Below are positions 1-64,000 of a DNA stretch of 64,000 nucleotides, piece after piece (position 1 is the first letter of the stretch; each line of letters begins with the position of its first letter). A program made the position numbers and the translations under genes. The stretch is from Bradyrhizobium guangdongense. Lineage in GTDB: Bacteria; Pseudomonadota; Alphaproteobacteria; Rhizobiales; Xanthobacteraceae. The notes under the pieces were generated by a model that saw only the letters and a list, made by a program, of their open reading frames with translations, was not told the origin of the DNA and did not search any database. The stretch spans positions 930,001 to 994,000 of the forward strand of contig NZ_CP030051.1 in NCBI RefSeq assembly GCF_004114975.1, read 5' to 3'.

Positions 1-424
1 GACCTGCGGCAACATCGACACGCAAAATCCCTGCACGGTCTGCACGGATCCGAAGCGCGACCCGGCGATCATCGTCGTCGTCGCCGACGTTGCCGATCTC
101 TGGGCGCTGGAGCGAGCCAATGCGACGCAAGGGCGCTACCACGTGCTGGGAGCGACGCTGTCGCCGCTCGACGGCGTCGGTCCGCAGGACCTGACCATCG
201 ACGCGCTGGTCGCGCGTGCGCATGCAGCCGAGGTGCACGAGATCATCCTGGCGCTGAATGCGACCGTCGACGGCCAAACCACCGCGCATTACATCACCGA
301 CCTTCTTCAGGACGCCAACGTCAAAATAACCCGGCTCGCGCACGGTGTACCTGTCGGTGGCGAGCTTGATTATCTCGATGAGGGCACCCTATCGGCAGCG
401 ATGCGGCAGCGGACCCTGTTCTAG
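1..424 (+). CDS. recR: Recombination protein RecR, 3' part
   Basis: This is the C-terminal part of RecR, which acts with RecF/RecO in gap repair and RecA loading. The reading frame is open from base 2, and the start lies outside the window. The first residues are the end of the four-cysteine zinc finger (CGNID, then PCTVC). They are followed by the Toprim domain ([15 protein letters not shown]) and the conserved C-terminal part with [16 protein letters not shown]. The end, near RTLF, is the usual RecR terminus, so the gene is intact at its 3' end. A recR gene usually follows dnaX and a YbaB gene, which would lie to the left. Confidence 0.95.
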
Positions 425-425
425 A

Positions 426-469
426 GCGTTTTCGAGCGAAGTGGATCCCGGTTCGCGTGAAGAAAACGC
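426..469. repeat. Short dispersed palindromic repeat after recR
   Basis: The arms GCGTTTTC (426-433) and GAAAACGC (462-469) enclose a second inner CGAA/TTCG pairing. From memory, this motif (cgttttcgagcgaagtgg and onward) is a common intergenic repeat in Bradyrhizobium and related Rhizobiales genomes. It begins directly at the recR stop codon. It could help terminate recR, but it has no T-tract. Confidence 0.6.
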
Positions 470-511
470 GTCAAAACGAGAATCTCCATCCAGACTTACG
501 GAACGGACGAC

Positions 512-946
512 ATGACGAAACTTTTCGCCACACGCTTTGCTTTGGTCGCGACGATGCTGCTGCTGGTGACCCCGGCGATCGCCGCGCAGCAGGAGGACGA
601 GGCGCCGCCGCCCCCGAAGCCCGGCAAGCCGATCAGCGCCGGCGAGGTGCTCTCGGGCGAGCTGAACGCCATGAAGATTCGCGACGTCAAGAACGCCGGC
701 AAGCGGATAGCGATGTACCAGATCACCTCCGAGCCGCGCCGCCTGCCGGCGCCGAACGGGCTGTGCGATCTCGAGACCGGGCCCGAGACGTTCCAGCTCG
801 TCACCTCCAGCGACGCGCAGGCCTCGCAGCTGAAATCGTTCGTGGGCAAGGAGATCTCGGTCAAGGTGGACGAGATCACCTGCGCCAGCGATCCCGGCCA
901 GATGAGCGAGGCCGTGGTGACGAAGTGGAGCTTGGTGAAGAAGTAG
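512..946 (+). CDS. Small exported protein of unknown function
   Basis: This 144-residue protein has a clear Sec signal peptide: TK at the N-terminus, a hydrophobic core over residues 8-22, and AIAAQ at the cleavage site. The mature part starts with an acidic, proline-rich linker (EDEAPPPPKPGKP). A compact domain follows with two cysteines, about residues 90 and 130, that could form a disulfide in the periplasm. I do not recognise a named family. It stands alone between recR and the convergent ampG, and its own start is preceded by a purine-rich stretch (acggacgac). Confidence 0.75.
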   Translation: MTKLFATRFALVATMLLLVTPAIAAQQEDEAPPPPKPGKPISAGEVLSGELNAMKIRDVKNAGKRIAMYQITSEPRRLPAPNGLCDLETGPETFQLVTSSDAQASQLKSFVGKEISVKVDEITCASDPGQMSEAVVTKWSLVKK

Positions 947-969
947 TAGGGAGCGAACCGCTCTCTCCC

Positions 970-1057
970 TGTCATTGCGAGGAGCCCTTGCGACGAAGCA
1001 ATCCAGAGTCTTTCCGCGGATGCATTTCTGGATTGCTTCGCTTCGCTCGCAATGACA
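970..1057. repeat. Palindromic intergenic repeat, copy 1 (cattgcgagg family)
   Basis: The outer arms TGTCATTGCGA (970-980) and CGCAATGACA (about 1048-1057), and the inner arms GAAGCAATCCAG and CTGGATTGCTTC, form a long imperfect hairpin between convergent genes. The same element occurs at 15308-15424. It may act as a bidirectional terminator here. Confidence 0.8.
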
Positions 1058-1072
1058 AGGGAGAGCGCCGCG

Positions 1073-2437
1073 TCACACCCTCACTGGCCCCAGCGCCTCG
1101 AAGTGCCCGCGCTTCTGCAGCCAGGCCAGCAGCACCAGGCTCGGGATCGCCACCAGCACGCAGATCACGAAGAACAATGGCCAGCCGGTTGCGCTGGCGA
1201 CGAAGCCGGCGCCCGACGAGAGATAGGTCCGTCCCACCGCCGCAAGTGCGGTGAGCAGCGCATATTGCGTCGCGGTGTGCAGCGGGTTCTGACACAGGGC
1301 GGAGAGATAGGCGACGAAGATCACGGTGCCGACTGCGCTGGTGAAGTTCTCGGCGCAGATCGCGAGCGCCAGCGCCCATTGATTGGTGCCGACCACCGCG
1401 AGCCAGGAGAAGGTGAGGTTGGCCAGCGCCTGCACCACGCCGCCCAGCCAGAGCGAGGTCGCCAGCGAATAGCGCCGCGCGACGAAGCCGCCGGCAAAAC
1501 CACCGATCAGGGTGGCGGCGAGACCGACGCCCTTCACGATCGCCGCGTAATCGTTGCGGGTGAAGCCGAGGTCGATCACGAATGGCGCCGTCATGGTGCC
1601 GGAGAACGCGTCGGTGAACTTGAACAGCACCACGAAAGCGAGCGCGGCGAGCGCATCCTTGCGCGACAGGAATTCCGAGAAGGCGCCGATTGCCGCGTGC
1701 AGCACGCGCGTGAACGCGGTCTCGTCGTGCGTCGCCGCTTCCGCCTGCACGGATTGCTCAGGCTCGGTCGCGACCAGCGCCGTGACCGTTCCGATCAGCA
1801 CCATCGCCGCCATCACCACATAGCCCCACATCCAGGCTGACGGACGTGGAATGCCGCTGCTCTCGAAGCCCGAGACGATGAACAGCGCACCCGCAGTCGA
1901 GACCAGCATGCCGATGCGATACGCCGCGACGTAAGACGCCATGCCGGCCGCCTGCTCGCTCTCCGGCAGGCTCTCGACGCGGAAGGCATCGACCACGATG
2001 TCCTGGGTCGACGACGTCGTCGCCACCAGCAGCGCGCCGAGTGCAACGTAGAATGGCGAACTGGCGGGATTGGTCATCGCCAGCAGCAGGATCGCGACGA
2101 TCAGCAGTATCTGCGAGAACAGCAGCCAGCCGCGCCGCCGCCCGAAGGCGCGGGTGAACAGCGGCACATGCAGCGCATCCACCAGCGGCGCCCACAGGAA
2201 TTTCAGCGTGTAGGGCGTGCCGACCAGCGCGAACAGCCCGATGGTCTTGAGATCGACACCGGCCTCGCGCATCCACACCAAGAGCGTCGATCCCGACAGC
2301 GCCAGCGGCAGCCCCGAGGAGAATCCGAGGAACAGCACGATCAGCACTCGCGGTTGCAGATAAACGGCCAGGCTGTCGCGCCAGGACGTTGCGGGGGCAT
2401 CGGTGCCGGCGGGCGAAGTCGCGTCGGGTGCAGTCAT
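1073..2437 (-). CDS. ampG: AmpG-type muropeptide MFS permease
   Basis: This 454-residue inner-membrane protein has about 12-14 hydrophobic segments and belongs to the AmpG branch of the major facilitator superfamily. AmpG imports GlcNAc-anhydroMurNAc peptides released during wall turnover. The N-terminal half carries the family signature around GFSSGLPLALSGSTLLVWMR (residues 37-56) and the GTPYTLKFLWAPLVDA segment. A nagZ-like gene (29353-30450) could act on the same recycled material, though it is far away. The start is the first ATG, after a short N-terminal tail rich in Ala, Thr and Pro. It is convergent with the small exported protein to its left. Confidence 0.9.
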   Translation of the reverse strand: MTAPDATSPAGTDAPATSWRDSLAVYLQPRVLIVLFLGFSSGLPLALSGSTLLVWMREAGVDLKTIGLFALVGTPYTLKFLWAPLVDALHVPLFTRAFGRRRGWLLFSQILLIVAILLLAMTNPASSPFYVALGALLVATTSSTQDIVVDAFRVESLPESEQAAGMASYVAAYRIGMLVSTAGALFIVSGFESSGIPRPSAWMWGYVVMAAMVLIGTVTALVATEPEQSVQAEAATHDETAFTRVLHAAIGAFSEFLSRKDALAALAFVVLFKFTDAFSGTMTAPFVIDLGFTRNDYAAIVKGVGLAATLIGGFAGGFVARRYSLATSLWLGGVVQALANLTFSWLAVVGTNQWALALAICAENFTSAVGTVIFVAYLSALCQNPLHTATQYALLTALAAVGRTYLSSGAGFVASATGWPLFFVICVLVAIPSLVLLAWLQKRGHFEALGPVRV

Positions 2438-2471
2438 AGGAAGGTGTTAGCAGATTCTGGGGGCGCTGCCT

Positions 2472-2610
2472 CATCTCCCTCTCCCCGTTCTTACGGGGAG
2501 AGGGTTGGGGTGAGGGGCATCTCTCCACACGGGAGGCGACGACGGACCTGTACCCCTCACCCGGATCGCAAGAGCGATCCGACCTCTCCCCGCAAGCGGG
2601 GAGAGGTGAG
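2472..2610. repeat. Bradyrhizobial CTCTCCCC palindromic repeat, copy 1
   Basis: Two GC-rich hairpins flank a middle region. The first is CTCTCCCCGttcttaCGGGGAGAG (about 2480-2502), and the second is CTCTCCCCgcaagcGGGGAGAG (about 2584-2606). The whole module reappears in inverse orientation at 8392-8549, with the same spacing and the same gatcgcaagagcgatc-like middle. It fills the gap between ampG and rmuC. Confidence 0.8.
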
Positions 2611-2614
2611 CGGC

Positions 2615-3814
2615 TCACTCCCCCGCCTGGAGCTTCCTTGGAAACAGCTCGCCCGCTCCCGCCACCAGCCGCGGGCCCTCCGCCGGTGTGTCGGTCTTGC
2701 TGAAATCCAGCTCCTCGATCCGCCCCGCGCGCTTCTCGATCTTGTCGGCCGAGATCAGGATCTGTCGGACATCCTCGTTCGCGTCGGCGAAATGCTTCTG
2801 CAATTTCAGCACGCGGTCGCGCAGGCGGCCCAGATCATCGCCGAGCTTGATCACCTCGGTCTGGATCAGGTCGGCGGCGTCGCGCATGCGTGCATCCTTC
2901 ATGATCTGCTGCATCACCTGGATCGCGAGCATCAGCAGCGAAGGCGAAACCAGCACCACGCGGGCGCGATAGGCTTTCTGGATTACGTCGTCGAAACCGT
3001 CATGGATCTCGGCGTAGACCGATTCCGACGGCACGAACATGAGCGCCATCTCCTGGGTTTCACCGGTGACGAGGTATTTTTCGGCGATGTCGCTGACATG
3101 CTTCATCACGTCGCCGCGCAGCCGTTGCGTGGCAAGGCGCTTCTCCTCGTCGGTGCGGGCGTCGTGCAGCGCGGTCATCGCTTCCAGCGGGAATTTCGCG
3201 TCGATGCAGAGCGGGCGCTGGTCGGGCAGGAATACGACGCAGTCCGGCCGCTTTCCGGTCGAAAGCGTGAACTGGAATTCGTAGGACCCTTTGGGAAGAC
3301 CGTCCTGGACGATCGCCTCCATCCGGGCCTGGCCGAAGGCGCCGCGCGACTGCTTGTTGGCGAGCACGTCGCGCAAGGTCGTCACCTGCGTAGTGAGGTC
3401 GGTGAGGTTCTTGTGTGCGCTGTCGATAATTCCGAGCCGCTCATGCAGCGCGCGCAGGCTCTCCATGGTGTTGCGGGTCGAATGTTCCATGGACTGGCCG
3501 ACCCGATGGGTCACCGAATCCAGCCGCTCGTTGACCGCCCGCGCCATCTCCGCCTGCCGGCCGGCCAGGGCCTGGGTCATGGCATCGACCCTGCCCGAGG
3601 CTTCGCTCTGGGCGTGCAGGACCTGGGCGAGCCGCTCCTCCAGCTCGTCGGCCCGGATCGCACTCGCCATCGCGAGTTCCGCGCCGCGGCGCCCGGATCG
3701 CGCGATCACGACGGCAATCACCACCAACAGGATGAGGACGAGCGCGCCGAAGCCGATCAGCGCATCGATCGTGCGCACCGGCCAGTCGCCCAGCATGAAA
3801 ATGATATCGTTCAT
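2615..3814 (-). CDS. rmuC: DNA recombination protein RmuC
   Basis: This 399-residue protein has one N-terminal membrane segment (ALIGFGALVLILLVVIAVVI). A long alpha-helical coiled-coil region follows, then the RmuC nuclease-like core (GSYEFQFTLSTGKRPDCVVF, then CIDAKFPLEAM). RmuC limits inversion recombination at short inverted repeats. I place the start at the ATG at 3814 because it is preceded by AGAAGGG, and the in-frame extension to 3844 adds only an unlikely Ala/Arg stretch. It is transcribed away from the divergent def gene. Confidence 0.9.
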   Translation of the reverse strand: MNDIIFMLGDWPVRTIDALIGFGALVLILLVVIAVVIARSGRRGAELAMASAIRADELEERLAQVLHAQSEASGRVDAMTQALAGRQAEMARAVNERLDSVTHRVGQSMEHSTRNTMESLRALHERLGIIDSAHKNLTDLTTQVTTLRDVLANKQSRGAFGQARMEAIVQDGLPKGSYEFQFTLSTGKRPDCVVFLPDQRPLCIDAKFPLEAMTALHDARTDEEKRLATQRLRGDVMKHVSDIAEKYLVTGETQEMALMFVPSESVYAEIHDGFDDVIQKAYRARVVLVSPSLLMLAIQVMQQIMKDARMRDAADLIQTEVIKLGDDLGRLRDRVLKLQKHFADANEDVRQILISADKIEKRAGRIEELDFSKTDTPAEGPRLVAGAGELFPRKLQAGE

Positions 3815-3986
3815 GGCTGCCCTTCTAGCCGATTCGGCGGCCAAGGGCGAACGAAGAGGGAACGGGCTCGGTTAACGGTCCCCTCGTTTTTATGGTTAAC
3901 GAAAGCTGAAGTTTTATGGTTAGCGGAGCGTTAACGTGTTCCCGGCCGCATTGACCGCTTGTCGCGCGCGGCTTAAATCGCCCGCC

Positions 3987-4511
3987 ATGGCCCTCAGAGA
4001 AATCATCATCCTGCCCGACAAGCAGCTGCGTCTGGTCTCCAAGCCGATCGAGAAGGTCACCTCGGAGATCCGCAAGCTTGCCGACGACATGTTCGAGACC
4101 ATGTACGACGCGCCCGGCATTGGCCTGGCGGCGATCCAGATCGCGCAGCCGCTGCGGCTGATCACCATGGACCTCGCCAAGCCCAACCAGGACGGTGAGA
4201 CCAAGCCGGAGCCGCGCGTCTTCATCAATCCGGAGATCCTCGCCTCGTCCGAGGAGCTCTCCACCTACGAGGAAGGCTGCCTGTCGATCCCTGAATATTA
4301 CGAGGAGGTCGAGCGGCCGGCGAAGGTGCGCGTGCGCTTCACCGACCTCGACGGCAAGGTGCACGAGGAGGACGCCGAAGGCCTTTACGCCACCTGCATC
4401 CAGCACGAGATCGACCATCTCAACGGCGTGTTGTTCGTCGACTATCTGTCAAAGCTCAAGCGCGACCGCGTGATCAAGAAGTTCGAGAAAGCCGCCAAGC
4501 GCGCTGAGTGA
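3987..4511 (+). CDS. def: Peptide deformylase
   Basis: This 174-residue metalloenzyme removes the formyl group from the N-terminal methionine of new proteins. All three family motifs are present: [13 protein letters not shown] and QHEIDHL, which supply the metal ligands Cys and two His and the catalytic Glu. The start MALREI at 3987 fits the family; the upstream in-frame codons look like leader sequence. It is followed by fmt, the enzyme that adds the formyl group, a classical pairing. A repeat-filled gap of about 215 bases lies between them. Confidence 0.95.
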
Positions 4512-4551
4512 GTCAATTGTAACCGACTGGTGTTGTCCCACGCTCCCCTGC

Positions 4552-4712
4552 GCTCCCTCCCCCTTGTGGGGGAGGGTGGGGGAGAGGGGTAGACCAGCAA
4601 ATGGTGCTCTCGATTCTCGGAGTGCCAACAACAAAGCGCCCGCGCTCACGGCGAGAGAGCGCGTCGTGTGGCACCCCTCTCCCCCACCCTCCCCCACAAG
4701 GGGGAGGGAACG
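4552..4712. repeat. Inverted CCCTCCCCC repeat pair before fmt
   Basis: A left arm (about 4552-4590) and its near-exact inverted copy (about 4673-4710) flank roughly 80 bases. Each arm is itself a small palindrome (ccctcccccTTGTGGGGGAGGG). The right arm is open in the fmt frame and translates as [11 protein letters not shown], so a longer, probably false, start at 4668 exists. The element sits between def and fmt. Confidence 0.8.
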
Positions 4713-4727
4713 CAGCGAGTTCTGTTG

Positions 4728-5651
4728 ATGCCCCTCCGCCTGATCTTCATGGGCACGCCCGATTTCTCGGTGCCGACGCTGCTCGAACTGGTCGCGCACG
4801 GCCACGAGATCGTGGCCGTGTACACCCGTGCACCGAAGCCGGGCGGCCGGCGCGGGCTGCAGATGCAGCCGACCCCGGTCGAGGAGGCCGCGCGAAAGCT
4901 CGGCGTGCCTGTGCTGACGCCGAAGACGCTGAAGACGGAGGAAGCGCTGGAAGAGTTTCGTGGGTTCGACGCCGATGCGGCCGTCGTCGTCGCCTACGGC
5001 ATGATCCTGCCGCAGGCGATCCTCGATGCGCCCAAACTCGGCTGCTACAATCTGCATGCCTCGCTCTTGCCGCGCTGGCGCGGCGCCGCGCCGATCAACC
5101 GCGCCATCATGGCGGGCGATGCCGAGAGCGGCGTCATGGTGATGAAGATGGATATCGGCCTCGATACCGGCGACGTCGCCATGGCCGAGCGCCTTGCCAT
5201 CTCGGACAACATGACCGCGCTCGATCTGCATGATCGCCTCTCCCGCCTCGGCGCCGATCTGATGGTGCGCGCGATGGCCGCGCTCGACCGCGGCGGGCTC
5301 CAGCTGAAGAAGCAGAGCGAGGACGGCGTCACCTATGCGGCCAAGATCGACAAGGCCGAAGCGCGGATCGACTGGAGCAAGCCCGCGCACGCGGTGCTGC
5401 GCCACATCCACGGCTTGTCGCCGTTCCCCGGCGCCTGGGCCGAGCTTGAGAACGCTCGGGTAAAAATCCTGCGCTGCGAGTTGGCCAAAGGCTCGGGCGA
5501 TCCGGGCACGGTGCTGGACGATCAGCTCACGATCGCCTGCGGGGAGGGCGCCATCCGCGTTCTCGAGCTGCAGCGCGAAGGCAAGGCGCGGATGCAGGCC
5601 ACCGACTTCCTGCGTGGCGTCCCTGTGAAGCCGCCGATGCGGCTTTCCTGA
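4728..5651 (+). CDS. fmt: Methionyl-tRNA formyltransferase
   Basis: This 307-residue enzyme transfers formyl from 10-formyl-tetrahydrofolate to Met-tRNA(fMet). The N-terminal formyltransferase domain has [11 protein letters not shown], the catalytic stretch [16 protein letters not shown] (Asn, His) and the later Asp in DIGLDTGD. The C-terminal tRNA-binding domain follows from about residue 205. The start at 4728 ([11 protein letters not shown]) is chosen because upstream codons lie in a palindromic repeat. The stop TGA shares its last base with the truA ATG at 5651, so the two are translationally coupled. Confidence 0.95.
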
Positions 5652-6388
5652 TGCCGCGCTACAAGCTCACCATCGAATATGACGGCGCGCCGTTCTTCGG
5701 CTGGCAGGTGCAGGACACGCTGCCCTCGGTGCAGGGTGCACTGGAAGCGGCCGTGAAGGCGATGACCGGCGCCGATCTGCGGGTGCACGGCGCCGGTCGC
5801 ACCGATGCCGGCGTGCATGCGCGCGGCCAGGTCGCGCACGTCGATGTCGAGAAGCAGTTTCCGCCGGGGCGCTTTCGTGATGGCTTGAACGCGCATCTGC
5901 GCCCGCATCCGATCGCGGTGCTCGAGGCGGAGATCGTGCCCGACAGCTTCGAAGCGCGTTTCTCGGCGGTGAAGCGGCACTATCGCTATCGCGTCGTCAA
6001 CACCCGCGCCAATCTCGCGCTCGACGTCGGCCACGCCTGGCGCGTGCCGCGCAAGCTCGATGCCGATGCGATGCATGCAGCAGCGCAGCGCCTGCTCGGC
6101 AAGCACGACTTCACCACCTTCCGCGACACCGAGTGCCAGGCCAAATCTCCGGAGAAGACGCTCGACCAGCTCGACGTGATGCGCGACGGCCGCGAGATCA
6201 TCATCGTCACGTCGGCGCGCTCGTTCCTGCACAGCCAGGTGCGCTCGATGGTGGGCTCGCTGGTCTGGGTCGGCGAAGGCCGCTGGACCGCAGACGACCT
6301 CTCCGCAGCACTCGCCGCGCGTAACCGCTCAGCCTGCGGCATCGTCGCTCCGCCAGAGGGGCTGTATTTGATGAAGGTGGATTACTAG
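5651..6388 (+). CDS. truA: tRNA pseudouridine(38-40) synthase
   Basis: This 245-residue enzyme makes pseudouridine at positions 38-40 in the tRNA anticodon arm. The catalytic Asp lies in GRTDAGVHA (residues about 50-58), and the C-terminal region carries [18 protein letters not shown], as in the family. Length is normal. It overlaps the fmt stop by one base (TGATG), so def, fmt and truA form one translation-related transcription unit. Confidence 0.95.
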
Positions 6389-6418
6389 AGAGGCGCAAGC
6401 TGGCGCAGCCTTCTCGGT

Positions 6419-6521
6419 GTCATGCCCCGCGAAGGCGGGGCATCCAGTACCCCGCGCCCTCTCGGTTCTATCACTGCCGTCTCGGAGTACTGGATCGCCT
6501 GGTCAAGCCGGGCGATGACGG
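6419..6521. repeat. Palindromic intergenic repeat (gtcatgccccgc family)
   Basis: The outer arms GTCAT and ATGAC, a short inner hairpin CCCCGCgaaggCGGGG, and the arms CCAGTAC (6444-6450) and GTACTGG (6487-6493) form a composite hairpin between convergent truA and dapE. This type (tcatgccccgcgaaggcggggcatccagta) is, from memory, widespread in Bradyrhizobium and Rhodopseudomonas. Confidence 0.7.
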
Positions 6522-6546
6522 TGGTGGTCGATGCGGCAGCAGCGCC

Positions 6547-7713
6547 TCACCCAAAATACCGCGTCAGAATCCCGCGATAGACCTTGGTCAGCTTCTCCAG
6601 ATCCGTCACCGGCACGCGCTCATCGACCTGGTGCATGGTCTGGCCGACCAGGCCGAACTCGATCACCGGGCAGTAGCTCGAGATGAAGCGGGCGTCCGAG
6701 GTGCCGCCGGAGGTCGACAGCTCCGGCTTGCGGCCTGTCACCTCCTCGATCGCCGACACCGCGAGATCGGTGAACGGGCCGGGCTTGGTGACGAACACGT
6801 TGGAGTTCGACGGCTCCCAGACGATGCGGGCCTTGATGCGGTTGCCGCAGGCTTTGGCGAGGCGGGTCTCGACCAGCTCGCGCAAGGACGCTTGTGTGTG
6901 GTTGTCGTTGTAACGGATGTTGAACCTGGCGCGGGCCTCGCCGGGGATGACGTTGAAGGCCTTGTTGCCGACGTCGACCGAGACGAATTCGAGATTGGAA
7001 GCCTGAAACTGCGCGCTGCCATGGTCGAGGGGCTCGTCCGAGATCGCCACGATGAGCCGCGAAATATCTGGCACCGGATTGGCCGCGCGGTGCGGATAGG
7101 CGACATGGCCCTGCACACCGTCGACGTAAAGCGTGCCCGATTGCGAGCCGCGCCGGCCGACCTTGATGGTGTCGCCGAGCGACTCGACATTGGAGGGCTC
7201 GCCCAGCACGCAATGATCGAATTTTTCGCCGCGCTCGGCGGCCCATTTCAAGAGCTTGATGGTGCCGTTGATGGAGACGTCTTCCTCGTCGCCGGTGATC
7301 AGGAACGAGATCGAGCCTTTACCATCCGCGCGCGGTTTGCCGCCGTTCGCCGCAAGATGCTCCAACACCGCGGCGACGGAGCAGGCAATGCCGCCCTTCA
7401 TGTCCACAGCGCCGCGGCCGTGCAGGAAGCCGTCCTTCACCTCGCCGGAGAACGCGCCGACGCTCCAGGCGCTCTCGTCGCCCGGCGGCACCACGTCGGT
7501 ATGGCCGGCGAAGGTGATGTGCGGTCCATCGGTGCCGATCCGCGCATAGAGATTGTCGACGTCGGCGGTGCCTTCCTCGCTGAAGGTCACGCGGTGACAG
7601 GTGAAGCCGGCTGCGATCAAGGCTTTTTCAAGCACGCCGAGCGCGCCGGCGTCTTGAGGGGTTACCGAGGGGCAGCGGATGAGGTCGCGGGCAATGGAGA
7701 GAGCATCGGTCAT
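6547..7713 (-). CDS. dapE: Succinyl-diaminopimelate desuccinylase
   Basis: This 388-residue zinc peptidase-family (M20) enzyme cleaves N-succinyl-LL-diaminopimelate in the lysine and peptidoglycan precursor pathway. Metal and catalytic motifs are visible: [30 protein letters not shown] with the Glu pair, HCVLGEPSN, and the C-terminal [20 protein letters not shown], typical of DapE, is present. Its ATG overlaps the stop of the DUF805 gene (ATGA), and dapD lies just upstream on the same strand, so two pathway steps are clustered. Confidence 0.95.
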
Positions 7714-8303
7714 GCTTCCGGCTTAACACGCCATTGCGGCGGCGGGCCAGCCTTCTGCGTGGACATTTCGAGCTCGCGTTGCTGATCCCAACCCGGCTTG
7801 CCCGCGGGCGAGACGTAGAGCGGATCGGCGCCGAAGCGGTTGGTCTTCCTCGAGCCGCGGAAGAACAGCAGTTCGATCCCGCCCCAGGTCGCGAGCACGA
7901 ATGAGATCAGGGCCAGCGCGAAACCGATATAGCCGTTGCCGATCCGGTCCACGAACTGGTTGATCAGTCCGGGAAGGACGAAAAAGGGCAGCACCCACCA
8001 GGCGCTCTTGTCGCGGTCATGCAGCCGCTTGATGGACGTTGCGGCGAACACCCACGCAAACAGCGGCGTGCCGATCACCTTGGCCACGACCAACGGGAGG
8101 TCGGTGCGCGACAGCGTGCGATAGTTGTCGGGATCGACGGCCTTGAAGATGTCGTCGACCGCGAAACCGAACGAGCGGGCACCGAGCGCCGCCACGATGG
8201 CCGCCAGGAAGATCATCCAGCAGACGATGATGAGCCCGGCCAGCCAATATTTGGCCCGGTTGATGCGGCCCTCGAAGCGGAAGAGATACCAGGTCCAGTC
8301 CAT
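7710..8303 (-). CDS. DUF805 inner-membrane protein
   Basis: This 197-residue protein starts with the DUF805 signature [20 protein letters not shown]. Three to four membrane segments follow, with the conserved [12 protein letters not shown] loop. The function of DUF805 proteins is not established. The start at 8303 is set by this signature; upstream codons run through a palindromic repeat. The stop overlaps the dapE start by four bases, so dapE is probably co-translated with it. Confidence 0.88.
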
Positions 8304-8391
8304 GCGAAAGGCTCCGGGCGAGAGAAAGCACCCAGGAATTGGTCGCGATGGAGGCAGAGAGGGTTCGATGAAGAAGGCCGCGCGGGCTTGC

Positions 8392-8549
8392 TTTACCTCG
8401 CCCCGCTTGCGGGGAGAGGTCGGATTGCTTTGGCGCGCGACTGCGCGCCTGAGCAATCCGGGTGAGGGGGTACAGGTCTCGTGGCCATCTCATTCGTTGA
8501 GAGAGGCCCCTCACCCCAACCCTCTCCCCGTAAGAACGGGGAGAGGGGG
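8392..8549. repeat. Bradyrhizobial CTCTCCCC palindromic repeat, copy 2 (inverted)
   Basis: This is the reverse complement of the module at 2472-2610. It starts with CCCCgcttgcGGGGAGAGGTCGGATTGC and ends with CTCTCCCCGtaagaaCGGGGAGAGG, separated by a variable middle that contains GGTGAGGGGGTACAGGT. It lies between dapD and the DUF805 gene. Confidence 0.8.
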
Positions 8550-8560
8550 TGGAGGGAGGC

Positions 8561-9406
8561 TCAGTCCCGCAGCAGCTCGTTGATGCTGGTCTTCGAGCGC
8601 GTGCGCTCGTCGACGCGCTTGACGATCACGGCGCAGGCGGTGCTCGGGCCGATCTGGCCGTTCTTCATCGGCTTGCCGGGCAGCGCGCCGGGCACGACAA
8701 CCGAATATTCAGGCACTTCACCCATGAAGACTTCGCCGGTCTCGCGGTCGACGATCTTGGTCGAGGCGCCCAGGAACACACCCATCGCCAGCACCGCGCC
8801 CTTGCGTACGATCACGCCTTCGGCGACCTCCGAGCGCGCGCCGATGAAGCAATCGTCTTCGATGATCACGGGCTCGGCCTGCAGCGGCTCGAGCACGCCG
8901 CCGATGCCGGCGCCGCCGGAGATGTGCACGCGCTTGCCGATCTGCGCGCAGGAGCCGACGGTGGCCCAGGTGTCCACCATGGTGCTCTCATCGACGTAAG
9001 CACCGAGATTGACGAAGGACGGCATCAGCACGACGTTCTTGGCGATGAAGGCCGAGCGGCGCACCACCGCGCCCGGCACCGCGCGGAAACCGGCGTCGCG
9101 AAAACGGTTGGGCCCCCAGCCTTCGAACTTCGAGGGCACCTTGTCCCACCAGTTCGCCTGGCCCGGGCCGCCGGGAATGACGTCCATGTCATTGAGGCGG
9201 AAGGACAGCAGCACGGCCTTCTTCAGCCACTGATTGACCTTCCACTTGCCGTCGGTGCCGCGCTCGGCGACGCGCGCCTCGCCCCGGTCCAGAATCTCCA
9301 GCGACTGGTTCACGGCGTCGCACACCTCGCCCTTGGTCGAGGTCGAGATGGTCTCGCGCGCGTCGAAGGCGCTGTTGATGGTGGATTCCAGGGCGGACAG
9401 GGACAT
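8561..9406 (-). CDS. dapD: Tetrahydrodipicolinate N-succinyltransferase
   Basis: This 281-residue enzyme uses succinyl-CoA in the step before DapC/DapE in lysine synthesis. The C-terminal two thirds is a left-handed beta-helix of hexapeptide repeats ([20 protein letters not shown], then [20 protein letters not shown]). [19 protein letters not shown] is highly conserved in DapD. The start MSLSALE at 9406 follows GAGGAAG, a good ribosome site; the longer open frame to 9484 lacks one. It probably heads the dapD-DUF805-dapE unit. Confidence 0.95.
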
Positions 9407-9490
9407 CGGAGGGCTTCCTCGAAACCGGAGTTGTCTTAGGGGAAATCGAGGGGGCTTTTTCGGGATTTGGGCCGAGAGAGTCAAGAACGC

Positions 9491-9549
9491 GACCCGCTAT
9501 GTTCCGGGGACCTGTCGATGCACCCGGAACATGGCCGCTTCAGCGGGTC
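9491..9549. terminator. Nested double hairpin between DUF302 gene and dapD
   Basis: Two perfect stems are nested: outer GACCCGCT (9491-9498) with AGCGGGTC (9542-9549), and inner ATGTTCCGGG (9499-9508) with CCCGGAACAT (9523-9532). It begins two bases after the DUF302 stop on the minus strand, so a terminator role is likely. There is no long T-run after it. Confidence 0.55.
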
Positions 9550-9550
9550 T

Positions 9551-9994
9551 TCAGAAGCCCAGGCCGCCGACAATGGCCTCGAAATTGCCGGCCAATTCCT
9601 CGCCGAGCGCCGTCAGCGCGGGCGAGCCGTATCGCGCGAAGGCCCGGGCGGGATCGAGCCAGCGCAGCTCGGTTCGTCCCTCAGGGAAGCCGATAACCGC
9701 GAACTTCAGAGGCGCCTCAAGCAGCGCTGCCGAATCGGCTGCCAGCAGGCGAGACATCAGGCGCGGGTGGAAGAAGAGGATTTGCCGTACCGGGCCGATA
9801 TCATAGCCGCCGCGATGCAGCAGCATCTGCGGATCGATCTCGTGCAGCACCCAGAGGTCGGCTGCAATGATCTTTTCCTTGAGGCGTGCCACGACCTCCT
9901 CGACCGGCAGCGTGCCGACGCGCACGTGCTGGAACGAAGCGGCCATGCCGCCCGGCTCGGAAAAGCCGACAGCCTGAAGTCGAGGCTCCGTCAT
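9551..9994 (-). CDS. DUF302-family protein
   Basis: This 147-residue cytoplasmic protein has the DUF302 pattern. VRVGTLPVEEVVARLKEKI begins the domain, FFHPRLMSRLLAADSAALLE is the most conserved stretch, and APLKFAVIGF with a late RYGSPAL completes it. DUF302 proteins are small alpha/beta proteins whose role is unsettled. Its start overlaps the stop of the AhpD-like gene by four bases (ATGA), so the two are almost certainly one transcript. A redox or thiol role could be guessed from this partner only. Confidence 0.85.
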   Translation of the reverse strand: MTEPRLQAVGFSEPGGMAASFQHVRVGTLPVEEVVARLKEKIIAADLWVLHEIDPQMLLHRGGYDIGPVRQILFFHPRLMSRLLAADSAALLEAPLKFAVIGFPEGRTELRWLDPARAFARYGSPALTALGEELAGNFEAIVGGLGF

Positions 9995-10356
9995 TGGACA
10001 GCCCCTTCGTTCTGCTTCGCTGTCCTGTTGGCCTCGAATGCGTCGAGCGTCCGGGCCGAATAAACCAGCGCAGCTCCGGCCCCGATCGCAATCGCGACGC
10101 CCAATGCTTCCGCCAGCTCCTCGCGGCTGGCGCCGTACTTCGCTGCGGCGTCGGCATGCACGGCGATACAGCCGTCGCAGCGCGCGGTTACGGCGGCTGC
10201 GAGTGCGATCAGCTCGCGAGTCTTGTTGTCGAGCTGACCGGTCTGTGCGCCGGCAGCGCTGAGGGCACGATAGCCCTTGACTGTGTCGGGGCTCAACTTG
10301 CCGATGTCACCGATACGCGCAAGCAGCTCGCCTTGATAGTGTTTCCAGTCCAACAT
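9991..10356 (-). CDS. AhpD-like carboxymuconolactone decarboxylase-family protein
   Basis: This 121-residue protein carries the CMD/AhpD fold motif ARCDGCIAVHADAA, with the redox CxxC (CDGC, about residues 60-63) and the following His. Many such proteins are alkylhydroperoxidases or thiol-disulfide enzymes. It lies upstream of, and overlaps, the DUF302 gene. A LysR regulator is encoded just upstream on the same strand and may control the pair. Exact substrate is unknown. Confidence 0.88.
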   Translation of the reverse strand: MLDWKHYQGELLARIGDIGKLSPDTVKGYRALSAAGAQTGQLDNKTRELIALAAAVTARCDGCIAVHADAAAKYGASREELAEALGVAIAIGAGAALVYSARTLDAFEANRTAKQNEGAVQ

Positions 10357-10461
10357 CTCGGATCTCCTCGATCATAGTGGCGTCGGAGAACAGATAGTCG
10401 GCGATCGTGGTGACGCCCATCGGCTGCGGCCGTATGGCCACCATACGTCGGCAGGAGGTCA

Positions 10462-11382
10462 TCAGCTGAGGTGAGGCATCCGTTCGGCCAGGAAGTCCAC
10501 GACGCTGCGTACCCGCGGGATTGCGCGCGTATCGCGGTGAAATCCAAGCCACACGTCACGGCTGGGAATTGGTGTAGCTGTCGCGATGGCGCGCAGGGCC
10601 GGATACGCCCGGGCGAGACATTGCGGCAGGCATGCAAGGCCGGCGCCGTTCGCTGCGGCCGCCGCCTGGCCGTCGCGGCTGTTGCTGCGGAAGGCAATGT
10701 GGGCATTCGGAAAATGCTGGCGCAGCCATTTTGTCTCGGCGACCGTTTCGGCGAGTGCCGCATTCATGGCGATGAGGGCCACGTCGGCACCGCCTTGCTT
10801 GAAATCCGGGAAGCCGCGCGCCTCGAGATAGCCAGGGGAGGCATAGAGTCCGAACGGAAGACTGCCGATCTTCCGTTGCACCAATCCTTCCTGCTGAAAG
10901 CGAACGAAGCGCACCGCGATGTCGACCTCGCGCCGGGTCAGGCTCAGCGCTTCGGCATCCGTGACGAACTCGACACTCATTCCGGGATGCATGGTGCAGA
11001 ATTCCGCGAGCAGCGGCGAGAGAACTCGCGCGCCGATCCACTCGGCCGATGTGAGGCGGACGGTGCCCGTGATTCCGGCGCTGCTGCCGGTCGCGATTCG
11101 CTGCGCGGCAAGCGCAGCCTCTTCCATCCTTGCTGCATGGTCGAGTATTTGCCGTCCGGTGTCGGTAAGCTCAAGGCCGGATGGCTTGCGTTGAAACAGC
11201 ACCGCGCCGAGTTTCTTTTCGAACAGCTCAAGCCGGCGACTCATGGTTGGCTGCGTCGTGCCGAGTTTTCGTGCGGTGCCGGATAGGCTCTTCTCGCGGG
11301 CAAGGTTCAGGAAATAGCGCAGATCGTCCCACTCGATGTCGGACAGGCCCGTGGCAGGTAACTCTGGCGGCTTGCGGGACAC
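10462..11382 (-). CDS. LysR-family transcriptional regulator
   Basis: This 306-residue regulator has an N-terminal winged helix-turn-helix (LRYFLNLAREKSLSGTARKLGTTQPTMSRRLELFEKKLG) and a periplasmic-binding-protein-like effector domain from about residue 95. The extra N-terminal stretch (KPPELPATGLSDIEWDD) is typical of LysR proteins of this subgroup. It lies 105 bases upstream of the AhpD/DUF302 pair on the same strand, so those genes are the likely targets. Confidence 0.9.
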   Translation of the reverse strand: MSRKPPELPATGLSDIEWDDLRYFLNLAREKSLSGTARKLGTTQPTMSRRLELFEKKLGAVLFQRKPSGLELTDTGRQILDHAARMEEAALAAQRIATGSSAGITGTVRLTSAEWIGARVLSPLLAEFCTMHPGMSVEFVTDAEALSLTRREVDIAVRFVRFQQEGLVQRKIGSLPFGLYASPGYLEARGFPDFKQGGADVALIAMNAALAETVAETKWLRQHFPNAHIAFRSNSRDGQAAAAANGAGLACLPQCLARAYPALRAIATATPIPSRDVWLGFHRDTRAIPRVRSVVDFLAERMPHLS

Positions 11383-11405
11383 CTTTGCTCCTCGCGTGGT
11401 TGCAC

Positions 11406-12095
11406 TCAGTCGGTGAGCGATCGCAGGAATCCTGCCAGATTGTCCGTGACGTGATCGACATGGGCCGCATCGCGGCCCTCCAGTTCCCAGTCCTCACGCA
11501 CCACGTCCTTGGTGCCGTCAGGCACCACCAGCACGGTGGTCATGCCGAGCTCGTGCGGAACGGTCAGGTTGCGGGCGAGGTCCTCGAACATCGCCGCGCG
11601 CGTCGGGTCGACCGCATGATCGGCGAGGAATTTCCGGTAGGTCTGCGCCGCCGGCTTGGGCTCGAATTCGGCGGCGATGATGTCGAACACGCCGTCGAAA
11701 TGGCTGGCGAGACCAAGCCGCGCCAGCACCGCATCGACATGGTCGACCGAGCCGTTGGTCAGGATCAGCTTGCGTCCGGGCAGCTTTGCGATGGCTTCGC
11801 CGAGGGCCGGGTTCGGCTCCAGCGGCGAATGGTCGATCTTGTGGACGTAAGCGAGATAATCGTCGGCGCGAACGCCATGCAGGGTCATCATGCCGCGCAT
11901 GGTGGTGCCGAAGCGCCGGTAATAATCCTTCTGGATGTTGCGCGCTTCTGCAGGGCCAACGTTCAGCCAATTGCACACGAACTCGCCGATTCTGGCGTCG
12001 ACCTGCTGCCACAGATTGACGTGATGCGGATACAGCGTGTTGTCGAGATCGAACACCCAGGTGTCGACGTGAGCGAACGTGCGGGGGGATTTCAT
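11406..12095 (-). CDS. HAD-family pyrimidine 5'-nucleotidase
   Basis: This 229-residue haloacid-dehalogenase phosphatase has the DxD motif in WVFDLDNTLYPHHVN (nucleophile Asp). The second motif is in LTNGSVDHVDAV, and a third Lys/Asp region is at EPKPAAQTY and MFEDLARNL. DNTLYP with the cap region YYRRFGTTMRGM is characteristic of the pyrimidine 5'-nucleotidase (Sdt1-like) branch. The start at 12095 fits the family. The next upstream gene, 14 bases away on the same strand, is the DUF1036 gene. Confidence 0.88.
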   Translation of the reverse strand: MKSPRTFAHVDTWVFDLDNTLYPHHVNLWQQVDARIGEFVCNWLNVGPAEARNIQKDYYRRFGTTMRGMMTLHGVRADDYLAYVHKIDHSPLEPNPALGEAIAKLPGRKLILTNGSVDHVDAVLARLGLASHFDGVFDIIAAEFEPKPAAQTYRKFLADHAVDPTRAAMFEDLARNLTVPHELGMTTVLVVPDGTKDVVREDWELEGRDAAHVDHVTDNLAGFLRSLTD

Positions 12096-12109
12096 CGGAA
12101 CGCTCTCAA

Positions 12110-13180
12110 TCAGGGCAACGCAAAGCGCAGCGTCTTGCCGCCGCTGCTCATATCCACGGGCCCAAAACCGGTCGCGGCAAATCCGCGCGCGCCGCAATCG
12201 GCCTGCTCGGTGGTCTCGAACTTGGTGTCGCGGGTGCAGAGCTGCTTGTCGCCGCCCCAGTTCAGCGGTCTGTCCTTCAGCTTGATGGCGCGGTTGTCGG
12301 CATCGACGGCTTCCGCGAAGCTGAAGATCTGCTTGGGCTGGCCGGCAATGTCAGGGTGCAGGCATGTCTTGGGATCGATGCGGTACCAGCCCCGGCTGGT
12401 CACGGACTTGCCGTCGTCGGTCGCGATGGCCGCCATCACCTTGTGAGGCGTGTCGTTGCACCAGGTGAGACCGCTGGTGGACGGCGTCTGCGCCGCATCG
12501 ACCATGGTCTTGAAGAAGTTCGGCGAGCCGACCACGTCCGAGGACAGCCCGCGGCTCTTCAGGAATGCGGCGAGTGCTCCTTGCGTCTTCGGTCCGTCGA
12601 CGCCGTCGATCGCGCCGACGTCATAGCCGGCGATCACCAGCAGCCGCTGGATACCGGCAAGCCGCGCCTGCTCGTCGTCATATTCGGAGTCCTCGGCGAG
12701 ATAGGCGACGAGATTGCCGTCGTCGGCCTGCGTCGGCGTCACTTGTGTGAACGGTGCCTGCGTCTGACCGCTACGGCACTGCCGCGCGGCCGCGATGACG
12801 AAATTGTCCTGGGCCACGCACAGCATGTCGCGGCCGTTCTGCGGAATCGGTGAGGCGCCATAGACGCCGAGCGCGCGGGCATTGAGCAGGATGCGGTCGG
12901 CGGTGAGCGTGCCCTGCACCACCACGCGACAGGTCGCAGGATCGATCCTGAACCAGCCCCGCGTCGCCGTCGCCGCCTTGTCGTCGATGCCGATCGCGGC
13001 CTCGACGACATAGGACATGCGGTTGCAGATCTTCAGATCGGCCAAGGCCGGCGCGGAGGAAAAGACGAACGAGACGGCGGCGGCCGGCAGCGTCATCAGC
13101 AGACGCGTGAGGGGCGAGCGGCTGGGGTACCGCGCCTTCGGCCCGGCGATCCCCGTCGCTCCTGTCGTCTTGTCGGTCAC
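12110..13180 (-). CDS. Exported protein with two DUF1036 domains around a peptidoglycan-binding-like segment
   Basis: This 356-residue protein has a cytoplasmic-type N-terminal tail, a membrane/signal segment at residues about 27-47 (ending SSAPALA) and two related domains. The first (about 49-120) has [16 protein letters not shown], then [11 protein letters not shown]. The second (about 240-320) has [16 protein letters not shown], then [11 protein letters not shown]. Both match DUF1036. Between them, [20 protein letters not shown] followed by GALAAFL resembles a PG_binding_1 motif. Its start overlaps the argB stop by four bases (ATGA). Function is unknown; a cell-wall location is inferred. 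Confidence 0.85.
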
Positions 13181-14064
13181 TTGTGGATCAGCGTTCCCGT
13201 GCCCTGGTTGGTGAAGAGCTCGAGCAGCACTGCGTGTTGCATCTTGCCGTCGATGATGACGACGCCCTCGACGCCCTGCTCAAGCGCGTAGATGCAGGTC
13301 TCGACCTTCGGGATCATGCCCCCGGAAATGGTGCCGTCGGCAATCAGCTTGCGTGCGTCCTTGACCGACATTTCGGGGATCAGCTTCTTCGACTTGTCGA
13401 GCACACCGGGCACGTCGGTGAGCAGCAGCAGGCGCTTGGCCTTCAGCGCGCCCGCGATCGCGCCGGCAAAGGTGTCGCCGTTGACGTTCAGCGTCTGGCC
13501 GTCATGCGACGTGGCAAGCGGCGCCAGCACCGGGATCAGCTCGTAGCCGATCAGCTGGTTGAGCAGGGTGAGGTCGACCTTTTCGGGGTCGCCGACGAAG
13601 CCGAGATCGACCACCTTCTCGATGTGCGAATCCGGATCGACCATGGTGCGGGTCGTCTTCGACGCCTTCACCATGTTGCCGTCCTTGCCGCAGAGGCCGA
13701 CGGCCTTGCCGCCGGCATCGTTGATGTAGCCGACGATCTGCTTGTTGACCGAGCCGGCCAGCACCATCTCGACGACCTCGATGGTCGCGGCATCGGTGAT
13801 GCGCAAGCCCGCTGCGAACTCCGATTGAATGCCGAGGCGCTTGAGCATGGTCGCGATCTGCGGCCCGCCGCCATGCACCACGACCGGATTGATCGCAGTC
13901 TGCTCGAGCAGCACGATGTCGCGGGCAAAATTCTTCGCGGTCTCCTCGTCGCCCATGGCATGGCCGCCATATTTGATGACGATGGTTTCTTCGTCGTACT
14001 GCTGCATGTGCGGCAGCGCTTCGGACAGGATGCGGGCCTGGTCGAGCGGGGAGATGTCGGTCAT
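13177..14064 (-). CDS. argB: Acetylglutamate kinase
   Basis: This 295-residue amino-acid kinase phosphorylates N-acetylglutamate in arginine synthesis. It carries KYGGHAMG near the N-terminus, [18 protein letters not shown] for substrate binding, and [21 protein letters not shown] and [13 protein letters not shown] for nucleotide binding. Length and motifs are standard. Its stop overlaps the ATG of the DUF1036 gene, while its upstream gap holds a palindromic repeat. Confidence 0.96.
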
Positions 14065-14150
14065 GTCACGGTCTCGCTGGCGGGACTAACGCGGGTTCGC
14101 CTTCTATCCGATTGGCGGGCGAGGCGCAAAGCGTGGCTGGCATGCTGCTC

Positions 14151-14268
14151 TCATGTCCCGGACGCGGTGCGGCGCGTAGTGCCGCGCCGCTGAGCCGGGA
14201 CCCAGAAGCGGCATGGGCCCCGGCTCAGCGGCGCACCGCTGAAGCGCTGCGCCGCGTCCGGGACATGA
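14151..14268. repeat. Long palindromic repeat (catgtcccggacgcg family)
   Basis: The arms TCATGTCCCGGACGCG (from 14151) and CGCGTCCGGGACATGA (to 14268) are perfect inverted copies. Inner parts (gccgctgagccgggac / gccccggctcagcggc) pair as well. It lies between argB and the DUF423 gene. From memory the same type occurs throughout Bradyrhizobium intergenic DNA. Confidence 0.8.
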
Positions 14269-14271
14269 GAC

Positions 14272-14634
14272 CTACTTCGCCGCCACCACCGCCGCCAGCG
14301 TCACCGCCAGCCAGCTCGCAATCATCGCCGTCCCCCCTGTCGGCGCCGCGAACGGAAACAGCGAATGCCCGGCATATTGCCGCAAGGTGAGATCGCCCGC
14401 GAACAGCGCCGCGCCGATCACGAAGCCGAACGCGGCGATCAGGCCAATTCCGCCGTGCAGAAGGCCGCGCGCGAGCAAGGCCGCCACCGCCAATATGGCA
14501 GTTGCATGAAACAGCAGCATGGCGCTTGCGGAGGCAAGCCGGCTGGCGTCGGTGCCGTGAGCGGAGGCGGCGGCCAGCGCGACGCCGGCGGCGCCCATCA
14601 GGCCGGCGAGCGCAATCAGCAGGCGCGCCATCAC
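14272..14634 (-). CDS. DUF423-family small membrane protein
   Basis: This 120-residue protein has four hydrophobic segments. The family pattern is GLMGAAGVALAAASAHG near the start, then FHATAILAVA, GAALFAGDLTLRQ and FPFAAPTGGTAMIASWLAV. DUF423 (YgdD-like) proteins are inner-membrane proteins of unknown function. Its start overlaps the engB stop by four bases (ATGA), so it follows engB in the rpmH-rnpA-yidC-engB unit. Confidence 0.88.
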   Translation of the reverse strand: MMARLLIALAGLMGAAGVALAAASAHGTDASRLASASAMLLFHATAILAVAALLARGLLHGGIGLIAAFGFVIGAALFAGDLTLRQYAGHSLFPFAAPTGGTAMIASWLAVTLAAVVAAK

Positions 14635-15284
14635 GAGCTTCGCTCTTCCAGCAGCTTGGCCATGGCGGCGCGCAGCTCGGCCATCCCGCTCGACGAGCGC
14701 GACGAGGTCGCGATGACGTTCGGGAACGCAGCCGGATGCGTGGCGAGCGCGGCTTCGGTCTCGGCGATGCGTGATTGCAACTCGGAGGCCTTCACCTGGT
14801 CGGCCTTGGTCAGCACGATCTGATAGCTGACGGCGGAGCGGTCGAGCGTCTTCAGCACCTCGAGGTCGACATCCTTGAGGCCATGGCGCGCATCGATCAA
14901 CACGTAGACGCGCGCGAGCGAGGCGCGGCCCAGCAGGAATGTATGGATCAGCTCGGTCCAGGACGCGACCTGGCTCTTGGGCGCCTTGGCATAGCCATAG
15001 CCGGGCATGTCGACGAGGCGAAGGTCGGTCTTGCCGGGGACCTCGAAGAAGATCAGCTCCTGGGTGCGCCCCGGGGTATGCGAGGTGCGCGCCAGCGCAT
15101 TACGCCCGGTCAGCGCGTTGATCAGGCTCGACTTCCCGACATTGGAGCGGCCGGCAAACGCAATCTCCGGCCCCGCCATCGGCGGCAGCGTCTCGATCGA
15201 GGGCGAAGCCCAGATGAACTGCCAGTCGCGCGCGAACAGCTTTCGCCCGGCCTCGATCAGCTTCGCATCTTTGTCGTCGGTCAT
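14631..15284 (-). CDS. engB: Ribosome-biogenesis GTPase EngB (YsxC/YihA)
   Basis: This 217-residue TRAFAC GTPase is needed for 50S subunit assembly and, in several species, division. G1 is GRSNVGKSSL (Gly45-Ser52), G3 is DMPGYGYAKA, G4 is LTKAD and G5 is in the C-terminal ATSSRSSSG. The long GPEIAFAGRSNVGK segment is diagnostic. It is encoded downstream of yidC, separated by a palindromic repeat, as is common in Rhizobiales. Confidence 0.95.
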   Translation of the reverse strand: MTDDKDAKLIEAGRKLFARDWQFIWASPSIETLPPMAGPEIAFAGRSNVGKSSLINALTGRNALARTSHTPGRTQELIFFEVPGKTDLRLVDMPGYGYAKAPKSQVASWTELIHTFLLGRASLARVYVLIDARHGLKDVDLEVLKTLDRSAVSYQIVLTKADQVKASELQSRIAETEAALATHPAAFPNVIATSSRSSSGMAELRAAMAKLLEERSS

Positions 15285-15307
15285 GCGAAGGCTCGCTGTT
15301 TCCTTGC

Positions 15308-15424
15308 GTCATTGCGAGCAAAGCGAAGCAATCCAGGAATGTATCCGCAGAGGGGACTCTGGATTGCTTCGGAGCTTCAGTGCAAAATTGCTTTGCAATT
15401 TTGTCACGAGCTCCTCGCAATGAC
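15308..15424. repeat. Palindromic intergenic repeat, copy 2 (cattgcgagg family), with inserted hairpin
   Basis: The arms GTCATTGCG (15308) and CGCAATGAC (15416-15424), with inner GAAGCAATCCAG and CTGGATTGCTTC, match the element at 970-1057. This copy carries an extra A/T-rich hairpin, CAAAATTGC ttt GCAATTTTG (15383-15403), which copy 1 lacks. It sits between yidC and engB inside one transcription unit. Confidence 0.8.
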
Positions 15425-15426
15425 GG

Positions 15427-17283
15427 CTACGTCGCTTTCCTCGCGAACGTCGCTTTGAGATTATCGAACAGCTCCACCTTCACACCGTTGCGGCGCATGA
15501 TGAAGCTCTGCTGGAGCACCGAGAGCGTGTTGTTCCAGGCCCAGTAGATCACGAGGCCCGCGGGGAAGCCCGCCAGCATGAAGGTGAAGATCAGAGGCAT
15601 CCAGTTGAAGATGATCTGCTGCGTCGGATCCGGCGGCGTCGGGTTCAGCTTCATCTGGAACCACATCGTGATGCCCATGATGATCGGCCAGATACCGAGC
15701 GCGAGATAATGGCCGAACACCGGCAGCGTGGTCGGATCGAACGGGATCAGCCCGAACAGCGTGAACAGATTGGTCGGATCAGGCGCGGAGAGGTCCTTGA
15801 TCCAGCCGAAGAATGGCGCGTGCCGCATCTCGATGGTGACGAACAGCACCTTGTAGAGCGAGAAGAACACCGGGATCTGGATCACCACGGGAAGACAGCC
15901 GGCGACCGGATTGATCTTCTCCTTGCGGTAGATCTCCATCATCTCCTGCTGTTGCTTCACCTTGTCGTCGGGATAACGCTCTTTCAGCGCCTGAAGCTGC
16001 GGCTGGATCGACTTCATCTTCGCCATCGAGGCGTAGGACTTGTTCGCCAGCGGGAAGAACAACAGCTTCACGATGACGGTGACGAGCAGGATCGAGATGC
16101 CGAAATTGCCAAAGAAACGGTAGAAGAAGTCGAGGCCGAGGAACATCGGCTTGGTGATGAAGTAGAACCAGCCCCAGTCGATCAACAGGTCGAAATGGTT
16201 GAGGCCGAGCTCCTTGTTGTAGCCGCCGAGGCCTGCGAACGGGAACACGCCGACGACGCCGGCTTCCTTGGCGCCGGCGAACAGCCGCGCATTTGCGGTC
16301 GCGGTGCCGCCGATCGCGACGGTGACGGGATCGAGCAGATAATCGGTCTGATAGCCCCGGATGTTGTTGGCGAGGGTCGACGAAAAGCTCGCCTGGAGCT
16401 GGGCATTGGTGTCGGGCAGCAGCGCCGAGGCCCAGTACTTGTCGGTGATGCCGAGCCAGCCATTGGTGGCCTTGAAGTCGACCTTCTTGGCTTCGTCGAT
16501 CTTCTTGTAGGCGTATTCCTGCAAGCCGTGGTCGCCGAGATAGCCGATCAGGCCTTCATGCAGGATGTAATAGCCCGAGACGTGCGGCGTGCCGTGGCGC
16601 GAGATCAGCGCGAACGGATAGAGCGTGACCGGTGCGTTGCCGACATTGCTCACCTCGTCCTTGATGCTGAAGAGGTAATGGTCGTCGACCGAGATGGTGC
16701 GGCGGAAGGTGAGGCCTTCGCCATTGTCCCATTTCAGCTTCACCGGCGTGGTCGGCGTCAGGCTGCCGCTGCCGTCCTGCTGCCAGAGGGTTTGGGCATC
16801 AGGCAGCTTGGCCGTCACGCCCGTTGCCGGCACCCAGCCGAACTCGGCGTAATAGGGCTCAGCCGTACCAGACGGAGAATAAAGAATGATCGGCGGCGAC
16901 TTCGGATCGACGGTTTCGCGGAATTGCACCAGCGCGATGTCGTCGATGCGCCCGCCCTTCAGCGAGATGCTGCCGGCAATGCGCGGTGTGTCGATCTTGA
17001 CGCGCGGGGTCGCTGCGATCGCGGTCTCGCGGCTCACGGTCGGCTGGGCTGGCTGGTTTGCGCCCGGAGCCGCTGATGGCTGGGTCGCGCCGCCCGCTTG
17101 CTGCGATGTGGTGCCAGGCGTCGCGGAGGCCGTCGGCTGCGGATTGGCCTTTTGGAGCTCCGCCTGCGCCTGCTGCTGGGCGCGCTGCTTCTCCATCGCC
17201 GGCACGTTGTAGAAGTACTGCCAGGCGATCAGCACCAGGCCGGACAGAATGACGGCGAGGATGGTATTGCGATTGTCGGTCAT
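15427..17283 (-). CDS. yidC: Membrane protein insertase YidC
   Basis: This 618-residue insertase folds and inserts proteins in the inner membrane, alone or with SecYEG. The N-terminal membrane anchor is residues 7-25. A Pro/Gln/Ala-rich linker follows, then the large periplasmic beta domain (about 90-370). The conserved five-segment core includes GISILLVTVIVKLLFFPL and the cytoplasmic loop MAKMKSIQPQLQALKERY. It lies 16 bases after rnpA in the classical rpmH-rnpA-yidC order. Confidence 0.97.
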   Translation of the reverse strand: MTDNRNTILAVILSGLVLIAWQYFYNVPAMEKQRAQQQAQAELQKANPQPTASATPGTTSQQAGGATQPSAAPGANQPAQPTVSRETAIAATPRVKIDTPRIAGSISLKGGRIDDIALVQFRETVDPKSPPIILYSPSGTAEPYYAEFGWVPATGVTAKLPDAQTLWQQDGSGSLTPTTPVKLKWDNGEGLTFRRTISVDDHYLFSIKDEVSNVGNAPVTLYPFALISRHGTPHVSGYYILHEGLIGYLGDHGLQEYAYKKIDEAKKVDFKATNGWLGITDKYWASALLPDTNAQLQASFSSTLANNIRGYQTDYLLDPVTVAIGGTATANARLFAGAKEAGVVGVFPFAGLGGYNKELGLNHFDLLIDWGWFYFITKPMFLGLDFFYRFFGNFGISILLVTVIVKLLFFPLANKSYASMAKMKSIQPQLQALKERYPDDKVKQQQEMMEIYRKEKINPVAGCLPVVIQIPVFFSLYKVLFVTIEMRHAPFFGWIKDLSAPDPTNLFTLFGLIPFDPTTLPVFGHYLALGIWPIIMGITMWFQMKLNPTPPDPTQQIIFNWMPLIFTFMLAGFPAGLVIYWAWNNTLSVLQQSFIMRRNGVKVELFDNLKATFARKAT

Positions 17284-17299
17284 CTCGATGGTCTCGTCA

Positions 17300-17680
17300 T
17301 CAATCCGGTTTGCGGCTGGTCGCCGGGGTACGGCTCTGGCCGCGTCCCTTGTGCGTATGCCGCGCGGGCTTCGTGAACGCTATGCGCAGATCGTCGATCA
17401 TGGTGGCGAAGTCGCGCGACAGCGCGTCCCTGCGACCAACCAGCACGTAATCATGATGGGGTTGCATCGACACCGGATCGAGCCGCTTCACCAATTCGCG
17501 AAGTCGGCGCCGGATGCGATTGCGCTCGGGGGCGTTGCCGTTCTTTTTGGTAACGGTGAAGCCGATCCTGACAGGACCAACATCGTCGCGACGACGGCTT
17601 TGCAGGACGAACGCAGGACTATTCGCCCGCGCGCCATTGGCAACGGCGAGGAAATCCGCTCGCTGCCTCAGCCGTTCCAT
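17300..17680 (-). CDS. rnpA: Ribonuclease P protein component
   Basis: This 126-residue basic protein is the subunit of RNase P that helps cut 5' leaders from pre-tRNA. The RNR motif is ERNRIRRRLREL (about residues 52-63). The start MERLRQRADFLAVANG is standard. The C-terminal tail (HTHKGRGQSRTP) is extended and basic. It lies 28 bases after rpmH and 16 before yidC. Confidence 0.93.
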   Translation of the reverse strand: MERLRQRADFLAVANGARANSPAFVLQSRRRDDVGPVRIGFTVTKKNGNAPERNRIRRRLRELVKRLDPVSMQPHHDYVLVGRRDALSRDFATMIDDLRIAFTKPARHTHKGRGQSRTPATSRKPD

Positions 17681-17708
17681 GATGAAATCCCGGAAAAGGG
17701 GGTCCGGC

Positions 17709-17843
17709 TCAGGCGCTCAGACGCTTGCGGCCGCGGGCGCGGCGGGCGGCGAGGACCTTGCGACCGCCGGCAGTGGCGAGACGGGCACGGAAACCGTGAC
17801 GGCGCTTGCGCACCAGTTTGCTGGGTTGATAAGTCCGCTTCAC
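17709..17843 (-). CDS. rpmH: 50S ribosomal protein L34 (GTG start)
   Basis: This 44-residue, very basic protein reads [20 protein letters not shown] and onward, the L34 consensus. There is no ATG before KRTYQ. The start is the GTG at 17841-17843, preceded by GGAGAAAAACCC. The frame is open far upstream, but those residues do not belong to L34. The gene heads the rpmH-rnpA-yidC unit and has a strong promoter at 17984-18012. Confidence 0.95.
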
Positions 17844-17983
17844 GGGTTTTTCTCCGCTGACCGGGCAATTTGCCTGTAGAATTGAAGGTAAAGTCCGGAA
17901 GATGCGACCCAAAACGGGCCGTTTCCGGCCCCAGAAGAGCCGCTCCCGGTATCGCACCGGGTCATCGCGGACAATTTGCGCGG

Positions 17984-18012
17984 CTTATAAGGGAGCGTCT
18001 TGTTTTCGTCAA
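17984..18012 (-). promoter_or_regulatory. Strong sigma-70-like promoter for rpmH
   Basis: On the minus strand, TTGACG (18012-18007) and TATAAG (17989-17984) are 17 bases apart, close to the housekeeping consensus. The predicted start of transcription near 17977 leaves a leader of about 135 bases before rpmH. The rest of the 370-base gap to the sensor kinase holds no gene that I can see. Confidence 0.7.
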
Positions 18013-18216
18013 CGCCGCAGGTCCGCGCAGTTCCGGTGAATATCGCTGTTTCCTTGCCTGTTTCCTGGGGGTTTTTACCCCTGAGGTGGCGGATAGCGAT
18101 ATCAGCACCTACATCCCACCTCGGCAGATTAGCGATCCGTAATTTGACCACCCCTAGGGTCGGGTCGCATCCTCCGTCAGCCGAACTCTATCAGAAGGCC
18201 AGCAGGGGCGAATTTC

Positions 18217-19728
18217 GTGGCAACGACAGACCTCCAGCAGCTGACCCAACAGCTGGATCCGGATCGGCCAACGGATCAGCCGATGGTGCGGTCGCGCGGT
18301 TCGGGTGGGCTTGGCCTATCCGGAAAATTGCTGCTGCTGACCGTGCCCCTGGTGATGATTGCGGCCGTCCTGCTCTATGTGCCCGCGATCGCGAACTTCT
18401 GGGTCAACCGGCTCAACGACCGCGTCGCCGCGGCCAACACCGCGGCGCTGGTGCTCGATGCCGCACCGCTCGGCATGGTCCCCGATTCGCTGTCGCGCGA
18501 GATCCTGAAGAGCATCAATGCGCGCGCGGTCGCGATCAAAATGGGCCAGCAGCGCCGCCTGCTCGCCAGCGACAATCTGCCTGCGACGATCGAGCACGAC
18601 ATCGACCTGCGCGACATGACGGTATGGGAGGCGATCACCGGATCGTTCCAGATGATGCTGGAGACCGGCAACCAGCCGATCCGCATCGTCGGCCCCGGCG
18701 TCGGCAATGCCCAGTTCATCGAGATCGTGACCGACGATCTGCCGCTGCGGCAGTCGATGTATCGCTTCTCCCGCAACCTCGTGGTGGTTGCGCTCATCAT
18801 CGGCATTTTGACCGCCGGTCTGGTCTATCTCGCGCTCCATTACCTGTTCGTGCGGCCGATGCGGCGGCTGACAGCGAGCCTGGTCGGCTTCCATGAAAAC
18901 CCCGAGAGTTCCGCTCGGATCATCGTGCCGAGCCAGCGCAGCGACGAGATCGGCGTTGCCGAGCGCGAATTGTCGGACATGCAGCGCGACCTGATGTCGA
19001 TGCTGCATCAGAAGAGCCGACTGGCCGCGCTTGGCCTCGCGGTCTCCAAGATCAATCACGATCTGCGCAATCTGCTCGCCTCGGCGCAGCTCTTGTCCGA
19101 CCAGCTCGCCAGCGTGCCGGATCCGCGGGTGCAGCGCTTTGCGCCAAAGCTGGTGCGCTCGCTCGAGCGCGCCATCGCGTTCTGCCAATCGACGCTCTCC
19201 TACGGCCGCGCGCAGGAGGCCGCGCCCGACCGCCGCATGATGCTGATCGAGCCGGTCGTGCAGGAAGTGCGCGAGACCGCCGGCCTTGCCAGCGACGCCT
19301 CGATCGCCTGGGTCGCAGCGATCGAGCGTGGGCTCGCCGTCGATGCCGATCCGGACCAGCTGTTTCGCGTGCTGCTCAACCTCGTCCGCAACGCCGCCCA
19401 GGCGCTGGAGAGTCACGCCTCCGGGGACGGGGGGCCGCAGCAGATCCGCATCACCGGCAAGCGCGAGGGTGCGGTCGCCATCCTGGAGGTCTCCGATACC
19501 GGTCCCGGCGTGCCGCAGAAGACCCGGGAGCATCTGTTCGAGGCGTTTCAGACCTCCGGCCGCCCCGGCGGCAGCGGGCTTGGCCTCGCCATCGCCGCCG
19601 AACTGGTCCGTGCCCATGGCGGCGACATTCACCTGGTCGAAGGCACCATCGGCGCCACCTTCCGGATCGTCATCCCCGACCGCCCCGTGGAACTGCTTTC
19701 GATCCGCAACGAGCGGGCCCGGGCGTAA
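18217..19728 (+). CDS. Membrane sensor histidine kinase
   Basis: This 503-residue kinase has a first membrane segment at about 37-60 and a periplasmic sensor region to about 187. A second membrane segment (about 188-212), a HAMP-like linker and the phosphoacceptor box KINHDLRN with His281 follow. The ATPase domain shows NLVRNAAQAL (N box), DTGPGVP (G1) and GGSGLGLAIAAEL (G2). The start is GTG, with CAGGGG upstream. No response regulator is adjacent, so it is an orphan and its partner is unknown. Confidence 0.9.
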   Translation: MATTDLQQLTQQLDPDRPTDQPMVRSRGSGGLGLSGKLLLLTVPLVMIAAVLLYVPAIANFWVNRLNDRVAAANTAALVLDAAPLGMVPDSLSREILKSINARAVAIKMGQQRRLLASDNLPATIEHDIDLRDMTVWEAITGSFQMMLETGNQPIRIVGPGVGNAQFIEIVTDDLPLRQSMYRFSRNLVVVALIIGILTAGLVYLALHYLFVRPMRRLTASLVGFHENPESSARIIVPSQRSDEIGVAERELSDMQRDLMSMLHQKSRLAALGLAVSKINHDLRNLLASAQLLSDQLASVPDPRVQRFAPKLVRSLERAIAFCQSTLSYGRAQEAAPDRRMMLIEPVVQEVRETAGLASDASIAWVAAIERGLAVDADPDQLFRVLLNLVRNAAQALESHASGDGGPQQIRITGKREGAVAILEVSDTGPGVPQKTREHLFEAFQTSGRPGGSGLGLAIAAELVRAHGGDIHLVEGTIGATFRIVIPDRPVELLSIRNERARA

Positions 19729-19776
19729 TAGGCGGGGCCGACAGTCTCTCGTCGTTTCGGGACGGTCCGCAGGGCC

Positions 19777-19836
19777 GGAATCCATAACCCCAGCTGGTGG
19801 TTATGGATTCCGGGCTCGCGACTTCGTCGCGCCCGG
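19777..19836. repeat. Palindromic element between kinase gene and tRNA-Arg
   Basis: A perfect 13-base stem, GGAATCCATAACC (19777-19789) with GGTTATGGATTCC (19799-19811), is followed by CCGGGC...GCCCGG (19810-19836). It may end transcription of the kinase gene, but there is no T-run. It is another bradyrhizobial intergenic repeat type (tccggaatccataacc...cgcccggaatgac). Confidence 0.65.
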
Positions 19837-19990
19837 AATGACGGTCGGGTGTGTGAGAATACGCCAAAATCTCCTCATTCCGGACCTTGCCAACGCCGGC
19901 AAGAGCGGTTAGTCAGAGCGCTCTTTCGCACCCCTCCGGCGCTGTCCGGAGGCTGCCTGCGGGCTTAGGTCCGCACTCCATGCGAAAAAC

Positions 19991-20067
19991 GCGCCCGTAG
20001 CTCAGCTGGATAGAGCATCAGACTACGAATCTGAGGGTCGGACGTTCGAATCGTTCCGGGCGCGCCA
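19991..20067 (+). tRNA. tRNA-Arg (ACG)
   Basis: The cloverleaf is complete. Acceptor GCGCCCG pairs with CGGGCGC (20057-20063). The D arm is GCTCAGCTGGATAGAGC, and the anticodon stem is TCAGA/TCTGA around loop CTACGAA with anticodon ACG. The T stem GGACG/CGTTC surrounds TTCGAAT, and discriminator G is followed by an encoded CCA (20065-20067). Length is 77. Anticodon ACG needs TadA editing to inosine to read CGU/CGC/CGA. Confidence 0.97.
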
Positions 20068-20183
20068 TTTCCAGGGTTACGGGATTGTTCCGTCCTTGCT
20101 TTGCCTGCCAGCGACGGCCGCTTCAAGAAGGTCTTCGCTCCTCACATTCGGATGCAGCGTCAGACGATCCCAAGCTTCCCTCC

Positions 20184-20423
20184 TCAGGGAGTTCGCGCTT
20201 CGAGGGGGGCGGACGTCTGCGTGACCCGGCAATCGGTCACGAACGGTTCGGAAGCTTCGAGGAGCGTGATCCGACTCTGGAGCCGCGCGGCCTCGCCGGA
20301 GAGCCAGTGAAGCTCGGCGCACATGTCCATCAACTCGGCTTGGTCTGATTTATCGATGGCGCGCTTGGCGCGGCGTTCGCATTCGTCGGCCTTCTTCCGC
20401 AATAGCTCGATCGCCCCGATCAT
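20184..20423 (-). CDS. Small helical protein of unknown function
   Basis: This 79-residue protein begins MIGAIELLRKKADECERRAKRA. Its first two thirds is charged and probably alpha-helical, with a heptad-like pattern. The ATG at 20423 follows CAGGAGCG, a strong ribosome site, although the frame stays open upstream. Similar small proteins (LLRKKADECERRA type) are, from memory, frequent hypothetical genes in Bradyrhizobium. No function can be assigned. Confidence 0.65.
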   Translation of the reverse strand: MIGAIELLRKKADECERRAKRAIDKSDQAELMDMCAELHWLSGEAARLQSRITLLEASEPFVTDCRVTQTSAPLEARTP

Positions 20424-20751
20424 CGCTCGCTCCTGCCCGTTGGATTCACAAGCTTCATTCCTGAGTAGCCGGGTGCAATTCGGTGAACGTCCCAGAAGAA
20501 ATACGGGATGATTAACGAATGGGTAAGGCTCACCGCTTGTCTCGTATCGCCAACAATACCAGCGCAGGCGGCGGAATCTTTGTCGGAGATCAAGCTCGGG
20601 GGCGAATGGCGCCGTAGTTTGTGTCCAGACAAAGAGCTGTCGCCCGTCACGGCCTACGGTGTGTCCAGGCCCAGCTGCCATGGCGCCGATGCAGATGCAT
20701 CGTGCCGGCTGCAGCGGCTGCGGCTCTCGTTCCGCCGAGACGGAGATCGTC
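20424..20751. other. Intergenic stretch, no gene seen
   Basis: This is a divergent intergenic region of 328 bases between the small helical protein and the PCuAC gene. It should hold both promoters. I saw no tRNA, repeat or convincing small gene in it. Confidence 0.5.
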
Positions 20752-21618
20752 ATGTTCGAGAAATTCGGAAGCTTCGCGCTGGTCCTTGCGGCCGTTCTGG
20801 CGTTCGTCGGGTCCGCGCCTGGTCTCGCCGATCATGCCGACATCGTCGTCAGCCAGGCCTGGAGCCGTGCCACGCCGAAGGGTGCGAAGGTCGCGAGCGG
20901 CTATCTCACCATCGAGAACCACGGCACCGCGCCGGACCGCCTTCTGTCCGCTTCCAGCCCGGCTGCAGCGACGGTCGAGATCCATCAGATGACGCTGCAG
21001 GACGGCATCATGACGATGCGTCAGCTCGAGCAGGGCTTGATGATTCCCCCGGGCGAGGTTGTCACGCTTGCGCCGGGCGGCAGCCACATCATGTTCATCT
21101 CTCTGGCTGCGCCGTTCGAGGAGGGGCAGCGCATCCCTGTTACGTTGAACTTCCAGCGTTCAGGGGCGATCGAGACGACATTCGACGTCGGCAGCGTCGG
21201 CGCCAAGGGGCCCAGGCTTCAGATCGCCTCGACGGAAACCTCAGCCCCGACGCTGCCTCCGACGCCGCAGAAGACGAGCGCTTCTCCTGAGGCGGACGAA
21301 CCGTTCTTCACCCACATCTGCGGCACGCGCGTGATGGCCGATGTCACCGTCACGCCCGGCCGCACCGGACCCGTCGAAGTTCTGGTTCAGCTCTACGACG
21401 GCGACGAGCGGCCGCTGAGCGTCGATGCGCTGTCGGTGACGCTGGCCAACCCTGACAAGGCCATTGCGCCGGTGACCGCATCCGCGACGCGGATCGCGGC
21501 CGACAAATGGCGCGTCAGCATGACGACCGCGGCAAGCGGGAAATGGTCGCTGGCGCTCGGCATCGACATGAAGAAGGACGACCGCATCGACATCGCCGCA
21601 CCGATCCTGATCGAATGA
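20752..21618 (+). CDS. PCuAC copper chaperone with extra C-terminal domain
   Basis: This 288-residue exported protein has a signal peptide (residues 1-26, ending GLA). The PCuAC domain follows at about 28-155, with the copper ligands His78, Met80, Met89, His112 and Met114 in the expected H-x-M ... M ... H-x-M spacing. A linker rich in Thr/Pro/Ser (about 160-180) leads to a second domain (about 185-288) that looks like a YtkA- or CopC-type beta-sandwich (TGPVEVLVQLYDGDERPL, then KWSLALGIDM). Most PCuAC proteins lack this part. The likely role is copper delivery to cytochrome oxidase. It is convergent with the RND operon, with six bases between stops. Confidence 0.82.
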   Translation: MFEKFGSFALVLAAVLAFVGSAPGLADHADIVVSQAWSRATPKGAKVASGYLTIENHGTAPDRLLSASSPAAATVEIHQMTLQDGIMTMRQLEQGLMIPPGEVVTLAPGGSHIMFISLAAPFEEGQRIPVTLNFQRSGAIETTFDVGSVGAKGPRLQIASTETSAPTLPPTPQKTSASPEADEPFFTHICGTRVMADVTVTPGRTGPVEVLVQLYDGDERPLSVDALSVTLANPDKAIAPVTASATRIAADKWRVSMTTAASGKWSLALGIDMKKDDRIDIAAPILIE

Positions 21619-21624
21619 TCCCGT

Positions 21625-24600
21625 CTAGCCGTTGAGATCGGGAACAGGCGAGATCGGAGAACCGCCGGCTGCGAGCGCCTGACGCACACGTCCTTTCTTC
21701 CGCCGCCTCAGCCTGTCCAGGATCAGATACATCGCCGGCGTCGAATACAGCGTGAACAGCTGGGCGACGACGAGGCCGCCCATGATGGTGATGCCGAGCG
21801 GCTGGCGGATCTCGAAGCCCGGGCCGGTGCCGAAGGCGATCGGGACGGCGCTCAGGAAGGCAGCCAGCATGGTCATGGTGATGGGTCGGGCCCGCAAGCG
21901 CGCCGCCAGCAGGATGGCCTCGCGCGCGCTGAGGCCGCGATTCCGCTCCGCATCGAGCGCATAGTCCACCATCATGATGGCGTTCTTCATCACCATTCCG
22001 ACCAGGAGGATGCAGGCGATCGTGGTCACCAGCGTGAACTGGGTGCGCGTCGCCCACAGCGCGACCAGCGCGCCGAACGCGGTCGGCGGCAAGGTCGAGA
22101 GAATGGTCAAGGGGTGGACGTAGCTCTCGTAGAGCATGCCGAGCGCGATGTAGATCGCGATCAGCGCTGCTGCGAACAGCGCCGCCTGTTTGGCGATCGA
22201 CTTGTCGGCTTCCTTGGCCTCGCCGCGGAATTCCGCCTTGATATCGTCGGGCAGCTTGGCGGCAAGTTCCTCCTTGCGGATCGAGGCGATGGCATCGGCG
22301 ATCGACGTGCCCGGCTTGATGTCGAAAAAGATCGTCGCGGCCGGAAACTGCGCGCTGTGACGGACCCACATCGCGGCGTGCGCGCGCTGTGGCCGGGTCA
22401 GGGCCGTCAGCGGCACCGCCTTGCCGCTGGCGCTCGGCACGTAGATCTGGCCCATGGACTCGGGACCGGTCGCGGCCTGCGGCTCGACCTCGAAGATCAC
22501 GCGTGAATAGTTGGTCGGAAAATACAGGAGATTGACCTGGCGCTGGCCGAAGGCGTCGTTGAGCGTGTTGTCGACCGCCACAGGCGTCACGCCGAGCATC
22601 GCGGCGCGCAGGCGGTCGATGGTGAGGCCGGCCTGCAGACCGCCGGTCTCCCAGCTCGGGATGATGTCGATGATCTGGGGAATGCCGCGGACGCGGCGGA
22701 TCATGTTCTCCGCGGCGCGCAGCACCTGCTCCTCGTCGATGCCCCAGAGCGTATATTGAAAGCGCGAGCCGCTGGATTGGACGCCGAGATTGAGATCCTG
22801 CAGCGGCACGAAGAACACTCGGACGCCGTCGATCCGGTTCATGCGTTCGCGCAACCGCGCGATAACCTTCTCGATCGGCAGTTTGCGAACCTCGGGCGGC
22901 TTGAGCGCCACCAGCATCTGCCCGACGCTGAGTGCGTTGCCGTTGCCCTCCCCGATGTAGGACGTCAAGCCCGAGATCGCGGGGTCTTCGAGGATCGCCT
23001 CGCCGACCGCGCGCTGCCGGTCCTCCATGGACAGGAACGAGATGTTCGAGGGCGCAACGGTTCGCACGAACATCACGCCGGTGTCCTGGGTCGGCATGAA
23101 ACCCTTGGGCAGCTGCAGATAGACCCAGACGCTGGCGCCCGTCAGCGCGGCGATCGCGAGGGCGGTGAGGAAACGATGGCGCAGCGTCCAGTCGAGACTG
23201 CTTGCGTAGAACGTGCGGCGTGCGGGATCCGCATCCGGATTGTGCAGCCGTTGCCGGCCGCGATCGAGCAGATGTCCGCACATCATCGGCGTCAGCGTCA
23301 GCGAGATCGCCGCCGAGGACACGATGGCGACCACCAGCGTCACGCCGAATTCCCGGAAATAGCGCCCCACGATATCGGGCATGAACAGGATCGGGATCAG
23401 CGCCGCAATCAGGGCGACCGTGATCGCGATGACCGTGAAGGCCATCTGCCTGCTACCGTTGATGGCGGCCTGGAGTGCCGGCTCGCCCTCGGACATGCGG
23501 CGGATGATGTTCTCGATCATGACGATGGCGTCGTCCACGACGAAGCCGGCGGCGATGGTCAGCGCCATCAGCGAGAGATTGTCGAGGCTGAATCCGCACA
23601 GGCTCATCACGAACAGGGTCGCGGCCAGCGAGACCGGAATCGTGACGCTCGGGATTACGGTCGCCCAGAACCGCCCGAGGAACAGCGCGATGACGAGCAC
23701 GACCAGCACCGATGCGACCACGAGCGTGAGCTTGACGTCGTTCACGGCGGCCCGGATCAGCGTGGTGCGGTCGTAGATCGTATGCAGCTTGATGCCCGGC
23801 GGCAGCCAGCGCTGGATCTCCGGCAGCTGCGCCTTGATGGCATCGACGGTCTCGACGATGTTGGCGTCCGACTGCTTGTAGACGAACAGCACGACGCCGC
23901 GCTCGGTGCCGTACCAGCCGGCAAGGCGGTTGTTGATGACGCTGTCGGTCACCGATGCGACGTCGCCGAGCCTGACAGGGGCGCCGTTGCGCCAGGCCAG
24001 CACGATGTCGCGGTATTCGGAGGCCTGGAGCAGCTGGTCGTTGGCTTCGATGGTGAGACGCTGGCCGTCGACCGAAACCGCGCCCTTCGGCAGGTTCTGC
24101 GATGCGCTGATCACGGCGACGCGTGCCGCCTCCAGCGACAGGTTCATCGCGGCAAGCCGGGCCGGCGACACCTGGATGCGCACCGCGCTTCGCTCCGCAC
24201 CCGTCACGTTGATCCGCGCGACGCCCGGCAGCTGCGACAGTTTCGGCGAGATCACCCCGTCGGCAAGACTATACACCTCGCCCGAAGTGAACACGTCGCT
24301 GGTGAGCGCGAGCGCCACGACGGCGGCGCCGGCCGGATTCGCCTTCCAATAGACCGGCGGCCACGGACCCTTGGGCAGGTTCGGTCCCGCCGAGTTGATG
24401 GCGGCCTGCACCGCGCCGGCGGCGGCATCGAGATCGACCGAGAGCTCGAACTGCACCGTGATGCTGGTGCCGCCCATCGCGCTGAACGAGGCGATCTCGG
24501 TCACGCCAGGGATCAGCGCGAGCGTGGTCTCGAGCGGCTGCGCCAGCGCGTTCGCGACCGTGGCCGGGCTCGCACCGGGGAAGGGCGCGTAGATCCCGAT

Positions 24601-24732
24601 GGTGGGCCGCTCCACCGCCGGGACCGAGGCGATCGGCAGGCGGAAATAGGCGACGCAGCCGAGCAGGAACACGCCGATCATCAGCAGCGTCGTCGCCACC
24701 GGCCGCAGCACGAATTGCGCGGTGATGCTCAC
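21625..24732 (-). CDS. RND efflux permease, second of pair (MdtC-like)
   Basis: This 1035-residue inner-membrane pump has the 12-segment RND layout with two large periplasmic domains. The first segment is FVLRPVATTLLMIGVFLLGC. RND signatures include GFVVDDAIVMIENIIRR and the Asp-containing fourth segment. The start is the GTG at 24732, which overlaps the stop of the upstream permease (GTGA). The frame is open much further upstream only as antisense-like noise over that gene. In MdtABC-type systems two different permeases form one heterotrimer, and this gene arrangement suggests the same here. Confidence 0.92.
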   Translation of the reverse strand: MSITAQFVLRPVATTLLMIGVFLLGCVAYFRLPIASVPAVERPTIGIYAPFPGASPATVANALAQPLETTLALIPGVTEIASFSAMGGTSITVQFELSVDLDAAAGAVQAAINSAGPNLPKGPWPPVYWKANPAGAAVVALALTSDVFTSGEVYSLADGVISPKLSQLPGVARINVTGAERSAVRIQVSPARLAAMNLSLEAARVAVISASQNLPKGAVSVDGQRLTIEANDQLLQASEYRDIVLAWRNGAPVRLGDVASVTDSVINNRLAGWYGTERGVVLFVYKQSDANIVETVDAIKAQLPEIQRWLPPGIKLHTIYDRTTLIRAAVNDVKLTLVVASVLVVLVIALFLGRFWATVIPSVTIPVSLAATLFVMSLCGFSLDNLSLMALTIAAGFVVDDAIVMIENIIRRMSEGEPALQAAINGSRQMAFTVIAITVALIAALIPILFMPDIVGRYFREFGVTLVVAIVSSAAISLTLTPMMCGHLLDRGRQRLHNPDADPARRTFYASSLDWTLRHRFLTALAIAALTGASVWVYLQLPKGFMPTQDTGVMFVRTVAPSNISFLSMEDRQRAVGEAILEDPAISGLTSYIGEGNGNALSVGQMLVALKPPEVRKLPIEKVIARLRERMNRIDGVRVFFVPLQDLNLGVQSSGSRFQYTLWGIDEEQVLRAAENMIRRVRGIPQIIDIIPSWETGGLQAGLTIDRLRAAMLGVTPVAVDNTLNDAFGQRQVNLLYFPTNYSRVIFEVEPQAATGPESMGQIYVPSASGKAVPLTALTRPQRAHAAMWVRHSAQFPAATIFFDIKPGTSIADAIASIRKEELAAKLPDDIKAEFRGEAKEADKSIAKQAALFAAALIAIYIALGMLYESYVHPLTILSTLPPTAFGALVALWATRTQFTLVTTIACILLVGMVMKNAIMMVDYALDAERNRGLSAREAILLAARLRARPITMTMLAAFLSAVPIAFGTGPGFEIRQPLGITIMGGLVVAQLFTLYSTPAMYLILDRLRRRKKGRVRQALAAGGSPISPVPDLNG

Positions 24733-27700
24733 GGCGCCGGCCGCTCGGCCTGCGGCAAGGCTGTCGCTTCGGATGCGGATCGCCGTCCGAACCGGCTGCG
24801 CAGCGAAGCGAAGGCCAGATAGACCACCGGCGTGGTGTAGAGCGTCAGCACCTGCGAGACGATCAATCCGCCGACGATGGCGATGCCGAGCGGCTGGCGC
24901 AGCTCGGAGCCGGTGCCCGAGCCGATCGCGAGCGGCAGGGCGCCGAACAGCGCCGCCATCGTCGTCATCATGATCGGGCGGAAGCGGAGGATGCAGGCCT
25001 GCCTGATCGCGTCGAACGAGGAGGCGCCGTCCTCGCGTTCGGCGGCGAGCGCGAAATCGACCATCATGATGGCGTTCTTCTTGACGATGCCGATCAGGAG
25101 GATGATGCCGATCAGCGAGATCAGGTTGAGGTCCTGCCGGTGCAGCATCAGCGCCAGCAGCGCGCCGATCCCGGCCGACGGCAATGTCGACAGGATCGTG
25201 ATCGGGTGGATGTAGCTCTCGTAGAGCATGCCGAGGATCAGGTAGACCGTCACGATCGCGGCGAGCAGCAGCCACTTCTCGTCGCTGAGCGAATTGGCGA
25301 ACTCGGCGGCGGTGCCGATCAGCTTGGTGGTGACCGCATCCGGCAGCCCGATCTCGCGCTCGGTCTGGCGCAAGGCGTCGGTCGCTTGGCTCAGCGACAC
25401 ACCGTCGGCGAGGTTGAACGAGATCGTCGTCGCCGGAAACAGGCCCTGATGCGAGATCAGCAGCGGCGCCTGCTGCCGCTCGATCCGCGCGAAAGCCGAC
25501 AATGGCACCGGCGCGGAGGCCTTGCTGAACGCGCCGCTGAAGCCGCCGGTCTGCTGATCGATGGTGCTGGCCTGGGCCGCGGCGGCAGTGAGGTAGATCT
25601 TGCCGAGGATATCAGGGTCGTTGCGCAGCGCCGGATCGACTTCGATGATGACGTGATACTGACTGAGCGGACCGAACACGGTCGCGATCTGGCGCTGTCC
25701 GAATGCGTCGTACAGCGTCTGGTCGATCGTGTTCAGGCTGACGCCGTAGCTCGATGCGAGCTGGCGGTCGATGGTGACGGACATCTGCAGGCCTTCGTCC
25801 TGGCGGTCGTCGGCGACGTCGGCGAGCTCGCGCCGCTTGCGCAGGCCCTCGACCAGGCGGCGGCTCCAGAGGCGAAGCTCGTCCTCGTCCAGATCCTGCA
25901 GCGCATATTGGTATTGCGTGCGCGCGGCGCGCGATTCGATCTGCAGATCCTGCGCCGGCTGCAGATGCAGCGTGATGCCGCGAACGCCCTCGACGGCATG
26001 CTGCAGCCGCGCCATGACTGTAGCGGCCGACGACTTCCGCGCGTCGGGACTGCCGATTTCTATATAGAGCCGGCCGCTGTTCAGCGTCGTGTTGACCGAG
26101 CCGATGCCGACGAAGCTGCCGACGGTGACGACATCAGGGTCCTCGGCGATAACAGCCGCGAGCTGCTGCTGCCGTTCGGCCATCGCCGCGAAGGAGGTGT
26201 CCTGGGCCGCGTCCGTGGTGCCGATCAAGAGGCCCGTGTCCTGCAAGGGCAGGAATCCCTTGGGGATCGCGACGTAGAGCATCCCGGTCGCAACCAGCGT
26301 CAGCACGGTGAAGACCAGCGTGAGGTTGCGGTGCTTCAGCACCCAGTCGAGCCCCCACAGATAGAAGCCGGCGCAGGCACCGAAGCCGCGCTCGCTGAGG
26401 CGGAACAGAAAGCCGTGCTGCGCGTCCGCGTCCTCGCGTTGCAGCAGCTGGGCGCACATCATCGGCGTCAGCGTCAGCGAGACGAGGCCCGAGATCACGA
26501 CGGCAAAGGACAGCGTGATCGCGAATTCCCGGAACAGCCGGCCGACCACGCCACCCATCAGCAGCAGCGGTATGAACACGGCGATCAGCGACACCGTCAG
26601 CGAAACGATGGTGAAACCGATCTGCCGCGCGCCCTTCAAGGCCGCTTGAAGCGGATCCTCGCCGTCCTCGACATAGCGCGCGATGTTCTCGATCATCACG
26701 ATGGCGTCGTCGACGACGAAGCCCGAGGCGATCGTCAGCGCCATCAGGGAGAGATTGTCGAGGCTGAAGCCGCACAGCGCCATGACGCCGAAAGTTGCGA
26801 TCAGCGAGACCGGGAGCGTGACGCTCGGAATCACGGTCGCCCACAGCTTGCGCAGGAAGATGAAGATGACGAGCACGACCAGCGCGACCGTCAGCACCAG
26901 CGTGAACTGCACGTCGTGGATCGCGGCCCGGATCGTCGTGGTGCGGTCGCTGACGACCGAGATCTTCAGCGCCGCGGGCAAGGAATCCTGCAGCTTCGGC
27001 AAGATGCCCTTGATGGCGTCCACGACCTCGATCGTGTTGGCGCCGGGCTGGCGCTGGATGTCCAGCAGCACGGCGCGCTCGCCCTGGAACCATGCCGCCT
27101 GCTCGGCGTCCTCGACGCCGTCGATGGCGCTGCCGACGTCGCGCAGCAAGACGGGCGCACCGTTGCGATAGGCGATCACCGCATCCTGGTACGCCTCCGC
27201 GGTGAACAGCTGGTCGTTGGTGTCGACGTGAAACGCCTGCCTCGGACCGTCGAGCGAGCCCTTGGGATTGTCCGCCGTGGTGGCGGCGATGCCGCGCCGG
27301 ACGTCGTCGAGCGACAGGCCGAGCCCGGCCAGCCGGGTCGGGTTCATCTGCAGGCGCACGGCGCGCGTTTGTCCGCCCTCGATGCTGACGGCGCCGACAC
27401 CAGAGATCTGCGACAGCTTCGGCACCAGAATGGTCGCGGCGTGATCATTGGCCTCGTGCAGCGCCATCGTCCTTGACGTCAGCGCCAGGATCAGCACCGG
27501 CGTATCGGCCGGATTGACCATGCGATAGGTCGGCGGGTTCGGCAGCTGCTCGACCGGGATCCAGCCGGCCGCCGCATTGATCCGCGCCTGTACGTCCTGC
27601 GCAGCCGCGTCGATCTTGCGCGACAGGTCGAATTGCAGCGTGATCTGGCTGTAGCCGTAGGAGCTGGTCGAGCTCATGTCGGTCAGTCCGGAGATCGTGC

Positions 27701-27908
27701 CGAAATAATGCTCCAGCGGCGCGGTGATCGAGGTCGCGACGACATTGGCCGAGGCGCCGGGATAGCGCGTCACCACCTGGATGGTGGGAAAGTCGACATT
27801 CGGCAGCGGCGCAATCGGGAGCTCACGATAGCCGAGCATGCCCAGCAGCACGACCGCGACGATCATCAGCGTCGTCGCGATCGGCCGAAGAATGAAAGGC
27901 GCGGACAT
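24729..27908 (-). CDS. RND efflux permease, first of pair (MdtB-like)
   Basis: This 1059-residue RND pump has the first membrane segment PIATTLMIVAVVLLGMLGY, the loop VDFPTIQVVTRYPGASA and the central GFVVDDAIVMIENIARYVEDGE. The C-terminal half repeats the topology. It is paired with a second, different permease whose GTG overlaps this stop. It lies eight bases downstream of the membrane-fusion protein gene. Energy comes from the proton gradient. No outer-membrane channel gene is nearby, so a TolC-like protein encoded elsewhere is probably used. Confidence 0.93.
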   Translation of the reverse strand: MSAPFILRPIATTLMIVAVVLLGMLGYRELPIAPLPNVDFPTIQVVTRYPGASANVVATSITAPLEHYFGTISGLTDMSSTSSYGYSQITLQFDLSRKIDAAAQDVQARINAAAGWIPVEQLPNPPTYRMVNPADTPVLILALTSRTMALHEANDHAATILVPKLSQISGVGAVSIEGGQTRAVRLQMNPTRLAGLGLSLDDVRRGIAATTADNPKGSLDGPRQAFHVDTNDQLFTAEAYQDAVIAYRNGAPVLLRDVGSAIDGVEDAEQAAWFQGERAVLLDIQRQPGANTIEVVDAIKGILPKLQDSLPAALKISVVSDRTTTIRAAIHDVQFTLVLTVALVVLVIFIFLRKLWATVIPSVTLPVSLIATFGVMALCGFSLDNLSLMALTIASGFVVDDAIVMIENIARYVEDGEDPLQAALKGARQIGFTIVSLTVSLIAVFIPLLLMGGVVGRLFREFAITLSFAVVISGLVSLTLTPMMCAQLLQREDADAQHGFLFRLSERGFGACAGFYLWGLDWVLKHRNLTLVFTVLTLVATGMLYVAIPKGFLPLQDTGLLIGTTDAAQDTSFAAMAERQQQLAAVIAEDPDVVTVGSFVGIGSVNTTLNSGRLYIEIGSPDARKSSAATVMARLQHAVEGVRGITLHLQPAQDLQIESRAARTQYQYALQDLDEDELRLWSRRLVEGLRKRRELADVADDRQDEGLQMSVTIDRQLASSYGVSLNTIDQTLYDAFGQRQIATVFGPLSQYHVIIEVDPALRNDPDILGKIYLTAAAAQASTIDQQTGGFSGAFSKASAPVPLSAFARIERQQAPLLISHQGLFPATTISFNLADGVSLSQATDALRQTEREIGLPDAVTTKLIGTAAEFANSLSDEKWLLLAAIVTVYLILGMLYESYIHPITILSTLPSAGIGALLALMLHRQDLNLISLIGIILLIGIVKKNAIMMVDFALAAEREDGASSFDAIRQACILRFRPIMMTTMAALFGALPLAIGSGTGSELRQPLGIAIVGGLIVSQVLTLYTTPVVYLAFASLRSRFGRRSASEATALPQAERPAP

Positions 27909-27916
27909 AGCGGGCC

Positions 27917-29146
27917 TCAGTCAACCCGCGGCTCGGAACGCGGCTGAGTGGCGGGCTGCGCCTTCGCCGTCGGCATCGCACCCTCGATCGTAATGTGAAC
28001 CCCGTTCTCGAGCCGGTAGGTACCGTCGGTCACGACGCGCTCTTCCTTGGCGAGGCCGCGCTCAATCATCGCGCGTCCGTCGAAGATCTGTCCGACGGTG
28101 ACGGGACGGAAGGCCGCGGTGTCGTCCGCCTTCGCGACCCAGACGAAATCGCCGCGCGGTCCGTGCCGCACGGCAACCGCCGGCGCGGTCACCGCGTTCT
28201 TGCGCGTCTCCACGGTGATCCGCCCGTTGGCGAAATTGCCGGGCCAGAGTTTCAGGGCCTTGTTGGGAAAGCTCGCCTTCAGCTTGATGGTGCCGCTGGC
28301 CTGGTCGACCTGGTTATCGACCAGCGTGATCGTGCCCCTGTCGAGCTCGGTGGTGTTGTCGGCGGTGAGCGCAACCACCGGCGCTTCGGTCTGGCCGAGG
28401 CTGAGCCGGGTCTGGCCGACGGCGGCGGCGGCAAGGGTGAAGATCACCGAGATCGGCTGCAGTTGCGTGACGGTGACGATGGTCGTCGGCGACACTGCGC
28501 GCACGTAATTGCCCTGGTCGACCTGGCGGATGCCGAGCCGTCCGCTGATCGGCGCACGGATATTGGTGAAGCCGAGCTGCGTGCGCGCATATTCGATCTG
28601 GGCCTCGTCGTTGCGGACCTGCGCCTTGTACTGCTCGACCAGCGCGTGCTGCTGGTCCACGGTCTGGCGCGAGATCGCGGCGGTCTTGATCAGCGCGTCG
28701 TAACGCTCCCTGTCGATCTGGGCGCCGTCCAGCAGCGCCTGGTCCTTCTGCCTGACAGCGATCTGCTGATCGAGCTGGGCTTGGAACGGGCGCGGATCGA
28801 TCACCGCGATGATGTCGCCTTGTTTGACGTCCTGCCCCTCCTGGAAAAGGATCTGGACGATCTCGCCGTCGACCCGGCTCTGCACGTTGACGGTGTTGGA
28901 AGCCTGGATCGTGCCGATTCCGGTCAAATAGATCGGGACGTCCTCCGCCTTCGCGGCGGCGACCTTGACCGCGACCGGGGGCCGTGGCGGAGGTGCGGCA
29001 GGGCTTTGCTCGGCCTCCGCCGTCCGCATGAAGGGCAGCGCGAACGGCAGCTTGAGGTCCCGACCATGATAGGCCCCATAGCCTGCCGGCACCACGACCA
29101 GCGCGCCGATGAGGAGTTTTGCTGCGCGTTTCACGTTCAAACCCAT
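27917..29146 (-). CDS. RND membrane-fusion (periplasmic adaptor) protein
   Basis: This 409-residue adaptor has an N-terminal membrane anchor (residues about 8-25) and a Pro-rich linker. The lipoyl/barrel halves are VPIYLTGIGTIQASNTVNVQ and, after the helical hairpin, IRAPISGRLGIRQVDQGNYV. The hairpin (about 110-165) is short, as in MdtA-like proteins. The ATG at 29146 follows GAGGTG; the longer frame to 29215 is less likely. It is the first gene of a three-gene efflux operon with the two permeases. Confidence 0.9.
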   Translation of the reverse strand: MGLNVKRAAKLLIGALVVVPAGYGAYHGRDLKLPFALPFMRTAEAEQSPAAPPPRPPVAVKVAAAKAEDVPIYLTGIGTIQASNTVNVQSRVDGEIVQILFQEGQDVKQGDIIAVIDPRPFQAQLDQQIAVRQKDQALLDGAQIDRERYDALIKTAAISRQTVDQQHALVEQYKAQVRNDEAQIEYARTQLGFTNIRAPISGRLGIRQVDQGNYVRAVSPTTIVTVTQLQPISVIFTLAAAAVGQTRLSLGQTEAPVVALTADNTTELDRGTITLVDNQVDQASGTIKLKASFPNKALKLWPGNFANGRITVETRKNAVTAPAVAVRHGPRGDFVWVAKADDTAAFRPVTVGQIFDGRAMIERGLAKEERVVTDGTYRLENGVHITIEGAMPTAKAQPATQPRSEPRVD

Positions 29147-29259
29147 CACCTCGGCCGGGCACCATTTCAGAGACAGTCGTCCCGGGATTGAAAACCACGC
29201 GGCATAAAGAGGCAACCGGACGTTGATCCCGGCAGGCGCATACCCGCTATCAGTCGTAA

Positions 29260-29288
29260 CACTAGCACGCGTAGCATATCGAGATCAA
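29260..29288 (-). promoter_or_regulatory. Possible promoter of the RND efflux operon
   Basis: On the minus strand TTGATC (29288-29283) and TAGTGT (29265-29260) are 17 bases apart. The match to consensus is moderate. It would start transcription about 105 bases before the adaptor gene. No regulator gene is adjacent. Confidence 0.35.
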
Positions 29289-29352
29289 CGGCGCTCGCGC
29301 GCGTGAAGGGCGGCTTGGCTGATGGTTTGCCGGAGGCCGGCGGGAATAACCC

Positions 29353-30450
29353 CTAGACGACTTCGACGGTGGCCGCGTCGAACTGGGTGCCGGCGCCGCG
29401 ATGGCGTGCGAGCACCTCGGCCGGCAGCTCCGAAACCTCGTTTTGGGGGGTGCCATCCAGCATCGCTTGAACGCGCTTAGCTGAGGCCTTCAGCACCGCC
29501 GGATCGAGCTTGCCTGAATCGACGCCGTCGAGGATCGATTGCGCCAGGAAGCGGGCGCGTTCGGTGTCGGTCAGATGCGAGCAGATCATCAGCATGTCGT
29601 TGCCCGCCGCCATGAAGCGCGCACCGGCGTCAGGCGCATCCAGCCGGCCGGCCATCGCACGCATGCCGACGTCGTCGGACACGATCACGCCGCGGAAATT
29701 CATGGCCTCGCGCAACAGTCCTTGCGTGATCGCGCGCGACAGCGTGACCGGGTCGTTGGGATCGAGCTTGCGGTACAAGATGTGCGACGTCATCATCATC
29801 TCGATGCCGCCCTCGATGGCCGCTGCGAAAGGCTTCAGCTCGCGTGCCTTGATCTGGTCGAGATCGAGATCGAGCACCGGGAGTTCATGGTGCGAATCCA
29901 CCTGCGTGTCGCCGTGCCCCGGGAAATGCTTGCCGCAGGCGCGCACGCCGCGGCGTTCCATCGCCTTCGTGAACGGCAGCATCGACTTGATGACCTCGTC
30001 GGCCGTGCGGCCGAAGGCGCGCTCGCCGATCACGGGGTTGGCGGGATTGGAGTGAATGTCGAGATCAGGTGCGAAGTTCAGGTTGCAGCCGAGCGAAGCG
30101 AGCTCGACGCCCATGGCGTCGCCGACCTGCTCGGCGGTCGAAGCCCAGCGCGCCGCATAGGAAAAGCGCGTGATCGGCGGCGGCGTGCGACACACGCGGC
30201 CGCCCTCGTGGTCGATGGCGATGAACTGCTTGTCGCGCTGGGAAGCATCGCGGATCGCGGCGATCAGGTCGCGGTGAACAGACAGCCAGTCCCGATAGGG
30301 CAGGTCGTGGCGGAAATTGCTCTTGTAGAGGATGACGCCAGCCGGCTTGAGATCCCGCAGCATCGCGCGGTCGCGATCGTCAAGAACGCTGGTCGGCCGC
30401 AGGCCAAGGAAAAAATGGTCGCCGACCGTTGCAAGAAGGGAATCGCTCAT
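29353..30450 (-). CDS. nagZ: Beta-N-acetylhexosaminidase (glycoside hydrolase family 3)
   Basis: This 365-residue cytoplasmic enzyme removes GlcNAc from imported anhydro-muropeptides. The NagZ pattern is clear: AIDHEGGRV, NFAPDLDI, IGERAFG, CGKHFPGHGDTQVDSHHELP with the catalytic His/Asp loop, and the nucleophile region IVSDDVGMRAM (Asp259/Asp260). Length is slightly above the usual 340. It has no signal peptide. Together with the AmpG-like permease at 1073-2437 it completes the recycling entry steps. In many alphaproteobacteria nagZ lies next to scpA/scpB, but not here. Confidence 0.92.
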   Translation of the reverse strand: MSDSLLATVGDHFFLGLRPTSVLDDRDRAMLRDLKPAGVILYKSNFRHDLPYRDWLSVHRDLIAAIRDASQRDKQFIAIDHEGGRVCRTPPPITRFSYAARWASTAEQVGDAMGVELASLGCNLNFAPDLDIHSNPANPVIGERAFGRTADEVIKSMLPFTKAMERRGVRACGKHFPGHGDTQVDSHHELPVLDLDLDQIKARELKPFAAAIEGGIEMMMTSHILYRKLDPNDPVTLSRAITQGLLREAMNFRGVIVSDDVGMRAMAGRLDAPDAGARFMAAGNDMLMICSHLTDTERARFLAQSILDGVDSGKLDPAVLKASAKRVQAMLDGTPQNEVSELPAEVLARHRGAGTQFDAATVEVV

Positions 30451-30611
30451 CCGCCGGGGCCGTCATGGATCGTTTGAGTTGATTGGGATGGAGCTGGACG
30501 CAACGCGAACTCTTAAGCTCCCGTGCGGGCCTTCCAACGGCCTCGCATCGTTACGACGATATTCCAAATTTCTTAACGGAATCAACCTTCGAATAACGGC
30601 ACAGGCAGCCG

Positions 30612-30646
30612 CGCCGGCAAGGTCGGAGGTGAGTGCCTTGCCGGCG
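30612..30646 (-). terminator. Hairpin after the MFS gene
   Basis: The arms CGCCGGCAAGG (30612-30622) and CCTTGCCGGCG (30636-30646) form a perfect 11-base stem ten bases past the MFS stop on the minus strand. No T-run follows, so this is a candidate terminator only. Confidence 0.5.
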
Positions 30647-30655
30647 AGTCGTTAT

Positions 30656-31966
30656 CTACGCCGCAGCCAGCGCAGGCTGCACCGGACGACGGCCGATCAT
30701 CAGCGACAGCACTGCCGCGACGATGCCGGTCGCGCCGGCGATCATGAAGGCCTGCAGATAATCGCCCTGCGACGAACGCATGAAGCCGGCGAAGAACGCC
30801 GCGCAGGCCGCGCCCAGCTGATGGCCGGCGACCACCCAGCCGAAGATCAGCGGCGCGTTCTTGTCGCCGAACGCTTCGTTGGCGATGCGCACGGTCGGCG
30901 GCACGGTCGCGATCCAGTCGAGGCCGTAGAACACGGCGAACACCGACAGGCTGACGAAGGAGAAATCCGAATAGGGCAGGTAGATCAGCGACAGTCCGCG
31001 CAGGCCGTAATAGAAGAACAAGAGCTTGCGCGGATCGAAGCGGTCGGTGAGCCAGCCCGAGAGTGTGGTGCCGAACAGGTCGAAGAATCCCATCAGCGCG
31101 AGCAGGCTCGCGGCCTGCACCTCGAAGATGCCGTGGTCGCCGCAGAACGCGATCAGATGGGTGCCGACGAGGCCGTTGGTGGTGAAGCCGCAGATGAAGA
31201 AGGTCGCGAACAGGAACCAGAAGGTCGGCGTCCTGGTCGCGCGCAACAAGTTGCTGATCGCCGCGACGAACGGATTTCCTAACGCGGGCGCGGCCGGGTG
31301 ATCGTCATGCGGGCTGCCATAGGAGCGCAGGCCGATCGCTGAGGGGCGCTCCGGCACCAGGACATACACCAGCGGAATCAGCGCCGCGCAGCATGCGGCG
31401 ACCGTCAGCACCACGGGCTTCCAGCCGCCCCATTCGACCAGCGATGCAAGGCCCGGCATGAAGATCAGCGTGCCGGTGGCGGTGCTGGCCGTCAAAAGCC
31501 CCATGACGAGGCCGCGATTGGTGGTGAACCAGCGATTGACGATGGTGGCGCCGAGCACGTTGGCGACCGCGCCCGAGCCGATGCCGGAGAGCAGTCCCCA
31601 GGTCAGGAACAATTGCCACGGCGCCGTCATGAAATAGCTCGCAGCCGTCGAGATCGACATCAGCGTCAAGGCGCCGAGCACGGTGCGGCGGATGCCGAAG
31701 CGCTGCATCACCGCCGCGGCGAACGGACCGGCGAGGCCGTAGAGAAAGATGCCGATGGCGGCCGACGACGAGATCACGCTGACATCCCAGCCAAAGGCCT
31801 TCTGCAGCGGCAGCATCAGCACGCCCGGCGTGGCGCGCAGGCCCGCGGAGGCGAGCAGCGCCAGGAAAATCACGGCAACGACCACGAAGGCGTAGTTTGG
31901 GCCGAACGGCCGGCGGGCGACGGCGGAGGATTGAGCGGAGGCGTGTTGAAAGGAGGGTTCGGGCAT
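30656..31966 (-). CDS. MFS transporter, under divergent TetR control
   Basis: This 436-residue protein has 12 predicted membrane segments and the MFS loop between segments 2 and 3 (GPFAAAVMQRFGIRRTVLG). It resembles monocarboxylate or oxalate/formate porter-type MFS proteins (ATIVNRWFTTNRGLVMGLLTA). The substrate is not evident. The ATG at 31966 abuts one arm of a large inverted repeat, and only a weak ribosome site (GGTAAG) is present. It is divergent from tetR, so it is very probably the regulated pump. Confidence 0.87.
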   Translation of the reverse strand: MPEPSFQHASAQSSAVARRPFGPNYAFVVVAVIFLALLASAGLRATPGVLMLPLQKAFGWDVSVISSSAAIGIFLYGLAGPFAAAVMQRFGIRRTVLGALTLMSISTAASYFMTAPWQLFLTWGLLSGIGSGAVANVLGATIVNRWFTTNRGLVMGLLTASTATGTLIFMPGLASLVEWGGWKPVVLTVAACCAALIPLVYVLVPERPSAIGLRSYGSPHDDHPAAPALGNPFVAAISNLLRATRTPTFWFLFATFFICGFTTNGLVGTHLIAFCGDHGIFEVQAASLLALMGFFDLFGTTLSGWLTDRFDPRKLLFFYYGLRGLSLIYLPYSDFSFVSLSVFAVFYGLDWIATVPPTVRIANEAFGDKNAPLIFGWVVAGHQLGAACAAFFAGFMRSSQGDYLQAFMIAGATGIVAAVLSLMIGRRPVQPALAAA

Positions 31967-32019
31967 GTTACTTACCGGTACGTATTGGGGTGCGGTACTA
32001 ATACGTACCGGTCAGTAAC
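31967..32019. promoter_or_regulatory. TetR operator: 20-base inverted repeat
   Basis: The left arm 31967-31986 and right arm 32000-32019 are inverted copies with a single mismatch, around a 13-base spacer. The core arms ACCGGTACGTATT and AATACGTACCGGT are perfect. The right arm lies between the -35 and -10 of the MFS promoter and the left arm covers its leader, the classic layout for a TetR repressor that blocks its pump. Confidence 0.85.
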
Positions 32020-32027
32020 ATTGTCAA
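31998..32027 (-). promoter_or_regulatory. Promoter of the MFS gene
   Basis: On the minus strand a perfect TTGACA (32027-32022) and TATTAG (32003-31998) are 18 bases apart. The predicted transcript starts near 31991 and has a leader of about 25 bases. The operator right arm overlaps the spacer. Confidence 0.7.
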
Positions 32028-32042
32028 GCCCGAAGCCAAGCC

Positions 32043-32663
32043 ATGCCTGAGACCAGACGAAGCCGAATGCCGAAAACAGCCGAGAAAGCCGAAAGCGCCC
32101 CGCTCCGGGCCGCCGACCGGATCAGAGCCTCCGCCAGCGAGCTGTTCTATCGCGAGGGCATCCGCGCCGTCGGCGTCGACGAGGTGGTGGATCGGGCCGG
32201 GGTGACGAAACCCAGCCTGTATCGCGCCTTCGCCTCCAAGGACGATCTCGCCGCCGCCTATTTGCGCGACTACGACCTGAACTTCTGGGAGAATTTCGAG
32301 CGGCCCGGCGGCAAGTCCTACAGCAACGCACGCGACCATGTGCTCGCCTATATCGGCCAGCTCGCCCCACGCGCTGTCGCCAAGGGTTATCGCGGCTGCG
32401 GCCTCAGCAACGCCGCCGTGGAATATCCGGCGCGGGACAATCCCGCCCGCCAGGTCGCCGAAGCCCACAAGAAAGTCTTCCGCAAGCGCCTGCGCGAGCT
32501 TGCCGCGCAGATGGGCGCGCGTCAGCCTGATGTGCTTGGCGATGCGCTGCTGCTGCTGATCGAAGGCATCTACGTCACCGGCCAGCAGTCCGAAGGCGGC
32601 CCCGCACAGTCGGCCCTCGCAGCCGCGAAGCTATTGATCGATGCGAGCGTGAAGGCGGGGTGA
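32043..32663 (+). CDS. TetR-family transcriptional repressor
   Basis: This 206-residue regulator has a TetR N-terminal helix-turn-helix (RIRASASELFYREGIRAVGVDEVVDRAGVTKPSLYRAFASKDDL). The C-terminal ligand domain has a Cys (YRGCGLSNAAVEYP) typical of the TetR subgroup that senses small molecules or electrophiles. It is divergent from the MFS gene, and their 76-base gap contains the operator. A second start, the Met at residue 9 (32067), is possible. It probably represses itself and the pump. Confidence 0.9.
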   Translation: MPETRRSRMPKTAEKAESAPLRAADRIRASASELFYREGIRAVGVDEVVDRAGVTKPSLYRAFASKDDLAAAYLRDYDLNFWENFERPGGKSYSNARDHVLAYIGQLAPRAVAKGYRGCGLSNAAVEYPARDNPARQVAEAHKKVFRKRLRELAAQMGARQPDVLGDALLLLIEGIYVTGQQSEGGPAQSALAAAKLLIDASVKAG

Positions 32664-32687
32664 GGGCGCACCATCGCCGTCGGCAGG

Positions 32688-33039
32688 TCACGCGCTGCCG
32701 TCGTCGGTCGGGATGTGGCGCTGAAGATCCATTCTGTCATGGAGGATGCGCACGACCTCGATCATGCTCTCGGGCCCGACACGGTACATGAGGAAGTGGC
32801 TTCCGCGTCGACCGCGCCGTGCAATGTGGAGCGTGCGAAGGCCCGGCGCGATCTCGTCACGGGATTTGGACCCTGCGACCTCCGGGCCCTCGGCGAGTGC
32901 GCCAATCGCTTGAACGAGCGTATCTCGATAGATGCGGCGCTTGCCGCGGCCCGAAATTCTCGGTGGTCCATTTCAGAATGTTGGCAAAATCGACTTCGGC
33001 GGCGGCGCCAAGGCGCATGCGCCATGGGTGCGGAGCCAC
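32688..33039 (-). pseudogene. parE: ParE-type toxin gene, broken by a frameshift
   Basis: The first 34 codons, from GTG 33039 (or ATG 33018), encode the ParE start (LGAAAEVDFANILKWTTENFGPRQA). The rest of ParE continues in another frame: RIYRDTLVQAIGALAEGPEV, then LRTLHIARRG, HFLMYRVG and the diagnostic RILHDRMDLQRHIP, ending at TGA 32688-32690. Removing one G/C at 32936-32937 restores one frame of about 116 codons. The start lies four bases after the ParD stop. As it stands the toxin would be truncated and inactive, unless this is a sequencing error. Confidence 0.85.
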
Positions 33040-33043
33040 GATT

Positions 33044-33331
33044 TTATTCGACTGTTCCGGAGATGACCTTCTCCGAGAGATCAGTCAGATAGGATTGCAG
33101 GTCCTCGATCGTCCTGAATTCCTTGAATTCGCCTCGCTCCAATGACCCGATGCCGAGTCGAGCCGCGGCACGCAACGCCTTGAGCTTGCCGGCATCCTCG
33201 GCCTCGCGTTGCTCCACCAGTCGCAGTCCTTCCCGCAGCACCTCGCTGGCGTTCTGGTAGCGGCCGGACTCGACGAGCGCTTCAATGAGTTCCTGTTGAC
33301 GTTTCGTCAGCACAACGTTTCTCGTCGGCAT
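33044..33331 (-). CDS. parD: ParD-type antitoxin
   Basis: This 95-residue protein has the CopG/ParD ribbon-helix-helix part (NVVLTKRQQELIEALVESGRYQNASEVLREGLRLVEQRE) and a C-terminal toxin-binding tail (FKEFRTIEDLQSYLTDLSEKV). It would neutralise ParE and repress its own promoter. It is intact and followed at four bases by the frameshifted toxin, so it is now an antitoxin without a working partner here. It may still regulate or cross-neutralise other ParE proteins. Confidence 0.88.
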   Translation of the reverse strand: MPTRNVVLTKRQQELIEALVESGRYQNASEVLREGLRLVEQREAEDAGKLKALRAAARLGIGSLERGEFKEFRTIEDLQSYLTDLSEKVISGTVE

Positions 33332-33357
33332 CGTGGCCTCGCTGTCCCAACCCCTAT

Positions 33358-33370
33358 GGCATAGTATGCC
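33358..33370. promoter_or_regulatory. Likely ParD autoregulatory operator
   Basis: GGCATA-G-TATGCC (33358-33370) is a perfect palindrome 27 bases upstream of the parD start. Ribbon-helix-helix antitoxins usually bind short palindromes at this place. Confidence 0.5.
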
Positions 33371-33507
33371 GCAAGCGTTGTCACTTCAACCGCGTTACGG
33401 GCCATAGGGCGAATGGCTGGGGCCCGCGCATCATCGAATTGTCACTGCCCCGTCATTCGCGCTCTATTGATTGCGGCTCCTTTCGCTGCGCATGCATAGA
33501 GGCTGAC

Positions 33508-34827
33508 ATGACTCTCACTGACACGATTTCGTCCAACCGCCGGTCGATCCTGAAAGGCCTCGCGGCCGCGGCGATGGCCCCGCTGGCGTCGCCCGCGATG
33601 GCGGCCGAAGCCCTGTCGCCGGCGCCGGCCGGATCGGCGGCCGACATCGCCATGGACAAGGCCTATTGGGCTGACGTCAAGCGGCTCTATGCCGTGACGC
33701 CTGATATCGTCAATTTCGAGAACGGCTATTGGGGCATCATGGCCGAACCGGTGAGGCGCGAGTTCATCCGCCAGTCCGACATGATCAACTTTCAAAACGC
33801 CTATTACGCGCGGCAGCGCGTCGGCGCGGATTTCGAGGCGGTGCGCGCCAAGGTCGCGGAGGCGGTCGGTGCCGCGCCTGAGGAGATCGCGCTGACGCGA
33901 GGGGCGACCGAAGCGCTGCAGCTCCTGATCGGCGGCTACAACAGGCTCAAGCCCGGCGATGCCGTGCTCTACGCCGACCTCGACTATGATTCGATGCAAT
34001 ATGCGATGAATTCGCTGAAGGCGCGCCGTGGCGTCGACGTCGTCAAATTCGACATTCCGGAGCCGGCCACGCGTCAAGCGGTCCTCGACGCTTATGCCCG
34101 CGCCATCGAGGCGAACCCGAAAGCGCGGCTGCTCCTGCTGACCCATGTCAGCCATCGCACCGGCTTCGTCATGCCCGTCGCCGAGATCGCCCGTATGGCA
34201 AAGGCGAGAGGTATCGATACCATCGTCGATGCCGCGCATTCCTGGGGCCAGATCGATTTCCACGTCAACGATCTCGAATCCGATTTCGTCGGGTTCAATC
34301 TGCACAAATGGATCGGCGCGCCGCTCGGTGTGGGCTTCCTCTACATCCGGAAGGACCGCCTCGCCGCCATCGACCGCGCCATGGGCGACGAGGACTTTGC
34401 AGAGACCGACATCCGCTCGCGCGTTCACACCGGCACCGTCAATTTCGCCACGGTGCTGTCGGTGCCGGCGGCTGTCGCGCTGCATCAGCAGATCGGCGCC
34501 GCGGCCAAGCAGGCCCGCCTGCGCTATTTGCGCGACTATTGGGTGAGCCGCGCCCGCGGCTTCAGGGATATCGAAATCCTGACCCCGGATGAGGTGGGCT
34601 CCTACGGTGCGATCACGTCGTTTCGTCTCGCCGGCAGGACCGGCAAGGCCGACAACGAGGCGATCGTGGCGAAGCTGCGGGACAACCACAAGATCATGAC
34701 GGTGCGCCGCGCCGGCGTCGCCAAGGGCCAGTGCATCCGCGTGACGCCGGCGCTGTTCACCGACGAAGCCGATCTCGACCGCCTCGTCGAGGCGCTGGCC
34801 GTCGTGACCGGGACGAAGACCGGATAG
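33508..34827 (+). CDS. Tat-exported class V aminotransferase-like PLP enzyme
   Basis: This 439-residue protein belongs to the class V aminotransferase/isopenicillin N epimerase-like PLP family. It has LTRGATEALQLLIGGY, LLLTHVSHRTG, DAAHSWGQIDF and the PLP-binding Lys267 in NLHKWIGAPLG. The N-terminus has a twin-arginine motif (NRRSILKGLAAAAMAPLAS) followed by an AMA cleavage-type site, so the enzyme is predicted to be exported folded with its cofactor. The ATG at 33508 begins this signal. The substrate is unknown. It stands alone between parD and the convergent desaturase gene. Confidence 0.87.
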   Translation: MTLTDTISSNRRSILKGLAAAAMAPLASPAMAAEALSPAPAGSAADIAMDKAYWADVKRLYAVTPDIVNFENGYWGIMAEPVRREFIRQSDMINFQNAYYARQRVGADFEAVRAKVAEAVGAAPEEIALTRGATEALQLLIGGYNRLKPGDAVLYADLDYDSMQYAMNSLKARRGVDVVKFDIPEPATRQAVLDAYARAIEANPKARLLLLTHVSHRTGFVMPVAEIARMAKARGIDTIVDAAHSWGQIDFHVNDLESDFVGFNLHKWIGAPLGVGFLYIRKDRLAAIDRAMGDEDFAETDIRSRVHTGTVNFATVLSVPAAVALHQQIGAAAKQARLRYLRDYWVSRARGFRDIEILTPDEVGSYGAITSFRLAGRTGKADNEAIVAKLRDNHKIMTVRRAGVAKGQCIRVTPALFTDEADLDRLVEALAVVTGTKTG

Positions 34828-34860
34828 GCCGCGTGCGGCCGGTCCAGATCGCCCGCTGCG

Positions 34861-35736
34861 TCATCGGCTCCCATCGTGCGCCACCGGTGCCGCGAGGGGC
34901 GATGCCTCGCCGCGGGGCGGACCGATCAGGCAGGCGAGCCGGTCACGCCAGGACTGCGAACGCCAGAGATCGCGCAGCAGCGCCGCCCATTCGTGAGACG
35001 CAATGACAATCGGATTGTTGGAGCGCAGCGGCGTGACGAGCCCGTAGCGGCACGGCAGATCGTCGCGCTCCGCAACGAAGGTGCCGAACATGCGGTCGAA
35101 CAGGATGAAGATGCCGCCGTAATTGCGGTCGAGATATTCTGCGTTGCAGGCGTGGTGCACGCGATGATGCGAGGGCGTGTTGAGCACATATTCCAGCCAG
35201 CCCAGCTTCGGAATCCACTCCGCGTGCAGCCAGAACTGGTAGAGCAAATTGACGGAGGCGGCGGTGAACACCGGGCCCGGGGCGAAGCCCAGCCAGATCA
35301 TCGGCACGAAGAAGATCGCAGCGCCGGTCAGCCGCCCGGTCCAGCCGAAGCGGTAGGCGGCGGCGAGATTGAAGTCGTTCGAGGAATGGTGAATCGCATG
35401 TGTCGCCCAGAACCAGCGCACGCGGTGGCTGCAGCGATGGAACCAGTAATAGCTGAAATCCTGGGCAATCACGAGCACGGCCACGGCCAAGGGACCATTC
35501 AGCGGCAGGGTGAACAGCCGATGCTTCCAGGCCAGTTCGACCAGCGGCTGCGCCAGGCTGAGCGGCACAATCGCGTAGACGACATACTCCCGGCCGAGCG
35601 CGTCGGCCAGCGAAGCCAGATAGGCGCGCCAGTCGTAGGCGCGTCGCATCACCAGCGCCAGAACCAGCCCTTCCAGCGTCGCGATCACGATCAGGGTGGG
35701 AAGGGCGAACTTGAGCACCTGGAACAGCAGCGTCAT
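34861..35736 (-). CDS. Sterol desaturase/fatty acid hydroxylase family protein
   Basis: This 291-residue membrane di-iron enzyme has the family's histidine clusters HRCSH (100-104), HAIHH (113-117) and HHRVHH (190-195), plus an isolated His171. About five membrane segments surround them. Such proteins hydroxylate or desaturate lipids; here the lipid is not known. The ATG at 35736 fits the first membrane segment. It lies 130 bases after the AraC-type regulator on the same strand, so it may be its target. Confidence 0.88.
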   Translation of the reverse strand: MTLLFQVLKFALPTLIVIATLEGLVLALVMRRAYDWRAYLASLADALGREYVVYAIVPLSLAQPLVELAWKHRLFTLPLNGPLAVAVLVIAQDFSYYWFHRCSHRVRWFWATHAIHHSSNDFNLAAAYRFGWTGRLTGAAIFFVPMIWLGFAPGPVFTAASVNLLYQFWLHAEWIPKLGWLEYVLNTPSHHRVHHACNAEYLDRNYGGIFILFDRMFGTFVAERDDLPCRYGLVTPLRSNNPIVIASHEWAALLRDLWRSQSWRDRLACLIGPPRGEASPLAAPVAHDGSR

Positions 35737-35866
35737 GGCAATCTCCGCATTGCAGGCGCGTGGCCTGCCCGGAGCAAAGCTGGCATGGCGAAGATGTCGC
35801 GGCGCGCCGATTCCTGCAGGCGGATTGGCCGATTCCCGCAAACGGCCGCCCGGATTCAGAAATCGG

Positions 35867-36949
35867 TCAGGTCTCGGCCAAACTCGGCCCGGCGGCTCCT
35901 GCCGCGCCGGCAAGCCGCGCCCGCCGATACTCGGATGGCGTCAGTCCGGTCTGGGCCTTGAAGGCGCGATTGAACGGGCCGATCGAGCCGAAGCCCGCAT
36001 CGAGGGCGATGGTCAGGATCGGGACGCCGGCCTGCGCGGGATCGCTCAGCGCGGCCTCGGCGTCGGCCAGCCGGTAGCCGTTGACGAAGGCGCTGAAATT
36101 GCGATGCCCGAGCTGACGGTTGATCAGGTGTCGCAGCCGGTACTCGGGAATGTCGAGCTTTTGCGACAGGGACGCGATGCTCAAGTCCGGCTCGCGAAAG
36201 ACCTTGTCGTGCTCGAGCAGGTGCTGAAGCGCCAACAGTTGCGCCGAATCGGGTCCGGCAGCCGGCGCGGCCTGGGAATCGAATGCAGGCGCCGACGGCC
36301 TGGATTGTACGGCGGCGGGCGCCAGCTGCGTCTCCGCCGTCATGATCGAGCCCTGTACGGCGAACAGAAAGATCAGCGCCGTCAGGGCGGCTGCATTGGC
36401 GAGGCTGACCGAACTCGCCGAAAGGCCGCCGGGCCAGAGCCAGTCCGCCGCGATCGAGACCAGCGCATAAAGCACCGTGACGGCAGCGTACCAGACGCGA
36501 AGCCTCCGCCGCCCTTCAACCAGGTCGATTCCGCGCCCCGACCATGCATGCCAGGCGCCGAACAGCAGGAAGATCACCGACAGGCCGGTGCGTGCCACGT
36601 CGACGGACATCGGGTGCTTGAACTGGTCCATCACGGCGAGCGCCACCAGCGCCAGCCAGCCGAGCGCATGGGACCAGCGCGGCCGAAACCCGTCGGTGAA
36701 CATCGCGCCCATGGCGATCCAGAACGCGGCCGGCAATCCCGCGCTGACCATTGCAACCGGAATGCGCAGGCGCAGATCAAGCGCACCGAAGCCCGGTGCG
36801 GACTCGACGATAAAGGCTGCGATACTCGCGTTCAGCAGCGCGGCATAACGGCTCACGGGGTCGCGCCGCGCATTGCGAGCGGCGACGGCCGCGCGGAGAA
36901 GAAGGATGACGACAGCTCCTCCACGCAGTGCAGCTTCCAGGGTCGACAT
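35867..36949 (-). CDS. AraC-family regulator with a seven-segment membrane domain
   Basis: This 360-residue protein has seven predicted membrane segments in residues about 5-215. A linker rich in Ala/Pro/Ser (about 220-255) follows, then a C-terminal AraC double helix-turn-helix (SIASLSQKLDIPEYRLRHLI, then ILTIALDAGFGSIGPFNRAF, ending GLTPSEYR). A membrane-bound DNA-binding protein could sense lipids or envelope state directly. The neighbour encodes a lipid-modifying membrane enzyme. Its start codon lies in one arm of an inverted repeat. Confidence 0.88.
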   Translation of the reverse strand: MSTLEAALRGGAVVILLLRAAVAARNARRDPVSRYAALLNASIAAFIVESAPGFGALDLRLRIPVAMVSAGLPAAFWIAMGAMFTDGFRPRWSHALGWLALVALAVMDQFKHPMSVDVARTGLSVIFLLFGAWHAWSGRGIDLVEGRRRLRVWYAAVTVLYALVSIAADWLWPGGLSASSVSLANAAALTALIFLFAVQGSIMTAETQLAPAAVQSRPSAPAFDSQAAPAAGPDSAQLLALQHLLEHDKVFREPDLSIASLSQKLDIPEYRLRHLINRQLGHRNFSAFVNGYRLADAEAALSDPAQAGVPILTIALDAGFGSIGPFNRAFKAQTGLTPSEYRRARLAGAAGAAGPSLAET

Positions 36950-37018
36950 GCAATTCAGGGGTCCGGCAGTGATCGGCTTCGACGGAGAATTGCATCAGGA
37001 GCAGTCCTGTCAACAGGA
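36948..37018. promoter_or_regulatory. Inverted repeats upstream of the membrane AraC gene
   Basis: ATGCAATTC (36948-36956) and GAATTGCAT (36987-36995) are perfect inverted copies 30 bases apart; the first overlaps the AraC start codon. A second palindrome TCCTGT-CA-ACAGGA (37005-37018) contains TTGACA on the minus strand, a possible -35 box. These are candidate binding sites for autoregulation. Confidence 0.5.
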
Positions 37019-37093
37019 TGCATGACGCCGTACAGGAACTTCCATTTTTTCCCGGCGTTGGACCTGCGGCGCGCAGCAGCGGCCGGCCATGAG

Positions 37094-37312
37094 ATGAAGA
37101 ACTTTTCCAACGCCGCATTTTCCCCCGAGGTGATCGAGCTGATGACCAGCGCCCTTGACGCTGCGGTCGCGACCTTGCCGGAGCCGGTGCATTCCTCGCA
37201 TGTCACCGCGCTCGCCGAATCCATCCTGCGCACCGCGAGTGCCGGCGAGCGCGATGTAGCGAATTTGCAGAGGATCGCCTTGCTGGAGCTGCAACTGGCG
37301 CCGCGCAATTGA
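37094..37312 (+). CDS. Small conserved-looking protein of unknown function
   Basis: This 72-residue protein (MKNFSNAAFSPEVIELMTSA, then LDAAVATLPEPVHSSH) has no signal or membrane segment and is likely helical. From memory very similar proteins are common in Bradyrhizobium. An earlier in-frame ATG at 37023 would add 24 residues (MTPYRNFHFFP), but 37094 fits the remembered length. It is followed ten bases later by another gene, so the two may form one unit. Confidence 0.7.
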   Translation: MKNFSNAAFSPEVIELMTSALDAAVATLPEPVHSSHVTALAESILRTASAGERDVANLQRIALLELQLAPRN

Positions 37313-37322
37313 TGAGGTCGAC

Positions 37323-37784
37323 ATGAAGACGATAGCCGCCGTCACACTTGCACTCCTGGTCGCCTCGCCGGTTCTTGCCCGGGCCGAGTCCTGGACCGCC
37401 TACCGCATTCCTCAATCCGGGACATCGGTCGACATTCCGATTTCGATCTTCACGGAACAGGCCGGCGAGCCGGACGGCTACGGCCGGAAATTCCGCACGC
37501 CCGACGGCGCTGCCGATCTCACGGTGCAGGCCGTTGCTCGCGAGCAGGGGATTTCGCCGGCCGCGTTCCTGGCCGCCAAGCAGCCGCCTGCGGGCATCGT
37601 CTACAAGCGGATTGCGCAAAACTTCTTCGTCGTGTCCAGCATCAGGCACGATAAGATCTGGTACGACCGCTGCAACTTCACCAGCCGCTACGTCCACTGC
37701 GTGCTGATCAATTATCCCGCGGCCGAGAAGCGGCGATGGGACGCGATCGTCACGCGCATCAGCCAGAGCCTGAGCGGCGGCTGA
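37323..37784 (+). CDS. Small exported protein of unknown function
   Basis: This 153-residue protein has a signal peptide (TIAAVTLALLVASPVLARA). The mature part reads ESWTAYRIPQSGTSVDIPIS near its start and contains two cysteines (YDRCNF, VHCVL) that may form a disulfide. The fold looks like a small beta domain. No family could be assigned with confidence. It ends before a bidirectional-looking terminator. Confidence 0.75.
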   Translation: MKTIAAVTLALLVASPVLARAESWTAYRIPQSGTSVDIPISIFTEQAGEPDGYGRKFRTPDGAADLTVQAVAREQGISPAAFLAAKQPPAGIVYKRIAQNFFVVSSIRHDKIWYDRCNFTSRYVHCVLINYPAAEKRRWDAIVTRISQSLSGG

Positions 37785-37798
37785 ACCGGCGCGCCAGC

Positions 37799-37827
37799 AA
37801 AAGAGCTGCCCGATCGGATCGGGCAGC
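37799..37827 (-). terminator. Hairpin terminator between convergent genes
   Basis: The arms GCTGCCCGATC (37805-37815) and GATCGGGCAGC (37817-37827) are perfect. On the minus strand the stem is followed by TCTTTTGC, so it is a good intrinsic terminator for the operon 39325-37858. It can also stop the plus-strand gene ending at 37784. Confidence 0.75.
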
Positions 37828-37857
37828 AGGTCGTGAGGATCGAAGCGTTCTCGGCGC

Positions 37858-38286
37858 TCAGCGTGCCGTCGTCGAGGTGGTCGACATGGTCGGCTTCGAG
37901 CCCGGCACGTGCGACATCGTCTTGGTGGTCGAGCCCACTTCTTCGCCGGCCTTCACCTTTGTGCGCGTGTGCGAACGGCTGAACGTGCCGCCCTCATGCG
38001 CTTGCGCGCGGGCGTTGGAATTCAGCACCGGTCCGTTGCCCTTGTTCATGCTGACGCCGGTCTGGGTCTTGCCATTGACGGCGGCGGCGCTTCCACCAGC
38101 CGCGATCGAGGAGCCCGTGCGGCCGCTTGCCGAGGTGGACGTGCCGCCGGTGCCGACGGTGGAGGCGGAGGTGCCGCCTACGGCGGCCGAGCCGCCTGAT
38201 CCCCCGGTGATGCTGGTCTGCGCCAGCACAGGTGAGGTGGCGGCAAGCAGAAGTGCGACCGCCGAGGTCGTGATGAGTGTTCTCAT
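37858..38286 (-). CDS. Exported Gly/Ser/Thr-rich protein, third of operon
   Basis: This 142-residue protein has a signal peptide (TLITTSAVALLLAATSPVLA, then Q). A Gly/Ser/Thr-rich half contains STVGTGGTSTSAS, the same VGTGG motif as the repeat protein two genes upstream. The C-terminal part is basic and Ser/Thr-rich (RSHTRTKVKAGEEVGSTTK). There are no cysteines and no anchor. It starts 15 bases after the previous gene. Function is unknown; a secreted surface or matrix role is inferred from composition only. Confidence 0.72.
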   Translation of the reverse strand: MRTLITTSAVALLLAATSPVLAQTSITGGSGGSAAVGGTSASTVGTGGTSTSASGRTGSSIAAGGSAAAVNGKTQTGVSMNKGNGPVLNSNARAQAHEGGTFSRSHTRTKVKAGEEVGSTTKTMSHVPGSKPTMSTTSTTAR

Positions 38287-38301
38287 GTTGCAATCCTTTG
38301 T

Positions 38302-38655
38302 TCAGGGTGACGAGGTCGAGATCGTGCAGCCGTTGACGGTGATGGTGCTGGCGCTGGTCGAGCCGGGGCCACCTGCCGTCGATGACGAGCTTGAAACGTT
38401 GCCGCCACCGGCCTGCACATGCACCGACGATCCGCCGGCCGAGCTCGAGCTCGACAGCGAACCGCTTGATGCCGTCGATCCGGTCGTGCCTGAGCTGGAC
38501 GAGCCGAGCGCAGTGATGCTGCCGTCGGGATGTTTTTCGACCGTGACCTTGCAGGTGTCGCCGGAGGCCGTCTTGCCGGTCTTTTCGGTGGTTTCGGCCA
38601 GAGCGGTACTCCCCATCAAAGCCAATGCTGCAATCGCAATGATCGATTTGTTCAT
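38302..38655 (-). CDS. Exported Ser/Gly-rich protein with two cysteines, middle of operon
   Basis: This 117-residue protein has a signal peptide (KSIIAIAALALMGSTALA, then E). A short folded-looking part follows (GDTCKVTVEKHPDGSITALG), then a Ser/Gly run and a C-terminal STITVNGCTIS. Two cysteines, one in each end, could be linked across the low-complexity middle. The ATG at 38655 follows GGAGGAG, a strong ribosome site. No known family was recognised. Confidence 0.72.
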   Translation of the reverse strand: MNKSIIAIAALALMGSTALAETTEKTGKTASGDTCKVTVEKHPDGSITALGSSSSGTTGSTASSGSLSSSSSAGGSSVHVQAGGGNVSSSSSTAGGPGSTSASTITVNGCTISTSSP

Positions 38656-38716
38656 GGCAGTTCTCCTCCAACACGGACGAAGGAGCGGCATCGCTGCCGC
38701 TCCGTGGATCAAGGCG

Positions 38717-39325
38717 TCAATCCTTGTCTTTCTTCATCTCGTCCTTGTGGTGGCCCTTGCCCTTTTCCATGCCCATCTCGCTGGCATGGCTGCCGGACTT
38801 GCCGGCGTCGTCCATGTCGCGGGATTTCGACGAGCCGGACTGACCGACGGTCGAGCCGCCCGCTGCCGAGCCGCCGGTGCCGACGCTGGACGAGCTCTTG
38901 CCGCTGCCCGCCGACGAACCGCCGGTGCCGAGCGTGGAAGCCGAGCCGCTGCCCGAGCCGCTGCCCGCTGCCGAGCCACCGGTGCCGACGCTGGACGAGC
39001 TCTTGCCGCCGCCCGCCGACGAACCGCCGGTGCCGAGCGTGGAAGCCGAGCCGCTGCCCGAACCGCTGCCGGCCGCGGAGCCGCCGGTCCCGACAGTCGA
39101 GCTGCTGGTGCCGCCGCCCGCCGACGAGCCGCCGGTGCCGAGCGTCGACGCCGAACCCGAGCCGCTGCCACCGGCCGACGAGCCGCCGGTGCCGATGGTC
39201 GAATTGCTGGTGCCGCCGCCGGCGGACGAGCCGCCGGTGCCGACCGTCGAGCTCGATTGCGCAACGGCAAACGCCGTGCTGGCCAGCAGAGCGGCCGCAA
39301 CTGCGGAAAGCTTCACTATCCTCAT
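38717..39325 (-). CDS. Exported 35-residue-repeat Gly/Ser protein, first of operon
   Basis: This 202-residue protein has a signal peptide (residues 1-23). It then has eight copies of a GTGGS(S/A)AG core arranged as a 34-35-residue higher-order repeat (residues about 25-170), and a charged tail (MEKGKGHHKDEMKKDKD). The ribosome site GGAGGAG is strong. Composition is almost only Gly, Ser, Ala and Thr. The organisation resembles secreted structural or surface proteins, but no family is recognised. A shorter motif (VGTGGTST) recurs in the third gene of the operon. Confidence 0.75.
   Translation of the reverse strand: MRIVKLSAVAAALLASTAFAVAQSSSTVGTGGSSAGGGTSNSTIGTGGSSAGGSGSGSASTLGTGGSSAGGGTSSSTVGTGGSAAGSGSGSGSASTLGTGGSSAGGGKSSSSVGTGGSAAGSGSGSGSASTLGTGGSSAGSGKSSSSVGTGGSAAGGSTVGQSGSSKSRDMDDAGKSGSHASEMGMEKGKGHHKDEMKKDKD
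38865..39250. repeat. 105-bp tandem repeats inside the Gly/Ser gene
   Basis: CCGGTGCCGACGCTGG begins at 38874 and again at 38979, a period of 105 bases or 35 codons. A third, slightly diverged unit (34 codons) and two partial units extend to about 39250. The near-identity of units suggests recent expansion, so copy number may differ between strains. Confidence 0.8.
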
Positions 39326-39743
39326 TGTCGTCTCCTCCAGTTTCCAAAAATCGCCAAATCAGGCTCGGGATAAATTGGCAATCGCGCAAACGTTCCTTTG
39401 CATGCGCGCTGTTCGCAGCTGATCCGCTGCGTCTGCAGTTTCGCGGTGTGTGGGCAAACATCGAGAGCGTCTATTCATCTGCGGTTCATGCGTGCGCGGC
39501 TCTTCGCGCAGCGCAGAGTCACGATCTTGGGCAGGGCGTGTGTGCGGAGCGAACGCGAATGATGGTTCGCTCGATCTCGTCGGCTGTCGAAGGTGCGGCG
39601 GTCGGCGGCAGATTCCTGGACTACAAAAGCAGCGCGACGATCAGTGCGCGTGCGAGCAGAATTATTGAGTGACGGGCATCGGCGCCCTGCAATGAACCAA
39701 GCGCATCCGCGGCGGGCCGCCCCACGGCCCGCCGCGAGCGGGG
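39326..39743. other. Intergenic stretch with a GC-rich hairpin
   Basis: This region of 418 bases holds no gene that I can support. Its right end has a perfect 12-base hairpin, CGCGGCGGGCCG (39708-39719) with CGGCCCGCCGCG (39725-39736), just past the DUF1236 stop, a likely terminator for that gene. The left part should contain the promoter of the Gly/Ser operon. Confidence 0.6.
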
Positions 39744-40091
39744 TTAGTCGACTTCCTGGACGACCATGCGCGATTCCGGATCGACCAGCATCACGTGGCT
39801 GCCGGAATAGACGTAGCGATACTTGGTGAGCGAGGGACCCCAATCGCTCGGGACGGTCGCGAGCTCGACGTCGCGCGGGACCGGCGAGCCGACCACGATC
39901 TTTTCGTGCGTCTCGACCGGGCGGATCTTGTGCTCGGTGACGTAGGAATGGATCCTGGTGCGATACTCCGGCTCGATCTGCACGGTAGCGCCGTGCGCCG
40001 CGCCGGTCGTGGTCGTCGTCACAGTGGTCTGCGCCATCGCGCCCGTCGACACGAGCAGCGCGGCGGCTGAAATCAGCATGAACTTCTTCAT
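39744..40091 (-). CDS. DUF1236 exported protein
   Basis: This 115-residue protein has a signal peptide (KKFMLISAAALLVSTGAMA, then QT). The DUF1236 core follows (YRTRIHSYVTEHKIRPVE, then VVGSPVPRDVELATVPSDWG) and the C-terminal YRYVYSGSHVMLVDPESRMV. DUF1236 proteins are small exported proteins widespread in Rhizobiales, with unknown function. The ATG at 40091 is set by the signal peptide. It is divergent from the DUF2939 gene, 169 bases away. Confidence 0.85.
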   Translation of the reverse strand: MKKFMLISAAALLVSTGAMAQTTVTTTTTGAAHGATVQIEPEYRTRIHSYVTEHKIRPVETHEKIVVGSPVPRDVELATVPSDWGPSLTKYRYVYSGSHVMLVDPESRMVVQEVD

Positions 40092-40260
40092 CGCGTTCTC
40101 CCTCGCCGCTGGATGCGGCGCTGCGATGAACTCGGTGATCCAGCCGGGTGTTCCCCTGGGAACAGGAACAATTGCCTGTTTTTCCTCTTTTCGGTTCCGC
40201 AAGCGCATTCGCGTCTGCAACGATGTTGGAACGCAGCCTTCGGCTACCTGTTGAACCGGC

Positions 40261-40830
40261 ATGAAGTGGCTCGCCGCCGCGCTCGCCGTCGTGGCGCTGT
40301 GTCTGCTCGTCTATGCAGGTACGGCATTCGTGTCTCTTGCCGGGCTGGTCGCGGCTGCGCGCAGCGGCGATGCCGATCAGGTGCTCGCCCGGACCGACCT
40401 TCCGCGCGTGCGTCACGCCTTGGTCGATCAGCTCATCGATGCCTATCTGCGTCGCCTCGGACGCGAGCGCCCCGTCAAGCCGTTCGAGCGCCTCGCCATC
40501 AACACGTTCGGCGCCAGCGTCGCGGATGACCTCGCAAGCAAGCTGTTGACCCGGGACAACATCGCCGTTCTGCTTCAGACCGGGACGGTGCGAGGCAACG
40601 TCGAGTTCGGCAGCATTCCGCCGCTCGCTGAGATCGACGTCTCGAACATACCTGGGATCATCCGGCGCTTCACTCTCATCAAGCCCGTCGAGTTCTCGTT
40701 GCGGCTGGGTGCCAGTCGCGAGGCCGGCAGCATCAGCATGCATTTTGCCGGCGATGGCTGGCGGCTGTCGGCGGTTAACCTTCCGGCCGCCGTGTTGGCA
40801 AAGCTCGTGGAGCGACTGCCGACGCGCTAG
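40261..40830 (+). CDS. DUF2939-type membrane-anchored protein
   Basis: This 189-residue protein has one N-terminal hydrophobic segment (AAALAVVALCLLVYAGTAFV). A domain resembling DUF2939 follows: SLAGLVAAARSGDADQVLARTDLPRVRHALVDQL at the start and MHFAGDGWRLSAVNLP near the end. DUF2939 proteins are short envelope proteins of unknown role. The anchor suggests a periplasmic position. Confidence 0.75.
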   Translation: MKWLAAALAVVALCLLVYAGTAFVSLAGLVAAARSGDADQVLARTDLPRVRHALVDQLIDAYLRRLGRERPVKPFERLAINTFGASVADDLASKLLTRDNIAVLLQTGTVRGNVEFGSIPPLAEIDVSNIPGIIRRFTLIKPVEFSLRLGASREAGSISMHFAGDGWRLSAVNLPAAVLAKLVERLPTR

Positions 40831-40846
40831 AGAATGATCAGCAGGC

Positions 40847-41869
40847 TCACCGCCACCCCAGCGCCGGCGCGACATGCGTCAGGATCGCCTCGATCGCGTG
40901 CGCGCAATAATCGACGCCGAGCTGGTTCGGGATCGTCAGCAGCAGCGTATCGGCCTCGGCGATCGCCTCGTCCTGCCTGAGCTGCTCGATCAGCACGTCA
41001 GGCTCCGCTGCATAGGAGCGGCCGAAGATCGCGCGGGTGTGCGGGTCGATGAAGCCGATCTGGTCTTCGCCGCCGCGCTCGCCGCCGAAATAGGCGCGGT
41101 CGCGATCGTCCATCAGCGCGAAGATGCTGCGGCTGACGGAGACGCGGGGCTCGCGGCTGTGGCCGGCCTCCTTCCACGCCGCGCGAAACTTTCGGATTTG
41201 CGCGGCCTGCTGCACGTGAAAGGCTTCGCCGGTCTCGTCGTTCTTCAGCGTCGAGCTCTGCAAATTCATGCCGAGTTGTGCGGCCCACACCGCCGTCGCG
41301 TTCGAGCCGGCGCCCCACCAGATCCGTTCGCGCAGGCCTTGCGCATGCGGCTCGAGCCGCGACAGGCCCGGCGGATTGGGAAACATCGGCTGCGGATTGG
41401 GCTCGGCAAAACCCTCGCCGCGGAGCAGATCGAGAAACACTTCCGCGTGGCGCCGCCCCATGTCGGCATCGCTCTGGCCTTCGGCCGGGCGATAGCCGAA
41501 ATAGCGCCAGCCGTCGATCACCTGCTCCGGCGAGCCGCGGCTGATGCCGAGCTGCAGCCGCCCGCCGGCGATGAGATCGGCGCTGCCGGCATCCTCCACC
41601 ATGTAGAGCGGGTTCTCGTAGCGCATGTCGATCACGGCCGTGCCGATCTCGAGCTTGCTGGTCCTGGCACCGACCGCCGCGAGCAGCGGGAAGGGCGAGG
41701 CCAGCTGCCGCGCGAAATGATGCACGCGGAAATAGGCGCCGTCCGCGCCAAGCTGCTCGGCCGCGACCGCAAGCTCGATCGACTGCAGCAGCGTATCCGC
41801 CGCCGAGCGGGTCTGCGATTGCGGCGAGGGTGTCCAGTGTCCGAACGACAGGAATCCGATCTTTTTCAT
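40847..41869 (-). CDS. LLM-class flavin-dependent oxidoreductase (luciferase-like)
   Basis: This 340-residue protein has the bacterial luciferase-like TIM barrel. Visible parts are GADGAYFRVHHFARQLASPF, KLEIGTAVIDMRYENPLYM, GGRLQLGISRGSPEQVIDGW and YFGERGGEDQIGF-type C-terminal elements (here YFGGERGGEDQIGF). It would use FMNH2 or F420-like cofactors on an unknown substrate. It is convergent with DUF2939 and divergent from the ATP-grasp gene. Confidence 0.87.
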   Translation of the reverse strand: MKKIGFLSFGHWTPSPQSQTRSAADTLLQSIELAVAAEQLGADGAYFRVHHFARQLASPFPLLAAVGARTSKLEIGTAVIDMRYENPLYMVEDAGSADLIAGGRLQLGISRGSPEQVIDGWRYFGYRPAEGQSDADMGRRHAEVFLDLLRGEGFAEPNPQPMFPNPPGLSRLEPHAQGLRERIWWGAGSNATAVWAAQLGMNLQSSTLKNDETGEAFHVQQAAQIRKFRAAWKEAGHSREPRVSVSRSIFALMDDRDRAYFGGERGGEDQIGFIDPHTRAIFGRSYAAEPDVLIEQLRQDEAIAEADTLLLTIPNQLGVDYCAHAIEAILTHVAPALGWR

Positions 41870-42037
41870 GGGCGCAAGGTAAGCGTGACCACGGCAATTT
41901 GCGATAGCCGGCCTGAAAAGAATGGCCCCTTGATCGGACCGGGCGATCTCACATAGACTGTCTAAGCGGGATCAAGCAGACTCCCGGCGAGACTTCGGTC
42001 CAAGCTCTGCGCAGCACGCAACACGTGGAGCTTGCGC

Positions 42038-43072
42038 ATGAACACCGAACGACGATCCTCATCCCGACCAAGCGTTGCCATCCTCTCGCGAGGCGATGCC
42101 GTCGCCCGTCGAGAGGCCACCTCGAAAACTGGTCGCTTCGCCGACGTGTTCGCGGCGCTTGATGCCATCGGCGTCGAAGCTCAGCCAGCGATTTACGACG
42201 AGAGCTTCGCGGACGCCGTCCGCGAGCAACTGCTCGGAGTGGATGGCGTGCTGGTCTGGGTCAACCCGATCCAGGACGGTCGAAACCGTGCCGGCCTCGA
42301 CGCCCTGCTGCGCGACGTCGCCGCGCAGGGCGTCTGGGTGAGCGCGCATCCCGATGTCATCCTCAAGATGGGCACGAAGGAAGTCCTCTATCGGACCCGC
42401 GCGATGGGCTGGGGATCGGACACGGCGCTGTATCGGACGGTCGAGGCGATGCGTGCCGGGCTGCCGGCGCGGCTTGCTGCCGGCCCGCGCGTCATCAAGC
42501 GCAGCCGCGGCAACGGCGGTCAAGGCGTATGGAAGGTCGAACAGCTCAAGACCTCGCCCATGGTGAAAGTGCTGGACGCGACGAAGGAGGCCTCCGAGGA
42601 GCTGACGCTGGACGATTTCATGCGGCGCTGCGCGGAGTATTTCGAGAGCGGCAGCGTGATCGATCAGGCATTCCAGCCGCGCCTCCACGAGGGCGTGGTG
42701 CGCTGCTACATGGCAGGCGATCGCTGCGCCGGTTTCGGCCATCACAAGGTCAAGGCCCTGGTCGAATCGCCGGCCGCGCGTTCCGAAGCCGGACCGCGGC
42801 TCTACACGTCGAACGCGGACCCACGCTTCCAGCGGCTGCGCCTGATGATGGAGGACGAGTGGACGCCGCAGCTGACCTCGCTGCTCGACATCGCGCGCGG
42901 TGACCTGCCCGCGATCTGGGACGCGGACTTCATGCTCGGCCCCGTTCAGCCCGACGGCAGCGACAGCTACGTGCTCGGCGAGATCAATGTCAGCTCGGTG
43001 CATCCCTATCCGAAGGAGGCGCCGGCGGAGATCGCAAGGCGCGTCGCCGATCGGTTGCGGCTCAAGACTTGA
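42038..43072 (+). CDS. ATP-grasp-like enzyme linked to a FetAB-type exporter
   Basis: This 344-residue soluble protein has ATP-grasp-like motifs. RVIKRSRGNGGQGVWKV resembles the glycine-rich ATP loop, VVRCYMAGDRCAGFG a central strand pair, and YVLGEINVSSVHPYP the Mg-binding E-x-N region. From memory it resembles proteins annotated as Cj0069 family. The ATG at 42038 follows GTGGAG; a TTG two codons earlier is possible. The next gene (ABC ATPase) starts four bases after its stop, so it is likely part of the exporter operon. The product is unknown. Confidence 0.75.
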   Translation: MNTERRSSSRPSVAILSRGDAVARREATSKTGRFADVFAALDAIGVEAQPAIYDESFADAVREQLLGVDGVLVWVNPIQDGRNRAGLDALLRDVAAQGVWVSAHPDVILKMGTKEVLYRTRAMGWGSDTALYRTVEAMRAGLPARLAAGPRVIKRSRGNGGQGVWKVEQLKTSPMVKVLDATKEASEELTLDDFMRRCAEYFESGSVIDQAFQPRLHEGVVRCYMAGDRCAGFGHHKVKALVESPAARSEAGPRLYTSNADPRFQRLRLMMEDEWTPQLTSLLDIARGDLPAIWDADFMLGPVQPDGSDSYVLGEINVSSVHPYPKEAPAEIARRVADRLRLKT

Positions 43073-43075
43073 CGC

Positions 43076-43672
43076 ATGTTGACGGTCCGCGCACTCAAGC
43101 GCCTGCACCTCTGCGTGTCGTTCGAGTTGCAGGGCGGCGAATGCGTCGCCCTGCAAGGACCGTCCGGCGTCGGCAAGACCCTGCTGCTCCGCTCCATCGC
43201 GGATCTCGATCCCAACGAAGGCGCGGTCATGCTGCACGGGAGGCTGAGGGAAACCATGCCGGCTCCCGTCTGGCGCAAGCAGGTGACGTATGTTGCCGCC
43301 GAGCCCGGCTGGTGGTCCGACACGGTGCAGGAGCACTTCACGGCCTGGGAGGATGCGCTGCCGCTGGTCGAACGCTTGCGGCTGCCGCACGACTGCGCCT
43401 CCTGGCCGATTCAAAGATTGTCGACGGGCGAGAAACAACGATTGGCGCTCGTGCGCGCGCTCGTGCTGCAATCGCGCGTGCTCCTGCTCGACGAGCCGAC
43501 CTCGGCACTCGATGCGGCATCGGCTGGGGCGGTGGAAGCCTTGATCGCCGAGCGGGTCGTTGCGGGAACGAGCGTGATCTGGAGTACGCATGACGATGCC
43601 CAGGCGCGGAGGGTCGGGTCGCGGGTCTTCCTGATGAACACCGGCGGCAGGATCGAGGAGAAGCTGATGTGA
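43076..43672 (+). CDS. ABC transporter ATPase, FetA-like
   Basis: This 198-residue ATPase is short, with Walker A GPSGVGKT (28-35), signature LSTGEKQRLAL, Walker B VLLLDEPTSALD and H-loop STHDD. A small ATPase followed by an UPF0014 permease is the FetA-FetB (YbbL-YbbM) arrangement, linked in E. coli to iron export. The stop overlaps the GTG of the permease (GTGA). Confidence 0.88.
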   Translation: MLTVRALKRLHLCVSFELQGGECVALQGPSGVGKTLLLRSIADLDPNEGAVMLHGRLRETMPAPVWRKQVTYVAAEPGWWSDTVQEHFTAWEDALPLVERLRLPHDCASWPIQRLSTGEKQRLALVRALVLQSRVLLLDEPTSALDAASAGAVEALIAERVVAGTSVIWSTHDDAQARRVGSRVFLMNTGGRIEEKLM

Positions 43673-44475
43673 CCTACATCCCCCTTGCTTACGGCGATCT
43701 GATCCTGCCCGCGCTCCTCGTCGTCATGGACGGGGTTCTCTCGCTTGCTCTCCACCTCAAGCTCGAGAGGCAGCTGGCCGTCGCCACGCTCAGGATGGTA
43801 ATCCAGCTCGTGCTGGTCGGATACGTGCTGACCTTCCTGTTTGCCGCCGTCTCGCCGCTCTGGACCGCGCTTGCGGCCTTCATCATGGTCCTGTTCGCCT
43901 CGCGCGAGATCGTCGCGCGGCAGAAGCGGCGTCTTCCCGGCATCTGGAGCTACGGCCTCGGCGCGTCATGCACGCTGCTCGCCGCCGGCACCGTGACGAT
44001 GTTCGCGCTGCTCACGCAGCTGCGCCCGGATCCCTGGTATCACCCCCGCTACGCGCTGCCGCTGCTCGGCATGATCCTGGGCAACACCATGACGGGGATC
44101 AGCCTCGGGCTGGACGTCCTGATCACCGGCCTCGTGCGTGAACGCAGTGCCATCGAAGCTTGCCTCGCGCTCGGCGGCACGCGGTATCAAGCCGTGTTGC
44201 CGGTCGTCAGGGATGCGCTCCGAAGCGGATTCACGCCGATCATGAACAGCATGGCGGCGATCGGCCTTGTCTCCTTGCCGGGCATGATGACCGGTCAGAT
44301 TCTCGCCGGTGTCGCGCCGGTCGATGCGGCAAAATATCAGCTCTTGATCATGTTCCTGATCGCGGGCGGAACGGGCTTGGGTACGCTGGCCGCCGTGCTC
44401 GGTGGCGCAAGGCTGCTGACGGACCAGCGCCACCGTCTGCGCCTCGATCGCATTTCGACCGGAGAGCCGGCCTGA
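43669..44475 (+). CDS. fetB: UPF0014/FetB-type ABC permease
   Basis: This 268-residue protein has about seven membrane segments. The UPF0014 pattern is ALHLKLERQLAVATLRMVIQLVLVGYVL, GMILGNTMTGISLGLDVL, ERSAIEACLALGGTRYQAV and SLPGMMTGQILAG. FetB works with FetA and, in E. coli, lowers cellular iron. The start is GTG overlapping the fetA-like stop. Metal or other substrate specificity here is inferred from the family only. Confidence 0.88.
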   Translation: MTYIPLAYGDLILPALLVVMDGVLSLALHLKLERQLAVATLRMVIQLVLVGYVLTFLFAAVSPLWTALAAFIMVLFASREIVARQKRRLPGIWSYGLGASCTLLAAGTVTMFALLTQLRPDPWYHPRYALPLLGMILGNTMTGISLGLDVLITGLVRERSAIEACLALGGTRYQAVLPVVRDALRSGFTPIMNSMAAIGLVSLPGMMTGQILAGVAPVDAAKYQLLIMFLIAGGTGLGTLAAVLGGARLLTDQRHRLRLDRISTGEPA

Positions 44476-44550
44476 TCGTTGCGCCTCGCGCGAGACGGAA
44501 CCCGGACGGGGATTTGCCCGTTCCGGTCAGGCAACAAATGTGGAGCAACC

Positions 44551-45087
44551 ATGAAATGGATGCTGGTGGTCCTTGTCGGCGGAATGACGCCGGTCAACAC
44601 CGATCTGGTGTTCGATAAATTCGCCGATTGCCTTTCGGCCGAAGAACAGATGCGCAAGCACTACGCCGACGCGTTCGAGGCCTGGGACAAATGGGCGGCG
44701 ATGAATATCGAGCGGCGTCACGACTATTCGAAAGCGCGTGATGCGCAAGCCAAGCGTCTCCTCAGCAACGTGGGAACGTGCGTGCCTCATGGTGACGGCT
44801 CCGTGGTGACACCGCAGGCCAGCCCGTCGCCGACGCCTTCCCCCAAACCCAGCCCAAACGGATTGAACGGAGCGTCCCAGGAGCATGTTTCGGGGCTGGC
44901 AGGTTCGAGACGGGAGGATTGCTTAGGCATTGTTAGCTTTTCTGGGCGAAAATCACCGCGTAGTTTTCAAATGATTCCCTTCCGCAATTTCCCGGATGAT
45001 CCGACGTGCGCGCGAGATCTGCATGCCTGCCGGCCAACGGGGCGCCGATGCCTCGCGACGAGGCGAACAACATTCGGCCGATCCTGA
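44551..45087 (+). CDS. Hypothetical protein with a well-formed N-terminal half
   Basis: The first about 80 residues (MKWMLVVLVGGMTPVNTDLV, then FDKFADCLSAEEQMRKHYADAFEAW) form a plausible short protein with one hydrophobic N-terminus and two cysteines. The remaining part, after SPSPTPSPKPSPN, has unusual composition and overlaps the start of the next small gene by 40 bases. The true stop may once have been earlier, or a frameshift may have extended it. The ATG at 44551 is 75 bases after fetB. Confidence 0.5.
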   Translation: MKWMLVVLVGGMTPVNTDLVFDKFADCLSAEEQMRKHYADAFEAWDKWAAMNIERRHDYSKARDAQAKRLLSNVGTCVPHGDGSVVTPQASPSPTPSPKPSPNGLNGASQEHVSGLAGSRREDCLGIVSFSGRKSPRSFQMIPFRNFPDDPTCARDLHACRPTGRRCLATRRTTFGRS

Positions 45088-45212
45088 TTTGTGAGACATG
45101 CAGGAAGCCGATGGATTTCCTGGCATCTCTTCCTGCCATCGCAAGCCTTCCCGCCGTTCATGCCTATCGCTGCCTGCCCTGTTTGCGGGTGGCCACGGCC
45201 GCGCTTCGATAG
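45048..45212 (+). CDS. Tiny zinc-ribbon protein
   Basis: This 54-residue protein has two CxxC pairs, CETC and CLPC, about 30 residues apart (ILICETCRKPMDFLASLPAI, then HAYRCLPCLRVA). The pattern is a zinc-ribbon seen, from memory, in small hypothetical proteins of Bradyrhizobium. The ATG at 45048 lies inside the tail of the preceding frame. Function is unknown. Confidence 0.55.
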   Translation: MPRDEANNIRPILICETCRKPMDFLASLPAIASLPAVHAYRCLPCLRVATAALR

Positions 45213-45258
45213 CGGGGGCGATTTGCCAAGCAACGTCTTGGGAACGGATCAGCGAAGA

Positions 45259-45606
45259 TTACGACAACGCCGAATCGATCGCGGCCTTGAGCTCAACCAG
45301 CAGACACGGCTTTATCACCACGGGGGTTCCTTTGAAGGCATCAGGGACTCCCGACGATCCATAGCCGCTCACGAAGAAGAACGGCTTGCCGCGACCGGCA
45401 ACGGTTGAGGCGATCGGCGTGATCACGTCACCGCCAAGATTTATGTCGAGTATTGCGAGATCGAACTCAGCGCTGCTTGCAAGCGCGGCACCCCGGCTGA
45501 CGTCGCCAGCCTCCGCAACGACCGAGTGCCCCGCCTCTTCGATCATGTCGACCAGCATCATTCTGATGAGGGCTTCATCTTCGACGAGGAGGACCGAAGC
45601 AGGCAC
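45259..45606 (-). CDS. Stand-alone response regulator receiver domain
   Basis: This 115-residue protein is a receiver only. It has the acidic pair Glu9/Asp10, phosphoacceptor Asp54 (AILDINLGG), Ser80 and Lys99 (VVIKP). There is no output domain. It begins 12 bases after a second receiver gene, so both are likely cotranscribed. Such CheY- or DivK-like proteins act by protein contact; the kinase is not encoded nearby. Confidence 0.88.
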   Translation of the reverse strand: MPASVLLVEDEALIRMMLVDMIEEAGHSVVAEAGDVSRGAALASSAEFDLAILDINLGGDVITPIASTVAGRGKPFFFVSGYGSSGVPDAFKGTPVVIKPCLLVELKAAIDSALS

Positions 45607-45618
45607 GATTTGCGACCC

Positions 45619-46032
45619 TTAGGCGGGCCCCGTCTGCTGCGAACCCACGTTCAAGAGCTGAGAAACAGCCGCAACGACTTGCGCGGGCGCAAATGGTTTC
45701 TGGAGCAGAATGCTGTTTGGTACACCGAGTACGGGCCACTTATCGGCGGCCGCGCCGGTCATGTAAACCACGGGAAAATGCGGGTCGATCTCACGGGCAG
45801 CTCGTGCGATCTCCCAGCCGTCAAGACGTCCCAGCAAGTTGACGTCGGTCACGACAGCCCGATAGGGCCTGAGGCCGCTCTTCAGCAGCGTAATCGCTTC
45901 CTCACCCGTCTTCACGATTTCGATCTCGAAACCGCCCTCGGCGAGGGCTTCCTCGACGATGATCTGGATCGCTTCCTCGTCTTCGACGACCAGGATGATC
46001 GGAAGTTCCGTAGCCGCGTCTTGTCCTGCCAT
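45619..46032 (-). CDS. Stand-alone response regulator receiver domain
   Basis: This 137-residue receiver has Glu17/Asp18, phosphoacceptor Asp63 (AVVTDVNLLG), Thr92 and Lys112 (LLQKPFAP). A short C-terminal tail follows the domain, with no DNA-binding part. It is the first gene of a receiver pair; the second starts 12 bases later. In Bradyrhizobium such pairs often accompany HWE kinases, but none is adjacent. Confidence 0.88.
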   Translation of the reverse strand: MAGQDAATELPIILVVEDEEAIQIIVEEALAEGGFEIEIVKTGEEAITLLKSGLRPYRAVVTDVNLLGRLDGWEIARAAREIDPHFPVVYMTGAAADKWPVLGVPNSILLQKPFAPAQVVAAVSQLLNVGSQQTGPA

Positions 46033-46450
46033 GTGTTACAAAGTGCACACACGGATTTTGTTCCGGCTGCGGAACGGGAGACCGCAAAATTAGGCCTGGA
46101 ACATTCGCGCATTTGCCAAGTTTTCCCGGTGCCCTTCCCCAAGGGTGACCCCAATGGCCCCAGCTCAATGCCCCCCATTTCCCCGCGAGCTGGGGCCAAG
46201 CCGGACATCGGAAGCCAAGACGCGGTTCAAGGCAGCGCGGCTCGCGTCGAAGCCCGGCTCTGCGCCGAGGCGCGGCCCAATGTCTCGGAATGAGCGCGAT
46301 CTTTCGGGACCACCGTGCGAGGTCAAAACCAAGCGGCCCAATCCACTCTTGCCAGAACGGATGAGGCCCCTTGCTTTGAACCGATGTTGCGAGCCTCCGG
46401 CCGGGCGCAAGCTCGTCCGGAGTCAATCGACACCCATGCAGCCTGCCCGT
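46033..46450. other. Intergenic stretch with a perfect inverted repeat
   Basis: These 418 bases hold no supported gene. TGGCCCCAGCTC (46155-46166) and GAGCTGGGGCCA (46187-46198) are perfect inverted arms with a 20-base loop, upstream of the receiver pair. They may be a regulatory site or the terminator of the cupin gene, which ends at 46451 on the minus strand. Confidence 0.55.
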
Positions 46451-46879
46451 TCAGGCAGGCTTCGATATCGGCTTGTCCTTCTCGACGATGTAATTGATCA
46501 GGAGTCTCGTCTTGGTGTCCGCTGCCTTGCCACCAGCATGCGGCGTCTCCGGCGGGATCTGGAATGCTTCGCCCGCCTTGATGATGCGCATCGGCTGTCC
46601 CTCGACCGGGAGTTCGCCGCCTCCGCCCTCCATGCAGTAGCTCGACTCGATTCCGGGATGCGTGTGACGCGGGATCGAAACGCCCGGCTCGATCGTGACG
46701 TCCATGATGATCGTTGTGTACCCCGGCGCGGGGCCGTCAATCTGCGACAGGATTTTCCGGGTCACCCCGCCGGCGGCAGGTGGCTGTGCGCCCTGCGCGA
46801 AAGCCTCCGTTGCGATGAAATCGGTAATTCCACAAATTGCACACGACGCCAAACCGGCGAAACCTCGACGTGTTAACAT
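46451..46879 (-). CDS. Cupin protein with a Tat-type signal
   Basis: This 142-residue protein starts MLTRRGFAGLASCAICG, a twin-arginine type signal (LTRRGF), with cleavage predicted near AFAQG. A single cupin domain follows with metal-ligand motif RHTHPGIESSYCMEGGGGE, then IIKAGEAFQIPPETPHAGG. Such small exported cupins bind metal or small ligands; the role here is unknown. The ATG at 46879 follows GGGAGGAAAAT. Confidence 0.85.
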   Translation of the reverse strand: MLTRRGFAGLASCAICGITDFIATEAFAQGAQPPAAGGVTRKILSQIDGPAPGYTTIIMDVTIEPGVSIPRHTHPGIESSYCMEGGGGELPVEGQPMRIIKAGEAFQIPPETPHAGGKAADTKTRLLINYIVEKDKPISKPA

Positions 46880-47184
46880 GATTTTCCTCCCTTTATAATT
46901 TAGCGCCCGCGCTACGCGGGTGCTCAATCCTAGCGGGATTTCCAGGCTGCGGGGAGGCAAAGCAGGCGCAACTCTTTGCGGTAAAATCTGCGGCCGGCCC
47001 GGCGCGCAGGTGCGGTCGAAGTCCGGGGATGACCAGACCCAAGGCGGACCCCGATGAGAGGCGAGGCAGAAATCTGCCCCCGTTCACCACATTTAAACCA
47101 TAAGGTTCTACGAAGGGGGACTTATCTGGGCTGCGGCGACATGCGCATAGCCTTCGTACAGAAGCCATCCATGGACTTCGGGCA
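46880..47184. other. Intergenic stretch, no gene seen
   Basis: This gap of 305 bases lies between the divergent cupin and lytic transglycosylase genes. A short hairpin (CCCGCGctaCGCGGG, near 46908-46922) lies close to the cupin start. I see no repeat copy or RNA gene. Confidence 0.45.
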
Positions 47185-48213
47185 ATGAAGGTTTGGCAGA
47201 CCGGCTGCATCGTGGCTCTCATCGCGTCCATTGGGGTCTTTCTGGCCGCCGGTAACAGACCGGCCGCGACGATGCCGGATGTCCTGCCGGCAGCGGCAGC
47301 GAACGTGGCTCCTGCGCTCGTGGTGACGCCTGCCTTGTACGCCGAGGCATCCGCCAGGCTTGCGGCGGCGCTTCGGGCCGACAGAGCAGAGCCTGGTCCG
47401 GCGACGTCGGCAGCTTCCGGGCCGTCGAGCAGCGGAGCCGAGATCGTCGCTGAACCCGTCGCGCCGAAACTGGCGTCGTTGGAGCCTGACACTGTCCAGC
47501 CGCTCTCCGCAGCGCGCGATGCGGTCAACGATGCTCCCAAAGCGGCGTCGGCGCCGGATTTCCGTTATCTGGTCTACTACGTCTGGTCCGAACTGCCGCC
47601 CGCCGAGAAACCGGCGGAGATCGTCTTGCGTGCGTTCAAGGACATTCCGGTGGGAACGCCGGCCGAAGAGATCAAGCGTGTGTCCGACGCCTTTGGTCTC
47701 GATGTCAATTTCATGATGGCGGTTGCCAAGATCGAATCCGGTTTCAACCCCAATCAACGCACCGGGTCCTATATCGGCCTGTTTCAGCTGAGCCAATATG
47801 AGTTCGGCAAGTTCGGCTTCGGGCAGATCCGCAATCCCAGGGACAACGCCGTTGCGGCCGCCTACAAGATCCTGACCGAGGGCGTCCAGTTCGGGTGGAT
47901 CACGCACCGGACGCCTGACATGAGCGATCTTTACCTGATCCATCAGCAGGGCTGGGAAGGCGCCGCCGAGCACGTCAGCCACCCCGCCCGCACCGCCTGG
48001 AAATCGATGTGCGCCACCAGCGAAGGCAAGGAGAAGGGCGAGAGGTGGTGCAAGCGCGCGATCTGGGGCAATGCGCTTCCGGCGTTCAAGCGCGCCTGGA
48101 AATCGGTGGACAATGTGACGTCGGAGGCGTTCGTCGGCATGTGGCGCGGCCGGGTCGCCGAATTCTACACGAAATATGTGGCGACCGCCGCTGCGGCGGC
48201 GACAAGCCAGTAA
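47185..48213 (+). CDS. Lytic-transglycosylase-like exported protein
   Basis: This 342-residue protein has an N-terminal signal/anchor (CIVALIASIGVFLAAG). A low-complexity Ala/Pro-rich linker leads to an SLT-type lysozyme fold from about residue 165, with catalytic Glu184 in MMAVAKIESGFNP and QRTGSYIGLFQLSQYEFGKF. It should cut peptidoglycan glycan strands. No secretion-system genes are adjacent, so it is probably a general wall enzyme. Confidence 0.85.
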   Translation: MKVWQTGCIVALIASIGVFLAAGNRPAATMPDVLPAAAANVAPALVVTPALYAEASARLAAALRADRAEPGPATSAASGPSSSGAEIVAEPVAPKLASLEPDTVQPLSAARDAVNDAPKAASAPDFRYLVYYVWSELPPAEKPAEIVLRAFKDIPVGTPAEEIKRVSDAFGLDVNFMMAVAKIESGFNPNQRTGSYIGLFQLSQYEFGKFGFGQIRNPRDNAVAAAYKILTEGVQFGWITHRTPDMSDLYLIHQQGWEGAAEHVSHPARTAWKSMCATSEGKEKGERWCKRAIWGNALPAFKRAWKSVDNVTSEAFVGMWRGRVAEFYTKYVATAAAAATSQ

Positions 48214-48336
48214 GCGGGCACCGAGGCCGCTAAGCCGCATCCTGAGGAGACTGCGGAGCAGTCGTCTCGGAGGAGGCCCGCGCCGAGACGCCGCCAAAGG
48301 CCAAATGCGATTGCCTTGCCATCGGCCGGCGGCTTG

Positions 48337-49323
48337 CTATTCCATCCAACGTGGAATGGGCAGATTCTTCTTGCGCAGGAATTCCGGGTTGAACAGCTTG
48401 GACTGATAGCGCTGTCCGCCATCCGCGAGGATGGTCACGATGGTCTTGCCCGGACCGAGGTCCCGTGCAAGTCGCATGGCTCCGACGATGTTGATGCCGC
48501 TCGAGCCACCGAGCACCAGCCCTTCGTGCTCGATCAGGTCGAAGAGAACCGGCAACGCTTCCTCGTCCGTGATCTGGTACGCCGCATCGATTGGCGTGCC
48601 TTCGAGATTCCTGGTGACACGCACTTGGCCGATCCCTTCGGTGATCGAGTCCCCTTCGCTCGTCAGCTCACCCTTGGTGAACCAGTTGTAGAGCGCGGCC
48701 CCCATGGGGTCGCTGAGCGCAATCCTGATGGCTGGATTTCGCTCCTTGAGGGCTCGTGCGACCCCACCCAAAGTCCCGCCACTGCCGACGGCGCAGGTAA
48801 AGCCGTCGATCTTTCCGCCCGTCTGCTCCCAAATCTCCGGCCCGGTCGTGCGATGATGGCCCTCGCGATTGGCAACGTTATCGAACTGATTGGCCCAGAA
48901 CGCGCCGAGCTGTTCGGCTAGCTGACCGGAATAGCGCGCGTAGTGACCGGGATTCGAATAGGGAACGGCAGGGACCAACCGCAGGTCCGCGCCGCACAGC
49001 CGCAGCATGTCCTTTTTCTCCTGACTTTGCGTGTCAGGCATCACGATCACGCTTCGATACCCCAGTGCATTCGCCACGAGCGCAAGGCCGATGCCGAGAT
49101 TTCCGGCCGTGCCTTCGACGATGACACCGCCGGGTCCGAGCTTGCCGGTTCGCTCGGCATCTTCCACCATGGCAAGGGCCGCACGATCTTTGATCGACCC
49201 GCCAGGATTGAGAAATTCGGCCTTGCCGTAGATCTCGCAGCCTGTGGCCTCCGACGCCCTTCGCAGCCTGATCAACGGCGTGTTGCCGATGGCGTCCAAA
49301 AATCCCGTTCGGATATTGTTCAT
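48337..49323 (-). CDS. cysK: Cysteine synthase A family enzyme
   Basis: This 328-residue PLP enzyme makes cysteine from O-acetylserine and sulfide, or a related beta-replacement. Lys45 in PGGSIKDRAAL binds PLP. TAGNLGIGLALVANALGY is the substrate loop with G-N, and GSGGTLGG is the phosphate loop. Its TAGN (not TSGN) motif differs from the most common CysK and may signal a different donor. It lies on the same strand as the methyltransferase and Rrf2 regulator genes upstream. Confidence 0.85.
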   Translation of the reverse strand: MNNIRTGFLDAIGNTPLIRLRRASEATGCEIYGKAEFLNPGGSIKDRAALAMVEDAERTGKLGPGGVIVEGTAGNLGIGLALVANALGYRSVIVMPDTQSQEKKDMLRLCGADLRLVPAVPYSNPGHYARYSGQLAEQLGAFWANQFDNVANREGHHRTTGPEIWEQTGGKIDGFTCAVGSGGTLGGVARALKERNPAIRIALSDPMGAALYNWFTKGELTSEGDSITEGIGQVRVTRNLEGTPIDAAYQITDEEALPVLFDLIEHEGLVLGGSSGINIVGAMRLARDLGPGKTIVTILADGGQRYQSKLFNPEFLRKKNLPIPRWME

Positions 49324-49460
49324 CGCCTGCCCACCTTCGCGCCTCAGGCGACTCTAGGCTGCGCAGCGGATAATTCCGTTCTTTAGTTCAGGCGATATGA
49401 GGAACGGCTTTGGCGTCTAACCCGCCCAATCGAAAATTCCATTCCGGCGCTGTGGCGGCA

Positions 49461-50144
49461 TTAGGCGTACGCGACCCAGCCGCGGAAGGCGAAGCCGGTG
49501 TAGAACAGCGTTGGCTCAGAGAACCCGGCCTCGCGCAGGACGAGTTCGTCCTGAGCAGGCGCCAGAATCTGCAGATGGTTGCTGACCGCATTCTGTGCGG
49601 CCGCGGCCTGCTCCGGCTCGACGCCGGATGCGGCCAGGAACGCTGAGTAGCGCGCCAGCCACAGCGGACGTTCCTTCTCTCCATCGGGCGCGCTCAGATG
49701 CGCGACCACGAACGGTGCGCGCGGTTTGAGCCGGCGGCGGACCTCCGAGGCGATGCGACGTCGTTCGGGAACATCCACGAAATGGAGGGTCAGGAGGCAG
49801 GTGGCGCCGTCGAATGGTCCCTCCGGGGCATCATCGATATAGCCTTGGTGAAAGCGCGCACGTGGTGCGAGCTCTCCCAGAGTCTGCCCGGCCAGCGCCA
49901 GCATCGGCCCAGAGGGGTCGACGCCGTCGAAGCGCCAACCGGGATGTGCCTGTGCAAAGGCTTTGAGCTCCAGGCCGCCACCGGCACCGAGGACGAGCAC
50001 TTGCCCATCGCCGGGGACGCTTTCGGCCAGCAAAATTGACGCCATGGATTGCATGGCGTCGTAGCCCGGCACGAAGCGCCGTGGTCCTTCGGTGTATCGA
50101 GCCACGAATTGCGGATCCGAAAATGCGGCTTGAATGTCGGTCAT
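49461..50144 (-). CDS. SAM-dependent methyltransferase (class I)
   Basis: This 227-residue methyltransferase has the SAM motif VLVLGAGGGLELKAFA, acidic motif II WRFDGVDPSGPMLA, and motif III YIDDAPEGPFDGATCLLTLHFV. The ATG at 50144 fits the family. It follows the Rrf2 regulator gene by 25 bases on the same strand, so it is the most direct candidate target. Its substrate is unknown. Confidence 0.86.
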   Translation of the reverse strand: MTDIQAAFSDPQFVARYTEGPRRFVPGYDAMQSMASILLAESVPGDGQVLVLGAGGGLELKAFAQAHPGWRFDGVDPSGPMLALAGQTLGELAPRARFHQGYIDDAPEGPFDGATCLLTLHFVDVPERRRIASEVRRRLKPRAPFVVAHLSAPDGEKERPLWLARYSAFLAASGVEPEQAAAAQNAVSNHLQILAPAQDELVLREAGFSEPTLFYTGFAFRGWVAYA

Positions 50145-50169
50145 GATGCAGTCCCGTGAATGGAGCCGT

Positions 50170-50628
50170 TCACGCGCCATGCGCGCTGATGTGATGGATC
50201 TTTCGAGACCCCAGCCGCTTGCGCAAATCCTCGCCCAGCATCGCCAGCGTCACTTCACCGAGGCGCGCCAGCAGCAGCGCCTCGGCATCGTCAAAGGCCT
50301 TTTCGAGCGCCGCATTGACGGCCTGCTCGACCAGGCAACCCGGTGCTTCCGTCCGGTTGCCCATGGCCAGAAGCGCAGGGCTGCCGAGCGCGACGTAAAC
50401 GTCGCGCAGCGTCACCTTGGAAAGATCGCAGGCCAGCGTCCAGCCGCCCCCGTGGCCTTTTTCCGAGCGCACGTAACCGAGGTCCCGCAGCCCCGCCATG
50501 ATGCGGCGGATCACCACCGGATTGGTGTCCATGGCTTTCGCCAGGGTCTCGGATGTGAACGGCCCCGGCTGCTGCGCCATGTGCAGCAGCACGTGGAGGA
50601 CGCCAGAGAGGCGGCTGTCACGTTTCAT
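50170..50628 (-). CDS. Rrf2-family transcriptional regulator
   Basis: This 152-residue regulator starts with the Rrf2 pattern [20 protein letters not shown] and has the wing [22 protein letters not shown]. Only two cysteines are present (about residues 67 and 98), so the three-cysteine iron-sulfur site of IscR/NsrR-like members is missing. It is closer in type to CymR/YwnA-like proteins. It sits in a row with a methyltransferase and a cysteine-synthase gene. Its start codon is part of a palindrome. Confidence 0.9.
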
Positions 50629-50664
50629 GTAACTTTATATGTTACATGATCGAGGAAAGGTCAA
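50626..50664 (-). promoter_or_regulatory. Rrf2 promoter with overlapping palindrome; probably leaderless
   Basis: CATGTAAC (50626-50633) and GTTACATG (50641-50648) are perfect arms around TTTATAT. On the minus strand TTGACC (50664-50659) and ATATAA (50640-50635) are 18 bases apart. The expected transcript start then falls on the ATG (50628), with no leader. The palindrome covers the -10 region, so autorepression is likely. Confidence 0.65.
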
Positions 50665-51021
50665 CCGGTTTCGGCATGCCCGACGCGAACGAATTCTCGT
50701 CACGTGTCGACAGACCACGAAACATTCCGCGCGCGGGATGCGGAGTGAAGCTTGAGGATATCGATGCGGAGGAGCGGGATGGCCCGGCCGAACAGGGCGC
50801 GATGATGACATCTTGCGCCTGTTTTGCCCGACGGGTCAAGCGCGTCTACGGTTTTTCGGAAATGTCGTGCTTCACGGACGAGTTGATGCGCGGACGACGC
50901 GCCATCCCTATCGCGTCGCGCTTCAAGGCTTGATTTCGCTACCCCCGGCTACTGTGCATGGGGTTGTTTTCAACTTTGTTCGAGGACGCGAACGCGGGAG
51001 GCGCAATTCGGCGCTCGGCCG
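50649..51021. other. Intergenic stretch, no supported gene
   Basis: A plus-strand frame of 95 codons (50646-50933) begins in the Rrf2 palindrome but shows no family pattern or ribosome site, so I leave it out. No RNA or repeat was seen. Confidence 0.45.
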
Positions 51022-53043
<2,022 letters not shown>

Positions 53044-53193
53044 GAGGCCTACGCATAGGACTCCGGGCCGCCGAATTCAACCGATCGGTGGGCCCGCTCT
53101 GCCGATTGTGACGCCAGGCGGGACTGTGACACGGTCCACATATCGCTGCTGCATGCCGTGCCAAGCTCCCCATCCGTTGCGAGGGAGAAATCC

Positions 53194-53379
53194 ATGCTGC
53201 TGGTCGATACGCTGCTGATCCTGTCGATGCTGTTTTTCCTGTTCCTGCCCATCACCGATCGCAGGACCGTTCGAATGAAGCTCTGCATGGTGTGTACGCT
53301 GCTGGCGGTGTTCTCGGTCTCCGCGAGCCGCACCCATGTCGCGCAGGTGCGGCTCGCCGGAATCGTCGCGCCGCGCTGA
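53194..53379 (+). CDS. Small two-segment membrane protein
   Basis: This 61-residue protein has a strongly hydrophobic N-terminus (MLLVDTLLILSMLFFLFLPI) and a second hydrophobic stretch (LCMVCTLLAVFSV). The ATG at 53194 follows GAGGGAGAAATCC, a strong ribosome site. No family is recognised. Confidence 0.6.
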   Translation: MLLVDTLLILSMLFFLFLPITDRRTVRMKLCMVCTLLAVFSVSASRTHVAQVRLAGIVAPR

Positions 53380-53524
53380 ACGCAGGTTCCCGTCGGCGCA
53401 CCTGAGCTGCGCAATTGGAACCAATCGCGGCCGCGAACATTCTGCGTGAGGGTTCGACGCGGGCCCGGGTCGCGTGCGCCTTCACGATGGTGTGCGCGAT
53501 GTCGCCTCTGGCGATGGGGAAGCT

Positions 53525-53689
53525 GTGAGTACAGTCATTGAGAACTTGCTGCTGCGGAAGCAGAAGCTCGTCGAACAGCTCGATACGGCGCAGTCGGTGG
53601 AGGACCGCGACAAAATCGAGCATCAGCTCGAACAGATCAACACCGCCCTGGATTTCCTCGATCGACCGGGCTCGAAGCAGGAGAGATAG
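53525..53689 (+). CDS. Small coiled-coil protein
   Basis: This 54-residue protein (V/M-STVIENLLLRKQKLVEQL, then EDRDKIEHQLEQINTALDFL) starts with GTG after GGGGAAGCT. It is almost entirely a charged amphipathic helix, probably a dimeric coiled coil. It ends four bases before the convergent GntR gene. Similar small proteins occur, from memory, in other bradyrhizobia. Confidence 0.6.
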   Translation: MSTVIENLLLRKQKLVEQLDTAQSVEDRDKIEHQLEQINTALDFLDRPGSKQER

Positions 53690-53693
53690 GCGA

Positions 53694-54359
53694 TCAATCG
53701 ACTTTCAACGCCTTGGCGTAGACCACACCCGAATTGGTGATGTGCGTGGTCATCAGCGCTTCGAAAGCTGCAAACTCGCCGCGCGCGAACAGGTCGAGCA
53801 GCTCGCGGTGCTCGTCGAACGAGACGCGGGTGCGCACGTCGATCGGCGATGTCAGACTGGTGCGGAGCGCGGCAACGCGGCCGGAGACGAGCTGATAGGA
53901 TTCGGCGAGATAACGGTTGCCGCAATGCGTGAACAGCGCCTCGTGAAAGGCGGCGTCGGCGCGGCCATAGGCGATGTTGTCCCTCGCCTCGACGGCCGGC
54001 TCCATTGCCGCAATCGCCTCGCTCATCGCGGCGATCGCGCCGTCCCGGTCATGACGAAAGGCGAGCTCGGCGGCCTTGGGCTCGAGCGCGATGCGAAAGC
54101 TGCAAAGCGCGGTGATATCTTCTGCGCTCGGCGTGAACACGAAGCTGCCGACCTGCGGCCGGATCACCACGAGCCCTTGCGTCTGCAACTGGCCCATCGC
54201 CTCGCGCACCGGCGTGCGGCTGACGCCGAACGAATTCGCCACCATCTCTTCCGAAATCGCCGCGCCCAACGCGAACTCGCCGTCGATGATCGCCTGTCGC
54301 AGCCGCAGCATCACGCGCTGCGACAGCGATTTCGGCGCATCCAGCTTGAGCGAGCGCAT
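53694..54359 (-). CDS. GntR-family (FCD) regulator
   Basis: This 221-residue regulator has an N-terminal GntR winged helix (SLSQRVMLRLRQAIIDGEFA, ISEEMVANSFGVSRTPVREAMGQL). The C-terminal FCD ligand domain has metal-type residues (DADAAFHEALFTHCGN, FDEHRELLDLF). It lies eight bases after the FAD-oxidase gene on the same strand and probably controls it and the divergent DapA-like gene. A matching palindrome is at 55847-55865. Confidence 0.88.
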   Translation of the reverse strand: MRSLKLDAPKSLSQRVMLRLRQAIIDGEFALGAAISEEMVANSFGVSRTPVREAMGQLQTQGLVVIRPQVGSFVFTPSAEDITALCSFRIALEPKAAELAFRHDRDGAIAAMSEAIAAMEPAVEARDNIAYGRADAAFHEALFTHCGNRYLAESYQLVSGRVAALRTSLTSPIDVRTRVSFDEHRELLDLFARGEFAAFEALMTTHITNSGVVYAKALKVD

Positions 54360-54367
54360 CGGGGTTC

Positions 54368-55780
54368 TCAGATCACCTTGCCGGGGTTGAGCAGATGATC
54401 GGGATCGAGCGCGGCTTTCAGCGTCCGCATCAAGGCGATCTCCGGTTCGCTGCGGGCATGACCGAGCCATCTCTTCTTCAGCGTGCCGATGCCGTGCTCG
54501 GCGGAGACGCTGCCGCCCATGTCGCGGACGAGGCCGTAGATGATCTCGTCCATCTCCTCCTTCGGCTGCTGCGCGACGGGAAGGCCCGCGACCCAGGAGA
54601 CGAGGTGCAGATTGCCGTCGCCGATATGACCGTAATAAACGCTCTCGCAGCCCTTGATGCCGTCAGCCAGCGCCGCCTTGCAGCGTGTCGCGAACTCGTC
54701 CATCCGCGCCACGGCAAGGCCGATGTCGTAAGAGATGTGCGGCCCGAGCACCTGTCCGAACTCGGCGCAGATGTCGCGCACGCGCCAGAACGCTTGCGTC
54801 TGCGCCAGCGATTGCGCTACGGCAGCATCCGTGAGCAGCCCGCGTTCCATCAGCTCCTCGAGCCAGGCCTGGAAGCGAGGGGCATCGGCGCTCTCGTCGG
54901 TGCCCTGCGCCTCGACCAGCACGTAGAGGCCATGGCCTGCGGCCACCGGCGGCTTGACGCCGGCGCGCGTCGTGATCACGTCCCAATAGTCCGGCCACAT
55001 CACTTCGAATGCCGACAGCAGCGGACCGAGGCCGCTGCGAGCGGCACCGAGCAAGTCGATCACCGCGGCATAATCCTTCAGTGCGCAGAGCGCGGCCATG
55101 GTCGACCGCGGCTTCGGAAACAGTTTCAGCACCACGCGGGTGATGATGCCGAGCGTGCCTTCCGAGCCGATGAAGAGATGTTTCAGGTCGTAACCCGCAT
55201 TGTTCTTCATCAGCTTGTTGAGGCCAGTGATGATGGTGCCGTCAGGCAGCACCACTTCGAGGCCGAGCACCAACTCGCGCGTCATGCCGTAGCGGATGAC
55301 GCGGTTGCCGCCGGCATTGGTCGAGAGATTGCCGCCGATCGCGCAGGAGCCGCGCGAGCCGAGATCGAGCGGAAAAAAGCAGCCGGCTTCGTCCGCAGCC
55401 TTCTGAATCGTCTCCAGCGGTGTGCCGGCTTTCACCGTCATCGTCATCGAAGCGGGATCGATTTCCTCGATGCCGGTCATCCGCTCCAGCGAGATCGCGA
55501 CCCAGCCTGCTTCAGGCGCGGCGCCGCGGCAGAGCCCGGTCAGTCCGCCCTGCGGCACGAACGGCAGGCGCGCCTGCCGGCAGGTCGCAATCGCATCAGC
55601 AACGCCCGGCGCATCAAGCGGGCGGATCACCGCGAGCGGGGTCTGCGGCAGGCTCGCGCTCCAATCGTTGCAATTGCGTGCGGGCACGTCGCTGCCGGTC
55701 AGCACGGCCGCGGCGCCGAGCCTGGCGCGCAACGTTTCGAGCAATGAGGCGGGATGTCCGACGGGCGTCAGCATGTCCAT
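54368..55780 (-). CDS. FAD-linked 2-hydroxyacid oxidase/dehydrogenase (GlcD-like)
   Basis: This 470-residue flavoprotein has an FAD-binding PCMH domain (FVPQGGLTGLCRGAAPEAGW, GGNLSTNAGGNRVIRYGM, NLKKNNAGYDLKHLFIGSEGT-type segment) and a C-terminal FAD-oxidase cap with SVSAEHGIGTLKKRWL. It belongs with glycolate oxidase subunit GlcD, D-lactate and D-2-hydroxyglutarate dehydrogenases. The ATG at 55780 follows AAGAGG. The divergent DapA-like gene and following GntR gene suggest catabolism of a sugar acid or hydroxyacid. Confidence 0.87.
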   Translation of the reverse strand: MDMLTPVGHPASLLETLRARLGAAAVLTGSDVPARNCNDWSASLPQTPLAVIRPLDAPGVADAIATCRQARLPFVPQGGLTGLCRGAAPEAGWVAISLERMTGIEEIDPASMTMTVKAGTPLETIQKAADEAGCFFPLDLGSRGSCAIGGNLSTNAGGNRVIRYGMTRELVLGLEVVLPDGTIITGLNKLMKNNAGYDLKHLFIGSEGTLGIITRVVLKLFPKPRSTMAALCALKDYAAVIDLLGAARSGLGPLLSAFEVMWPDYWDVITTRAGVKPPVAAGHGLYVLVEAQGTDESADAPRFQAWLEELMERGLLTDAAVAQSLAQTQAFWRVRDICAEFGQVLGPHISYDIGLAVARMDEFATRCKAALADGIKGCESVYYGHIGDGNLHLVSWVAGLPVAQQPKEEMDEIIYGLVRDMGGSVSAEHGIGTLKKRWLGHARSEPEIALMRTLKAALDPDHLLNPGKVI

Positions 55781-55846
55781 GTGAGACCTCTTGCAGATCT
55801 GGCCGCGCCGCCCTCGGGCGGAGGCACAGCAGGGAATTGCATAAGA

Positions 55847-55865
55847 CTTGTATGTAAGGTACAAG
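55847..55865. promoter_or_regulatory. Candidate GntR operator in the divergent promoter
   Basis: CTTGTA (55847-55852) and TACAAG (55860-55865) are perfect inverted arms with a 7-base spacer. The site lies between the divergent FAD-oxidase and DapA-like genes. FCD-type GntR proteins commonly bind TTGTATACAA-like sites, so the local GntR is the likely reader. Confidence 0.55.
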
Positions 55866-55951
55866 ATGGAAAGTAAAGCAAAAACAGCCTCATGGCCGCG
55901 AAGATCGTTATGGATCAGGGCCTTATTCGGGGCGCAGCAATCGGTGGTGCT

Positions 55952-56836
55952 ATGACGGAGGCAATTCGCGGATTTTGGGTGGCGTCGGCGACGCCGCTGG
56001 CGGCGGACGGCAATGTGGACTCTGCGAAGCTCGCTGCCCATGCCAAGCAGCTGTTTAGCAAGGGGGTCGATGGTGTCGTGCTGTTCGGCACCACCGGCGA
56101 GGGGACCTCGTTCAATGTTGCTGAGCGCGTCGCGACCATCGATGCAGTGCTCAGGGCCGGCGTGCCAGCGGAGCGCATCGGCGTCGGCGGCGGCTTTCCG
56201 GCCATCAGCGACAGCATCGCGCTGACGCGCGCCGTACTCAGCCTGGGCCTGCGCCACGTGCTGGTTCTGCCGCCTTACTTCGATCGCAGCGTCACGGCTG
56301 ACGGCATCGAGGATGCGTTTGCGGCGATCATCGACGGCGTCGCGGACGATCGTCTGCGCGCCTATCTCTATCATATCCCGCAGATCTCGGGCGTCGCGAT
56401 CCCGACGACGGTCGCTGCGAATTTACGCAAGCGCTACGGCAATGTGGTCGCGGGCCTAAAGGACTCCAGCGGCGACTTCAAGCAGTTCCAGGCCTTCCGT
56501 GCCGCGGCGCCCGAGCTCGCCATCACGGTCGGCAATGAAACCGACATCGCGCGCGCGATCGCCGGCGGCGGCGCCGGCACGATCTGCGGCATGGCCAATA
56601 TCGCGCCGGAGCTGGTCAAGGCGATGATCGACGGGAAGGATGTCGAAGCGCGGATGCAGGCGGCTGTCGATATCGTGGTGAAGTCGCCGTCCTTCCTTGC
56701 CACGCTGAAGGCCATTCTCGCCGCCCAGACCGGTGATGCCGGCTGGTTGCGCGTGCGTCCGCCGCTGCGTGCCTTGCCTGATGGCACCGCGCTCAAGGCG
56801 AAGCTGGACGAACTGACCAGCCGCGCGATCGCCTAA
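55952..56836 (+). CDS. Dihydrodipicolinate synthase/N-acetylneuraminate lyase family aldolase
   Basis: This 294-residue class I aldolase has Schiff-base Lys170 (NVVAGLKDSSGDF). The GTTGEG substrate motif is at residues 46-51, and Tyr138/140 (RAYLYHIP) fits the catalytic Tyr. It is a pathway homologue rather than the lysine-synthesis DapA, given its neighbours. The ATG at 55952 starts at the family N-terminus (RGFWVASATPL). It probably cleaves a 2-keto-3-deoxy sugar acid. Confidence 0.86.
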   Translation: MTEAIRGFWVASATPLAADGNVDSAKLAAHAKQLFSKGVDGVVLFGTTGEGTSFNVAERVATIDAVLRAGVPAERIGVGGGFPAISDSIALTRAVLSLGLRHVLVLPPYFDRSVTADGIEDAFAAIIDGVADDRLRAYLYHIPQISGVAIPTTVAANLRKRYGNVVAGLKDSSGDFKQFQAFRAAAPELAITVGNETDIARAIAGGGAGTICGMANIAPELVKAMIDGKDVEARMQAAVDIVVKSPSFLATLKAILAAQTGDAGWLRVRPPLRALPDGTALKAKLDELTSRAIA

Positions 56837-58066
56837 GCGCGCGCTTCATCGCTGTGATCGTTCGCGGTCCGCGCCGACATGGCGCGGACCGCGACGAGCG
56901 CAGCCGCAAAGCCAGCCGTTGCGCCCACGCCGAGCGCCCAACGGGGGCCCAGATGATCCGCTACCCATCCAACGATGGGTGCGCCGATTGGCGTGCCGCC
57001 CAACGCGACGCCGAGGCGCAATGCCATGACGCGCCCCCGCATCCGCGGTTCGGCGGAGAGCTGCATCATGGCGTTCGAGGTATTGGTGACCGTCAGCGCC
57101 GCGACGCCGATCAGGACAAGGCTGCCCGCAAACAGCCAATAGCTCGGCGCAAGAGCAGCCAGCGTGCATCCCGCGCCGAACGTTGCGGCGCCGAGTAGCA
57201 GCGAGACGAAGCGTGGCTGGGCGCGCCCTGCGGCCAGCAGCGCGCCCGAGATCGTGCCGACCGCCATCGTCGACGACAACAAGCCGAAGCCGCGCGCATC
57301 GGTGTGGAAAACGCTGACCGCCATGGTCGAGATGAAGATCGGAAAATTCAGTCCGAACGTCCCGATCAGGAACAGCATGATCATGATCGCCCTGAGATCC
57401 CTGCGCGACCAGACGTAGCGAAAGCCCTCGGTCATGACACCCTGTGCCCGGTGCGCCCGTGCATTCGGGCGAAGCTCCGATGTCCGCAGCAAAGCGAGCG
57501 AGCAAAGCACCGCCATGAAGGAGGCGGCGTTGAGCAGGAAAGCCCAACCGGTGCCGATCGAGGCGATGACGATTCCTGCCATCGCGGGTCCGACCATCCG
57601 CGCGGCGTTGAAGGACGTCGAATTCAGCGCGATCGCATTGGGGAGTTCACCGTCGCCGACGAGCTCGGCCACGAACGTCTGGCGCACGGGGGCATCGAAA
57701 GCCGCGGCGCAACCGAACAGGAAGGCGAACACATAGACGTGCCAGATTCACCAGACCGGTGACTGTAAGAAGACCGAGCACCAATGCGAGTCCGCCCATC
57801 GTCGCCTGGGTCGCGACCAGAAGCCGTCGCTGGTTGAAATGATCGGCCGCAAAACCGGTCCAAGGCATCAGCAGAAGCTGCGGCCCGAACTGGAGCGCCA
57901 TCACGATGCCGACGGCCGAGGCGTTGTGCCGCGTAAGCTCGGTGAGAACGAGCCAGTCCTGCGCGGCGCGCTGCATCCAGGTCCCGGTGTTGGACACCAG
58001 CGCGCCCGCAGCCCAGACACGGTAATTGTAGTTCCGCAGCGAACGGAATGTGCCTGCAGCGGCCAC
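56833..58066 (-). pseudogene. MFS efflux transporter, frameshifted
   Basis: The gene starts at about GTG 58066 (VAAAGTFRSLRNYNYRVWAA) and reads as an MFS protein to VTGLVNL. It then continues in another frame from HVYVFAFLFGCAAAFDAPVRQ to the stop at 56833. The break is at 57742, where one base stands in place of the three of an expected Trp codon, so two bases are missing (or one extra). The restored protein is about 411 residues. It lies at the end of the marR operon. Unless a sequencing error, the pump is inactive. Confidence 0.82.
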
Positions 58067-58068
58067 GC

Positions 58069-58398
58069 TTACGAACCCGATGGCGTGTTGCCGCCGTGGA
58101 ACCGGCCGAAGCGTCGCGCGAGAAAGAGGCTCAAGAGCAACGCGCCAAGCCCGAGGGCGACGACATCGTTCGTGTCCAGCAGAGCAAATTCTCCGACGCG
58201 ACAAATGAGGAGGTATGCAACGACCACGTTGAAGGAGCCCCAGAGCACGTTGACCGTCGATGAAGACAGACCTTCGCCCGGCGGTTTTGCGAACGGACTC
58301 TGGAACGGTTCGCCGCGCTGCCCGCTGACTAGATGTGGGATGGCGTTCGCGAGAAATGCGCCGCCCCAAAAATAGGAAACGAGATGAAGCCAGTTCAT
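58069..58398 (-). CDS. Small membrane protein of the marR operon
   Basis: This 109-residue protein has about three hydrophobic segments (LHLVSYFWGGAFLANAIPHL, VLWGSFNVVVAYLLI, LGLGALLLSLFLARRF). No family is recognised. Its ATG overlaps the isochorismatase-family stop by four bases, and the MFS gene starts two bases after its own stop, so it is cotranscribed. Confidence 0.7.
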   Translation of the reverse strand: MNWLHLVSYFWGGAFLANAIPHLVSGQRGEPFQSPFAKPPGEGLSSSTVNVLWGSFNVVVAYLLICRVGEFALLDTNDVVALGLGALLLSLFLARRFGRFHGGNTPSGS

Positions 58399-58964
58399 GC
58401 CTGTGCGCTCCGTGCTGCCAGCAAATCGATGATCGCTTGCGTCGAGCCGCTCTCGCCGAGTCTCGGAAAAACGTTGGCGATGCTGTAGTCGTGCGCTTCG
58501 GCACGCGGGTCGGTCATGGCGTCGATCGCAAGGGTGACATTGAAGCCCGCCTCGTAAGCTTGCCGTGCCGTAGATTCGACGCCGGTGCCGGTCGCGACAC
58601 CTGCGATGACGACCTGCGTGACGTCACGCTGCCGTAGATTGCTCTCGATGTCCGTGCTCGCGAATGCGCCCCATGTCTGCTTGGTCACGGTGAGGTCGTC
58701 GGCCTGCCGATCGAGCTCGGGAATAAGATCGGCCCACCCGTGGGGGAAGGGACCTTCGGGACGAGGCCGCTCGGTCCGACCGGGCGCACTGCCGGCGACA
58801 TTGACCAGCACGACTGGCAGACGATGCCGCCGGAACGCGCGCGTAAGCGCGCCAGCGCGTGCCACGACGTCTCCCATGGGATGCACGGACGGCAGATCGA
58901 CGATGCCGCGTTGCAGGTCGACGACAATGAGGGCAGTGATCGGGTCGAGCGTGGTGAGAGCCAT
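58395..58964 (-). CDS. Isochorismatase-fold hydrolase lacking the catalytic cysteine
   Basis: This 189-residue protein has the isochorismatase/cysteine-hydrolase fold with Asp16 (IVVDLQRG) and Lys95 (TVTKQTWGAF). The third catalytic position, normally Cys in G-x-A-T-x-x-C-V, is Gly128 (VATGTGVESTARQAYEAG). True isochorismatases (EntB/PhzD type) also lack this Cys. It therefore may not be an amidase. It lies in the marR operon upstream of a small membrane protein and MFS gene. Confidence 0.85.
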   Translation of the reverse strand: MALTTLDPITALIVVDLQRGIVDLPSVHPMGDVVARAGALTRAFRRHRLPVVLVNVAGSAPGRTERPRPEGPFPHGWADLIPELDRQADDLTVTKQTWGAFASTDIESNLRQRDVTQVVIAGVATGTGVESTARQAYEAGFNVTLAIDAMTDPRAEAHDYSIANVFPRLGESGSTQAIIDLLAARSAQA

Positions 58965-59000
58965 GATGTGTCTTTCTAGCAGCCGACAGTTCTGCGCGCG

Positions 59001-59471
59001 TCAATCGTCGACGAGCCGCTTGAGCAGAGAGACGGCGGCGGCGAGTTCGTCCTGCTCTCGCGACGACAGCCGTGCCGAAATAGTGCGCGAGAGCCAGTCC
59101 TGCCGGGCCGCGCGGCCGACCCGGATCCACTCGCGGCACGCTTTAGTCAGCGACAGGATGGTTTGACGGCCGTCGTCCGGATCAGGCGCGCCACTGACAA
59201 GGCCTGCGGCCAGCAGAGCGGCGACCGCGGTGCTCATCGATTGCGGGCGCATCTTTTCCGATCGCGCCAGGCTCGACACTGTGGCGGGGCCGTCCTTTTC
59301 CAGGCGCAGCAGGATCGATACCTGGGATGGCGTCAAATCCTCAGGGCCTGCCTGCTCGCGGAGTCGCCGCTTGAGCTTGCCAACCAGTGAACGGAGGTCT
59401 TCCGCAAGCGCGCCCGCGCGCGCGGACGGGCGTTGGTCTGATGAATTTATCATGGCAAGGTAGCATGGCAT
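59001..59471 (-). CDS. MarR-family transcriptional regulator
   Basis: This 156-residue regulator has the MarR winged helix (LTPSQVSILLRLEKDGPATVSSLARSEKMRPQSMSTAVAAL) and wing DPDDGRQTILSLT. Starts at 59471 or Met7 (59453) are both possible; neither has a clear ribosome site. It is first in an operon with a hydrolase, a membrane protein and a (frameshifted) pump, the usual layout for MarR-controlled detoxification. A palindrome lies just upstream. Confidence 0.88.
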   Translation of the reverse strand: MPCYLAMINSSDQRPSARAGALAEDLRSLVGKLKRRLREQAGPEDLTPSQVSILLRLEKDGPATVSSLARSEKMRPQSMSTAVAALLAAGLVSGAPDPDDGRQTILSLTKACREWIRVGRAARQDWLSRTISARLSSREQDELAAAVSLLKRLVDD

Positions 59472-59472
59472 T

Positions 59473-59491
59473 TTTACAGCTAATCTGTAAA
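59473..59491. promoter_or_regulatory. Candidate MarR operator
   Basis: TTTACAG (59473-59479) and CTGTAAA (59485-59491) are perfect inverted arms with a 5-base spacer. The site is directly upstream of the marR start. MarR proteins usually bind such A/T-flanked palindromes. Confidence 0.6.
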
Positions 59492-59592
59492 GATTGCCTG
59501 TGCAGTTAGACTGAGCAAAAAAACGTGAGCCAGACGCGCCGGCTGCCGCGATGGCGACACCAGCCAGCGCGTGTCACGCGATCGCGCCTGCG

Positions 59593-59609
59593 CTTAGAAC
59601 GATTCAAGA
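59593..59609. promoter_or_regulatory. Possible iron-control element upstream of the siderophore receptor
   Basis: CTTAGAA-CGA-TTCAAGA (59593-59609) resembles the rhizobial ICE/Irr site (TTTAGAA-N3-TTCTAAA, as I recall it), with three mismatches in fourteen positions. It lies 77 bases before the receptor start. Iron regulation is plausible for this gene. Confidence 0.4.
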
Positions 59610-59685
59610 CTAGAGCTATTCAAGTCGTCTTCATTCGCGGCGGCTGCTAGACGCGCCAGCGTCAATGCAGTGACTTGGAAGTGAA

Positions 59686-62016
59686 TTGAAAGTGCGTGCC
59701 TCTGCGGATGGCCCTCGCGTCAGCGGCCATCGAAATCGCGCCGCCAAGAGCGGTGCAAGTCTTCTCCTCGGCGCGGCCGTGCTGGTGGCCGAATATCCCA
59801 CCGGCAGCACGATCGCGCAGGCGCAAACGGCGCTGCCGCCGGTGAACGTGGATGCGCCGACGCAGCGACCGAAGGCGTCGCGCGCTTCGGGGCAATCGCA
59901 ACGACGCACACAGGCAGCCGCGCGTCGCAATCAAGCCATCGTTCCGCCCTCAGCGCAGACTTTGTCCGAGCGTGCAGCGGCAGAGGCCGCCGCGCAGCAG
60001 TCCGCAAAGCTCGGCTATCGTGCCATGCCGAGCGCAACCACCCTGCGTTCGGGCGCTTCGCCGCTCGACACATCACAGTCTGTCAACGTCGTGCCTGCAC
60101 AGGTCCTCAAGGACCAGCTGCCGCGCAACATCGACGATGCCTTGGTCAACATCAGCGGCATCACTCAGACCAACACACTCGCGGGCACCCAGGACGCGGT
60201 GATCCGACGCGGCTTTGGTGACAATCGCGACGGCTCGATCATGCGCAACGGCATGCCGCTGGTGCAGGGGCGCAGCCTCAATGCTGCAGTCGACAGCGTC
60301 GAGGTGCTGAAGGGGCCGGCCTCGCTCCTGTACGGAATTATGGATCCCGGCGGCATCGTCAACACCATCAGCAAGCGCCCGGAGCTCTATCAGCACGGCT
60401 CGATTTCGCTGCTCGGCTCGGCCTACGCCAACGATCGCAACGGCGCCGACGGCACCGTCGATGTCACCGGCCCGATCGGGAATGGCGGCCTTGCCTATCG
60501 GTTCATTGGTTACGGCGTCAGCGAGGATTACTGGCGCAATTTCGGTCGCCATCGGGAAATGCTCGTAAACCCGTCACTCGCCTGGTACGGCGAGACGACG
60601 ACGGTCCAGCTCACCTATGAGCATCGCGAATTCATCTATCCCTTCGACCGCGGCACGGCCCTCGCCAACGGCGCGCCGCTGGCAATCCCGAAGACGCGCC
60701 GGCTCGATGAACCCTTCAACAACATGTGGGGCACGTCGGATCTGGTGCAGGGCTCGGTCGAGCAGAAGCTGAGCGAAGATTGGAAAGTCACTGCGGCGTA
60801 CAGCTACAACACCGAGACTTACAGCGCCAACCAGCTTCGCATCACCGGCGTCAATGCGAAGACGGGCATTGAGACCCGCAGCAACGACGGTACCCAGAAC
60901 TCGCTCAGCAACGCAAGCTACGGCACCTCCTACATGCAAGGCGACGTCTGGGTCGGCGGCTTCCGCAACGAGATCTTGTTCGGCGGCGAGGCGTTGTATC
61001 GCACGATCGATCGCCGCGACTTGATCCGCCAGGCGACTCCGAGCTTCAATGTCTACAATCCGGTCTATGGGCTGATCGCGCCGGGCACGACCGTTTCGCC
61101 TGTCGACAGCGAGCAGACCGACAAGCTCGGCACCCGCGGCTTCTTCGCCCAGGACACGTTCCATGTGACCAACTGGCTGTCCGTGATCGGCGGCGTGCGC
61201 TGGATGCAATATGAGCAGCTCGCCGGAAAGGGCCGACCTGTCTTCGTCACCAACACCAACCTGTCGGGCGACAAGGTGCTGCCGCTCGGTGGGATCATCG
61301 TCAAGCTGAGCGAAGAGCTCTCCTATTACGTGAGCTATACGCAATCGCTGAAGCCGACTTCGACGATCGCGGCATTCACCAGCGGCTTCGTCGTCGATTC
61401 TACCATCGCGCCTGAAGAGGGCACGCAGTGGGAGACCGGGCTGAAGTTCGATGTCAACAAGCGGTTGTCGGGTACGTTTGCGGTCTACGACATCAGAAAG
61501 AAGAACGTGCTGGTGCTGGATGACATTGGCGGTGGCAGGTCGACCGGGCGGGCCTCGGGCGCAGCCCGATCGCGCGGTGTCGAACTGGACGTCACCGGCA
61601 GGCTCACGGATCAATGGAGCATGATCGGCAGCTACGGCTATACCGACGCGCGCCTGATCGACGATCCCCAAGTCGGCAACGCAAAGTTATTGAACGCCGC
61701 GATGAACACCGCGTCGCTTTATCTCGTCTACGACTTCGGCGACCGGTTGCCCGGACGCCTGCGGCTCGGTGGCGGCGCCCACTATGTCGGCGACCGGCCG
61801 GGCGACACCGCCAACACGTTCTTCCTCCCAGCGTACACGGTTGCCGACATCTTTGCGACCTACGACACCAAGCTCGACCAGGTACCCGTGACATATCAGT
61901 TCAACGTCAAAAACCTGTTCGACAAGGTCTACTACACCTCCACCACCGGCAGCGCCCTGAACGTCGCGATGGGCGACGGCCGGCGCATTTCGCTGTCGGC
62001 AACGGTGAAGTTCTAG
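59686..62016 (+). CDS. TonB-dependent siderophore receptor
   Basis: This 776-residue outer-membrane receptor has a long N-terminal signal region (ASLLLGAAVLVA, then AQAQ) and a Pro/Arg-rich linker. The plug domain has VVPAQVLKDQLPRNIDDALV, IRRGFGDNR, MPLVQGRS and VLKGPASLLYG with PGGIVNTISKRP. The 22-strand barrel ends in ISLSATVKF. It resembles FhuA/FoxA-like ferric-siderophore receptors. The start is TTG 59686 or GTG 59692; both are near GGAAG. The PepSY partner gene follows. Confidence 0.9.
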   Translation: MKVRASADGPRVSGHRNRAAKSGASLLLGAAVLVAEYPTGSTIAQAQTALPPVNVDAPTQRPKASRASGQSQRRTQAAARRNQAIVPPSAQTLSERAAAEAAAQQSAKLGYRAMPSATTLRSGASPLDTSQSVNVVPAQVLKDQLPRNIDDALVNISGITQTNTLAGTQDAVIRRGFGDNRDGSIMRNGMPLVQGRSLNAAVDSVEVLKGPASLLYGIMDPGGIVNTISKRPELYQHGSISLLGSAYANDRNGADGTVDVTGPIGNGGLAYRFIGYGVSEDYWRNFGRHREMLVNPSLAWYGETTTVQLTYEHREFIYPFDRGTALANGAPLAIPKTRRLDEPFNNMWGTSDLVQGSVEQKLSEDWKVTAAYSYNTETYSANQLRITGVNAKTGIETRSNDGTQNSLSNASYGTSYMQGDVWVGGFRNEILFGGEALYRTIDRRDLIRQATPSFNVYNPVYGLIAPGTTVSPVDSEQTDKLGTRGFFAQDTFHVTNWLSVIGGVRWMQYEQLAGKGRPVFVTNTNLSGDKVLPLGGIIVKLSEELSYYVSYTQSLKPTSTIAAFTSGFVVDSTIAPEEGTQWETGLKFDVNKRLSGTFAVYDIRKKNVLVLDDIGGGRSTGRASGAARSRGVELDVTGRLTDQWSMIGSYGYTDARLIDDPQVGNAKLLNAAMNTASLYLVYDFGDRLPGRLRLGGGAHYVGDRPGDTANTFFLPAYTVADIFATYDTKLDQVPVTYQFNVKNLFDKVYYTSTTGSALNVAMGDGRRISLSATVKF

Positions 62017-62018
62017 CC

Positions 62019-62063
62019 ATGGCGATAACACGACAAGGCAAGAAGGCCAGCGCCGATGCGTAA
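62019..62063 (+). CDS. Possible 14-codon peptide between receptor and PepSY genes
   Basis: ATG at 62019 opens a 14-codon frame (MAITRQGKKASADA) whose stop TAA (62061-62063) overlaps the first codons of the next gene. It could couple translation of the two genes or be chance. Confidence 0.25.
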   Translation: MAITRQGKKASADA

Positions 62064-63273
62064 GCTCGGGCTCGCAATCAAGGCTGCACTGCTCCAGGTC
62101 CATTCCATCGCCGGCCTCGTGCTTGCTCTGTTGCTCTCTTTGATCGCATTGACCGGCGCGATCATGAGCTTCGAGGACGAGATCGTCGATCACTTGAATG
62201 CCGGCATCATGCAGGTCGTGCCACGGACGCCGCCGCCACTGCTGCCGGACGAGCTGGTATCGCGCCTGAAGGCCGTGCCCGATGCCGGCGAGGTCGCGGC
62301 CATCACGCTGTCGAGCGATCCGGCTGCGGCCGTTCACATCCGCTTTGCCCGTGACGAGCAGGGTACGCGGCCGTCCTCGCTCTATGTCGATCCCTATGAC
62401 GGGACCGTGCTTGGCGTGCCGCGCGGCGAGGACTTCTTCGCGACTGTGCGCAGGCTGCATCGCTGGCTGCTCGTTCCCGGCGATGGCAGGGGGTGGGGAC
62501 GCCAGATCACCGGCGTTGCCGCGCTGGGCCTGATCGCGATGCTGATCTCAGGGCTCGTGCTGCGCTGGCCGCGTCGCCCAAGCAGCGTGAAGATGTGGCT
62601 GAAGCCAAATCTCGGGCTCAGCGGGCGCGGCTTGCATCGCTCGCTACACGCGGTCATCGGCACCTGGGTCCTGCCGGTCTATCTCGTGATGAGCCTCACC
62701 GGGCTCTGGTACTCCTTCGATTGGTATAAGGATGGTGTCGTCTGGCTACTGTCGCGTCCGCATGTGGCGGCGGCGAAGAGGCCGCCGCATCCATCCGGTC
62801 GTGCCGAGCCGACCCAACGGGTCGGGTTCGATCGTGCGTGGTCGACCCTCCGGCGCGAACAGAGTGCTGGCTTCGCCAGAGCCCAGCTGATGCTCCCGGC
62901 TGGACCGGGGACGGTCATGCGAATCCGGTCGTGGCCGAAAGACTCCACCCTCGAAAGCGCACGCGATGAATTCCGCATCGATGCCGCCACAGGCCAGCTG
63001 ATCTCCGCCGAGCGCTATGCCGACAAGACGCTCGGTGAGAAGACGATTGCAGGCGTGTTCGATATCCACCGCGGCGCCATTCTCGGCTGGCCCGGCAGGC
63101 TTGGGTTCATGATCTCAGCGGCGCTGATGCCGCTGTTCGCGATCACCGGCGTGCTCCTGTACCTGTCGCGCCGCAAGCTGCGGCTCTCACGCCAGCGCGC
63201 AGCGTTCGGCGATAATGCCGCCGATGGCGCGGGCGAACGGCAGGTTGCATCCCTCGGCAATACCAAGAGCTAG
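62056..63273 (+). CDS. PepSY-associated membrane protein (siderophore reductase-like)
   Basis: This 405-residue inner-membrane protein has four membrane segments and PepSY_TM features. HSIAGLVLALLLSLIALTGAIMSF begins it, then RRLHRWLLVPGDGRGWGRQITG, LHRSLHAVIGTWVLPVYLVMSLTG and FDIHRGAILGWPGR. The histidines are typical of haem or ferric-siderophore reductases. It lies 39 bases after the TonB receptor gene, so it probably reduces or processes the imported iron complex. Its 3' end overlaps the convergent LysR gene by 87 bases. Confidence 0.87.
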   Translation: MRKLGLAIKAALLQVHSIAGLVLALLLSLIALTGAIMSFEDEIVDHLNAGIMQVVPRTPPPLLPDELVSRLKAVPDAGEVAAITLSSDPAAAVHIRFARDEQGTRPSSLYVDPYDGTVLGVPRGEDFFATVRRLHRWLLVPGDGRGWGRQITGVAALGLIAMLISGLVLRWPRRPSSVKMWLKPNLGLSGRGLHRSLHAVIGTWVLPVYLVMSLTGLWYSFDWYKDGVVWLLSRPHVAAAKRPPHPSGRAEPTQRVGFDRAWSTLRREQSAGFARAQLMLPAGPGTVMRIRSWPKDSTLESARDEFRIDAATGQLISAERYADKTLGEKTIAGVFDIHRGAILGWPGRLGFMISAALMPLFAITGVLLYLSRRKLRLSRQRAAFGDNAADGAGERQVASLGNTKS

Positions 63274-64000
63274 CTCGACCGCGTTGAGCTGCGGCAGGCC
63301 CGCTAGATCGTTCGCGCGCCGCAGCGATTTGCGCTCGCCAAGTCTGGTCGGCAGCGCCGCGTAGCCGAGGCCGGCCTTGACGGCGCCGACCAGGCCCGAA
63401 AGGCTGCGCGCTTCGCAGGCGATGCCCCACGCTCGTCCGGCCAGATCCAGGCTGCGCAACGCCTCGCCGCGATAGGCACAGCCGTCCGCGAAGGCCACCA
63501 GCGGAACGGCATCGACGGATCGGCCGGATGCCGTCGTCTTGCCGAACCATGCCATCGGTTCGAACGCGATCGCGGCGCGGACCTCGTTTGTGGGGGCCCG
63601 CTTGTAGAAGGCAAGGTCGAGCCGGCCATGGCTGACGTCCTCGGCGAGCCGTGCCGACACGTCTGTGCGCACCGACAGCCGTGCCTTGGGGAAGCGCGAG
63701 CGGACTTCGTCGAAGGCCGAGGCGAAATCGCGCTCGAGAAAGTCGGCCGGCATGCCGAGCCGAACCCGCTCTTCTGGCGGCCAGCGCATCGCTGCGATGG
63801 TGCGGTCGTTGAGCGCGATCATCTCTCGCGCATGGGTAACGAGCTCCGCGCCCTTGGCGGTCGGTCCGAGCACTCGGCCTCGAATCCGCTCCAGCAGGGG
63901 ATGGCCGACCACGGCTTCGAGCCGGGCGATCTGAAGGCTGATCGCGGATTGCGATCGTCCCAGCTGCTCGGCCGCGCGCGAAAAGCTCTTCAGCGCGACA
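63187..64000 (-). CDS. LysR-family regulator, 3' part
   Basis: This frame is open from the window edge and encodes a helix-turn-helix remnant (VALKSFSRAAEQLGRSQSAI, then SLQIARLEAVVGHPLLERI) and the full effector domain to CALA. The 5' end lies outside the window. The effector part has AFADGCAYRGEALRSLD. It is convergent with the PepSY gene, with which it overlaps at the 3' ends. Target genes are unknown. Confidence 0.88.
   Translation of the reverse strand, partial: VALKSFSRAAEQLGRSQSAISLQIARLEAVVGHPLLERIRGRVLGPTAKGAELVTHAREMIALNDRTIAAMRWPPEERVRLGMPADFLERDFASAFDEVRSRFPKARLSVRTDVSARLAEDVSHGRLDLAFYKRAPTNEVRAAIAFEPMAWFGKTTASGRSVDAVPLVAFADGCAYRGEALRSLDLAGRAWGIACEARSLSGLVGAVKAGLGYAALPTRLGERKSLRRANDLAGLPQLNAVELALGIAEGCNLPFARAIGGIIAERCALA

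Follow-up and report, generated by a model that had tools for sequence, protein, structure and literature searches.

Three adjacent minus-strand genes in the window (the whole stretch of 64,000 nucleotides of Bradyrhizobium guangdongense DNA that was analysed), here called g1, g2 and g3, are an accessory but tightly linked unit, and by their signal-like N-termini their products are exported proteins. The explanation we put first, and which we still hold slightly more doubtful than probable, is that the trio is a general-stress-inducible, self-contained, exported beta-sheet set whose members stack into a silk- or amyloid-like material protecting the envelope. Small-residue exported structural proteins exist, but the literature searched contains no account of such a stress-linked set of three.

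Gene arrangement and signals for translation and termination

Direct reading bears out the original prediction of three minus-strand genes lying close together, with gaps of 61 bases between g1 and g2 and 15 bases between g2 and g3, as well as of two GGAGGAG ribosome sites, which lie before g1 and g2 (Table 1). The ribosome site of g3, AAAGGA, is weaker. The length given for g2 is counted from the ATG; the list of open reading frames begins this gene 19 codons upstream at a TTG.

Table 1 Features of the g1-g2-g3 locus in the window.
Feature	Position	Strand	Description
g1	38717-39325	minus	predicted exported Gly/Ser/Thr/Ala repeat protein, 202 aa, signal peptide about 1-23, C-terminal tail charged
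g2	38302-38655	minus	predicted exported Ser/Gly/Thr-rich protein, 117 aa, signal peptide about 1-19
g3	37858-38286	minus	predicted exported protein, 142 aa, signal peptide about 1-22
Promoter-like element GGAAC-N16-ATTT	39372..39396	minus	GGAAC-N16/17-NGTT there in other genera
Leader block conserved among Bradyrhizobium copies	39353..39381	minus	from the alignment of 30 upstream regions
g1 ribosome site GGAGGAG	39332..39338	minus	read directly
g2 ribosome site GGAGGAG	38663..38669	minus	read directly
Terminator-like hairpin 3' of g3	37805..37827	minus	10 pairs and a T-rich tail

The hairpin terminator claimed for the 3' end of the set is present and begins 30 bases past g3. For hairpin-type sites the region as a whole is not above chance (3 sites, where shuffles average 2.2). 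Past g3, a T-tailed hairpin is kept in 24 of the 30 Bradyrhizobium copies including the window (7 of 150 shuffles), and outside Bradyrhizobium it is seen in 6 of 45 loci (1 of 225 shuffles).

Conservation of order and distribution

Protein searches returned 129 relatives for g2, 258 for g3 and at least 35 for g1. Named genomes were scanned with the g3 profile A1 alone, and the best 80 of 93 confirmed stretches were kept; their hosts are Bradyrhizobium, Bosea, Methylobacterium, Methylorubrum, Rhizobium, Neorhizobium, Pseudorhizobium, Ensifer/Sinorhizobium and several others. The profile located a g3 reading frame in 79 of the 80 loci, the match in the remaining one (L039) starting 15 bases from the contig end. 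Four of the 79 reach a contig edge before g1 (L007, L015, L030 and L053), the first three of them still having g2. Among the 75 loci with upstream DNA, 74 carry g1, g2 and g3 on the same strand and in the same order, where g1 was identified by its repeat pattern and g2 outside Bradyrhizobium by position and composition. The original prediction had staked itself on this order being kept across related strains, and kept it is. The gaps range across loci from 23 to 157 bases between g1 and g2 and from -8 to 49 between g2 and g3, with start codons chosen by script. The sole exception, L040, has the 3' part of g3 only, g1 and g2 being absent.

Deletion remnants with the 3' part of g3 only are seen in Bradyrhizobium at L040:4752-5285 and G563:C7:30290-30466, which may come from one and the same strain, and the L040 remnant is fused to a frame resembling the antisense of the DUF2939 gene that neighbours the operon in the window.

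Presence within the genus is patchy. A g3 match was found in 50 of 242 genus genomes and a g2 match in 49, the identical 49 genomes carrying both at full length and also giving a second, g1-like match (on another contig in three of them); the odd genome, G563, matches residues 83-140 of the g3 profile only and gives no g2 match. Wider samples contain g3 in 17 of 397 order genomes and 4 of 385 class genomes, and the genus, order and class counts may all be low, since 10-18 first-look candidates were scored per genome. With no match in 192 of the 242 genus genomes, the trio is not a core stress function.

Seventy-seven plasmid records match a Neorhizobium g3, Sinorhizobium accounting for 66, and in S. 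meliloti 1021 the operon lies on pSymB at about 650.6-652.1 kb of NC_003078. B. diazoefficiens SZCCT0449 (L018) is another of its carriers. The g3 tree, weak because of its few columns, groups the rows largely by genus or family, with Bradyrhizobium as one clade. We set aside the idea of a mobile island: this tree follows genus and family, and repeated loss fits the patchiness at least as well as transfer, a weak argument given the few columns.

Selection, export signals and flanking genes

Median dN/dS was 0.127 for g1, 0.129 for g2 and 0.145 for g3 (435 pairs each, from 29 Bradyrhizobium loci and the window). Values of 0.13-0.15, together with the conserved order and the co-occurrence of the genes, rule out chance or non-coding low complexity. 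Export signals had been claimed for all three proteins, and a simple rule, applied in place of a dedicated signal-peptide program and asking for Lys or Arg near the start, a hydrophobic stretch and a cleavage-like triplet, agrees: the N-termini that pass number 74 of 74 for g1, 63 of 74 for g2 and 72 of 74 for g3, and those that fail miss only the basic residue.

Clustering of the flanking ORFs (74 loci, up to 5 kb) gave two families that recur in at least three genus groups, at varying places; no flanking family stands at a constant place across genera, and no exporter is constantly linked within these flanks. Annotation of the flanks by family covered five neighbours in the window. As no flanking gene is constant, g1, g2 and g3 look self-contained, and as no linked exporter was seen, their proteins may stay in the periplasm.

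These flanks bear on the idea that the proteins are a surface matrix or adhesin, coating the cell and attaching it to roots, leaves or other cells in biofilms or plant contact. Many of the hosts are, by name, rhizobia or members of leaf- or soil-type genera, some copies lie on Sinorhizobium megaplasmids, and surface proteins often have Gly/Ser/Thr-rich repeats, all of which would suit such a role. With no anchor or exporter constantly linked, and with the patchy presence within the genus also speaking against it, we consider this role distinctly unlikely. The earlier proposal of a surface layer, matrix or adhesive stands in part: the trio is exported, as judged above, and is a conserved unit, and a matrix is plausible, while nothing favours the surface over the periplasm.

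Composition and predicted structure of the three proteins

The g1 protein of the window contains eight [VIL]GTGG motifs, four of them exact VGTGG, at spacings of 16 and 18-19, and g1 proteins across the loci carry 4-10 copies of S-[TS]-[VL]-G-T-G-G-S-[SA]-A-G, spaced mostly 16-19 and in some cases 26 apart. A VGTGG motif common to the first and third genes, as originally claimed, is indeed found, g3 carrying one such copy, with its anchors mostly 16-17 apart. The g3 profile A1 retrieves g1 in its own genome at E 2e-7, and at the level of sequence a relationship between g1 and g3 is supported. The C-termini of g1 in Rhizobiaceae (e.g., L038, L059, L060 and L071) bear the tail C[PA]PG[QL].KK...C; at that place Bradyrhizobium g1 has a charged tail and no cysteine.

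The N-terminal half of g3 is like g1 and its C-terminal half is conserved. An AlphaFold2 model built from 29 diverse sequences reached a mean pLDDT of 87.5 and a pTM of 0.73, values to be read with the caution that AlphaFold2 may be overconfident on repetitive sequence such as g3. The model predicts an eight-stranded beta meander whose strands, each 9-13 residues long, are connected by short turns. When the sides of each strand are taken as its alternate residues, and not from the model coordinates, strands 1-3 have small residues on both sides, and it is these strands that g1 resembles; strands 4-7 have one smaller, mostly uncharged side and one side rich in Lys, Arg, Gln and Asn. Conservation of the small side is good in strands 5-7 (mean entropy 0.28-0.65 bits, e.g., S103, S105, T107 and T109; S119, T121 and T123) but lacking in strand 4 (entropy 1.6); strand 8 varies. 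Invariant as well are F102, M124 and H126, which lie on the opposite side. There is hardly any hydrophobic core, and the structural matches listed for the g3 model include no significant or clear fold relative.

The alternating Thr/Ser pattern of g3 recalls the TxT faces with which insect antifreeze proteins order water or ice, and several hosts are leaf isolates. That the row S103-S105-T107-T109 and the row S119-T121-T123 order water or ice in an ice- or mineral-binding protein is nevertheless highly improbable: the g1 repeats present two Thr three positions apart and not a TxT row, g1 and g3 have no match among PDB sequences, and no antifreeze protein appears among the fold-search matches listed, although the last is weak counter-evidence.

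In g2 the original prediction had placed a cysteine at each end, and we find them at residues 35 and 110 of 117, flanking the low-complexity part. Exactly two Cys follow residue 20 in 73 of 74 g2 proteins, and four do so in one. The g2 model is poor (pLDDT 53): an unstructured middle lies between an N-terminal half with three strands and a C-terminus with two. Glycine makes up 31%, 16% and 18% of the mature g1, g2 and g3 proteins, respectively, and their GRAVY values are -0.53, -0.30 and -0.49. Aromatic residues are almost absent, with one Phe in mature g3 and none in g1 or g2.

Promoter-like elements upstream of the operon

Because many loci have GGAAC in a comparable position ahead of g1, we searched for the general stress motif. 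GGAAC-N16/17-NGTT occurs within 120 nt of g1, at 45-95 nt before the gene, in 40 of 45 non-Bradyrhizobium loci and was not found within that distance in the other 5. Shuffles average 0.175 such loci, and none of 200 rounds gave more than 2 of 45; our promoter shuffles ignore relatedness, which the spread over genera offsets in part. As a control, the motif precedes 5 of 308 flanking ORFs in the same non-Bradyrhizobium loci. It precedes none of the 45 g2 starts and none of the 45 g3 starts, and its presence at g1 together with this absence argues for one transcript. The EcfG1 motif of R. etli is GGAAC-N16-CGTT, according to PMC3892343.

None of the 30 upstream regions from Bradyrhizobium (the window and 29 loci) has the NGTT form, which makes EcfG control a weaker case in the window's own genus. 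GGAAC-N18/19-TT is found in all 30 of these regions (shuffle mean 0.87) and in 42 of the 45 other loci, and it precedes 6 of 200 Bradyrhizobium flanking ORFs taken as a control. The bases at the expected CGTT are mostly ATTT, CTTT or GTTT in Bradyrhizobium, a divergent -10. For comparison we looked upstream of nepR, which we regard as the first gene of the operon that holds the sigma factor itself, in 30 of the 31 genomes with a NepR match. A raw count gives GGAAC-N16-[CA]ATT, not CGTT, in 30 of 30 Bradyrhizobium nepR loci (L085, L091-L119), which suggests that a relaxed -10 for EcfG is tolerated in this genus. Such a similar drift of the -10 fits, without proving, EcfG control in Bradyrhizobium, and from these motifs we infer that the trio itself may be under EcfG control.

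Alignment of the 30 Bradyrhizobium upstream regions also shows a conserved leader block, TTGCCANTTTATCCCGNGCCTG..TTGGC, with the imperfect inverted repeat TTGCCA ... TTTGGC, a possible operator or leader structure. Seven loci of Methylobacterium/Methylorubrum (L035, L054, L061-L063, L066 and L067) have a second GGAAC-N17-NGTT about 284-299 bases before g1, besides the one near -63. Upstream of g1 in the window lies a gene for a DUF1236 exported protein (39744-40091, minus strand; PF06823, 70.6 bits), and by eye it has its own EcfG-like site, GGAAC-N17-AGTT, at 40129-40154, about 63 bases before the ATG; it is a putative second general-stress gene for an exported protein adjoining the operon.

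An EcfG-type promoter motif would also suit soluble, disordered, hydrophilin- or LEA-like periplasmic protectants that hold water and prevent aggregation in drying or osmotic stress and form no material, a reading we judge unlikely. Hydrophilins are defined by a glycine content above 6% and a hydrophilicity index above 1. All three proteins exceed the glycine figure severalfold, have few hydrophobic residues and negative GRAVY values, and the middle of g2 is modelled without structure. Their hydropathy is, however, only mildly negative and falls short of the limit of 1, g3 is predicted to be an ordered beta sheet, and a disordered protein would not be expected to show the conserved alternation found in g3 strands 5-7.

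Searches for known families and published accounts

The original prediction had recognised no family for these proteins, which holds: no Pfam or NCBIfam model scores above its cut-off; g1 and g3 have no match at all, and those of g2 stay below threshold. At E 0.01, Pfam gave no match in the 29 g3 and 27 g1 alignment members, and among the 30 g2 alignment members only Tcp10_C, in one. Among PDB sequences g1 and g3 have no match at E 1 and g2 has chance-level ones only, and Rfam returned a single chance-level match under the gathering score. Relatives are mostly named 'hypothetical protein' by their sources, and the two annotated records examined likewise have hypothetical proteins only. One source names a close g2 relative (P0015) 'cytoskeletal protein RodZ', for which we saw no other evidence, and a g1 relative (P0260) comes with the precomputed Pfam domain PF25137.

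Literature searches by peptide motifs (which returned one unrelated paper) and by the titles listed on glycine-rich proteins, general stress and desiccation did not find the trio proteins, in a body of literature with subscription journals mostly outside its scope, and EcfG dependence of the g1-g2-g3 operon was not found in print there. Supplementary regulon tables lay outside the search, so that single genes of the trio may already appear there among the stress-induced ones. Several S. meliloti genes were considered as members of the operon and set aside, on the parts of the sources available: SMb21442/21441 are a CBS-domain operon with a different promoter sequence, SMb21440 is reported as ChvI-bound with no tie to the operon (PMC6180224, PMC8343143, PMC3687685), and SMb21025/21026 encode acid-induced signal-peptide proteins, again with no tie to it (PMC2651895). 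The available parts of PMC4842269, PMC3420878, PMC3616915, PMC2912261 and PMC11387232 name no gene linkable to the operon.

A tentative model of an envelope-protecting material

Read from sequence, the operon, its export signals, its promoter motif and the selection on it are in place, and on them we build the stacking-sheet explanation named at the outset. During stress, SigmaEcfG, controlled by PhyR-NepR, would transcribe g1-g2-g3, and the signal peptides would take all three proteins out of the cytoplasm. There g1 would be the repetitive body, each repeat of about 16-19 residues contributing one G/S/T/A strand with one V, L or I, and since such strands consist of small residues with a single larger one, the sheet would be flat and closely packable; very small-residue strands suggest close stacking as in silk. 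Since g3 has three g1-like strands followed by strands with a small side and a Lys/Arg/Gln/Asn side, it could cap or orient the stack, and g2, with its cysteine pair, would be the disulfide-closed partner. Lying either in the periplasm or at the cell surface, the stacked sheets would shield the envelope in drying, osmotic or acid stress, a location and a target of protection that we infer solely from the promoter motif and the hosts.

The stress-type promoter motif and the predicted g3 meander make a structural, protective role more specific. Aromatic residues are common in known functional amyloids, and their near-absence in mature g1, g2 and g3 counts against an amyloid-like reading. In its most far-reaching form the proposal is a bacterial silk inducible by general stress, with g1 as repeat, g3 as cap and g2 as disulfide-closed partner co-assembling outside the cytoplasmic membrane from strands of mainly Gly, Ser, Ala and Thr, an undescribed protein class; in that form we regard it as somewhat unlikely.

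For 74 named loci, many of them rhizobial, there is now a testable unit where the two annotated records examined list hypothetical proteins only. EcfG-controlled functions beyond trehalose contribute to symbiotic competitiveness in B. diazoefficiens, as stated in PMC8092242, and the trio is one candidate for such functions. Should the trio indeed build a silk-like coat, such a material would have an unusually simple genetic origin here, and the general stress response would be connected with envelope protection.

Comparison with known systems

The nearest regulatory parallel is the alphaproteobacterial general stress regulon (PhyR-NepR-EcfG; RpoE2 in S. meliloti), with which the trio has in common the same GGAAC-N16/17-NGTT in 40 of the 45 non-Bradyrhizobium loci, whereas its Bradyrhizobium copies have a divergent -10.

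Tcp10_C, the G-box of the centriole protein CPAP, is a single-layer, fibre-forming beta sheet. The likeness lies in the rhizobial g2 proteins, which end in PDGT...SDGTC-like repeats, and in the predicted beta meander of g3. Sub-threshold Tcp10_C matches occur in 6 of 10 rhizobial g2 proteins (best 20.7 bits, E 3e-4, in L074), all under the Pfam gathering score of 36 bits. In contrast to Tcp10_C, g2 is bacterial, carries a cysteine pair and is, by its signal-like N-terminus, exported, and no Tcp10_C structure is among the fold matches listed.

Like the trio, curli and Fap functional amyloids are small, exported proteins with repeats whose genes share an operon. The trio differs in having no match to the curlin-repeat Pfam family, which we take to be PF07012, in its far smaller residues, and in having no secretion pore or nucleator gene at a constant place in its flanks (74 loci, up to 5 kb).

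Silk fibroin-type sheets differ from the trio in several respects: the g1 repeats are longer and each contains a single Val, Leu or Ile, the operon encodes two further proteins, and for the trio the basis is a monomer model of g3 and the repeat analysis of g1. What g1 has in common with them is the building principle, Gly/Ser/Ala/Thr strand motifs repeated head to tail.
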